Position numbers and translations under genes: made by a program
Part shown: positions 1 through 37,102 of the stretch, one piece after another
Layout of the letters: each line of letters begins with the position of its first letter
Numbering within the stretch: the stretch's first letter is position 1
The notes under the pieces: generated by a model
Database searches by the model: none
Seen by the model: the letters and a program-made list of their open reading frames with translations, nothing else
What the model was told of the DNA's origin: nothing
Origin: Flavobacteriaceae bacterium
Lineage (GTDB): Bacteria > Bacteroidota > Bacteroidia > Flavobacteriales > Flavobacteriaceae
Direction of reading: 5' to 3'
Length of the DNA: 37,102 bases
Assembly (NCBI GenBank): GCA_009886755.1
Contig: QXYU01000010.1
Span: 1 to 37,102, forward strand

Positions 1-65
1 ATAAAGAAGAACAGATTTGGGTCTGTCCCTTTAAAAGTATTAAAAAATAATTATGGGTTTCTAAG

Positions 66-770
66 CTATGGCCATTCGGCTTTTAGCGCTAGGGTATGGC
101 AGGCGACAATCCCTGCGGTTTCTGTTCGGAAGCGTTGCGTTCCCAGTTTAATGGCGGTAGCTCCTTGCCGAAGTGCCTGGTCAATTTCGTCTTGGGTAAA
201 ATCGCCTTCCGGACCAATCAAAAGGGTGGTGTGGGGCTGCCATGGCACCTCTTTTAGCAATCCTTTTTTGTTTCCTTCGCGGCAATGCGCCAACAAGCAA
301 TCTGAGTTTTCAGACACAAAATCCGGAAAGGAGGTTAAGGGATTCAAAAGGGGTTTAAACGCCTGTTTTGATTGTTTGGTGGCACTTAAAATAATACGTT
401 CAAAGCGTTCTGGATTGATCTTCCGGCGTTCCGAATTCTGACACAGCAAAGGGGTAATTGCGCTAATCCCGATCTCAGTGGCTTTTTCCAAAAACCATTC
501 AAACCGATAGTTGCTTTTGGTGGGAGCCATGGCGATATGAACGGTATAGGGGGGTGGGGCGGCTTGTTCAAAATCAGTGATCTGAACCCAACACCCCTTG
601 GGGTCTGTGCTGAGAAGCTGCCCTTTGGCAGTGCCTCCAATGCCATTGAGAAGCCCAATAATGTCCCCCGGTTTTTTTCGTAAAACCCGTGACAAATGCT
701 TGCTTTCCATCGCAGACAACTGTATTTGTTGGTCGGAAGCGGTTAGTTCGGGTTGGTAGAAACGATCCAT
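66..770 (-). CDS. rsmE: 16S rRNA (uracil1498-N3)-methyltransferase RsmE
   Basis: RsmE transfers a methyl group from S-adenosylmethionine to N3 of U1498 in 16S rRNA of the small ribosomal subunit. The 234-aa product has the usual length. An N-terminal PUA-like part (about 1-70) precedes a SPOUT domain. Visible SPOUT motifs are KATEIG (96-101), an SERR stretch (113-116), GPEGDF (186-191) and LGTQRFRTETA (209-219), the last two forming the knot that binds the cofactor. The ATG at 770 lies 1 base after the tsaD stop, so the two genes are very probably one transcript read from tsaD. I see no clear terminator in the 65 bases beyond the stop. Confidence 0.95.
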   Translation of the reverse strand: MDRFYQPELTASDQQIQLSAMESKHLSRVLRKKPGDIIGLLNGIGGTAKGQLLSTDPKGCWVQITDFEQAAPPPYTVHIAMAPTKSNYRFEWFLEKATEIGISAITPLLCQNSERRKINPERFERIILSATKQSKQAFKPLLNPLTSFPDFVSENSDCLLAHCREGNKKGLLKEVPWQPHTTLLIGPEGDFTQDEIDQALRQGATAIKLGTQRFRTETAGIVACHTLALKAEWP

Positions 771-771
771 C

Positions 772-1797
772 TTAGAAGCCTAATCGAGGGTTAGCAATCG
801 CAGTAAAGTCACTGTATTTTTTAGACTGGGCTTGTAAATAACCCACCATACCAATCATGGCAGCATTGTCTGTGGTGTATTCAAATGGCGGTAAATGCAC
901 CGTCCATTGATCGGTCTTCGCCTTGTCCAACAAACGCGCGCGAATCTCGGAATTGGCAGAAACACCCCCGCCAATCACGATTCGGTTTATATCCGTCTCC
1001 TTTACAGCTTGTTCTAATTTCCGAAATATATTTTCGACCAAAGCCCATTGAAGCGAAGCGCACAAGTCTTCCCGATTTTTTTCTACAAACTCTGGGTCTT
1101 TGTTTTGATGCTTGTGGATAAAGTTTAAAAAGGCGGTTTTTATTCCGCTATAACTCAGATTAAGCCCCTTCATTTTGGGAATGGGAAAAGTAAAAGCTTT
1201 TGAATTTCCCTGTTGAGCCAAACGATCCAAGGAGGGCCCAGCAGGGTAGGGCAATCCAATGATTTTCCCACATTTATCAAAAGCTTCACCAATGGCATCG
1301 TCTTGGGTCTCGCCAATGACTTCCATGTCAAAGGCTGCCTTGCAAAGCACAATTTGGGTGTGGCCTCCGGAAACCGTCACGCCCAAAAAGGGAAAACGGG
1401 GCGGCTGTTGTTGTGGATGGTCAATAAAAGAAGCCAGTAAGTGCCCCTGCATATGATTCACCGCTAAAAAGGGAATGTTCAGCCCCATGGCCAATGATTT
1501 GGCAAAGCTGCTGCCCACCAATAGGGAGCCCAAAAGACCCGGGCCTTGGGTAAAGGCAATAAGATTGAGTTGTTTTTTTTCAATTCCCGCTTGTTCAATC
1601 GCTGCTGTGACCACCGGAATGATGTTGGATTGATGCGCTCGCGAAGCTAATTCTGGCACCACCCCACCATATCTTTTGTGAATTTCTTGATTGGCAATAC
1701 AATTTGACAGAACTTTACCGTCACAAAGTATAGCGGCAGCCGTATCGTCACAAGAGGATTCGATGCCCAAGGTGTAAAATGGTGTAGACACTTTCAT
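772..1797 (-). CDS. tsaD: tRNA threonylcarbamoyladenosine transferase TsaD
   Basis: TsaD transfers the threonylcarbamoyl group to A37 of ANN-decoding tRNAs, together with TsaB and TsaE. I start it at the ATG at 1797 (341 aa). The open frame runs 12 codons further upstream, but MKVSTPFYTLGIESSCDD is the expected family N-terminus. Visible are GIESSCDDTAA (about 11-21), the metal-binding HMQGH pair (His115, His119), VSGGHTQ (142-148), GGGVSAN and the C-terminal TDNAAMI. The start codon shares two bases with the start codon of the divergent tamB. A TATTTTTG -7 element lies 14 bases upstream, inside tamB. rsmE follows after 1 base. Confidence 0.96.
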   Translation of the reverse strand: MKVSTPFYTLGIESSCDDTAAAILCDGKVLSNCIANQEIHKRYGGVVPELASRAHQSNIIPVVTAAIEQAGIEKKQLNLIAFTQGPGLLGSLLVGSSFAKSLAMGLNIPFLAVNHMQGHLLASFIDHPQQQPPRFPFLGVTVSGGHTQIVLCKAAFDMEVIGETQDDAIGEAFDKCGKIIGLPYPAGPSLDRLAQQGNSKAFTFPIPKMKGLNLSYSGIKTAFLNFIHKHQNKDPEFVEKNREDLCASLQWALVENIFRKLEQAVKETDINRIVIGGGVSANSEIRARLLDKAKTDQWTVHLPPFEYTTDNAAMIGMVGYLQAQSKKYSDFTAIANPRLGF

Positions 1798-4700
1798 GCT
1801 TTTTAGGACAACAAAAATAAAGGATAAAATCAAAAGAGGTCGGCAAATAGTATTAGTACTTAGTATTTCATTCGTAGTGATGATGTTCTTGGGCTTTTTT
1901 ATATTCTCATTGTCCTCGGTACAAACTTCGCTGGCCCGACGTTTGACCGACGCTCTTCAGTCCGCAACCAATCAGGAATTACAAGTCAATAAGATTCAAA
2001 TAGATCTGCTGGGGAATGTAAACTTTAGAGGGGTTGTCGGTTTTGATCATTACAAAGACACCCTGTTTTTTATAGACGAATTTAAGGCAACACTTACCGC
2101 CCCTTCAAAAGCCCTTCAAGGCGATATTGAATTTGACAGTGCAACCCTTGAGGGATTTGATCTCAACCTAAAACAGTATCCAGGGGATTCGCTGACCAAT
2201 CTTGAGTATTTTATTCAAGGTCTTGGTTTAAACAAAACCAATAAAAACACCCAAACGGCCTTTGGTTTAAAGAAAATGACTTTTTCCAATGGAACTGTTC
2301 ATGTAGATCTTCCCCAACTGAAAAAAGGACAGCAAACGCTGCACAACCTTCAGTTTGAGGTAGCAAACGTTCGCATTCAAGAAAAAGAAATGACAGGAGT
2401 GTTACAGCATCTTCAGTTTTCTAATGCTGATGGTCTTTCGGTTCAAAAGCTGTCTGCTGTGGTGGCCAAAACCGCGCAAAATCTTAGTGTGGACTCCCTA
2501 GAAATTGAAACCGCAACAAGTAAACTATCGGGATCGCTCCAGATGGAATTCCCCACTCCTGATAGCGATACAACCTTGGACTTAAAAATACATCTTGACC
2601 GATTAAATCCAAAAGAATGGGGATGGGAAACCTATTACTCCAAAAATATTCGTGGTGAATTGCAGGGCAAAGGTCCCTTGCAGCGATTTGCCTTTTCAAA
2701 GCTGAAGGTAGCTGCCCCCGATTTTGAACTTCGAGCCACCGGTGTATTATCCTTAGACAGTCTCCAAAATCTAAATGCCATCCATACGGATATTGCTTCA
2801 TTGACATTTACTTCGGCACTGGTAAACAAATCTCCACTTCAAAAGCTGCTGGCATATAACAAGATAAAACTTCGCAGTGGAGAGACATTTAATTTTAAAG
2901 GAGTGACGGACTATAGTTCCAAGGGAATTGATATAGACGGTGTTTTACAGCAGGAGATCAACCACCTCAACACCTCATTTCAACAGTTGAAAACAGCAGA
3001 CAATACCCAACAGTTTAGCCTAACCCTAGACGCAACGCCTATGGATCTGTCTGTTTTTGATCCCTCCGGCACCTTTGGAGTGCTACGCGGTAAGTTGGCA
3101 ATGGAAGGCACTCAAAAAGCAGGAGAGTGGACTGCTGCCGCTTGGACCTTAAAACTGGATCAATTCCAGCACCAACAAAAGACATATGAAGGGATACAAA
3201 GTGAAGGAACACTCCAAAAAGGACAATGGAAAGGAAAGCTATCCGTAACAGATTCACAGATTGAATTACAGAGTCGTTTTGATCTATCGCCCAAAAGCAA
3301 ATTGAAAGTCAATGAGCTTGAAATTGATCTCGCACAACTAGATTTAAGCCTTTTAAACCCTTTGCTGGAACCCGGAAAAGCATTGTTGAGCGGAACAAGC
3401 TCGGGACGATTTACCGATACTCAAATTGACAAAATCAATGGTAACTTTAGTTTTGATAGCATCCAACTAAAAACGACTACGGAAAAGGTGTTGTTTGATG
3501 ATTTTATGCTTGAAATAAAAGCGAATGGCCTAAATCGATCCCTGTTTGTTTCGAATTCTGATTTGATTCAAGGAAGCCTTCAAGGAAATTTTCAACTTTC
3601 TCAACTCCAACAGCTTCTCAAAAATACACTAAGCCGTGCCTACCCGTTTACCGTGGCACAGCCTTTTGTAATGCCTCAAAACGCATTGGTTGATTTGAAG
3701 ATTTCTCAAAGAGCATTGGCAACAGCCTTTCCCAATTGGGGAATCAAAAATGATTTTACGCTTTCGGGCTTATTGCATTCTGAGGCTTCCAAAGGGCGTT
3801 TGCAGATGGAAGCCCCTTTGATTAACTACCAAAATAGTATTGTCAAAGGACTTTCACTTCGTCTGGAACCAGAATCGTCTAAGGCACCCAATACCATTGC
3901 CATGAAGGCATTGCAAATCAAGAACTACACATTTTCAGAACTGTCCCTAGTGAGTTCGCAAGAGGATCGCGGAATGCTTTTGCAGTTTAAAGCGAAAGGG
4001 CGGGAACGTCAAGATCTCTTTTCTTTAGAAGCGATTCATACAATTTCGGAAAATGAAGAACTTACGTTTCGTTTGCTTCCTTCGTCCGTTCGCTACAAAA
4101 ATACGGACTGGACATTTCGTCCCGATGCGGAAATCAGTTATAATAGCAAAAACAAACGCTGGTCAGTTGCGGCATTCCAGGCAAGGGCACAAGAACAGCG
4201 TATTGCACTAGAGGGTACCTATGCCAATAATGAAGCATACAGCATCCAAACGCAACTAGAACAAGTTGCTTTGGAGGGACTTCTTCCCGAGTTTAAAAAT
4301 TTCAGTATTCAAGGAGATGTAAGTCTCAAGCTAGACACCAATCGTTCTCCAGCTAAAAACAATTTTGACTTGAATATGGATGTGGCTGCGCTTTCCTTTA
4401 ATAAGAAAGCTATGGGAGAATTTGCTCTTTCCCTTTTTGGCAACAATCAGGTGGGTTCTTATACAAGTGCATTGACCTTTTTTAAAGATGGAAAAACAAC
4501 GCTTTCCGGTGAAGGCAATATATTGAATAGCAACAAGCAGCCCAGCATCAATTTTGACCTTGAATTTGACGCCTTTCGTTTGGACTTTTTGAATCAATTA
4601 GCCAACGGAACATTAGATGAAATTGAAGGAATGGCCTCGGGGATGGTCAATCTTTGGGGACCTTTGAACGCTTTGCGGCATGATGGCGAACTGCGTATTT

Positions 4701-6217
4701 CGGAAGGAGGCTTGTCCATTCCTTATTTGAATCTGTTTTATACTTTTGATCCCAAAACACGCATTTTACTGGCCAACCAAAGTTTTAATTTTTCTAAAGC
4801 CGTTTTTAGAAACACAGCATTCGATACCAAGGGGATCATCGATGGGAGTTATTCACATAGTAATTTTAAAAATTGGGAAATGGACTTTGCGATTTCCACC
4901 GATCGTATGTTGGTTTTTAATATTGAAGAATCTCCCGAACATATATTTTATGGACAGGGATTTTTTGGAGGTACAGGAAAATTAGTAGGACCTAGCAAAT
5001 CGCTGCGAATTAGCTTGGTTGGAGAAACTGAAGAGGGGACTAATTTCAAAATTCCTTGGACCGAAGATTACGGATTGGTGGATACTTCTTACATTGATTT
5101 TGTTTCTAAAACCAAAAAAGATTCCCTTGAAACCACTGATGCAGTTGTCGGATTGGGGCGTAAAATTTTGGAAATGGATTTTGAATTGGATATCAATGAT
5201 AAAGCCTTGATCGAAATTGTAATTGATCCGGAAACAAATAGCTCTTTATCAGGGAGAGGGGTTGGAACCTTATTGATGGAAATCAATACGGAGAATAAAT
5301 TCAATATGTGGGGAGATTTTATAACGATCGAAGGGAACTACAATTTTAGAAACTTAGGTTTGATCGATAAAAAATTCACTTTGCGGCCAGGAGGAAGTGT
5401 GAATTGGGAGGGAGATCCCTTAGGAGCCCAGATGAATATGCAGGCGGTCTATCAGGTGCCTGGAGGAGCCAATCCAGCCTTGTTGCTGGACAATCCGAAT
5501 TTTAACCGCAAAATCCCTACCGAAGTTGAAATTCAATTGCAAGGAAACCTACTGCAACCAGACAATCCCATCTTTGCTATCAATTTCCCGAACACCAATA
5601 ATGTTGTTGTTTCAGAAATCAACTATCGATTGGCGGATCCCCAAAGAAGTCAACTACAAGCCATTTCTTTATTGTCACAAGGAGTATTTATTAGTGATGT
5701 AAGTGTTTCGGTTCAAGGAATCACCAACAACCTTTATGAAAAGGCATCGGATGTGTTTTCGAGCCTTTTGGGCGAAAGCGATGAAAAGCTGAAAGTAGGG
5801 GTTAATTATCTCCAAGGCGATCGGAACAATGAATTGGACGTGCAAACTGAAGACCGACTCGGATTAACACTCAGCACCCAAATAAGTGATAAGATTCTCA
5901 TCAACGGTAAAATTGGGGTTCCAGTAGGTGGTTTTGCCCAAACACAGGTAGTGGGGGATGTTCAAATTGATTTTATCCTTAATAAAGACAACACCCTTCG
6001 GGCCAAAGTATTCAATAAGGAGAATGAATTCCGCTATATCGGAGAAGATTTTGGATACACCCAAGGGATGGGACTTTCCTATGACGTTGATTTTAATACC
6101 TTTCAAGAGCTCATTCAAAAAATAAAGCGAAAAAAACCGAAAGACAGTTTGAGGAAATCTTCATTTTCTGAATTGCAAGAAAATGGCACCGAGTTTCGTG
6201 ATAAAAACCAAAACTAG
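1796..6217 (+). CDS. tamB: Translocation/assembly module TamB (DUF490 family)
   Basis: A 1473-aa inner-membrane-anchored, periplasm-spanning protein of the TamB/AsmA-like class, thought to act in outer-membrane assembly or as a bridge for lipid movement. A basic N-terminus is followed by one membrane segment (about 18-40) ending in an SSVQTSLARRL-type juncture, then a very long beta-rich region. The last 400 residues or so carry the TamB signature: GNYNFRNLGLIDKKFTLRPG (around 1180-1200), an NWEGDPLGAQMNMQAVY stretch and a porin-like tail with LGLTLSTQISDK. The start is the ATG in the CATG shared with tsaD; the next ATGs would cut the membrane anchor. Adjacency to tsaD is common in flavobacteria. 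I see no good promoter of its own; one would have to lie inside tsaD. Confidence 0.92.
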   Translation: MLFRTTKIKDKIKRGRQIVLVLSISFVVMMFLGFFIFSLSSVQTSLARRLTDALQSATNQELQVNKIQIDLLGNVNFRGVVGFDHYKDTLFFIDEFKATLTAPSKALQGDIEFDSATLEGFDLNLKQYPGDSLTNLEYFIQGLGLNKTNKNTQTAFGLKKMTFSNGTVHVDLPQLKKGQQTLHNLQFEVANVRIQEKEMTGVLQHLQFSNADGLSVQKLSAVVAKTAQNLSVDSLEIETATSKLSGSLQMEFPTPDSDTTLDLKIHLDRLNPKEWGWETYYSKNIRGELQGKGPLQRFAFSKLKVAAPDFELRATGVLSLDSLQNLNAIHTDIASLTFTSALVNKSPLQKLLAYNKIKLRSGETFNFKGVTDYSSKGIDIDGVLQQEINHLNTSFQQLKTADNTQQFSLTLDATPMDLSVFDPSGTFGVLRGKLAMEGTQKAGEWTAAAWTLKLDQFQHQQKTYEGIQSEGTLQKGQWKGKLSVTDSQIELQSRFDLSPKSKLKVNELEIDLAQLDLSLLNPLLEPGKALLSGTSSGRFTDTQIDKINGNFSFDSIQLKTTTEKVLFDDFMLEIKANGLNRSLFVSNSDLIQGSLQGNFQLSQLQQLLKNTLSRAYPFTVAQPFVMPQNALVDLKISQRALATAFPNWGIKNDFTLSGLLHSEASKGRLQMEAPLINYQNSIVKGLSLRLEPESSKAPNTIAMKALQIKNYTFSELSLVSSQEDRGMLLQFKAKGRERQDLFSLEAIHTISENEELTFRLLPSSVRYKNTDWTFRPDAEISYNSKNKRWSVAAFQARAQEQRIALEGTYANNEAYSIQTQLEQVALEGLLPEFKNFSIQGDVSLKLDTNRSPAKNNFDLNMDVAALSFNKKAMGEFALSLFGNNQVGSYTSALTFFKDGKTTLSGEGNILNSNKQPSINFDLEFDAFRLDFLNQLANGTLDEIEGMASGMVNLWGPLNALRHDGELRISEGGLSIPYLNLFYTFDPKTRILLANQSFNFSKAVFRNTAFDTKGIIDGSYSHSNFKNWEMDFAISTDRMLVFNIEESPEHIFYGQGFFGGTGKLVGPSKSLRISLVGETEEGTNFKIPWTEDYGLVDTSYIDFVSKTKKDSLETTDAVVGLGRKILEMDFELDINDKALIEIVIDPETNSSLSGRGVGTLLMEINTENKFNMWGDFITIEGNYNFRNLGLIDKKFTLRPGGSVNWEGDPLGAQMNMQAVYQVPGGANPALLLDNPNFNRKIPTEVEIQLQGNLLQPDNPIFAINFPNTNNVVVSEINYRLADPQRSQLQAISLLSQGVFISDVSVSVQGITNNLYEKASDVFSSLLGESDEKLKVGVNYLQGDRNNELDVQTEDRLGLTLSTQISDKILINGKIGVPVGGFAQTQVVGDVQIDFILNKDNTLRAKVFNKENEFRYIGEDFGYTQGMGLSYDVDFNTFQELIQKIKRKKPKDSLRKSSFSELQENGTEFRDKNQN
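1812..1819 (-). promoter_or_regulatory. Candidate -7 promoter element for tsaD-rsmE
   Basis: Read on the minus strand, this is TATTTTTG, a perfect match to the Bacteroidota -7 consensus TAnnTTTG, ending 14 bases before the tsaD ATG. A TTTG that could serve as the -33 element lies 24 bases further upstream (1844-1847), slightly wider than the usual spacing. The element sits inside the tamB coding region. AT-rich sequence makes chance matches common. Confidence 0.4.
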
Positions 6218-6269
6218 TCGCCTATTTGTTGATTTTCTAATTCGACTACCATAATACCGATAGAAATAG

Positions 6270-6277
6270 TATTTTTG
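6270..6277 (+). promoter_or_regulatory. Candidate -7 promoter element for pfkA-gapA-kinase
   Basis: TATTTTTG matches the TAnnTTTG consensus exactly and ends 18 bases before the pfkA ATG at 6296, in the 78-base gap after tamB. No TTG was found at the expected -33 distance, so support rests on the -7 box and its position. Confidence 0.42.
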
Positions 6278-6295
6278 GCTTTCCGAATTGACCAT

Positions 6296-7279
6296 ATGTC
6301 TACACTAAAGAAAATAGGCGTTTTAACTTCCGGTGGAGACGCTCCCGGAATGAATGCAGCCATCCGAGCCGTTGTTCGTGCTTCCATTTTCTACAAATTT
6401 GAATGTTTTGCTATCCACAAAGGCTATCAAGGGCTGATTTATGGAGAGTTAACTCCCATGACCCCTCGATCGGTGAATAACATCGTTAATAAAGGAGGGA
6501 CCTTTTTGAAATCAGCTCGTTGTTTGGAATTTCGCACCAAAGAAGGACGTGAAAAAGCCTATCAAACGGTTCAAAAGTTTGAATTGGATGCGCTGGTAGT
6601 AATTGGTGGTGACGGTTCTTTTACGGGTGCCATGATTTTTCAAAAAGAATGGAATGTTCCTGTGATTGGAATCCCTGGAACCATTGACAATGATATTAGT
6701 GGAACGCAATTTACGTTGGGCTATGATACTGCTTTGAATACCGTTATAGATGCAATCGACAAAATTCGTGATACAGCCAGTTCTCATAACCGTCTTTTCT
6801 TTGTGGAAGTGATGGGAAGAGATGCAGGGCATATTGCTTTGAATGCGGGCGTGGGAGCAGGAGCCGAAGAAATTTTGATCCCAGAAGAAGACATGGGGCT
6901 CGAACGCTTACTAGATTCGCTTAAGAAAAGCGAGAAATCAGGAAAATCATCCAGCATTGTAGTGGTTGCCGAGGGAGACAAAACAGGCGATAATGTATTT
7001 GAAATCGCCTCTTATGTCGAAAAAAACATGCCTTATTATGACGTTCGCGTATCGGTTCTAGGACATATGCAACGCGGAGGATCCCCCAGTTGTTTTGACC
7101 GCGTCTTGGCTTCTAGAATGGGTGTTTTTGCAGTGGAATCCCTTCGGGAGGGAGCCTCCAATGTCATGGTCGGTATCAAAAACGATGAAATGGTTCTTAG
7201 CCCGCTAGAAAAGGCAATCAAAGGAACCTCAAAAATCAATAAAGAACTCATCCGAGTATCGGATATATTATCAATTTAA
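6296..7279 (+). CDS. pfkA: ATP-dependent 6-phosphofructokinase
   Basis: Phosphorylates fructose 6-phosphate to fructose 1,6-bisphosphate in cytoplasmic glycolysis. I start it at the ATG at 6296 (327 aa, MSTLKKIGVLTSGGDAPG); a TTG 21 bases upstream is open but adds residues the family lacks and would overlap the -7 box. Visible motifs are TSGGDAPGMNAA (11-22), GGDGS (104-108), the catalytic PGTIDND loop (127-133), MGRDAG (173-178) and GHMQRGGSPS. The Gly in GGDGS points to ATP rather than pyrophosphate as donor. gapA follows after 17 bases and a sugar kinase after that, a typical flavobacterial glycolytic unit. Confidence 0.96.
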   Translation: MSTLKKIGVLTSGGDAPGMNAAIRAVVRASIFYKFECFAIHKGYQGLIYGELTPMTPRSVNNIVNKGGTFLKSARCLEFRTKEGREKAYQTVQKFELDALVVIGGDGSFTGAMIFQKEWNVPVIGIPGTIDNDISGTQFTLGYDTALNTVIDAIDKIRDTASSHNRLFFVEVMGRDAGHIALNAGVGAGAEEILIPEEDMGLERLLDSLKKSEKSGKSSSIVVVAEGDKTGDNVFEIASYVEKNMPYYDVRVSVLGHMQRGGSPSCFDRVLASRMGVFAVESLREGASNVMVGIKNDEMVLSPLEKAIKGTSKINKELIRVSDILSI

Positions 7280-7290
7280 ACTTAAATTAA

Positions 7291-8295
<1,005 letters not shown>

Positions 8296-8302
8296 TTAAC
8301 GT

Positions 8303-9172
8303 ATGATATTGGTTGTTGACAGTGGCTCCACCAAAACGGATTGGTTTGCCATCGCATCTACAGGAGAAGTTTTGTTCTCGACCCAAACGCTTGGGCTGAA
8401 TCCGCAAGTACTTTCCAGTGAGATTTTAACAGAACGAATCATCAATAACTTTGAGTTGTCTCAGAATCGTGAGGCAATAACCCATTTGTATTTTTATGGT
8501 GCTGGTTGCGGGATTAAAAGCCCGCAACAACGCATCATCAAGGTGTTTGAAAAGATTTTTGTAAATGCAGAACTTTCTGTCAAAGAAGACACCTATGCGG
8601 CAGTATATGCCACAGTAAAAAAAGATACCCCTGCAATTGTATGTATCTTGGGTACGGGTTCAAACTGCACCTATTTTGATGGAAACGAAATCGAGCAGCG
8701 TGTAATTTCGTTGGGATACGTTTTGATGGATGAAGCCAGTGGGAATTTCTACGGAAAGCAACTGATTCGAAGTTATTATTTTAACGAAATGCCAGAGGAA
8801 CTCCGCAAGCCATTTGAGGAAACTTTTGACTTAGAAGCTGATGTTGTCAAAGAAAATATTTACCGCAAGGAAAATCCCAACACCTATTTGGCAACCTTCG
8901 CGAGATTTATGATTGAACATAAATCCCATCCGTTGATGAATAAAATCATCAAAGGCGGTTTGCGACGTTTTATCGAGCATCAAATACTACAGTTCGAAGA
9001 TGCCAAGCAGGTACCGATTCATTTTGTAGGGTCTATTTCTCATTTCCTCCAAGAAGAAATTGAAGAAATCATAACGACAGAATACGGACTTACGATGGGT
9101 AATGTTGTCAAACGCCCTATTGATGGATTGGTGAAATTTCACCAGAAGAAACTCAATGCTTCTATATCCTAG
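8303..9172 (+). CDS. BadF/BadG/BcrA/BcrD-type ATPase, probable N-acetyl-amino-sugar kinase
   Basis: A 289-aa member of the actin-like ATPase fold. The N-terminal phosphate-binding motif DSGSTKTDW (6-14) and the second motif ILGTGSNCTYF (around 114-124) are clear, and VGSISHFLQEE near residue 235 resembles the adenosine motif. Family relatives include N-acetylglucosamine kinase and the MurNAc/GlcNAc kinase MurK, so the likely role is phosphorylating amino sugars released from peptidoglycan or chitin-like glycans. Being third in the pfkA-gapA unit fits sugar entry to glycolysis. The substrate cannot be read from the sequence, so no symbol is given. The gene ends 5 bases before the convergent ridA. 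Confidence 0.85.
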   Translation: MILVVDSGSTKTDWFAIASTGEVLFSTQTLGLNPQVLSSEILTERIINNFELSQNREAITHLYFYGAGCGIKSPQQRIIKVFEKIFVNAELSVKEDTYAAVYATVKKDTPAIVCILGTGSNCTYFDGNEIEQRVISLGYVLMDEASGNFYGKQLIRSYYFNEMPEELRKPFEETFDLEADVVKENIYRKENPNTYLATFARFMIEHKSHPLMNKIIKGGLRRFIEHQILQFEDAKQVPIHFVGSISHFLQEEIEEIITTEYGLTMGNVVKRPIDGLVKFHQKKLNASIS

Positions 9173-9173
9173 T

Positions 9174-9189
9174 GCTATTATAGAATAGC
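9174..9189. terminator. Possible small bidirectional hairpin between kinase and ridA
   Basis: GCTATT-ATAG-AATAGC is a perfect 6-bp inverted repeat with a 4-base loop in the 5-base gap between the convergent kinase and ridA genes. It overlaps the last two ridA codons and its stop. It is AT-rich with no T run on either side, so as an intrinsic terminator it is weak and may be chance. Confidence 0.22.
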
Positions 9190-9558
9190 GATCATGCTAA
9201 TTTCTACTCGAACGTTTTTGGGAAGTGTTTGCACCGCAACGGTTTCTCTTGCAGGGGCTTGGTCTTCATCAAAATAACGCCCATAGACTTCATTGACCAC
9301 AGCAAAGTGAGCCATGTCGTCGAGAAAAATAGAGGACTTCACGACCTGTTCAAAACCCATTCCAGCAGCTTCTAAAACCGCCGCCAGGTTTTTCATGACT
9401 TGCTCCGTTTCCATGGCAATACTTTCCGATACCCATTCCATAGTTGCGGGATCAAAACCGATTTGACCACTTATATAGAGCGTGTTTCCAGATTTAATCG
9501 CTTGGTTATAAGGACCGATAGGAGCCGGGGCGTTTTTCGTTTGAATGACTGTTTTCAT
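9178..9558 (-). CDS. ridA: RidA family reactive intermediate/imine deaminase
   Basis: RidA hydrolyses reactive enamines and imines, such as 2-aminoacrylate made by PLP-dependent dehydratases, and so protects PLP enzymes. The 126-aa length is typical. The diagnostic C-terminal signature APARETVAVQTLPKNVRVEI (101-120) holds the active-site Arg104 and the acidic Glu119. The N-terminal APAPIGPYNQA and YISGQIG motifs are also standard. It lies 57 bases downstream of lptD on the same strand, and no TAnnTTTG box is visible in that gap, so read-through from lptD is likely. Confidence 0.95.
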   Translation of the reverse strand: MKTVIQTKNAPAPIGPYNQAIKSGNTLYISGQIGFDPATMEWVSESIAMETEQVMKNLAAVLEAAGMGFEQVVKSSIFLDDMAHFAVVNEVYGRYFDEDQAPARETVAVQTLPKNVRVEISMIAIL

Positions 9559-9615
9559 CTTTTTAATAGTATAAATAGCGATTGAAGTATGGCTAAATTA
9601 ACGAAAACTAATCTA

Positions 9616-12231
9616 TTATAGATTTCTGTAGGGTTCGCTGTTTTTTTCGTATTTGATATCACTGAGGAGTCCCGATTTGATTCCAATAAAGAAATTCCAA
9701 GAAGCTCTTTCACTAAAAGGAATCCAACTAAAGTTCATTTGCCAACTGTCCAAATCTCGGTCAAAACGAAACTGAGTATAGGTAAAGCCTTCTTGTTTGA
9801 AGTCATAGCCCGACGAAATCCCGACCTTCCATTTGGGCGTTAGATCAATATTCCCGGAAAACATCAAGGAGTTGGTAGTAATATCTTGCTGTCCAATGTT
9901 ATTGTTATAGGTCAGGGAATAGGCAAATTTTAGATTCCAAGGGATTTTGGTTTGATAGGGTGGGTATTGGGGAACGGGTTCTTCGTCTCCTTGACTTTGA
10001 TTGTTTTGCTTGTTGTAGAAATTGGCCGACCGTCCAAATAGATCATCGTCACGACCACCGCTTGATGTGATTTCAGTATTTTCTTCTTCTTGTTCTCTGT
10101 TTCCTCCTCGCTTAAAGGTATTATTGTTAATACTGTAATTCATATTTACATTGGCACTGGTCATTCGGGCAAGCCCTCCACCGTTGGCAATGTGATAGGT
10201 GCCAATCCGCTGATTTTGACTATTGAGGGTATAAGGGTCAAAGGTAGCGCCAAAGTTGATGCTCATTTTATCCTTTAATAAACTCAATCCCGAACTCATC
10301 CGTATTGGTGCCATATTCAGGGAATCAGCCGCGAGGTTGTAACTGGTCGAAAGGTTTAAGTTGTTCAGGAGCTTGATTTTCTTCAACTCTGATTTTGTGG
10401 TGTCTCTATCGATAACCTTCGCCTCAAAATTATTACTAATACTCAATCCAATACTACTGGCAAAGTTTTTGCCTGGAGTGCCATATAGACTGCCTTCAAA
10501 GCGCGTATATTCTCGTGTATTACCATCGGCATCAATAATGTACTCGTCGTAATAACGCTCAAAGCTAGGGTTGTTTGAATAGCTTAACGAAGGACGAATG
10601 GTGTGCCGAATGGATTGGACACGACTATTCTTTTTAAAATTAAATGTACCATATATAGTAGTACCAAAACTAGCACCAAAGTTGTACTGTCGAAAAGCAC
10701 CAAATTTAGAAATGGTGTCCTTAACAGCGGCTCCCAAGATTGGATCAAAATCATTGTAGCGAATAACCCGAGGCGTCCAGATTTCACTGTAATTAGCGCT
10801 GGTTGATACACTGATGTACTTCAGCAACTTGAAGTTGGTTGAAAGAGGAATGCTGTGACGCATCCCAGAACGAGCCTTTTCAAACATCCCCGGTTTAAAT
10901 AATTCATCTTCTTTGGCAATAATACGTTGCTCTGCTTGGGTGGAATATTGAAAATTGATGTTTTGAATAAACCCCTTTTTAGGTCCATTCTTAGGTGCAA
11001 AGGGAAAGATTCGATCCAAGTTAGCCTGCAAGGTGGGTAGTGTCAAATTAACCTCTTTCGTTTGGGAGTTTTGTGAAAGCCCCGTAGTTAAAGACAAATT
11101 TACGCGGGGTGTTTCGGGAAAGGTTTTTGAATATGAAATGGAAGAGCTTAGGTTATTGTTGAGGAAGTTGGGCGAGTTGAGTTGATTTATGGACTGTTGA
11201 TAATAATCGCTGCTTCCGTAATTCACAGAGGCTGAAAACGTAGAATTTGGACTTGATTTGGGATCTTTGCTATGCGACCATCGTAGGTTGGATACAGTGG
11301 ACTTGGAATAACCGGGCAACCCTCGTTCTCCTGAGATTAGATTTTCATAGCGAAAACTCAGATTTCCATTGTATTTATAACGTCTTTTATAATTGGTGTC
11401 AAAGCGCATTCCATAGCTTCCATTGGTAAAGTAATCCCCCGTAACAGCCAGATTAAAGTATTCCGAAAGGTTAAAATAATACCCTCCATTTTGAATGGCA
11501 TACCCTCGATTGTTATTTTCACTGATAGAGGGAAATAAAAAGCCAGAAGTCAACTCTTGATTGGATGGGAAATAGGAAAAAGGAAGGCCAATAGGGGTAG
11601 GGACATTGGAGATAAACATATTGGTCATTCCGGTGACAATCTTTCCTCCGGGGATTAGCTTGGCTTTTCGAGCTTTAAAATAGTAATCTGCGGATTCTAA
11701 GTCTCCCGCAGTGGTAAGCTTTGCATTGCTTAAATAAAAAACAGAATCATTTTCTTTTTTGGTGTATTCTGAAAAAACATTCATCCCAGATTGGGCTGTT
11801 TTAGAATTCCAAATGAGTGCTTTTTGGGTGTCAAAATTATAGCGAATAGAGTCGGGGTTGACTTCATTGGAGCCTTGTTTGAAATAGGGAAACTGACTCA
11901 ATTTCCCTAAACTGTCCTCAATTCGACCCGCAAAAACATCTTTGGTTCTATAATCTAAGACGATGAGTCCTGCTCGAAGCGTGATGTCTTGGTAATAAAG
12001 TTCTGCCTCATCAATCAGATAGAGTTTATTTTCGCGTCGATTGATGTTTACCTTATGTTTGGCTGTATAACGAACCTTGTCTAGCAGTAGGGGTTCTTTG
12101 TCAAGACTGTCTTTTGATTGTTCATTTGCCGCAGGATTAGCTGCATTTTCAGGACGCGTCTGTTGGCCCCATAGTATCCCGGAGCAAAAAACTATTAACA
12201 GTTCAAGTGTATAAAAAGACTTTGTGCGCAA
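9616..12231 (-). CDS. lptD: LPS-assembly protein LptD (OstA-like), outer membrane
   Basis: LptD is the outer-membrane barrel that, with LptE, inserts lipopolysaccharide into the outer leaflet. The 871-aa product starts with a signal peptide (about 1-22, ending near LWGQQ). An OstA/LptA-like jellyroll region follows (about 50-230, with repeated YxAxKAKLIPGGKIVTG-type strands), then a long barrel rich in alternating aromatic residues; VPTPIGLPFSYFPS (about 210-223) is a recognisable LptD segment. The only plausible start is TTG at 12231: no ATG occurs upstream before an in-frame stop, and the signal peptide begins there. It is divergent from the amidase gene and upstream of ridA. Confidence 0.88.
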   Translation of the reverse strand: MRTKSFYTLELLIVFCSGILWGQQTRPENAANPAANEQSKDSLDKEPLLLDKVRYTAKHKVNINRRENKLYLIDEAELYYQDITLRAGLIVLDYRTKDVFAGRIEDSLGKLSQFPYFKQGSNEVNPDSIRYNFDTQKALIWNSKTAQSGMNVFSEYTKKENDSVFYLSNAKLTTAGDLESADYYFKARKAKLIPGGKIVTGMTNMFISNVPTPIGLPFSYFPSNQELTSGFLFPSISENNNRGYAIQNGGYYFNLSEYFNLAVTGDYFTNGSYGMRFDTNYKRRYKYNGNLSFRYENLISGERGLPGYSKSTVSNLRWSHSKDPKSSPNSTFSASVNYGSSDYYQQSINQLNSPNFLNNNLSSSISYSKTFPETPRVNLSLTTGLSQNSQTKEVNLTLPTLQANLDRIFPFAPKNGPKKGFIQNINFQYSTQAEQRIIAKEDELFKPGMFEKARSGMRHSIPLSTNFKLLKYISVSTSANYSEIWTPRVIRYNDFDPILGAAVKDTISKFGAFRQYNFGASFGTTIYGTFNFKKNSRVQSIRHTIRPSLSYSNNPSFERYYDEYIIDADGNTREYTRFEGSLYGTPGKNFASSIGLSISNNFEAKVIDRDTTKSELKKIKLLNNLNLSTSYNLAADSLNMAPIRMSSGLSLLKDKMSINFGATFDPYTLNSQNQRIGTYHIANGGGLARMTSANVNMNYSINNNTFKRGGNREQEEENTEITSSGGRDDDLFGRSANFYNKQNNQSQGDEEPVPQYPPYQTKIPWNLKFAYSLTYNNNIGQQDITTNSLMFSGNIDLTPKWKVGISSGYDFKQEGFTYTQFRFDRDLDSWQMNFSWIPFSERASWNFFIGIKSGLLSDIKYEKNSEPYRNL

Positions 12232-12251
12232 GACGAATAATCCTAAATTTG
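12221..12251 (+). promoter_or_regulatory. Promoter for the amidase gene (TTTG - 19 bp - TAAATTTG)
   Basis: TTTG at 12221-12224 and TAAATTTG at 12244-12251 are separated by 19 bases, a full match to the Bacteroidota sigma-ABfr-type promoter (TTTG, 17-23 spacer, TAnnTTTG). It points at the amidase ATG 31 bases downstream. The -33 box overlaps the first codons of the divergent lptD, so the two genes may interfere with or co-regulate each other. This is the best promoter in the window. Confidence 0.65.
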
Positions 12252-12282
12252 TTGGGCATGGACTTTGAATCGCGCTAAATTA

Positions 12283-13404
12283 ATGATAATTTACCTACTT
12301 AGATTGAATTTCAACGGGATTGCGAAATATTTAAGAGTTGTTTCGTTCTCTTTTTTACTTTTCGTTCTTTTTTATGGCGTGGGAGGTCAGTCAATTCAGG
12401 CACAAGACCCCTTTGTTGTCGTATTGGATGCTGGGCATGGAGGCAAAGATCCTGGGAATAGCGGCTTTAGAAACAAATATCAGGAAAAGAAAATCGTTTT
12501 AAACATCACTCTAGAGATAGGGAAAAAATTAGAATCACAACCGGGTATCAAAGTGATCTATACTCGCAAGAGAGATGTTTTTGTCGATCTGATTGAACGC
12601 GCGGAGATTGCCAACAAAGTAGATGCCGACTTATTTGTTTCGGTGCACTGTGACGCCCACACTTCACAGGCCTATGGAGCGGGCACCTTTGTCCTAGGAC
12701 TGCATGCCAATCAGCGTAATTTTGAAGTGGCTAAACGAGAAAATTCTGTAATCTATTACGAGGAAGATTTTGAAAGGAAATATGATGGATTTGACCCCAA
12801 CAATCCAGAGTCCGCCATCGGCCTTACCTTAATGCAGGAAGCCTATATGAATCAAAGTATAGTGGCGGCGGATAAAATCCAAAAACGGTTTGTAAAAAAC
12901 CTAAAACGTAAAGACCGAACGGTCAAGCAAGCGGGCTTTATTGTTTTGAAGTATAGTTATATGCCGAGTGTGTTGGTGGAGACCGGCTTTTTGACCAACA
13001 ACAAAGAAGGTGCTTATTTGAATTCAACCAAAGGGCAAGCGGAGATGGCTGCAACCATAGCTGATGCGATTATAGACTATAAAAATACCGTGCAAAAAAG
13101 CGTTGCAAAGGAATCGCCCCAGTCACCACAAGTAACCCCTGTAGCACAAACCGAATTTAGAGTGCAAATTGCAGCGAGTAAAAATGCGTTGGATCCTAAG
13201 CCCTACAATTTCAAAGGCTTATCCCCAATCTACAGAGAGCGTGCTGGAGGGATGTATCGCTATTACTATGGAAAAACAACGGATTATAACAAGGCAAAAA
13301 AGTGGTTGCGTGGAGCCAAAAGAAAAGGCTATAAAACGGCTTTTTTGGTTGCTTTTTCAGGAGGTAAAAAAATCCCACTGGCTACGGCTTTGAAGAAAAA
13401 ATAA
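12283..13404 (+). CDS. N-acetylmuramoyl-L-alanine amidase (Amidase_3) with SPOR-like tail
   Basis: A periplasmic zinc amidase that cuts the lactyl-amide bond between MurNAc and the stem peptide. From the ATG at 12283 (373 aa) there is a signal or membrane segment (about 18-40), then the Amidase_3 domain (about 44-265). Zinc and catalytic residues are His52 (DAGHGGKD), probably Glu68, His122 (VSVHCDAH) and Glu232 (VLVETGFL). A Pro/Gln/Ser linker leads to a C-terminal SPOR-like domain (about 290-370), which binds denuded glycan and targets proteins to the division site. A TTG 18 bases upstream is open but less likely. A full promoter lies 31 bases upstream. Confidence 0.92.
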   Translation: MIIYLLRLNFNGIAKYLRVVSFSFLLFVLFYGVGGQSIQAQDPFVVVLDAGHGGKDPGNSGFRNKYQEKKIVLNITLEIGKKLESQPGIKVIYTRKRDVFVDLIERAEIANKVDADLFVSVHCDAHTSQAYGAGTFVLGLHANQRNFEVAKRENSVIYYEEDFERKYDGFDPNNPESAIGLTLMQEAYMNQSIVAADKIQKRFVKNLKRKDRTVKQAGFIVLKYSYMPSVLVETGFLTNNKEGAYLNSTKGQAEMAATIADAIIDYKNTVQKSVAKESPQSPQVTPVAQTEFRVQIAASKNALDPKPYNFKGLSPIYRERAGGMYRYYYGKTTDYNKAKKWLRGAKRKGYKTAFLVAFSGGKKIPLATALKKK

Positions 13405-13421
13405 ATAGACTATGACCCTAA

Positions 13422-13437
13422 TAATTTTGTACATTTG
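13422..13437 (+). promoter_or_regulatory. Two tandem -7 boxes before the MCE gene
   Basis: TAATTTTG (13422-13429) is directly followed by TACATTTG (13430-13437); both match TAnnTTTG. The second ends 17 bases before the TTG start of the MCE gene. No TTG was found at the right -33 distance for either, so this is a candidate internal promoter in the amidase-MCE run. Confidence 0.42.
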
Positions 13438-13454
13438 AACATACGATCCTCGAT

Positions 13455-14402
13455 TTGAAACTATCCAAAGAAATTAAAACCGCACTTATTGTAATCTTAG
13501 GAATTCTCACCTTTATTTGGGGTTTTGATTTTCTTAAAGGCAGCACTCTCTTTAAGCAAGAAAAAGTCATCTATGCCGTATACGATGAAGTGGAAGGTTT
13601 GGTAAATGGTGCAAAGGTGTCCATTAACGGTTTATCCATCGGCAAAATCACCCAAATAGATTTTCTTCCCAATACGACGAAAATACTCGTAACACTCAGT
13701 ATCCGCGACAATCTAAATTTCACCAACAAAAGTACCGCGATGCTTTACGAGACGGGATTGATCGGAGGAAAAGCCATTGCAATTCTTCCAGATTTTTCAA
13801 CACCCAATCCCATACAGTCAGGGGATACTCTTCGAGCCACGTCAAAGCCAGGACTTACAGAACTAGTCAACCAGCAAATAGCACCTTTGCAACAAAAGAT
13901 TACCAGCACCCTCACCAGTGTTGATTCTCTTTTTGCAGGCGTTAGTAATGTGCTCAATAAAGACAGCCAGAATAATCTTAAAATAACCTTAGAGCAATTA
14001 GCTGTTACTGCGGAAAATGCAAATAAGGCCACAAAAGCCATTGCGAGGTTGATGGCAGACAATGAAAACACACTCGCAAACTCTTTCAAAAACATAGAAA
14101 ATACCTCAAAGAATTTATCTGTGATGACCGATTCACTTAGTGAGGTTGATGTGAAACGAATAATTAAAGAATACGGAGCCATCGCTACCAATATGAATGC
14201 TTTATTAATGGCGCTGGAACGCGGAGAAGGCACAGCTGGCAAGCTGCTCAAAAACGACACCCTTTATCAAAACCTCAATTATACGGTTGAAGAACTTGGT
14301 CAATTGATTAATGATCTGAAAGAAAATCCGAAGCGTTATGTACACTTTTCTCTTTTTGGAAAGAAAAAGGAATCGTATAAAACGGCTTACGACAAAAAAT
14401 AA
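13455..14402 (+). CDS. MCE/MlaD family protein
   Basis: MCE proteins form periplasmic hexameric rings or tubes that move phospholipids between membranes, normally with an ABC permease and ATPase. This 315-aa protein has one N-terminal membrane segment (about 8-26), a MlaD domain (about 35-115, with YDEVEGLVNGAKVSINGLSI and GLIGGKAI) and a long helical C-terminal part (about 135-290) rich in Asn, Ser and Leu, expected to form the coiled tube wall. The start is TTG at 13455; MKLSKEIKTALIV is the usual N-terminus and no ATG is nearby. The membrane Fe-S gene follows at once. No permease or ATPase partner is in the window. Confidence 0.88.
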   Translation: MKLSKEIKTALIVILGILTFIWGFDFLKGSTLFKQEKVIYAVYDEVEGLVNGAKVSINGLSIGKITQIDFLPNTTKILVTLSIRDNLNFTNKSTAMLYETGLIGGKAIAILPDFSTPNPIQSGDTLRATSKPGLTELVNQQIAPLQQKITSTLTSVDSLFAGVSNVLNKDSQNNLKITLEQLAVTAENANKATKAIARLMADNENTLANSFKNIENTSKNLSVMTDSLSEVDVKRIIKEYGAIATNMNALLMALERGEGTAGKLLKNDTLYQNLNYTVEELGQLINDLKENPKRYVHFSLFGKKKESYKTAYDKK

Positions 14403-14408
14403 GTGTTT

Positions 14409-15740
14409 ATGATAGCGTGGCTGCCGAATTTGATTTTTGTTATCCTTTTACTTGTAGCGGTTGGTTTTTTTACAAAAAACGTTCGCCAGATTATCAAGAA
14501 TATCAAATTAGGGAAAGACATTGATCGATCCGATCAATCGGGAAAGCGCTGGAGTAATATGGCTCGAATAGCCTTGGGGCAGTCCAAAATGGTCAAACGT
14601 CCAATCGCAGGAATTCTTCATATTGTTGTCTATGTTGGCTTTATCTTGATCAACATTGAACTTCTCGAAATTATTGTGGATGGCATATTGGGCACGCATC
14701 GCGTTTTTGCTCCCTATTTAGGTTCTTTTTACAATGTACTAATAGGCGCTTTTGAGGTATTTGCTTTTCTAGTGCTTGTTTCCGTAGTGTTTTTCTGGCT
14801 TCGTCGAAATGTTCTTCGTTTGCAACGCTTTTGGAAAGACGAAATGAAAGGATGGCCCAAGTTAGATGCGGATTTGATTCTCTATTTTGAGATTGTTTTG
14901 ATGGGCTTATTTCTGTCGATGAACGCAACCGACTCCCTCCTTCAACAAATGGGTGCGGTGCACTACCAACAGGCAGGGGCTTTTCCAATCTCACAGTTTA
15001 TAAGCCCCTTATTTACAGGTTTTTCTGAAGCAACACTGGTGGTCTTAGAGCGGAGTTTTTGGTGGCTCCATATCGTTGGGATTTTCATCTTTTTAAACTA
15101 TTTATATTACTCCAAGCACTTGCATATATTATTGGCGTTTCCCAACACCTTTTTTGCCAATTTACGTCCCAAAGGTGCTTTTCGTAACAATACCTCGGTC
15201 ACGCAAGAAGTCCAATTGATGTTGGATCCTGATGCCGACCCTTATGCAGTTTCTGATACTTCCGAAACAGAACCAGACACCTTTGGTGCATCTGACGTGA
15301 CAGATTTGAACTGGGTTCAGTTAATGAATGCTTATACATGTACCGAATGCGGTCGTTGTTCCAGTGTGTGCCCGGCCAATCAGACCGGTAAAAGACTATC
15401 CCCTCGAAAAATCATGATGGATACACGAGATCGGTTGACTGAAGTAGGAAACCATCTTCGTGCCAGTAATGGAAATGAGGTGACAGACAGGAAAAAACTA
15501 TTGGATGATTATATCAGCCGGGAAGAATTATGGGCGTGTACTTCCTGTAACGCTTGTACCGAAGCCTGCCCGGTAGATATCGATCCGCTTTCAATCATCA
15601 TGGACATGCGTCAATACTTGGTCATGGAAGAATCAGCGGCACCCACTGATTTGAACAATATGATGAGTAATATCGAAAACAATGGGGCCCCGTGGCCTTT
15701 TAACAATCAAGACCGCCTCCTTTGGGCAAAAGACAACTAA
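14409..15740 (+). CDS. Membrane 4Fe-4S ferredoxin-type protein (HdrD/GlpC-like N-terminal half)
   Basis: A probable membrane-bound electron carrier. It has about five membrane segments in the first 240 residues with several His (NarI-like cytochrome b layout), then a soluble domain with two 4Fe-4S motifs. Counted from the GTG 6 bases upstream, these are Cys313-316-319-323 (CTECGRCSSVCP) and Cys379-382-385-389 (CTSCNACTEACP). The CCG domains that complete an HdrD-type reductase are encoded separately at 16209, after a HAD gene. The ATG at 14409 gives 443 aa; the GTG at 14403, directly after the MCE stop, is equally possible. The electron donor and acceptor are unknown; menaquinol is a reasonable guess. 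Confidence 0.85.
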   Translation: MIAWLPNLIFVILLLVAVGFFTKNVRQIIKNIKLGKDIDRSDQSGKRWSNMARIALGQSKMVKRPIAGILHIVVYVGFILINIELLEIIVDGILGTHRVFAPYLGSFYNVLIGAFEVFAFLVLVSVVFFWLRRNVLRLQRFWKDEMKGWPKLDADLILYFEIVLMGLFLSMNATDSLLQQMGAVHYQQAGAFPISQFISPLFTGFSEATLVVLERSFWWLHIVGIFIFLNYLYYSKHLHILLAFPNTFFANLRPKGAFRNNTSVTQEVQLMLDPDADPYAVSDTSETEPDTFGASDVTDLNWVQLMNAYTCTECGRCSSVCPANQTGKRLSPRKIMMDTRDRLTEVGNHLRASNGNEVTDRKKLLDDYISREELWACTSCNACTEACPVDIDPLSIIMDMRQYLVMEESAAPTDLNNMMSNIENNGAPWPFNNQDRLLWAKDN

Positions 15741-15755
15741 ATCAATAAGTAAAGA

Positions 15756-16202
15756 ATGAAAAAAGAAGAAGCAGAAGATTATTTGCATAAAAAAGTAGAA
15801 AATGGGGAAGTCGTTAGCCCTGTATTGCCAGAAGGCATTAAAAACTACCTCATTGACATTGACGGTACTATCTGCGATGATATTCCCAATGAGGAGCCAG
15901 AACGTATGGCTACTGCCGAATTGTATCCAGACGCCCTAGTAACCCTTAACAAATGGTTTGAAGAAGGGCACTTGATTTGCTTTTTTACTTCTCGTGTGGA
16001 AGCACACCGAGAGGTGACAGAAAAATGGCTCAAGGGGAACGGGTTCAAATATCACAGCTTATTAATGGGCAAACCCCGCGGAGGAAATTACCACTGGATT
16101 GATAACCATCTTGTTCGTGCTACTCGTTACAATGGGAAGTTTACGGATTTAGTAGAAAAAGAAGTAACCATCGAGGTATTTGACGATGGGGAACATAATT
16201 AG
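15756..16202 (+). CDS. Small HAD-superfamily phosphohydrolase-like protein
   Basis: A 148-aa protein with the four HAD motifs in order: DIDGTIC (motif I, about 34-40, with nucleophile and acid Asp), FFTSR (motif II, about 75-79), a Lys in GKPRGG (motif III, about 105-110) and HWIDN (motif IV, about 113-117). It is a compact HAD enzyme, expected to hydrolyse a small phosphate ester; the substrate cannot be inferred. Homologues may carry sugar-phosphate names, which the motifs do not justify. It lies 15 bases after the membrane Fe-S gene and 6 bases before the CCG gene, between two halves of what looks like one redox complex. Confidence 0.75.
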   Translation: MKKEEAEDYLHKKVENGEVVSPVLPEGIKNYLIDIDGTICDDIPNEEPERMATAELYPDALVTLNKWFEEGHLICFFTSRVEAHREVTEKWLKGNGFKYHSLLMGKPRGGNYHWIDNHLVRATRYNGKFTDLVEKEVTIEVFDDGEHN

Positions 16203-16208
16203 ACGATT

Positions 16209-16988
16209 ATGGTAGTACCAACATTGGCAGAAATGACGGCACGTGGCGAAAAGCCAGACGTACTCTTTTGGGTTGGCTGTGCAGGTAGTTTCGATGATCG
16301 TGCCAAAAAAATCACCAAGGCTTTTGTAAAGCTTTTGAATAAAGCAGAGATGTCTTTTGCAGTGTTGGGGTCCGAAGAAAGCTGTACGGGTGATCCAGCC
16401 AAAAGAGCAGGGAATGAATTTTTATTTCAAATGCAGGCAATGAGTAACATCGAAGTACTCAATGCCTATGAAGTGACAAAAATTGTAACCACCTGTCCGC
16501 ATTGTTTCAATACCTTAAAAAACGAATACCCAGAATTGGGTGGTAATTACGAAGTGATGCACCATACCCAATTACTTAAAAAGCTTGTTAAAGAAAACCG
16601 TCTCCAAATTGAAGGTGGAACCTTCCGAGGCAAGCGGATCACTTTCCATGACCCCTGCTATTTGGGGCGCGCCAACGGTGTTTACGAGGCTCCTAGAGAA
16701 CTCATCGTCAAATTGGATGCGGAATTGGTTGAAATGCGTAATTGCAAGTCCAATGGGTTGTGTTGTGGTGCTGGCGGCGCACAAATGTTTAAAGAACCTG
16801 AAGAAGGAAATAAAGACATTAACATAGAACGCACCGAACAAGCTCTCGAAGCAGAACCCGAGATTATTGCAGCGGCTTGCCCTTTTTGCAACACGATGCT
16901 ATCGGATGGGGTAAAAAATAAAGAAAAGGAAGGAAGCCTTCCGGTTAAGGATATTGCCGAATTAATTGCAGAAGCAGAAGAACTCTAG
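16209..16988 (+). CDS. (Fe-S)-binding protein with two CCG domains (HdrB/GlpC C-terminal-like)
   Basis: A 259-aa cytoplasmic protein with two cysteine-rich CCG domains as in HdrB, GlpC and LutA. Visible cysteines are Cys24 and Cys59 with CPHC at 96-99 in the first repeat, and Cys150 (FHDPCYLGR), Cys185-186 (CCGAGG) and CPFC at 224-227 in the second. In heterodisulfide reductases such domains hold a noncubane 4Fe-4S cluster that works on disulfide or quinone substrates. With the membrane ferredoxin-type protein encoded at 14409 it would make a two-part membrane oxidoreductase. The ATG is at 16209; the next gene starts 3 bases after the stop. Confidence 0.88.
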   Translation: MVVPTLAEMTARGEKPDVLFWVGCAGSFDDRAKKITKAFVKLLNKAEMSFAVLGSEESCTGDPAKRAGNEFLFQMQAMSNIEVLNAYEVTKIVTTCPHCFNTLKNEYPELGGNYEVMHHTQLLKKLVKENRLQIEGGTFRGKRITFHDPCYLGRANGVYEAPRELIVKLDAELVEMRNCKSNGLCCGAGGAQMFKEPEEGNKDINIERTEQALEAEPEIIAAACPFCNTMLSDGVKNKEKEGSLPVKDIAELIAEAEEL

Positions 16989-16991
16989 CCC

Positions 16992-17474
16992 ATGAATGTT
17001 TCATTTGACGTACTTTCTGACGAGGCTCGCGTTTGGATTTATCCCGCCAACCGCAGTTTTAGCGATCAAGAAATAGAGGAGATTTCTGAGCGATGTACTT
17101 CTTTTTTGACTCAATGGACTGCCCATGGCAGTAGTCTCCAAGCAGCTTTCAAAATTGTTTACAAACGTTTTTTGATTATTTCTCTAAATGAAGCACAACA
17201 AAGCGCTAGTGGCTGTTCTATTGATGCTTCTGTTCGTTTTATTCAAGAATTGGAGCGTGATTTTGAGGTCGTGCTTTTGGATAAAATGAATGTGACCTAC
17301 AAGCAGGGGGACTACTTAGCACACAAATCCTTGTCTGATTTTAAAAAAATGGCTAAAGATCGAGCCGTTACCCAAAATACCATCGTTTTTAATAATTTGG
17401 TTCTTAACAAAAGAGAGCTAGAAAGTCTTTGGGAAGTTCCCGCTTCCGAAAGCTGGCACGCTCGTTTTTTTTAG
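16992..17474 (+). CDS. Conserved Bacteroidota protein, function unknown
   Basis: A 160-aa soluble protein with no signal peptide or membrane segment. I recognise it as a protein often found after the CCG gene in flavobacteria, and recall homologues labelled ABC transporter ATPase. Nothing here supports that label: there is no Walker A (GxxGxGKS/T), no LSGGQ and no Walker B. Visible instead are an early VWIYPANRSFS segment (14-24), a central FKIVYKRFLIISLNEAQQSA stretch (53-72) and a C-terminal IVFNNLVLNKRELESLWEVP segment (131-150), which resemble an alpha/beta fold. It lies 3 bases after the CCG gene and 10 bases before the NagZ-amidase gene. Confidence 0.75.
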   Translation: MNVSFDVLSDEARVWIYPANRSFSDQEIEEISERCTSFLTQWTAHGSSLQAAFKIVYKRFLIISLNEAQQSASGCSIDASVRFIQELERDFEVVLLDKMNVTYKQGDYLAHKSLSDFKKMAKDRAVTQNTIVFNNLVLNKRELESLWEVPASESWHARFF

Positions 17475-17484
17475 ACTAGTACAT

Positions 17485-20391
17485 ATGATTCGAAAAACCT
17501 TAATCCTACTTTTAGGTACACTGTGCTATGCACAAGCCCAACCCAATCCTTTACTTTCTTCCGATATTGCTGCACAACAGCAATGGGTTGATAGCATTTA
17601 TTCTACCCTATCGGTGGATGAAAAAATTGGACAACTATTCATTCCGATGGTTCGTCCTCTTAGCCAAAGCCCGAAGCACATTGAAGAAATGCTTCGACTG
17701 GTAGAAAAAAAACATGTGGGGGGTGTGGTTTTTTCTACAGGACACCCAATACTTCAAACAAAAATTTTAAATCAACTACAGACCAAGGCGCGCATTCCTT
17801 TGCTGGCAACCCTTGATGGCGAGTGGGGTGTTGGCATGCGTATGGACTCTGTTATTGACTACCCTTGGAATCTAACGCTTGGAGCAATTCAAGACAACGA
17901 ATTGATTTTTCAAATAGGAAAGAGAATAGGGGAGCAGCACTTAAGGATGGGACTTCAGATGAATTATGCTCCCGTTTTGGATGTAAATATCGATCCGTTG
18001 AATCCGATTATTGGTAATCGTTCGTTCGGAGAAGATCCGCAAAACGTTGCAGCGAAAGGATTTGCTATGATGCGAGGGCTTCGAGCTGCTGGGGTTTTGA
18101 CGTCGGGGAAGCACTTTCCCGGTCATGGCGACACCCAAGACGATTCTCACAAAACACTACCCACCCTGTCTGTGTCAAAAGAACGTTTGGATTCTGTTGA
18201 ATTGATACCTTTTCGAAAATTAATAGCAGAAGGCATTCATTCCATAATGATTGGGCACCTCAACATTCCAGATCTTGTTGAAAATAATCGCCCTAGTAGC
18301 ATTGCATCAGTAGTTGTTCAAGATTTATTGCAAAAGCAAATGGGCTTTAAAGGCTTGGTTATCACGGACGCAATGGATATGAAAGGTGTGGTTGATTTTG
18401 TTGGAAAATCCAATGCCGATTTGGAAGCATTCTTGGCAGGGAATGATGTGATTTTGATATCCAACGAAAACCTTGCAGGGATCAAAGCAATCAAACATGC
18501 CGTCACTAGAGGACAAATCACGGAAGTCCGTTTGGCACATTCTGTCAAAAAAGTATTGGCCGCTAAATATCTAGTAGGATTGGATCAATACCAGCCTACT
18601 GAGATTACCAATATCACCAAAGACCTGAATTCTCCAAAAGACAGCTTGCTCTACAACAAAGCAATGAGTGCTGCATTGACCTTACTTGAAAATAAAAAGA
18701 AACTATTACCGCTTCAGATGGAGGCCGAATACGGATATTTGAAGCTAGGGGATGCCAGTGGTGACGCTTTTTTCGATCAGTTGAAGCAGTATGGAAACAT
18801 CCAACGAATTGAGGGAACAGACTATAAGCGCATACAATCCCAAATAAAAAATTTTAAAGCCTTAATTGTCGGCTTTCATCGTTCGGATGCAACTCCTTGG
18901 AAATCGGAACGATTTAATAAGCAGCAACGTCAATTGTTGCGAAAACTTCAACAGCTTGATATCCCTGTGATTCTTTCTGTATTTGTCAAACCCTACGCCA
19001 TTGCCCAACTCAAAGATCCAAAGGGCTTTGACGGGCTGGTGTTGAATTATCAAAACAACCCGATGGTTCAGCGTTTGAGTGCGGATTTACTTTTCGGTAT
19101 TCAAGGAGCCCATGGAAAATTACCCGTACGAATTGGCCAGGATTATCCTGTGGGGCATGGCTTGCAATTACCATCGCTAGATCGCTTGGGCTATGCCACT
19201 CCAACAAGCGTGGGTTTTTCCCCTGAAAAACTCAAGAATATTGATGCGCTGGCTAAGGTAGCCATTGATTCAGCGATGACTCCAGGAATGCAAATTCTCA
19301 TTGCCCGGCACGGAAAGATTGTATACCAAAAAAGTTTCGGTCACCATACCTATGAGAAAAAACAAGTCATTCAGAATTCTGATTTGTATGATCTGGCTTC
19401 ATTAACCAAAATATTGGGTACGTTGCCGTTGGTCATTCAAGCGGTAGATTCCACCCATATTGATTTTGACACAACTCTGGGAGAACTCCTTCCCGAATGG
19501 AAACAGAGTAATAAAAGTAACATCACTGTAAAGCAGATGTTGTCACACTATGCGCAACTAACTCCTTGGATTCCTTATTATAAAGAAACTCTTGATAGGA
19601 ATCAAAAACCGAAAAGAAAGTTTTATCGCAATAAAAAATCACGACGTTTTCCCATAGCAGTTAGTGAAAATTTGTTTTTAAAAAGGGATTACAAAAAACA
19701 AATTTATGAGGCGATCGAAAAGAGCCCTATGTTGGATTCACTATATTACAAATATTCAGATTTACCATTTATTATTTTTAAAGAGTATTTGGAACGCCGC
19801 TACAATGAACCTTTGGATCAGTTGATGGAAGAACACTTCTACGATCCCTTGGGATTGGAACGAACCATGTATAATCCATTAAGGCGATTTGATAAAAAAG
19901 AGATTGTACCATCAGAGATTGATAATTATTTCCGTTATTCCAAGCTGGATGGCTATGTTCACGATATGGGCGCTGCTCAATTGGGAGGTGTTGGCGGTCA
20001 TGCGGGTCTATTTTCAAACGCTTATGAGGTTGCTGTGATGATGCAGCTCTATCTTCAAAAAGGACGTTATAATGGGCAACAGTACTTTAGTGAAACGACT
20101 TTTGATGCTTTTAACACTTGTTATTATTGCGATCAAAATGTCAGGCGAGGCATTGGATTGGATAAGCCTTTCCTAGATGGAGGTAGCAAAAACACCTGCG
20201 ATTCTATCTCCTCTAAGAGTTTTGGTCATCTTGGATTTACAGGCACCTATGCATGGGCTGATCCAGAAACCGAAATAGTCTTCGTATTTTTATCCAATCG
20301 CACTTATCCCACTATGGAAAATAATTTACTGGGAGAACATAATATTAGAACTCGCATGCAGCAGTTGGTATACGATGCACGCAACGATTAA
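17485..20391 (+). CDS. GH3 beta-N-acetylhexosaminidase (NagZ-like) fused to serine beta-lactamase-fold amidase
   Basis: A 968-aa exported enzyme with a signal peptide (about 1-18). Residues about 40-370 form a GH3 NagZ-type domain: GKHFPGHGDT (208-217), the Asp/His loop DDSH (219-222) and nucleophile Asp295 (VITDAMDMKG). A GH3 C-terminal-like domain follows (about 400-580). Residues about 595-968 form a class C beta-lactamase fold with Ser639-x-x-Lys642 (SLTK), Tyr757-Ser-Asp and HLG (915-917). NagZ removes terminal GlcNAc from muropeptides; the related AmiE protein takes the peptide off MurNAc. A fused pair would process peptidoglycan ends in the periplasm. The split of activity is inferred from known NagZ and AmiE families. 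Confidence 0.88.
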   Translation: MIRKTLILLLGTLCYAQAQPNPLLSSDIAAQQQWVDSIYSTLSVDEKIGQLFIPMVRPLSQSPKHIEEMLRLVEKKHVGGVVFSTGHPILQTKILNQLQTKARIPLLATLDGEWGVGMRMDSVIDYPWNLTLGAIQDNELIFQIGKRIGEQHLRMGLQMNYAPVLDVNIDPLNPIIGNRSFGEDPQNVAAKGFAMMRGLRAAGVLTSGKHFPGHGDTQDDSHKTLPTLSVSKERLDSVELIPFRKLIAEGIHSIMIGHLNIPDLVENNRPSSIASVVVQDLLQKQMGFKGLVITDAMDMKGVVDFVGKSNADLEAFLAGNDVILISNENLAGIKAIKHAVTRGQITEVRLAHSVKKVLAAKYLVGLDQYQPTEITNITKDLNSPKDSLLYNKAMSAALTLLENKKKLLPLQMEAEYGYLKLGDASGDAFFDQLKQYGNIQRIEGTDYKRIQSQIKNFKALIVGFHRSDATPWKSERFNKQQRQLLRKLQQLDIPVILSVFVKPYAIAQLKDPKGFDGLVLNYQNNPMVQRLSADLLFGIQGAHGKLPVRIGQDYPVGHGLQLPSLDRLGYATPTSVGFSPEKLKNIDALAKVAIDSAMTPGMQILIARHGKIVYQKSFGHHTYEKKQVIQNSDLYDLASLTKILGTLPLVIQAVDSTHIDFDTTLGELLPEWKQSNKSNITVKQMLSHYAQLTPWIPYYKETLDRNQKPKRKFYRNKKSRRFPIAVSENLFLKRDYKKQIYEAIEKSPMLDSLYYKYSDLPFIIFKEYLERRYNEPLDQLMEEHFYDPLGLERTMYNPLRRFDKKEIVPSEIDNYFRYSKLDGYVHDMGAAQLGGVGGHAGLFSNAYEVAVMMQLYLQKGRYNGQQYFSETTFDAFNTCYYCDQNVRRGIGLDKPFLDGGSKNTCDSISSKSFGHLGFTGTYAWADPETEIVFVFLSNRTYPTMENNLLGEHNIRTRMQQLVYDARND

Positions 20392-20450
20392 AATCCAAGA
20401 ATGTCCAGATGGTCTATAGCATAGGGTACTTTTTAGATTGGAAAACATTA

Positions 20451-20510
20451 ATGACTACCGAAATGAACAAAACCCTAATGGTAACAAATGAAATCATTTT
20501 AAACAGATGA
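20451..20510 (+). CDS. Possible 19-aa leader ORF coupled to bshA
   Basis: An ATG at 20451 opens 19 codons (MTTEMNKTLMVTNEIILNR) whose TGA overlaps the bshA ATG in an ATGA tetranucleotide, the classic arrangement for translational coupling. It fills much of the 115-base gap after the NagZ-amidase gene. There is no ribosome binding site and no family match that I know, so it may be chance; ATG-rich AT sequence makes short ORFs common. Confidence 0.25.
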   Translation: MTTEMNKTLMVTNEIILNR

Positions 20511-21640
20511 AAATAGGGATCGTATGCTATCCAACCTATGGAGGGAGTGGCGTGGTGGCTACCGAATTAGGGCACGCGTTGTCTCTAAAAGGACACGAAA
20601 TTCATTTTATCACCTACCACCAGCCCGTTCGTTTGAATACGCTTCAGGCAAATATTCACTTTCATGAAGTAACTGTTCCAGACTATCCTTTATTTCAATA
20701 CCAACCCTATGAGCTAGCTTTGTCTAGTAAACTCGTTCAAGTGGTCAAACAAGAGCAATTAGAGCTCTTACACGTTCACTATGCTATTCCGCATGCTTAT
20801 GCGGCATATATGGCACAGAAGATGCTAGAAGATCAAGGAATTTCGATTCCATTTGTAACAACGCTCCACGGGACAGACATTACATTAGTGGGCAGCCACC
20901 CTTTTTATAAAGATGCTGTGGCTTTTAGCATCAATAATTCCAATGTGGTTACCTCTGTATCCCATAGCCTAAAGGAGGACACCCAGCGTTTGTTTCATAT
21001 CAAAAAAGACATTCAAGTCATTTATAACTTTATTGACGCTGATTTTTACAAATCTCGGCAACCCCCTTGCGAACGAGAAATGATTGTCTCTAGAGAAGAA
21101 AAAGTCATTACACACATTAGTAATTTCCGACCGCTCAAACGTGTATTGGACGTTATCAAGGCTTTTGCCTTGATCGCTGAGAAATGCCCAGCAAAACTTC
21201 TAATGGTGGGGGATGGGACAGATAAAAGTAAGGCGCAAGCTTATTGTAAAGAACAAGGAATAGAAGATCAGGTTTTGTTCCTTGGGAAAAGCAATGAAAT
21301 AGATCGAATTTTGTGTTTTTCAGATTTGTTTCTGCTTCCTTCAGAGAAAGAAAGTTTTGGATTGTCTGCTTTGGAAGCAATGATTCATAAGGTTCCTGTG
21401 ATCTCATCTAATGTCGGTGGGTTACCTGAAATCAACAAAGAAGGCTTCTCTGGGCACTTATTAGATGTTGGAGACTACCAAGGAATGGCTGCAAGAGGAC
21501 TAGAGCTACTCCTCGATGCAGAAAAACATAATAAGTTTAAAAACAATGCCTTTGAGCAAGCCCTTCAGTTTGATCTAAAGAAAATTGTCAATCAGTATGA
21601 GGCGGTTTATCAAAAAGCCATTCTTTCTAAAACGTACTAA
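20507..21640 (+). CDS. bshA: N-acetyl-alpha-D-glucosaminyl L-malate synthase BshA
   Basis: BshA is the GT4 glycosyltransferase that joins UDP-GlcNAc and L-malate in the first step of bacillithiol synthesis. The 377-aa length fits. The N-terminal KIGIVCYPTYGGSGVVATEL (2-21) is diagnostic for BshA; also visible are YAIPHAYAA, TTLHGTDITLVG, TSVSHSLKEDT, HISNFRPLKR and the C-terminal E-x7-E region ESFGLSALEAM (about 286-296). bshB and bshC, needed to finish bacillithiol, are not in this window. The gene converges on the acylase with overlapping stop codons (21637-21640). Confidence 0.95.
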   Translation: MKIGIVCYPTYGGSGVVATELGHALSLKGHEIHFITYHQPVRLNTLQANIHFHEVTVPDYPLFQYQPYELALSSKLVQVVKQEQLELLHVHYAIPHAYAAYMAQKMLEDQGISIPFVTTLHGTDITLVGSHPFYKDAVAFSINNSNVVTSVSHSLKEDTQRLFHIKKDIQVIYNFIDADFYKSRQPPCEREMIVSREEKVITHISNFRPLKRVLDVIKAFALIAEKCPAKLLMVGDGTDKSKAQAYCKEQGIEDQVLFLGKSNEIDRILCFSDLFLLPSEKESFGLSALEAMIHKVPVISSNVGGLPEINKEGFSGHLLDVGDYQGMAARGLELLLDAEKHNKFKNNAFEQALQFDLKKIVNQYEAVYQKAILSKTY

Positions 21641-23697
21641 TTAGGATGGTAAATCTTTACTGCTGTAGCATAGACCTTTGCTTTGTCTAGTGTCATTTTT
21701 TTTGTTTTTTTGGCAGCATACAGATCCATCTGATCATTGTAATGGGGTGAATCTGGACGGTCGGAACTTCCATAAGAGATTACGGATTCTATTTCAGGCC
21801 CCTCAGGAGTAAATTTGATCAGTCCAATATAGGATTCTCCAGCTACAATTTTGATTTTCCCATCCTCATATGGCGAGCCATGCATTGCTGTAAGCACATC
21901 AGGCATACCCCATATTCCTATTTCTTTATCACCACGAATCAGTTTTTGAAAGTCTCCAAGCGTCACGTCAAGGGTTTTAAAGTTCTTAAGCATATAGGCT
22001 TTGGTTTCTCGAAGGACCTCAAGGAGATAGGTGACTGGAAAAATTTTATCTCCCGGTAGTTTCCGAGCATACGGGATGCTTTTGTAGTAAAAAACAGCAA
22101 AGGCACCCGCACCAAGGGAATTGGGATTGGTGTAGCGATCCCAGTTCTGGATTCGTTCAATTAGTACTTTTAACTTTGGATATTTTGAAGCCTCAAGCGT
22201 GCTCAAAGCATTGATATTCATAAAGGAATATTGGAAAGGTGTTGGAAAACGATTGTCGTATTTGATACGTTTGAAATCGTCAAAATCAACACGGTCGTAA
22301 TGGTCAATAAGTTCTTTTAGTCGATACGAACGATTGTTGTCAAATTCTTCAAAGCCCATGTCCTTTGAAAAAGCAGAGATATCAGGATTATCAGCTGCGT
22401 CCGAAGAAAGGAAGGGAGAGTGATTGGCGTTGTAAAAATAGCCGGATTTGGGTTGGATCACTTGCGGTAGGTCCTCAATGGCATAGGTTTCTTTCCAAAG
22501 TGTTTTTCGGGTATTCCCAGGAACGGTGTTTTTCCAATCATAGCCTGGGGCTCGTTTGGGAATTAATCCATTGGAAATATAAAAAATGGTATCATTCCGA
22601 TCGGCATAGCCGATATTGTAACCAGGAATGGCTTTCATTTTAAGAATGTCATAGAACTCGCTAAAACTTGTGGCTTTATTCATTCGCCACCATTGCTCCA
22701 GGCCTTTTACGTCAAAGAGGGCAGGGGTTCGCACGGCATAGTAGCCGCTTTTATTTTTAAGAGTTGGGCCAAAAATACTTTCGTAGTAATTGCGGTTGAT
22801 TCGAATGGGAATTCCTAGAAGCCGAAATGTGATTTTGGCTTTTTTCTTAGTGAGAGTTAGGTATTCATCATCTACTCGGTATTGTCGTTTGTTTTTTGGG
22901 TGCATTTCTAAAGCAAAAACATCGGTTTTGTCAGGATTATTTACGGTGTGCGACCATCCTAGATACTCGTTAACTCCAATGAGTATGTTGGGGCTTCCAG
23001 CAAATAGAGTTCCCACAATATTGGTGCCTTCTTCGGAACACAGATGTGCCTCATACCATGAAACGGGGCCCTCTAATGGTTGATGGGTGTTAATGGCCAG
23101 ATAGGTATGCCCGTCTTTGGTTTTGGTGCTATTGAACCCAAAGGTATTGGATCCCTGCGGCTGATTTTCGACTTGGGTTACTTGATTGCCTACAATATCA
23201 CCAACAGCTTTGTCACCCCGTGAGGAGATAAACAACTGCAGTTGGGCATAGCGGAGCATCATTTTAGGAGTTACAGGGAAAAGTTCGTCAACTAATACTT
23301 CCTCGGGATGAGATTTGGCATAGCTATTGAGTCCTTGGGCATACCCTCGGACTACTTTTTTATATTCTTCACTGATTTGTTTTTCATACTGTTCTTCGAC
23401 CAGTTCTTGCGAACCTATAAATTGGGAAATAAAATCCGCAGGAATTCCAGCGTTTCCAATGGCTTTTGTCAATAGCCCATTTCCAGCCAAATAGGACTGT
23501 TGTATGGTTTTAAAATCATCTTCAGCATGGGCCCATGCAAGCCCATAGGCAACGGCAGCGTCTGTTGCTCCATAAATATGTGGCACCCCATAGAAGTCAC
23601 GAGCAATATCAATTTTCGATGGGTCAATAGGCTCCTGACTTTTCGCGTGAAAAACAACAAAAATCATCAAAAGCCCAGCAATACGATTCTTTTTCAT
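21637..23697 (-). CDS. Penicillin amidase family acylase (Ntn hydrolase)
   Basis: A 686-aa exported enzyme with a signal peptide (about 1-20, ending FHAKSQ). Family members are made as a precursor that cuts itself in front of the catalytic Ser to give alpha and beta chains. The expected site is QGSNTFGFN, placing the nucleophile at Ser183, with the following HTYLAINTHQPLEGPVSWYE typical of the beta-chain start. Substrates in the family include beta-lactams, acyl-homoserine lactones and cyclic lipopeptides, and the sequence does not decide among them. The final stop overlaps the bshA stop by convergent arrangement. Confidence 0.88.
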   Translation of the reverse strand: MKKNRIAGLLMIFVVFHAKSQEPIDPSKIDIARDFYGVPHIYGATDAAVAYGLAWAHAEDDFKTIQQSYLAGNGLLTKAIGNAGIPADFISQFIGSQELVEEQYEKQISEEYKKVVRGYAQGLNSYAKSHPEEVLVDELFPVTPKMMLRYAQLQLFISSRGDKAVGDIVGNQVTQVENQPQGSNTFGFNSTKTKDGHTYLAINTHQPLEGPVSWYEAHLCSEEGTNIVGTLFAGSPNILIGVNEYLGWSHTVNNPDKTDVFALEMHPKNKRQYRVDDEYLTLTKKKAKITFRLLGIPIRINRNYYESIFGPTLKNKSGYYAVRTPALFDVKGLEQWWRMNKATSFSEFYDILKMKAIPGYNIGYADRNDTIFYISNGLIPKRAPGYDWKNTVPGNTRKTLWKETYAIEDLPQVIQPKSGYFYNANHSPFLSSDAADNPDISAFSKDMGFEEFDNNRSYRLKELIDHYDRVDFDDFKRIKYDNRFPTPFQYSFMNINALSTLEASKYPKLKVLIERIQNWDRYTNPNSLGAGAFAVFYYKSIPYARKLPGDKIFPVTYLLEVLRETKAYMLKNFKTLDVTLGDFQKLIRGDKEIGIWGMPDVLTAMHGSPYEDGKIKIVAGESYIGLIKFTPEGPEIESVISYGSSDRPDSPHYNDQMDLYAAKKTKKMTLDKAKVYATAVKIYHPN

Positions 23698-23773
23698 AAC
23701 ATTGTTTTAATTAACAGCTGGTTATCTCTCAAAGGGATGTGTAAGAAAATATAATATTCTAAAGTAGTCATAT

Positions 23774-25264
23774 ATGTTAAGAATTTCTCTTTTTAGTACA
23801 GTGATCTTTTTAGGTTTACTGTCTTGTAATCCTGACAAAATAAATCCTCTGGATTCCCTTCCTCTGATCCCCTATCCTCAAAATATAGAAAATGCTGAAG
23901 GATATCTGTCCCTTTCTGAATTGACCTCCATCTCCTTTAATGGGGCGGCTAGCTCGCTTGTTTTGGAAATGAAAAACTTTTGGGATACATCTTTGGCAAT
24001 GTCTTTGGAAACAAAACCCGAAGGGCGTTTGGAATTGCAAATAGATTCGAGCATTGAAGGGCAAGAAGCCTATCAATTACATCTTACTAGCAAAGGGGTT
24101 GTCCTAAGAGCCGCTGGTGAAGAAGGATTATATCGTGCTTGGCAAAGCCTACAGCAAATCCTTGTATTTTCAAAAGAAACAGGAAAAATTCCTACGGGTA
24201 CGGTAACAGACAAATCGGTTTATCCATACAGGGGAGCGATGCTAGATGTTGCAAGACATTTCTTTACAGTTGCAGAAGTCAAACGCTTTATTGACTTAAT
24301 GGCACTATATAAATTCAATTTTTTACATCTCCATTTATCGGATGATCAAGGTTGGCGTATTGAAATCAAATCATGGCCTGATTTGACGGCTTTAAGTAGC
24401 GATTCCGAAGTAGGAGGAACCCAAGGTGGATTCTATACTCAAGAAGACTATCAAGAATTGGTGGCCTATGCTGCAGATCGATTTATCACGATCATTCCAG
24501 AAATTGATGTTCCTGGACATACCAACGCTGCATTGCACGCCTATCCAATATTGAATTGTGATGGCGTTGCACCTCCTGTACATACAGGCATTGAGGTTGG
24601 TTTCTCGTCATTATGCGTAGATAAGCCTATCACCTACCAGTTTGTGGAAGATGTTATTCGGGAATTGGCAGCAATTACTCCGGGGCCTTATTTACATCTT
24701 GGGGGAGACGAAACTCAAGCTACTCCCGAAGATCAGTTTATTCGTTTTATCAACAAAGTGCTTCCAATGGCGGATCGATATGGAAAAATTCCAATGGGGT
24801 GGTTTGAGACCCGCCAAACCAACTACAAAGGTCAGGTGGTGAGTCAATACTGGGCCAAAGAAGTGGATGTTCCTGAAGGGGTCCGTAAAGGAAATCCAAT
24901 CCTAATGAGCCCATCCTCTTTTGCTTACCTCGATATGAAATATGATACCTTGAGTAAACACGGTCTTTTTTGGGCGGGTTATACCTCAGTACAAAAGGCC
25001 TACGAATGGTCTCCCAAAACCTTGGTCCCGAGTCTTCCTGTAGAAAATATCATCGGGATTGAGGCTGCTTTGTGGTCGGAGACTATTTCCGATAATAGCG
25101 GGATTGACTATTTGGCATTTCCACGCATTTTGGGGCATGCCGAAATTGGTTGGACAGAAGACGAATTGAGAAACTGGGAGGACTACAAGCAGCGCCTTCA
25201 AAAACACTTGGTATGGCTTCGTTCAAAAGGAGTTGCGTATTACCAATCTCCCCTACTAGACTAA
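23774..25264 (+). CDS. GH20 beta-N-acetylhexosaminidase, lipoprotein
   Basis: Cleaves terminal beta-linked GlcNAc or GalNAc by substrate-assisted catalysis. The 496-aa protein has a lipobox (LGLLSC, Cys18), a GH20b N-terminal domain (about 30-145) and a GH20 barrel from PYRGAMLDVARHFF (151-164). The catalytic Asp312-Glu313 pair is in HLGGDETQA (308-316), and HLHLSDDQGWRIEIK (185-199) and IPEIDVPGHT (241-250) are further family motifs. As a lipoprotein it should be anchored in the outer membrane or facing the periplasm. No TAnnTTTG promoter was seen in the 76-base gap shared with the divergent acylase. It ends 1 base from the convergent recombinase-like gene. Confidence 0.94.
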   Translation: MLRISLFSTVIFLGLLSCNPDKINPLDSLPLIPYPQNIENAEGYLSLSELTSISFNGAASSLVLEMKNFWDTSLAMSLETKPEGRLELQIDSSIEGQEAYQLHLTSKGVVLRAAGEEGLYRAWQSLQQILVFSKETGKIPTGTVTDKSVYPYRGAMLDVARHFFTVAEVKRFIDLMALYKFNFLHLHLSDDQGWRIEIKSWPDLTALSSDSEVGGTQGGFYTQEDYQELVAYAADRFITIIPEIDVPGHTNAALHAYPILNCDGVAPPVHTGIEVGFSSLCVDKPITYQFVEDVIRELAAITPGPYLHLGGDETQATPEDQFIRFINKVLPMADRYGKIPMGWFETRQTNYKGQVVSQYWAKEVDVPEGVRKGNPILMSPSSFAYLDMKYDTLSKHGLFWAGYTSVQKAYEWSPKTLVPSLPVENIIGIEAALWSETISDNSGIDYLAFPRILGHAEIGWTEDELRNWEDYKQRLQKHLVWLRSKGVAYYQSPLLD

Positions 25265-25265
25265 A

Positions 25266-26480
25266 TCAAAACTGATAGGAGTAAGCCGTAAGTTGCGCTT
25301 TTATCTGAGGGGATAGCACGTTTTTCACTTGACGGACAAATCGTTGTTCCTTGGTAGGTGTTTGAAGCTTAGAAACCAATCCTTTGGGAAGTTCAATTTG
25401 TAATTGTTGGATAAATTTTTCTGTGGTACGAAGGTTTTGATGCCCCAAATACAACTGAATTTTTTCTACAGATGTATTATTAATCACCTTATTGTAGGCA
25501 AAAGTATTGCGAGCACTTTCAAATGTTATATGGCGCGCGATACCCGCTTTGATGCCCCACTTGAGAAGCTGAACGTTTGCCTCGCTTGACGAACGCAGTA
25601 AGGGAAAAACCGTTGTTTCGTCTTGCAGGGGATTCCCAAGCAGTTGTTTTATGTTTTCTGGAATCGGATAGAAAAAAGCTTTTGTATTTGTCTTTTCCGG
25701 CATTTTTATATACCATTCTTCACGCTCATGCTGTATATCTCGCCATTTCAGGGTACGCAGCTGCCCTAATTTAATCCCCATTTCAACAGACATTAGAAAG
25801 GCATTTTTCACGTCTTTATTGACAAAAGAAGCACTGCGAAGCGCCACAACCTCATATTGTTTTAAAACGGTTTTATATTTTATATTCTCCGTTTTGAAAG
25901 AGGCTGGTTGGTTTGGTAAATCTTTAACCATACCATCCAAATAGGCTTGTTGGACGATGGCATAAAATTTTTGATAATACAATCGAATGGTACTATTAGC
26001 CAAGAATGTTCCATTGGACTTCTTAGCCTCGTTTTGAAGAAAATGGTAAAATGAAGCACAATGTTTTTCATTGATGGATTTGAATTGTATGATAGGGGAG
26101 GCGAAATGCTTATACCAACGCTGCATTCCCATCCATACGGCTTCATTGTTCTTTTTGTTTGAAATTTTAACAGCTACTAGAGCTTTCAAATAAGGAACAA
26201 AAAAGGCTTTTTTGGTTTGTGTGCTCGAAAAAGGATAGTTCCCATCCTCTAGAAGTTGAGATTCTTTTTCCGAACGTATTTGATTTGCCTTTTTTAATAA
26301 ATGGATTTTTTCTTCTTCATAGTTTATAGAATCCTCGGTGGGGATATGAAAAGGAAGCGTCTCACGAATCCTTTTTGCTTTTCGCTTACCAAAGGCATCG
26401 GTATAATAGCCCATAAAAGTATCCAAGCGCAAGGATACGGTTCCATTTTTATTTTTTAATTGGCGTAATCGTATTTTCAT
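25266..26480 (-). CDS. Tyrosine-recombinase (phage integrase) relative lacking the catalytic Tyr
   Basis: A 404-aa protein, starting at the ATG at 26480; the frame is open 23 codons further, but MKIRLRQLKNKNGTVSLRLD is the usual arm-binding N-terminus. Layout is that of Bacteroidota integrases: arm-binding domain (about 1-80), SAM-like core-binding domain (about 90-190) and catalytic domain (about 205-375). The active-site set is damaged: Arg I becomes Lys237 (GIKLGQLRTLKW), the beta-hairpin Lys263 is kept, the box II His becomes Glu321 with Arg324 kept (FESARNTF), His347 is kept (YLGH) and the Tyr nucleophile becomes Phe356 (RTTEKF). It should bind DNA but not cut it. No partner phage genes or att sites were found. 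It is intact as a reading frame. Confidence 0.8.
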   Translation of the reverse strand: MKIRLRQLKNKNGTVSLRLDTFMGYYTDAFGKRKAKRIRETLPFHIPTEDSINYEEEKIHLLKKANQIRSEKESQLLEDGNYPFSSTQTKKAFFVPYLKALVAVKISNKKNNEAVWMGMQRWYKHFASPIIQFKSINEKHCASFYHFLQNEAKKSNGTFLANSTIRLYYQKFYAIVQQAYLDGMVKDLPNQPASFKTENIKYKTVLKQYEVVALRSASFVNKDVKNAFLMSVEMGIKLGQLRTLKWRDIQHEREEWYIKMPEKTNTKAFFYPIPENIKQLLGNPLQDETTVFPLLRSSSEANVQLLKWGIKAGIARHITFESARNTFAYNKVINNTSVEKIQLYLGHQNLRTTEKFIQQLQIELPKGLVSKLQTPTKEQRFVRQVKNVLSPQIKAQLTAYSYQF

Positions 26481-26580
26481 TTTTTTAAAAACAGTGAAAA
26501 AAAACATATGGAGTGACACATTTAAATCAAAGCTGTGCCTGTGGTCCACTGTTTATTTAACGACTAATTTAAAAAATATT

Positions 26581-26604
26581 GTGTCATTTTAGTGCAAATG
26601 ACAC
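26581..26604. repeat. Perfect 9-bp palindrome GTGTCATTT / AAATGACAC
   Basis: Arms at 26581-26589 and 26596-26604 are perfect inverted complements around a 6-base centre (TAGTGC). It looks like a dimeric protein's operator rather than a terminator, since no T run follows. The first arm and the centre belong to the direct repeat that recurs at 26801. Confidence 0.5.
26582..26595 (+). repeat. Direct repeat copy 1, TGTCATTTTAGTGC
   Basis: Matches 26801-26814 (TGTCAATTTAGTGC) in 13 of 14 positions, 219 bases apart in the same orientation. Consensus TGTCAWTTTAGTGC. This copy forms one arm and the centre of the palindrome. Confidence 0.5.
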
Positions 26605-26800
26605 CCAAAAGGGCACAAAAAACCCTGGTATTGCTATTATGGTAATGAATAATCATAAACCAGTTCGCTCAGTAAGAAGAATTAATCCTTAAAAATGTAT
26701 CATTAAATTATGACACCAGATATATTTTTAATCAAAAGAGGTTCTTGAACGATTGAAGTGTTTTTCGATCAATTTTTTTTAAGAATTCAACACGTCAAAT

Positions 26801-26814
26801 TGTCAATTTAGTGC
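26801..26814 (+). repeat. Direct repeat copy 2, TGTCAATTTAGTGC
   Basis: Second copy of the repeat at 26582-26595, with one mismatch. It lies 59 bases upstream of the small HTH-like gene and lacks a good right-hand palindrome arm (TACATTGAACTGAC follows), so it may be a half or weak site. Confidence 0.45.
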
Positions 26815-26873
26815 TACATTGAACTGACTTTAGCATTTTGGGGGATTTCAGCCTTAAAGGATAACAGTTGCAT

Positions 26874-27080
26874 ATGATACTAAAGATTGACAAAGCAGAT
26901 CCAATGGTGCGAGGCAAACTCTCCTATTTTAAAAAACTGGCCCATACCAATAGCATTCAATCAAGACAAAACTTAGTCAAAGCGGCTAAATTGTCGGGAT
27001 TTAAATCCTACCATGATTTGAGTAAAACCATTCGAACCTATTTCGACCTTAGTGTTGAAGAATTTATAAAAGGCCTTTAA
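26874..27080 (+). CDS. Small protein, possibly AraC-type HTH-like
   Basis: A 68-aa basic protein from the ATG at 26874; a TTG 6 bases upstream is also open. I do not recognise a named family. Its C-terminal half, AAKLSGFKSYHDLSKTIRTY followed by FDLSVEEFI, resembles the second helix-turn-helix of AraC/XylS regulators: the GF-xS-xxx-LS-x6-F-x-S-xxEF spacing matches the family pattern. The first HTH and the effector domain are missing. It may be a stand-alone small DNA-binding protein or a remnant. It follows the repeat-bearing control region and precedes the acyltransferase by 15 bases. Confidence 0.55.
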   Translation: MILKIDKADPMVRGKLSYFKKLAHTNSIQSRQNLVKAAKLSGFKSYHDLSKTIRTYFDLSVEEFIKGL

Positions 27081-27095
27081 GCTTTTCTTTTACTA

Positions 27096-27638
27096 TTGAT
27101 TTCTAGATTCATTTTCACGAAAATATTCAAATGGCAACTAGAAGGGCAATTTCCTTCTGAATCCAAAATGGTTATTGCGGTGGCTCCCCATACCCATTGG
27201 ATGGACTTTATTCTTGCTGTACTGGTGCGTCATTTTCTTAAAGAACCTATCCATTTTTTGGGCAAAAAAGAATTGTTTAATCCATTGACCAATAAATTAT
27301 TTCGGGCTTTGGGAGGAATGCCTGTTGATCGATCAGCAAAAAATAATACAGTAGCACAAGCCGTTGCTTATTTTGAACAAAAAAAAGTATTTCGTTTGGC
27401 TCTAGCTCCAGAGGGTACTCGAAAAAAAGTTAAAGAATTTAAATCGGGGTTTTATCATATCGCCCACAATGCTCAGGTGCCCATTTTTCCAGTAGCTTTT
27501 GACTTCGAAAATAAGAAAATGATCTTTCACTCCTTGTTTTATACAACGGGCAATAGGGAAAAGGACATTCTTCAAATTGAAGCAATTTTTGAGGGAGTTA
27601 AAGGAAGAATACCTAAAAATTCCTTTTTTAAAGACTGA
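27096..27638 (+). CDS. 1-acyl-sn-glycerol-3-phosphate acyltransferase family protein (PlsC-like)
   Basis: A 180-aa acyltransferase of the LPLAT superfamily, expected to move a fatty acyl chain onto lysophosphatidate or a related lipid at the inner membrane. The HX4D catalytic motif is HTHWMD (His32, Asp37) and the second motif is PEGTRKK (105-111); FLGKKELF and GGMPVDRS are also family-like. The start is TTG at 27096, because the expected N-terminus with an amphipathic helix (FIFTKIFKWQLEGQFP) begins there and the next Met (residue 25) would cut it close to the active site. It is smaller than the full PlsC family, as flavobacterial members often are. It lies 15 bases after the small HTH-like gene, probably co-transcribed. 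Confidence 0.85.
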   Translation: MISRFIFTKIFKWQLEGQFPSESKMVIAVAPHTHWMDFILAVLVRHFLKEPIHFLGKKELFNPLTNKLFRALGGMPVDRSAKNNTVAQAVAYFEQKKVFRLALAPEGTRKKVKEFKSGFYHIAHNAQVPIFPVAFDFENKKMIFHSLFYTTGNREKDILQIEAIFEGVKGRIPKNSFFKD

Positions 27639-27691
27639 TTCATAACCCTCTAGAATTTTGTATCTTACATTGCTGAAAATGAAAGAGAATT

Positions 27692-27961
27692 ATGTTGTGG
27701 CTTCACGATGTTCAGTATTTGTACGGATTTCTATTTTGGGTAATTGCATTTTTGATTCTTAAAAAGGTTTGGCACAAGCCTTTTGTTCGAATGGTTTATG
27801 GCTATTCGGTATCTGCCTTTAATGTTGTTGCTGTATTCTTTTTCACCCTGATGTCGATTACTGGCAACATGACCGCACTGGATGCATTCTCGTTTGGTTT
27901 TTTGCATGCGATGGTTGCATTTGTAATGCTTACACTGGTGCGGTTGAGTAAAAAAGTATAG
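27692..27961 (+). CDS. Small membrane protein, function unknown
   Basis: An 89-aa hydrophobic protein with three likely membrane segments (about 9-25, 36-58 and 64-83) and a short basic C-terminus (RLSKKV). I do not recognise the family. It begins with ATG at 27692, 53 bases after the acyltransferase. The gap contains TTTTGTATCTTAC, a partial promoter-like string. Codon use looks like the neighbours, and the high hydrophobicity and clean frame argue that it is real. Confidence 0.6.
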   Translation: MLWLHDVQYLYGFLFWVIAFLILKKVWHKPFVRMVYGYSVSAFNVVAVFFFTLMSITGNMTALDAFSFGFLHAMVAFVMLTLVRLSKKV

Positions 27962-28029
27962 TTCACCTAAAAAACCAAAGATTATACTACTTAAAATATT
28001 CCTTGTACCTTTAAAATATAAAAGCTTGT

Positions 28030-28767
28030 ATGAAAAGGAATATAATCCCTTTGCTGTGCTTGTTGTTACTATCCTGTAGCGATAATAATGATGACTCGGT
28101 TATGAATACTCTCCCTACCGATTCCTTTGAAAATTCAGGAAACCTATATTTTGAATCTGGAATTTGTGTATGTCCCAATGCTGTTGTGGGGGATCAAGAT
28201 AAAATAGAGGGGACTATTTATACTGCGGTGGATAACAATACAATCAAAGCGCAATTGGATAGGGGAAACATTAATTTATGCACCACATTGGTGACCAATA
28301 TGTCTGGAACGGCCAATCCATTGGCAAACTTTTTTGATAACAACGCTTTTAATGCCAATATTGGCTTTTGGGATGTTTCCAATGTAACCAATATGGATGG
28401 GATGTTTTTCAACGCCACGGATTTCAATCAAAACATAAGTCAGTGGGATGTGTCTAAGGTGGACAATATGGGAAGCTTATTTAAAAATGCTTCTTCATTC
28501 GATCAGGACATAAGCAAATGGAATACGGGGAATGTAACAAAAATGCTAGATCTTTTTGCTCTAGCTTCGAAATTCAATCAGGATATTAGTGGCTGGAATA
28601 CTGCCCAAGCAACTAGCATGGATGGAATGTTTCGGGAAGCACAATTATTCAATCAGGACTTATCTGGCTGGTGCGTGCAAAACATTAGCTCTTTGCCCGA
28701 TAACTTTGCATCTGCTTCAGGACTTAGTGAATCGAATTACCCAGTATGGGGTAATTGTCCTGGCTGA
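28030..28767 (+). CDS. BspA-family (DUF285) repeat lipoprotein
   Basis: A 245-aa surface lipoprotein: lipobox LLLSC with Cys16, an acidic Asn/Asp linker (SDNNDDS), then five tandem 25-residue units starting at Phe107 of the type FNxxIxxWDVSNVTNMxxMFxxAxx (107-131, 132-156, 157-181, 182-206, 207-231). These are the BspA/DUF285 leucine-rich-like repeats seen in Bacteroidota and Mycoplasma surface proteins and usually linked to adhesion. The linker, SDNNDDS, after the Cys is the sort of acidic stretch that serves as a surface-export signal for Bacteroidota lipoproteins. The last unit has a Cys (GWCVQN), paired perhaps with the final WGNC. Compared with typical family members it is short. Confidence 0.88.
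   Translation: MKRNIIPLLCLLLLSCSDNNDDSVMNTLPTDSFENSGNLYFESGICVCPNAVVGDQDKIEGTIYTAVDNNTIKAQLDRGNINLCTTLVTNMSGTANPLANFFDNNAFNANIGFWDVSNVTNMDGMFFNATDFNQNISQWDVSKVDNMGSLFKNASSFDQDISKWNTGNVTKMLDLFALASKFNQDISGWNTAQATSMDGMFREAQLFNQDLSGWCVQNISSLPDNFASASGLSESNYPVWGNCPG
28348..28722 (+). repeat. Five tandem 75-bp coding units of the BspA-like gene
   Basis: Each unit encodes one 25-residue DUF285 repeat with no insertion or deletion between units. At DNA level the units have diverged, with the most similar stretch being TTCAATCAGGA at the starts of units 4 and 5. The exact phasing would allow unit number to change by recombination. Confidence 0.7.
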
Positions 28768-28851
28768 TCACATGAGATTTGACATGCTTTTGAGTTTGAA
28801 AGCGACTAACAGATCTCTCCAAAAATATTTCGTAGCCATCAAATGCAGCCG

Positions 28852-28859
28852 TATCTTTG
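28852..28859 (+). promoter_or_regulatory. Candidate -7 element for the HI0933-type flavoprotein
   Basis: TATCTTTG matches TAnnTTTG exactly and ends only 6 bases before the ATG at 28866, so the transcript would be leaderless or nearly so. No clean TTG lies at the -33 distance. Confidence 0.42.
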
Positions 28860-28865
28860 AATTCT

Positions 28866-30080
28866 ATGGAGAAAAAGCTTAGGGTTGCGGTTATCGGTGG
28901 GGGCGCAGCCGGTTTTTTTGCAGCGCTATCTGTGGCCGAACACCATCCCAAGGCGCACGTAATTCTTTTTGAAAAAACGAATAAATTTCTCTCTAAGGTA
29001 AAAATATCTGGTGGCGGCCGTTGCAATGTCACCCATAATTGTACCAGTATTCCTGATTTAATTCAAGCCTATCCTAGGGGAGGACGCCAGCTGCGTAATC
29101 TCTTTTATCAATTTCAACCGAGCGATACTCGTGAATGGTTTGAATCTCGGGGAGTGCCCCTTAAAACTGAAGCAGATGGGCGAATGTTCCCCCAAAGTGA
29201 TAGCTCTCAAAGCATTATTGATTGTTTGGAAAATGCCTGTAATCTAGCCAATGTTGAGCGGAGGCCTAACGCAGCCGTAGAAAAACTTATTGTAGAAGAA
29301 AACCAATGGTCACTGCAACTCAAAGACGATACGGTGAAATTCGATCGGGTGATTGTTACCACAGGGGGAACCCCAAAAGCAAAGGGATTTGAATGGCTAA
29401 CTGCTTTGGGACATCGTATCGAATCACCCGTTCCTTCGCTTTTTACCTTTAATATGCCTACAGAATCAATCAGGTCTCTTATGGGTTTGGTTGCTCCTCA
29501 CGCGACAGTTCAAATCATCGACACGAAGATTAAGACAGAAGGTCCTCTGCTGATAACCCATTGGGGAATGAGTGGTCCAGCAGTGCTCAAAGCGTCAGCC
29601 TTTGGTGCAAGAATCTTAGCAGAGCGCAAGTATCATTTTTCTATTCGAATTCAATGGCTCTCAATGGATATCCCTGACATTTTTGATGCTGTCGAGCAAG
29701 TATCAAAACAATTTCCCCATCAGAAAATCACCAAGCGACAGCCCTTTGATCTTCCCAGTCGACTATGGCTTTATTTTATCGAAAAATTGAATCTTCCAGA
29801 GGATCGGAAGTGGAATGAATTGGGACAAAAAAACAGGAACCGATTGGTTGAGCTTTTGACCAACGATATTTATGAGGTTGCGGGTAAAACGACTTTTAAA
29901 GAAGAATTCGTTACCTGTGGCGGTGTTTCCTTAGAAGCGATCAATCTAAAAACAATGGAAAGCAAAAAACATCCCGGTCTTTATTTTGCGGGAGAGGTTT
30001 TGGATATTGATGCCATTACGGGAGGCTATAATTTTCAAGCGGCATGGAGTGGAGGTTTTGTAGCGGGAAAACTTGAGTAA
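28866..30080 (+). CDS. HI0933/YhiN-type NAD(P)/FAD-dependent oxidoreductase
   Basis: A 404-aa cytoplasmic flavoprotein. The FAD-binding dinucleotide motif is AVIGGGAAGFFAA (8-20), the family signature KISGGGRCNVTH follows at about 45-56, a TTGGTPKAKG stretch (about 164-173) marks the second half and the C-terminus has AGEVLDIDAITGGYNFQAAW (about 377-396). The family is widespread and its reaction is mostly unknown; some members (BaiN) reduce steroid-like bile acid intermediates, which cannot be assumed here. The start is the ATG at 28866; a TTG 9 bases upstream overlaps the -7 box. It converges on mnmE across 14 bases. Confidence 0.92.
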   Translation: MEKKLRVAVIGGGAAGFFAALSVAEHHPKAHVILFEKTNKFLSKVKISGGGRCNVTHNCTSIPDLIQAYPRGGRQLRNLFYQFQPSDTREWFESRGVPLKTEADGRMFPQSDSSQSIIDCLENACNLANVERRPNAAVEKLIVEENQWSLQLKDDTVKFDRVIVTTGGTPKAKGFEWLTALGHRIESPVPSLFTFNMPTESIRSLMGLVAPHATVQIIDTKIKTEGPLLITHWGMSGPAVLKASAFGARILAERKYHFSIRIQWLSMDIPDIFDAVEQVSKQFPHQKITKRQPFDLPSRLWLYFIEKLNLPEDRKWNELGQKNRNRLVELLTNDIYEVAGKTTFKEEFVTCGGVSLEAINLKTMESKKHPGLYFAGEVLDIDAITGGYNFQAAWSGGFVAGKLE

Positions 30081-30094
30081 GAGAATTGAATATT

Positions 30095-31462
30095 TTATTT
30101 CCCAATACAAAATTTAGAAAAAATATTTCCAAGGAGGTCTTCGGTATTTACTTCTCCTGTTATAGCTCCTAAGGCATCAAGTGCGACATTAAGATCAATG
30201 CTTAATAAGTCTGAGGGGATATCATTAACCATTCCTGTTTTGATGGCGTCCAGGGATTCCAGTGTATTCTGGATTGCGGTGTAGTGCCGCATATTACTGA
30301 CTATAATATCGGATTGGGAAAAATTTTGTTGTTGAAGCTCAATAAGCAATTTTTTTAGCCTGTCAAGAGTGTTTTCTTGCTTGGTGGAAAGGGCTAGATG
30401 TAGATGCTTTTTAAAAGTAGGAGGGTGTTCTTCGTCAGAGGTTAATAAATCAATTTTGTTTTGAATCAAAATAACCTGTCCATCCCCTTTAAGGTTTTCG
30501 ATCTCTTTTTCAAGATTTAAGTCTGCATCCGTAGCATCGTAAACATAGAGGATTATTTGAGCCATAGCCATTTTTTCTAAGGCTTTTTGGACTCCAATAG
30601 CTTCAATAGAATCTGTGGTGTTTCGTAAACCTGCCGTATCAATGAATCGAAAACTATACCCTTCTAGGGTTAGGGTATCCTCAATACTGTCACGAGTGGT
30701 TCCTGCAATGTCAGAAACAATGGCGCGTTCTTCGTTCAAAAGAGCATTGAGTAAGGAAGATTTGCCAGCATTCGGCTTTCCTACGATAGCAATCGGAATT
30801 CCCTTTTTTATGACACTTCCTTGGGTAAAGGAATCGGCTAGTTTCTTGAGCTTATTTTCTAGGGTATGGAGTAGTTTGGAGAGTTCTTTACGGTCGGCAA
30901 AGGCAACATCTTCTTCTGAAAAATCGAGTTCTAAAGCAATCAAGGAAGCGAAATCTAACAGTTGCTGGCGTAGCTCTTGAATTTCTTGGGAATAACCACC
31001 TCGCATTTGCTGTAGGGCTAGACGATGGGCACCTTCAGATTCTGCTGCTATCAAATCCGAAACGGCTTCGGCCTGACTCAAATCCATCTTTTGATTCAAA
31101 TAGGCCCGAAGAGTAAACGCTCCCGGTTGTGCTGCTTGCGCTCCCTTTTGAATACATAGTTCCATAATCCGTTGTAGAATAAACGGGGAGCCGTGACAAG
31201 AAATTTCTACAACAGTTTCACCCGTGTAGGAACGAGGGGCTATGAAAGGAGTAACAAGTACTTCATCGATGATCTGTCCATTGTCATGAAAGATGCCCAG
31301 GGTGGTTTGATGCGAGGCAATGGAAGTCAGTAGGATTCCATTTTTAGCTTTAAAGTGCAAACTTACGATCTCAAGAGCTTGCGACCCCGACAAACGCAAT
31401 ATCCCAATGGCGCCAGCACCTTGCGGAGTGGATAGTGCGATGATGGTTCCTTCGTTGAACAT
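30095..31462 (-). CDS. mnmE: tRNA uridine-5-carboxymethylaminomethyl modification GTPase MnmE
   Basis: With MnmG, MnmE makes the cmnm5 modification on the wobble uridine of certain tRNAs, using a folate-bound one-carbon unit and GTP hydrolysis. The 455-aa protein has the folate-binding N-terminal domain (1-118, with GAGAIGILRLSG), a helical domain and an inserted G domain: G1 GKPNAGKSS (228-236), the IAGTTRD switch (252-258), G3 DTAGLR (275-280) and G4 NKID. The catalytic C-terminal CIGK (452-455) is present. The ATG at 31462 is 4 bases downstream of a TAnnTTTG box read on the minus strand. Confidence 0.97.
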   Translation of the reverse strand: MFNEGTIIALSTPQGAGAIGILRLSGSQALEIVSLHFKAKNGILLTSIASHQTTLGIFHDNGQIIDEVLVTPFIAPRSYTGETVVEISCHGSPFILQRIMELCIQKGAQAAQPGAFTLRAYLNQKMDLSQAEAVSDLIAAESEGAHRLALQQMRGGYSQEIQELRQQLLDFASLIALELDFSEEDVAFADRKELSKLLHTLENKLKKLADSFTQGSVIKKGIPIAIVGKPNAGKSSLLNALLNEERAIVSDIAGTTRDSIEDTLTLEGYSFRFIDTAGLRNTTDSIEAIGVQKALEKMAMAQIILYVYDATDADLNLEKEIENLKGDGQVILIQNKIDLLTSDEEHPPTFKKHLHLALSTKQENTLDRLKKLLIELQQQNFSQSDIIVSNMRHYTAIQNTLESLDAIKTGMVNDIPSDLLSIDLNVALDALGAITGEVNTEDLLGNIFSKFCIGK

Positions 31463-31466
31463 GATG

Positions 31467-31474
31467 CAAAAATA
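31467..31474 (-). promoter_or_regulatory. Candidate -7 element for mnmE
   Basis: On the minus strand this reads TATTTTTG, ending 4 bases before the mnmE ATG. With the usual distance to the start site, transcription would begin at or next to the ATG, giving a leaderless mRNA. No -33 TTG at the right spacing was found. Confidence 0.4.
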
Positions 31475-31523
31475 GTAGTTTCCAAGGAGGACTCTTCTAT
31501 GGATTCCTTACATTTAATTTAAC

Positions 31524-31821
31524 ATAGAGAATAGACAGCTTATTGTATTGATGCATTTAGCCCAATTGTTAGACCTTTTGACAGGTGTTGGCGGCTTAAT
31601 TGTGCCCTTTGGATCGCCACGGGAAACAAATCATCAACTTTCAATTGTCCATGATTCTCTATTCCCTTATAGCCATTCCTCTCGTTTTTTTATTAGGTTT
31701 TGGCTTTTTAATTTTAATTGCTGTGGGGTTGCTCTGCTTGGTATATCCAATTGTAAATGCGTTGCGAGCTTCTTCCGGTCAAGACGCGATTTATCCCTTT
31801 AGCATCAGATTTTTGAAATAG
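31524..31821 (+). pseudogene. Broken DUF4870 (Tic20-like) membrane protein gene
   Basis: Two overlapping frames together spell a DUF4870-type protein. Frame A (from about 31524) reads ENRQLIVLMHLAQLLDLLTG then VGGLIVP, the family N-terminus. Frame B (from about 31606) reads LDRHGKQIINFQLSMILYSL and ends YPFSIRFLK, the family C-terminus. Intact members, from memory, carry about 14 more residues (an IIWLTxKD-type segment) between IVP and the D-x-HGK motif. A deletion of roughly 40 bases that is not a multiple of three would explain the missing stretch and the frame change at about 31600-31610. The initiation codon position reads ATA (31524) rather than ATG. The tail overlaps the end of the convergent GNAT-like gene by 17 bases. 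Confidence 0.65.
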
Positions 31822-32938
31822 CTTTTGTAAAAGTAGCCCTTCGTTTGTGCTGACGATACTCGTAATTGCGCCATAGCTTTTGGATGGCGGTATTTTCCAC
31901 CAATTCTGGATTGGTTTCTACGAAACGGATGCCATGCTTATTAAAAGTCTTTTGAATTTCATTAAAAATGATGGCTGTAATGCCTTTGTTCTGATAGTCA
32001 GGGCGAACACCAATGAGATAAAAAGAGGCTCTATTGTTGAAATAACGCGCTTTTAATATGTGAAAAAATCCGAAGGGGAATAGCTTGCCATTCATTCTTT
32101 TTAAGGCTCTGGAAAAAGAGGGCATGGTGATAGTAAAAGCAATCAAGTCTTCTTTAGCATCCACAACACATTTGATGAAATCTGGATGTATAAAAGGCAA
32201 ATAGCGCTCTTTGTAGTGTTCGATCTGAGAGTCTTGAATCGGTACAAAGGTTTGCAACTTGTCATAGGTCTTGGCCAACAAATCAAACATTCCATCGACA
32301 TAGGGAAGAATTTCTTTATGAGAATGAAAGTTCAAAATACGAAGCTGGTAGCGATCTGTGATCAGTTTTGAAAACCGCTTCACTTTTTCGGGCGAATCCT
32401 GAAAAGAACTAATCTTAATTTCAAACTCTATCCATTCTGCCTGTTTTGTGTAGCCTAATTTTTCAAAATGCTGGGCATAGTAGGGCGCGTTGTACCAGGT
32501 GATCATGGTGTTGAGTTCTTCAAAACCTTCAATGAGCATTCCTGCCTTATCCATATTGGAAAACCCCATAGGACCTTCCACAGCCGTCATTTGGTGCTGT
32601 TTTCCAATTTTGATGACTTGTTCCATGAGTTTTTCGGTAACCTGTAAGTCATCTACAGCATCAAACCAACCAAAACGGACTTTGTTTTTTTTGAGTTCTT
32701 TAACTTCAATCCAATTGATAAAAGCCGCAATTCTTCCTACAATTTGTCCTTCTTTGTAGGCTAGAAAATAGTGGGCGATGGCGTTTTGGAAAACAGGATT
32801 GACCTCCTTATCGAGCATTTCTAAATCTTCTTTGATGATGGGAGGAACCCAATAGGGGTTATCCCTATAGAGTTGGAATGGAAATTTGACAAAGGCTTTT
32901 AGCCCGATGCGACTTTCTATTTTTCGAATCTCAATCAT
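31805..32938 (-). CDS. GNAT-fold N-acetyltransferase-like protein
   Basis: A 377-aa cytoplasmic protein. The first half (IVGRIAAFINW, about 66-76) and the C-terminal third (FYLIGVRPDYQNKGITAIIF, about 307-326, with a Q-x-x-G-x-x-A/I coenzyme-A-type loop) resemble two GNAT domains. Close relatives exist across Bacteroidota; I recall some being labelled GTP cyclohydrolase, which the motifs do not support. The acceptor is unknown. Its ATG overlaps the stop of the upstream transporter-like gene by 4 bases (32935-32938), so the two are translationally coupled. Its 3' end overlaps the DUF4870 remnant on the other strand. Confidence 0.7.
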   Translation of the reverse strand: MIEIRKIESRIGLKAFVKFPFQLYRDNPYWVPPIIKEDLEMLDKEVNPVFQNAIAHYFLAYKEGQIVGRIAAFINWIEVKELKKNKVRFGWFDAVDDLQVTEKLMEQVIKIGKQHQMTAVEGPMGFSNMDKAGMLIEGFEELNTMITWYNAPYYAQHFEKLGYTKQAEWIEFEIKISSFQDSPEKVKRFSKLITDRYQLRILNFHSHKEILPYVDGMFDLLAKTYDKLQTFVPIQDSQIEHYKERYLPFIHPDFIKCVVDAKEDLIAFTITMPSFSRALKRMNGKLFPFGFFHILKARYFNNRASFYLIGVRPDYQNKGITAIIFNEIQKTFNKHGIRFVETNPELVENTAIQKLWRNYEYRQHKRRATFTKAISKI

Positions 32939-33987
32939 GATTGATTTTTACGAGCACGGCGGTTTCTCTTTTTTTCTTTTTTCCCTAGCTTTTTAGCTGT
33001 TTTTTTGAGTTTTTTTTCTTCTTTTTTAAGCGTCTTTGCTTCGCGTTCTGCTGCGGAGGTAAACTCTTTGTGGAAATCCAGTCGGTACGATACCCCAGCA
33101 TTGACAAACACACTGTTAGGACTGTTTTTGGTATTGGTTCCCAGAGTAGCCTCTAGTTGTAAATCGTCAAATAAGAGATAGGCAGCTCCTAATCGAAAAA
33201 TAGAATCTGTATAAATGGTGCTACTGATGCCTTGGTTTTCGATATAAACAGACCAAAGGGGGTGAAAAGTGTGGGTGAGGGTAAGAATATATCCTATTTC
33301 GGGATAATCACTCAGAATACGTGAATACGAAAAGTTGGTGACAAAAACCCAACGTTCAAAAAAATGGGATTGAGTAGCAATCATCCCCCGAAGGGTTACT
33401 AGAGGTTCTTCGTAGACTGGTTGAAGAATGTTCTGATAAAAAATAGGGCGATAAAGCGTAGCAAATACATTTCCGTAAGGATAAGGATTTAGGCTGCTGG
33501 GGATAACATTGGCTCCAAAGGTAACAGAGATGGCAGGAAATAAGTCTCGAATCCGAAACCGATTATTGGCCTTATAGCTATATAAATTAGGTTCCTCTTC
33601 TATTCGAAAGGGGTCATAGACCAAATATTTTAAGCCCAAAAAATTCTGTAAAAACCCCTTGCGTTCTGATTGGATCGGTTCCCCAGCCATTCTATTCTGT
33701 AAAACATCCCAAAGAAAAGCTCCCTCGTAAGTAAGCTCTAGCTGTTCTTTGAGAAATCCCCATCGCAATGACAAAAAACCAACGGTTCCATTCACACTGG
33801 ATTGGTTGTAACCATTGTGTGTATAGTTTCGTAAGGCAGCCCCGGCTTCTACTTGAACCACGCGTTTGCCAACAGCAAAAGCACCTATAGACATGCCCGG
33901 GCGGTTTGAATTGATCTGGTCAGTATATTGGGCAGACAAAGGGGCGAAAAAAACTACAAACAGCAAGAAAAACCACTGTTGCCTCAT
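32935..33987 (-). CDS. Outer-membrane transporter-like beta-barrel protein (Phenol_MetA_deg-like) with Lys-rich tail
   Basis: A 350-aa exported protein from the ATG at 33987. The open frame runs 28 codons further, but MRQQWFFLLFVVFFAPLSAQ is an obvious signal peptide (about 1-19). YTDQINSNRPGMSIGAFAVG (20-39) and a run of alternating beta strands match the family annotated as transporter or MetA-pathway-like. The ligand is unknown. The last 45 residues or so are extremely basic (KTLKKEEKKLKKTAKKLGKK and more), unusual for a barrel and lying after the final strand, so on the periplasmic side or surface. It is the first gene of a coupled pair with the GNAT-like gene. Confidence 0.7.
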   Translation of the reverse strand: MRQQWFFLLFVVFFAPLSAQYTDQINSNRPGMSIGAFAVGKRVVQVEAGAALRNYTHNGYNQSSVNGTVGFLSLRWGFLKEQLELTYEGAFLWDVLQNRMAGEPIQSERKGFLQNFLGLKYLVYDPFRIEEEPNLYSYKANNRFRIRDLFPAISVTFGANVIPSSLNPYPYGNVFATLYRPIFYQNILQPVYEEPLVTLRGMIATQSHFFERWVFVTNFSYSRILSDYPEIGYILTLTHTFHPLWSVYIENQGISSTIYTDSIFRLGAAYLLFDDLQLEATLGTNTKNSPNSVFVNAGVSYRLDFHKEFTSAAEREAKTLKKEEKKLKKTAKKLGKKEKKRNRRARKNQS

Positions 33988-34078
33988 GGGTGTCAATTTT
34001 GATGCAATATAGCGTGAATTTGTGAATCGAATTCGTTTAAAGTGCCTCGGAAAACCCAAACATCTTAACAACTTTCCC

Positions 34079-34086
34079 TACATTTG
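34079..34086 (+). promoter_or_regulatory. Candidate -7 element for DUF4834-yfhO-flippase
   Basis: TACATTTG matches TAnnTTTG exactly and ends 23 bases before the GTG start of the DUF4834 gene. No TTG is found at the expected -33 spacing. Confidence 0.42.
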
Positions 34087-34109
34087 AAAAGCCTTATAAG
34101 CTTTTATCA

Positions 34110-34304
34110 GTGATCAAATTTCTTGTCTTTTTGTTTTTGGGAATCTATCTTCTTCGTTCCATCCTTAGGGGAGTGATTCACTATTTTGTTAAAAATATTT
34201 TGCAACAACAGTCACAGCCTTCTCAGGAGCAGACTTCCAAGAAAAAACAACGGCCAGACTCTAAAAATGTAGGGGAATACATCGACTATGAAGAAATTGA
34301 TTGA
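34110..34304 (+). CDS. DUF4834 family small membrane protein
   Basis: A 64-aa protein with one N-terminal membrane segment (about 2-25) and a short charged tail ending VGEYIDYEEID, the typical DUF4834 C-terminus in flavobacteria. Function is unknown. The start is GTG at 34110: the membrane segment begins there and no ATG is available. It overlaps the start of the YfhO gene by 17 bases, which strongly suggests coupled translation. Confidence 0.78.
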   Translation: MIKFLVFLFLGIYLLRSILRGVIHYFVKNILQQQSQPSQEQTSKKKQRPDSKNVGEYIDYEEID

Positions 34305-36714
34305 TTCAAAATCGTTGCGTTCATTGGTGCCCCATATTGTCATGGTTGGTGTTTTGGCAGCCGCTGCTCTTCTTTTTTACAACCCTCTTTTGTCAGGAAA
34401 GTTCTTGTTGCAGTCAGACATTCAGCAGTATAAGAGTATGTCTCGCCAGCTCCAAGAGGGGCGTACGGCAGATCCTCCCGTGGAAACCTACTGGATCGAC
34501 AATGCATTTTTAGGAATGCCCACCTTTCAGTTAGGGGCTCAGTATCCAGCCGATTTTCTTCAGCCATTTTACTATGTCACTAGGATCTTACCTCGACCAG
34601 CCAATCTACTATTCCTTTATTTATTGGGAGGCTATCTTCTTTTTACGGTTTTGGGACTCAAACGAATTTATTCCCTCATGGGTGCTTGCGCCTTTGGCTT
34701 TTCCACTTATCTGCTCATTATATTACAGGTAGGTCATAACACAAAGGCAGAAGCGATTGGCTATTTTCCTTTTGTCTTGACTGGGTTTTTTCTTTTGTTG
34801 CAGGAGAAACGGTTGTTGGGATGGCTAATAAGCGTTTTAGCTTTAGGCATGCAGCTTCGCGCGAATCACTATCAGATGACCTATTATCTGTTGATTGGTT
34901 TACTCTTATTTGGACTGGTTTATCTCTGGGACGCCTACCGTAAACAAAAGCTTCCGCGTTTTATTCAACAGATGGGCTTATTTGCTAGCGCAGGAGTCTT
35001 GGCACTGGGTCTCAATGCAACACCGCTGCTAGCCACTAATGAATACAGTCAATTTAGTACTCGTTCGGCCTCAGAGCTTCGTTTACAACCCGATGGCAGT
35101 CCAAAAGAGCAAAGCACAGGACTTACGTACGATTATATTACCCAATATAGCTACGGGCTTTTTGAAAGCTTTTCATTGCTCTTTCCACGTATTCAAGGAG
35201 GGGGGTCTCGGGAAGACCTAGGAACGGATAGTGATTTGTATAATTATCTAATTCGTGCTGGTGCTTCACCGCAACAAGCTGCTGGGTTTGTCAGCGCGGT
35301 ACCGACCTATTGGGGAGATCAACCGATTTTAGAAGCCCCTGCCTATATCGGAATTACACTTTTCTTCTTGGCACTGATTGGCTCAATGAGCAGCCGGGGT
35401 CCATTGCGACAGGGATTGCTTTGGGTTATGGGCTTATCACTGGCTCTTTCATGGGGAAAAAATATTCCTTGGCTGACCCATTTTCTTATTGATTATTTTC
35501 CATTATATAGTAAATTCAGAGCGGTTTCCTCTGCTCAAGTTTTGCTCGAACTGTGTTTGCCTATTTTGGCGATCTGGGGACTGTCAAACTTTTTCAAAAA
35601 GTCAAAAGACGAACAACGGCAGCTTTTGTTTCGAGCAGCTTTCATTTTTGTATCTTTAGTTCTTTTGTTATTTGCCCTTAAAGGGATGCTTTCTTTCCAA
35701 GGAAGAATGGATAATTATCTGCGTCAGGTTTATGGAGTGGAAATCTTTCAGCAAATTGTGAAAGCACGTAAATCTTTATACAATCAAGAGTTGCTTCGTG
35801 CCTTGCTCTATGGCGGAGCCCTTTTTGGATTGCTCTATGCATGGATTCTAGGTAAGCTTAAAAAACAAATCACTTTGAGCTTGGTGTTCCTTCTAATTGT
35901 TGTGGATTTACTTCAGATTGCCTCACGCTATACCAATCGAGAATTATTTGTACGAAAGAGTGTTGCCAGTGAGCCGTTTCGACCTACTTCTGCCGATCAG
36001 ACGCTTATGGCTGACGATGGACACTATCGGGTTTATGATTCCAATTCACAATTGAGTAATGCCCGAACAGCTTATTTTCATCGATCCTTGGGCGGTTATC
36101 ATGGCGCCAAGCCACGTCGTTTGCAAGAAGTTTTTGATTTTTTCTCAGCCAACCGTACGGAAGCCATTCTTAATATGCTTAATGTAAAATATGTGCTTTA
36201 TGAGGAAGAAGGCAAATCAAACGCCTTGATCAACCCGGAGTCTTTGGGGATAGCTTGGCCAGTAGATTCCTTAGTTGTAGCCAAGGATGCCGATACGGAA
36301 TTACAGTTTTTGGAACAATTAGACCTTTCAAGGCAAGCTGTTATTGGAGCCCAACACATAAGCTCCGACTTCCGACTTCCAATAGCCATTGATAGTAGTT
36401 TTCAAATTTCGATTCAGACCCAACACCCTGACAAACTCCTCTACACCTATGAAGCCAAAGAAGATCAGTTTGTGGTCTTTTCAGAAGCCTATTACGAAAA
36501 AGGATGGAAGGCCTATATCGGAACAGAAGAGCAACCCATCGTAAGAGTAAATTATTTACTGAGAGGGGTCTGGTTACCAGCATCGGCGAATGAAATTCGA
36601 TTTGAATTTGACCCTCCCGTTGTGCGATTGGGAACACAGATTCGTTGGGTGACTCTTTTTCTCTTTTTGCTGAGTATTGGGGGAGCGTTTTGGTATTCTA
36701 GACAAAAGAAATAA
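34288..36714 (+). CDS. YfhO family integral membrane protein
   Basis: An 808-aa inner-membrane protein with roughly twelve or more membrane segments spread over about 14-540, a soluble domain (about 555-785) and a last membrane segment near the C-terminus (FLFLLSIGGAFWYS). YfhO proteins are GT-C-like glycosyltransferases; Firmicute members glycosylate lipoteichoic acid. Family-like features are the early loop DIQQYKSMSRQLQEG (about 40-54, with acidic residue near the membrane), YWIDNAFLGMPTFQLGAQYP and the late EAYYEKGWKAYIG. The acceptor here is unknown, presumably a surface glycan or glycoprotein. It sits between DUF4834 and a flippase gene, starting 17 bases before the end of the former. 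Confidence 0.9.
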   Translation: MKKLIDSKSLRSLVPHIVMVGVLAAAALLFYNPLLSGKFLLQSDIQQYKSMSRQLQEGRTADPPVETYWIDNAFLGMPTFQLGAQYPADFLQPFYYVTRILPRPANLLFLYLLGGYLLFTVLGLKRIYSLMGACAFGFSTYLLIILQVGHNTKAEAIGYFPFVLTGFFLLLQEKRLLGWLISVLALGMQLRANHYQMTYYLLIGLLLFGLVYLWDAYRKQKLPRFIQQMGLFASAGVLALGLNATPLLATNEYSQFSTRSASELRLQPDGSPKEQSTGLTYDYITQYSYGLFESFSLLFPRIQGGGSREDLGTDSDLYNYLIRAGASPQQAAGFVSAVPTYWGDQPILEAPAYIGITLFFLALIGSMSSRGPLRQGLLWVMGLSLALSWGKNIPWLTHFLIDYFPLYSKFRAVSSAQVLLELCLPILAIWGLSNFFKKSKDEQRQLLFRAAFIFVSLVLLLFALKGMLSFQGRMDNYLRQVYGVEIFQQIVKARKSLYNQELLRALLYGGALFGLLYAWILGKLKKQITLSLVFLLIVVDLLQIASRYTNRELFVRKSVASEPFRPTSADQTLMADDGHYRVYDSNSQLSNARTAYFHRSLGGYHGAKPRRLQEVFDFFSANRTEAILNMLNVKYVLYEEEGKSNALINPESLGIAWPVDSLVVAKDADTELQFLEQLDLSRQAVIGAQHISSDFRLPIAIDSSFQISIQTQHPDKLLYTYEAKEDQFVVFSEAYYEKGWKAYIGTEEQPIVRVNYLLRGVWLPASANEIRFEFDPPVVRLGTQIRWVTLFLFLLSIGGAFWYSRQKK

Positions 36715-36716
36715 GC

Positions 36717-37102
36717 ATGGGAATCATTGCAAAACAATCCTTTTACAATCTCTTTTCCATTGGAATTGGCTTTTTGGTGGGTGCCCTCAATGTGTTGTTT
36801 TTGTACCCAATTTATATGGGAGACAGTCGCCAAGGGCTGGTTGTGGGCTTGTTGGCTGTTTCAAATCTGATACAGCCTTTTTTGTCTTTGGGACTGCAAC
36901 ACGCGCTGATAAAATTTTTCTCAAGTTTTGCGGATGCCCGTTCACGAGATAGTTTCCTTTGGTTTATCATCTTGGCTCCACTGGTACTAATAGCTCTTTT
37001 GACAGGGGTTTACTTAGTGAATCCTGATTTTATAGGAGGACTTTTGCCGACAAGCTTGACAGCGGATTTTCCTTATTTGGAATTTGTTCTTCTTATTGCT
37101 AT
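36717..37102 (+). CDS. Polysaccharide/lipid-linked oligosaccharide flippase, partial (cut by window end)
   Basis: The frame starts with ATG at 36717 (MGIIAKQSFYNLFSIGIGFL), 2 bases after the YfhO stop, and stays open through the window end (128 complete codons). The visible part has three or four membrane segments and the N-terminal KQSFYNLFSIGIGFLVGALN pattern of MOP-superfamily exporters (Wzx/RfbX type), which move lipid-linked glycans across the inner membrane. With YfhO it suggests a glycan assembly unit. Confidence 0.8.
   Translation, partial: MGIIAKQSFYNLFSIGIGFLVGALNVLFLYPIYMGDSRQGLVVGLLAVSNLIQPFLSLGLQHALIKFFSSFADARSRDSFLWFIILAPLVLIALLTGVYLVNPDFIGGLLPTSLTADFPYLEFVLLIA

Follow-up and report, generated by a model that had tools for sequence, protein, structure and literature searches.

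A probable domesticated integrase with a predicted dead active site in small-genome Flavobacteriaceae

Gene architecture and active site

The stretch of DNA analyzed here, referred to as the window, comprises 37,102 nucleotides of contig QXYU01000010.1 (assembly GCA_009886755.1) from a Flavobacteriaceae bacterium. Its minus strand encodes, at positions 25266-26480, a protein of the tyrosine-recombinase fold that appears catalytically dead. The frame is intact over 404 codons, with the ATG at 26480 and the stop at 25266-25268, as an earlier note on this DNA had described. Pfam scored the protein at 49.4 bits for Phage_integrase (PF00589; cut-off 27.1) and at 31.3 bits for Phage_int_SAM_5 (cut-off 22.3). 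Four segments follow one another on the minus strand: a predicted arm DNA-binding domain (26340-26480), in which residues 1-47 form three strands and are followed by a helix at residues 54-78; a core-binding SAM-like domain (25896-26204; residues 93-195, with a PF13102 match at 94-189); a catalytic-fold domain that lacks the catalytic set (25389-25883; residues 200-364); and a C-terminal tail (25269-25388; residues 365-404) ending in L..Y...F. No Pfam arm-domain family matched the N-terminus, so the arm domain is assigned from the predicted structure alone, where the block has pLDDT values of 67-92. Together with the SAM_5 match, this predicted domain gives the arm-plus-core-binding layout of IntCTnDOT-type integrases.

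A structure model from 31 sequences (pLDDT 79.8, pTM 0.48, with residues 363-389 and 398-404 low) was used in place of one from three sequences, which reached a pLDDT of 49. Its best fold matches were tyrosine recombinases, namely XerA, lambda Int and the integron and Tn1549 integrases, and lambda Int (1z1b) aligned from residue 5 with an rmsd of 17.7; the integrase fold that had been predicted is thus present in the model. Matches were also found to YopR, also called MrpR (8bj6; Z 11.3, rmsd 16.8 over 239 residues, rank 46 among the 50 matches listed), and to SroF (PDB 9rgl and 9rd5; Z 11.7 and 11.1). Because these appear late among the 50, with topoisomerases scoring alike, we read them as fold kinship only.

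Active tyrosine recombinases carry an R-K-H-R-H pentad plus a Tyr nucleophile, a set that the window protein does not have. At the Arg I, box II His, Arg II, second His and Tyr columns it has K237, E321, R324, H347 and F356, positions that read R, H, R, H and Y in 28 of 28 integrases. We chose these 28 from 80 viral-contig loci, which had been kept from the 151 matches of a search whose query alignment consisted of active relatives. The Phe356 codon, TTT on the minus strand, was confirmed at 25415-25413, and the protein contains no tyrosine between residues 344 and 400, which leaves no other Tyr at the nucleophile position. Among 76 relatives outside the dead-integrase family, 74 retain the Tyr, the two exceptions belonging to a second Phe lineage described below, and 11 lack Arg I. 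In IntCTnDOT-type integrases Arg I may sit elsewhere in the protein, according to PMC8138268, so its loss by itself is weak evidence.

The catalytic Lys of active relatives falls in column 264, which is Lys in 28 of 28 and, in another set, 27 of 27; this column is Thr in the window protein and T, A and G in the three other members of the genus. The neighboring Lys263 column is variable (K in 15 of 27), and Lys263 could still be the catalytic Lys, given a one-residue register shift of the hairpin. The active-site Asp, column 240, is D in 27 of 27 chosen relatives and Gln240 in the window protein. With columns 264 and 240 taken into account, the changes therefore affect four or five of the seven positions in the active site. 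The earlier note had counted three changes in six positions; the three it named (K237, E321 and F356) stand but its tally was too low, and among the residues it listed as remaining, Arg324 and His347 are retained and Lys263 is doubtful. Judged from its residues, the protein is catalytically dead, having lost its nucleophile and the greater part of its active site.

Scanning 18 other window proteins with Pfam returned no phage family. This agrees with the earlier note's remark that the gene has no phage neighbors, but that remark overlooked that the gene lies downstream of a site where islands insert. The site is the 3' end of mnmE (30095-31462, minus strand). The gene is on the same strand as mnmE and downstream of it, with ∼3.6 kb and five other frames intervening. 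Upstream of the gene is a divergent small open frame on the plus strand (26865-27077; 71 codons, stop to stop). Weak AraC-type helix-turn-helix matches came from two orthologues of this frame, at E values of 0.00038 and 0.011 that did not reach the Pfam cut-off, and none came from the window copy. Elsewhere in the window, 28030-28767 encodes a DUF285/PARCEL-repeat protein; its gene and an HI0933-like one separate mnmE from a small ORF, and neither had a match at that place in a second genome of the genus (G003). A single frame at 17485-20391 combines GH3 glycosidase and beta-lactamase-like domains.

Orthologues, chromosomal place and selection

The Lys/Glu/Phe set is fixed in all four genomes of the genus (the window's own, G000, and G001 to G003), whose other three proteins are 91, 74 and 65% identical to the window protein; the conservation among orthologues proposed in the earlier note was thus found. 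A search of 397 genomes of the taxonomic family revealed full-length homologues in two more small-genome genera (G181, G368 and G226), and a genus search added G754. The family thus consists of eight full-length members in three small-genome genera, none of which contains a stop. The genus alignment left out L028, which is partial, and L031, L032 and L035, which are repeats of members. All eight members share the C-terminal tail, which is absent from the active relatives aligned. None of the eight has the box II His, and two carry Lys in place of Arg II. The nucleophile position is F in five members (G000 to G003 and G368), L in two (G181 and G754) and Y in one, G226. This most divergent member retains R, D, K, R, H and Y and could be the least decayed. 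Because G226 retains most catalytic residues, conservation of the arm domain predates the full catalytic loss.

Two gene blocks recur together around the gene's location, GH3-BshA-penicillin acylase and, opposite it, mnmE-GNAT-ORF378-YfhO. In G000, G003 and G368 it lies between the penicillin-acylase gene and mnmE. For G001, G002, G181, G226 and G754 the contig piece read does not include mnmE (14 kb were read for G754); there the gene is found at the acylase end, and in some of these genomes GH20, another frame or both intervene. A further genome, G046, has the same block with no integrase between. As judged from the sequences, the gene is conserved across three genera at the same location, and it is probably inherited vertically. 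A scan of viral contigs with the dead-family alignment yielded no relative (92 stretches fit a pattern, none of them confirmed), and relatives in phage and plasmid records were below 29% identity. Among the entries listed, literature searches of an open-licence library showed no publication on the dead-integrase family.

Selection was measured on G000 and G001, the sole unsaturated pair in the genus, most other pairs being saturated at synonymous sites. Over 417 codons dN/dS was 0.084 (NG86) or 0.140 (YN00), and over 404 codons 0.063 (NG86), with values of 0.038 for the catalytic domain alone and 0.034 for the arm domain. The purifying selection that had been anticipated is therefore evident, and inside the genus it constrains the catalytic domain as well as the arm. 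Neighboring genes of the same pair gave 0.083 or 0.104 (GH20) and 0.097 or 0.095 (acyltransferase). In a neutral simulation with 0.34 changes per site, 0 of 500 copies escaped a stop; with 0.1 changes per site, 3 of 500 did.

Between genera, the constraint is distributed differently. In 14 between-genus pairs of seven members, residues 1-47 are 69.5% identical and residues 200-364 only 30.3%, which makes the arm the best-conserved part of the protein; in 27 chosen relatives (121 pairs at 25-42% overall identity), the arm is 37% and the catalytic domain 46% identical. The ratio of arm to catalytic identity is 2.0-2.85 in all 14 between-genus pairs, compared to a mean of 0.81 and a maximum of 1.33 in the 121 pairs of relatives. 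Of all the evidence, this inverted constraint points most strongly to the arm domain as the part maintained by selection, for DNA binding or, less probably, for protein or RNA binding. The arm domain is basic, with 11-13 K+R versus 3-5 D+E in the seven members. G754, found after the tree was made, was left out of the tree, the dN/dS and the domain-identity counts.

The mnmE site and the leader

Among 16 loci of relatives outside the dead family, mnmE is directly upstream on the same strand in 11 (L040-L047, L049, L053 and L055), a count that does not include loci L059-L078. An order-wide search, from which 10 duplicate sequences were removed, placed mnmE ≤1.5 kb away in 25 of 29 loci, some of them from genomes shared with the 16-locus set. 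In three of seven stretches of 20-60 kb containing mnmE, a copy of the mnmE 3' end recurs downstream: 21 bp at 30.8 kb (G441), 15 bp at 27.2 kb (G507) and 17 bp at 17.7 kb (G653). On these data the mnmE 3' end is an island attachment site used in Flavobacteriales, where the islands carry active relatives of the window gene. Salmonella genomic island 1 is reported to integrate at the 3' end of trmE, which is mnmE (PMC8409611). The last 18 nt of the window's mnmE (30095-30112, minus strand) are the equivalent of the island attachment core; the window contains no second copy of the mnmE 3' end at ≤3 mismatches.

Two genomes carry further sequence between the mnmE end and a copy of it. G002 has a probable 5.2-kb island at mnmE (L142:378-5580) with its own integrase, a 398-codon frame that is directly downstream of mnmE and looks canonical by eye, and two more open frames. 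The far end of this island, ∼5.2 kb past mnmE and immediately ahead of the small ORF found after mnmE in G003, is an imperfect mnmE-end copy (4 mismatches in 18). In G046, 1.2 kb separates the mnmE end from its copy (L140:7098-8307; 2 mismatches in 18), and this stretch holds one ORF, Fic-family-like by eye.

In a tree from which 19 near-identical rows and repeats of family members had been removed, seven members form one clade (100/96) that lies beside the mnmE-adjacent clade and is not nested in it; the rows nearest to the dead clade are not known to be mnmE-adjacent. Most tested outside relatives lie just 3' of mnmE and the window gene does so more loosely, and it is therefore probably a domesticated island integrase. 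Since the clades are neighboring rather than nested, we infer descent from an mnmE island from chromosomal place and search score; the tree itself neither proves nor excludes such an origin.

The leader of the gene contains repeated candidate binding sites. A palindrome, GTGTCATTT-6-AAATGACAC, is located at 26581-26604, ∼100 bp before the start codon. The leader has an additional copy of GGTGTCAT at 26710-26717, and TGTCAATTTAGTGC at 26801-26814 nearly repeats the palindrome arm (13 of 14). In its 8-bp-arm form the palindrome has a single exact match in each of G000 and G001; the other matches in the four genomes carry two mismatches and are located elsewhere. G003 has the palindrome only, with a longer spacer, and G002 has half sites only. 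The palindrome scores as a weak terminator, a role that is possible by score and disfavored since the T-run is lost in G003.

The word TGTCA[ACT], a motif picked after viewing the leaders, occurs six times in the 420-bp leaders of both G000 and G001, where shuffles average 1.15 and 0.72, respectively, and 0 of 1,000 shuffles reached as high in either; in G000 the divergent small frame contains one or more of the six. G368 has five in 700 bp (3/1,000), G002 three (26/1,000), G003 two (190/1,000) and G181 two (501/1,000); the G226 leader on its contig is only 103 bp. In an open 6-mer count, GTGTCA ranked first for over-representation in the leaders of G000 and G001 and second in that of G368, and it fell outside the top eight 6-mers of the G003 leader. 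Of the 9-mers common to all four genus leaders, four also occur in the G368 leader (2/1,000 shuffles) and none in that of G181. For G181 and G754, which share the arm domain, a look at 7.5-8 kb surrounding the gene revealed no GTGTCATT. Leaders of mnmE-adjacent integrases can have repeats of their own, a non-A/T-rich 7-mer occurring at least three times in 7 of 11 (by eye, without shuffle control), at the same leader position and of other sequence; examples are five copies of GGTGTAC in L109 and four of AGCAACA in L098.

The 10-mer TGTGTCATTT occurs eight times in G000, compared to three for its reversed control, and the leader is the sole intergenic place where it was seen in all four genomes. 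A genome-wide regulon was considered and rejected: the 10-mer occupies 25 places in the four genomes, and the shared ones outside the leader are in open frames of 203 or 580 codons. With so few copies, and the leader alone being intergenic in all four, no regulon is visible. Binding solely to its own leader would be hard to select for.

Function, alternatives and related systems

Since the cutting residues are lost and yet relatives keep the gene intact at the same place, we suggest that an integrase was converted into a DNA-binding protein. The reading that we favor, and consider probable, is that of a domesticated, catalytically dead arm-binding (IntCTnDOT-like) integrase that small-genome Flavobacteriaceae have inherited vertically and retained for DNA binding. 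Its ancestor would have arrived with an island inserted at the mnmE 3' end, the remainder of the island would have been lost, and later insertions would have parted the gene from mnmE. The protein may then bind the repeated GTGTCATTT sites and the palindrome through its arm and core-binding domains without cutting, and this binding might control the promoter of the gene itself and possibly that of the small divergent gene, making the protein a repressor or a local architectural protein; of these last steps we are less sure. Counting against this reading are the uneven occurrence of the sites across the family's leaders, the lack of a visible regulon, the N-terminus unmatched by any Pfam arm family, the tree position beside rather than inside the mnmE-adjacent clade, the missing attachment-site copy in the window and the catalytic residues kept by G226. 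Its job is likely non-cutting, sequence-specific DNA binding at the leader. The DNA-binding role predicted in the earlier note accords with the conservation of the arm domain. The integrase IntS of KplE1 has been reported to repress its own gene (PMC2951348).

The family might instead supply an accessory subunit or dominant-negative partner of an active integrase, or block the mnmE attachment site against islands. The retained fold and the low dN/dS of the catalytic domain would suit such a role, as would the use of mnmE as an insertion site in the order. However, G002 has the dead gene and nevertheless carries another integrase directly downstream of mnmE, with an imperfect mnmE-end copy ∼5.2 kb further on; a word resembling the attachment core precedes the dead gene of G181; and the only other integrase-family matches in G000 are two genes of Xer-like length with the full R-K-H-R-H-Y set. 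We regard this alternative as unlikely. Retention for protein–protein or RNA binding rather than DNA binding would fit the conserved arm domain of G181 and G754, where the leader motif was not found, but this domain is basic, and the CTnDOT integrase is described as using a domain of this kind to bind arm DNA sites (PMC8138268); we consider this alternative quite improbable. Very unlikely is persistent recombination by an unusual mechanism, for example through Y400, a tyrosine of the tail, working in trans. All eight members have Y400, the genus retains R324 and H347, and G226 still has most of its set; against this, the box II His is missing throughout, Arg II is Lys in two members, and Y400 is 44 residues past the nucleophile position, at a low-confidence end of the model. 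The least plausible alternative, a decaying pseudogene whose frame is open by chance, could draw on the variation of active-site residues between genera, but it is contradicted by dN/dS values of 0.06-0.14 depending on method, the neutral simulation, the eight stop-free members and an arm domain 70% identical between genera, and we reject it.

For the favored reading, a domesticated integrase that binds DNA, the closest precedent appears to be the phage repressor MrpR (YopR), the master repressor of the Bacillus subtilis prophage SPbeta and a dead integrase acting as a repressor (PMC10516654). Both proteins have the tyrosine-recombinase fold and have lost catalytic residues, and the role of MrpR is DNA binding. 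Repeated DNA elements at promoters, an MrpR-like trait, may have a counterpart in the candidate sites of the window leader. MrpR differs in keeping the Tyr and Lys, and the domains described for it in PMC10516654 are core-binding and catalytic only, whereas the window protein lacks the Tyr and has a predicted arm domain. MrpR is also prophage-encoded, whereas the window gene is outside any recognized prophage, in a conserved chromosomal neighborhood. SroF of phage phi3T, compared through its fold-search entries (PDB 9rgl and 9rd5) alone, shares the fold and bears "repressor" in its entry title, but is a phage protein. Integrases of the IntCTnDOT subgroup, including those of NBU1 and SGI1, have the same order of arm, core-binding and catalytic domains and occur in Bacteroidetes (PMC8138268); they are mobile-element integrases, whereas the window protein has neither nucleophile nor element. 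The domesticated Crypton recombinases (DUF3504) of animals have likewise lost the catalytic tyrosine and become conserved host genes, but are eukaryotic and, unlike the window protein, several are fused to other domains (PMC3212892).

A second Phe family occurs in five of seven genomes of another small-genome genus (L083:7328-8482, L087:7114-8250 and L288-L290), with G/S, K, K, H and F at the Arg I, box II His, Arg II, His and Tyr positions. The L083 and L087 loci are syntenic on both sides and 69% identical (dN 0.19, dS 1.28), and the gene is ∼35-39 kb from mnmE in the two genomes with both on one contig. This family falls outside the present one in the tree, in a weakly supported group (89/66); thus, loss of the Tyr to Phe with the frame kept probably occurred at least twice. 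G368 also has a second integrase (L261:1300-2469), 27-29% identical to that of the window and sister of the dead clade (98/85), in which Arg II is Lys and the Tyr is kept.

A broader proposal, which we offer tentatively and hold to be possible rather than probable, is that free-living bacteria have repeatedly made island integrases into chromosomal DNA-binding regulators. The arm would be the working part, the catalytic domain a scaffold and the conserved tail a new addition; the second Tyr-to-Phe lineage would be a probably independent instance, and the protein may police the mnmE hot spot or its own leader. If the favored reading is true, a chromosomal, vertically inherited bacterial case would join MrpR in a prophage and the Cryptons in animals, and stronger conservation of the arm than of the catalytic domain would be a measurable signature for finding others among annotated integrases. 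An integrase annotation would then not necessarily imply a mobile element.
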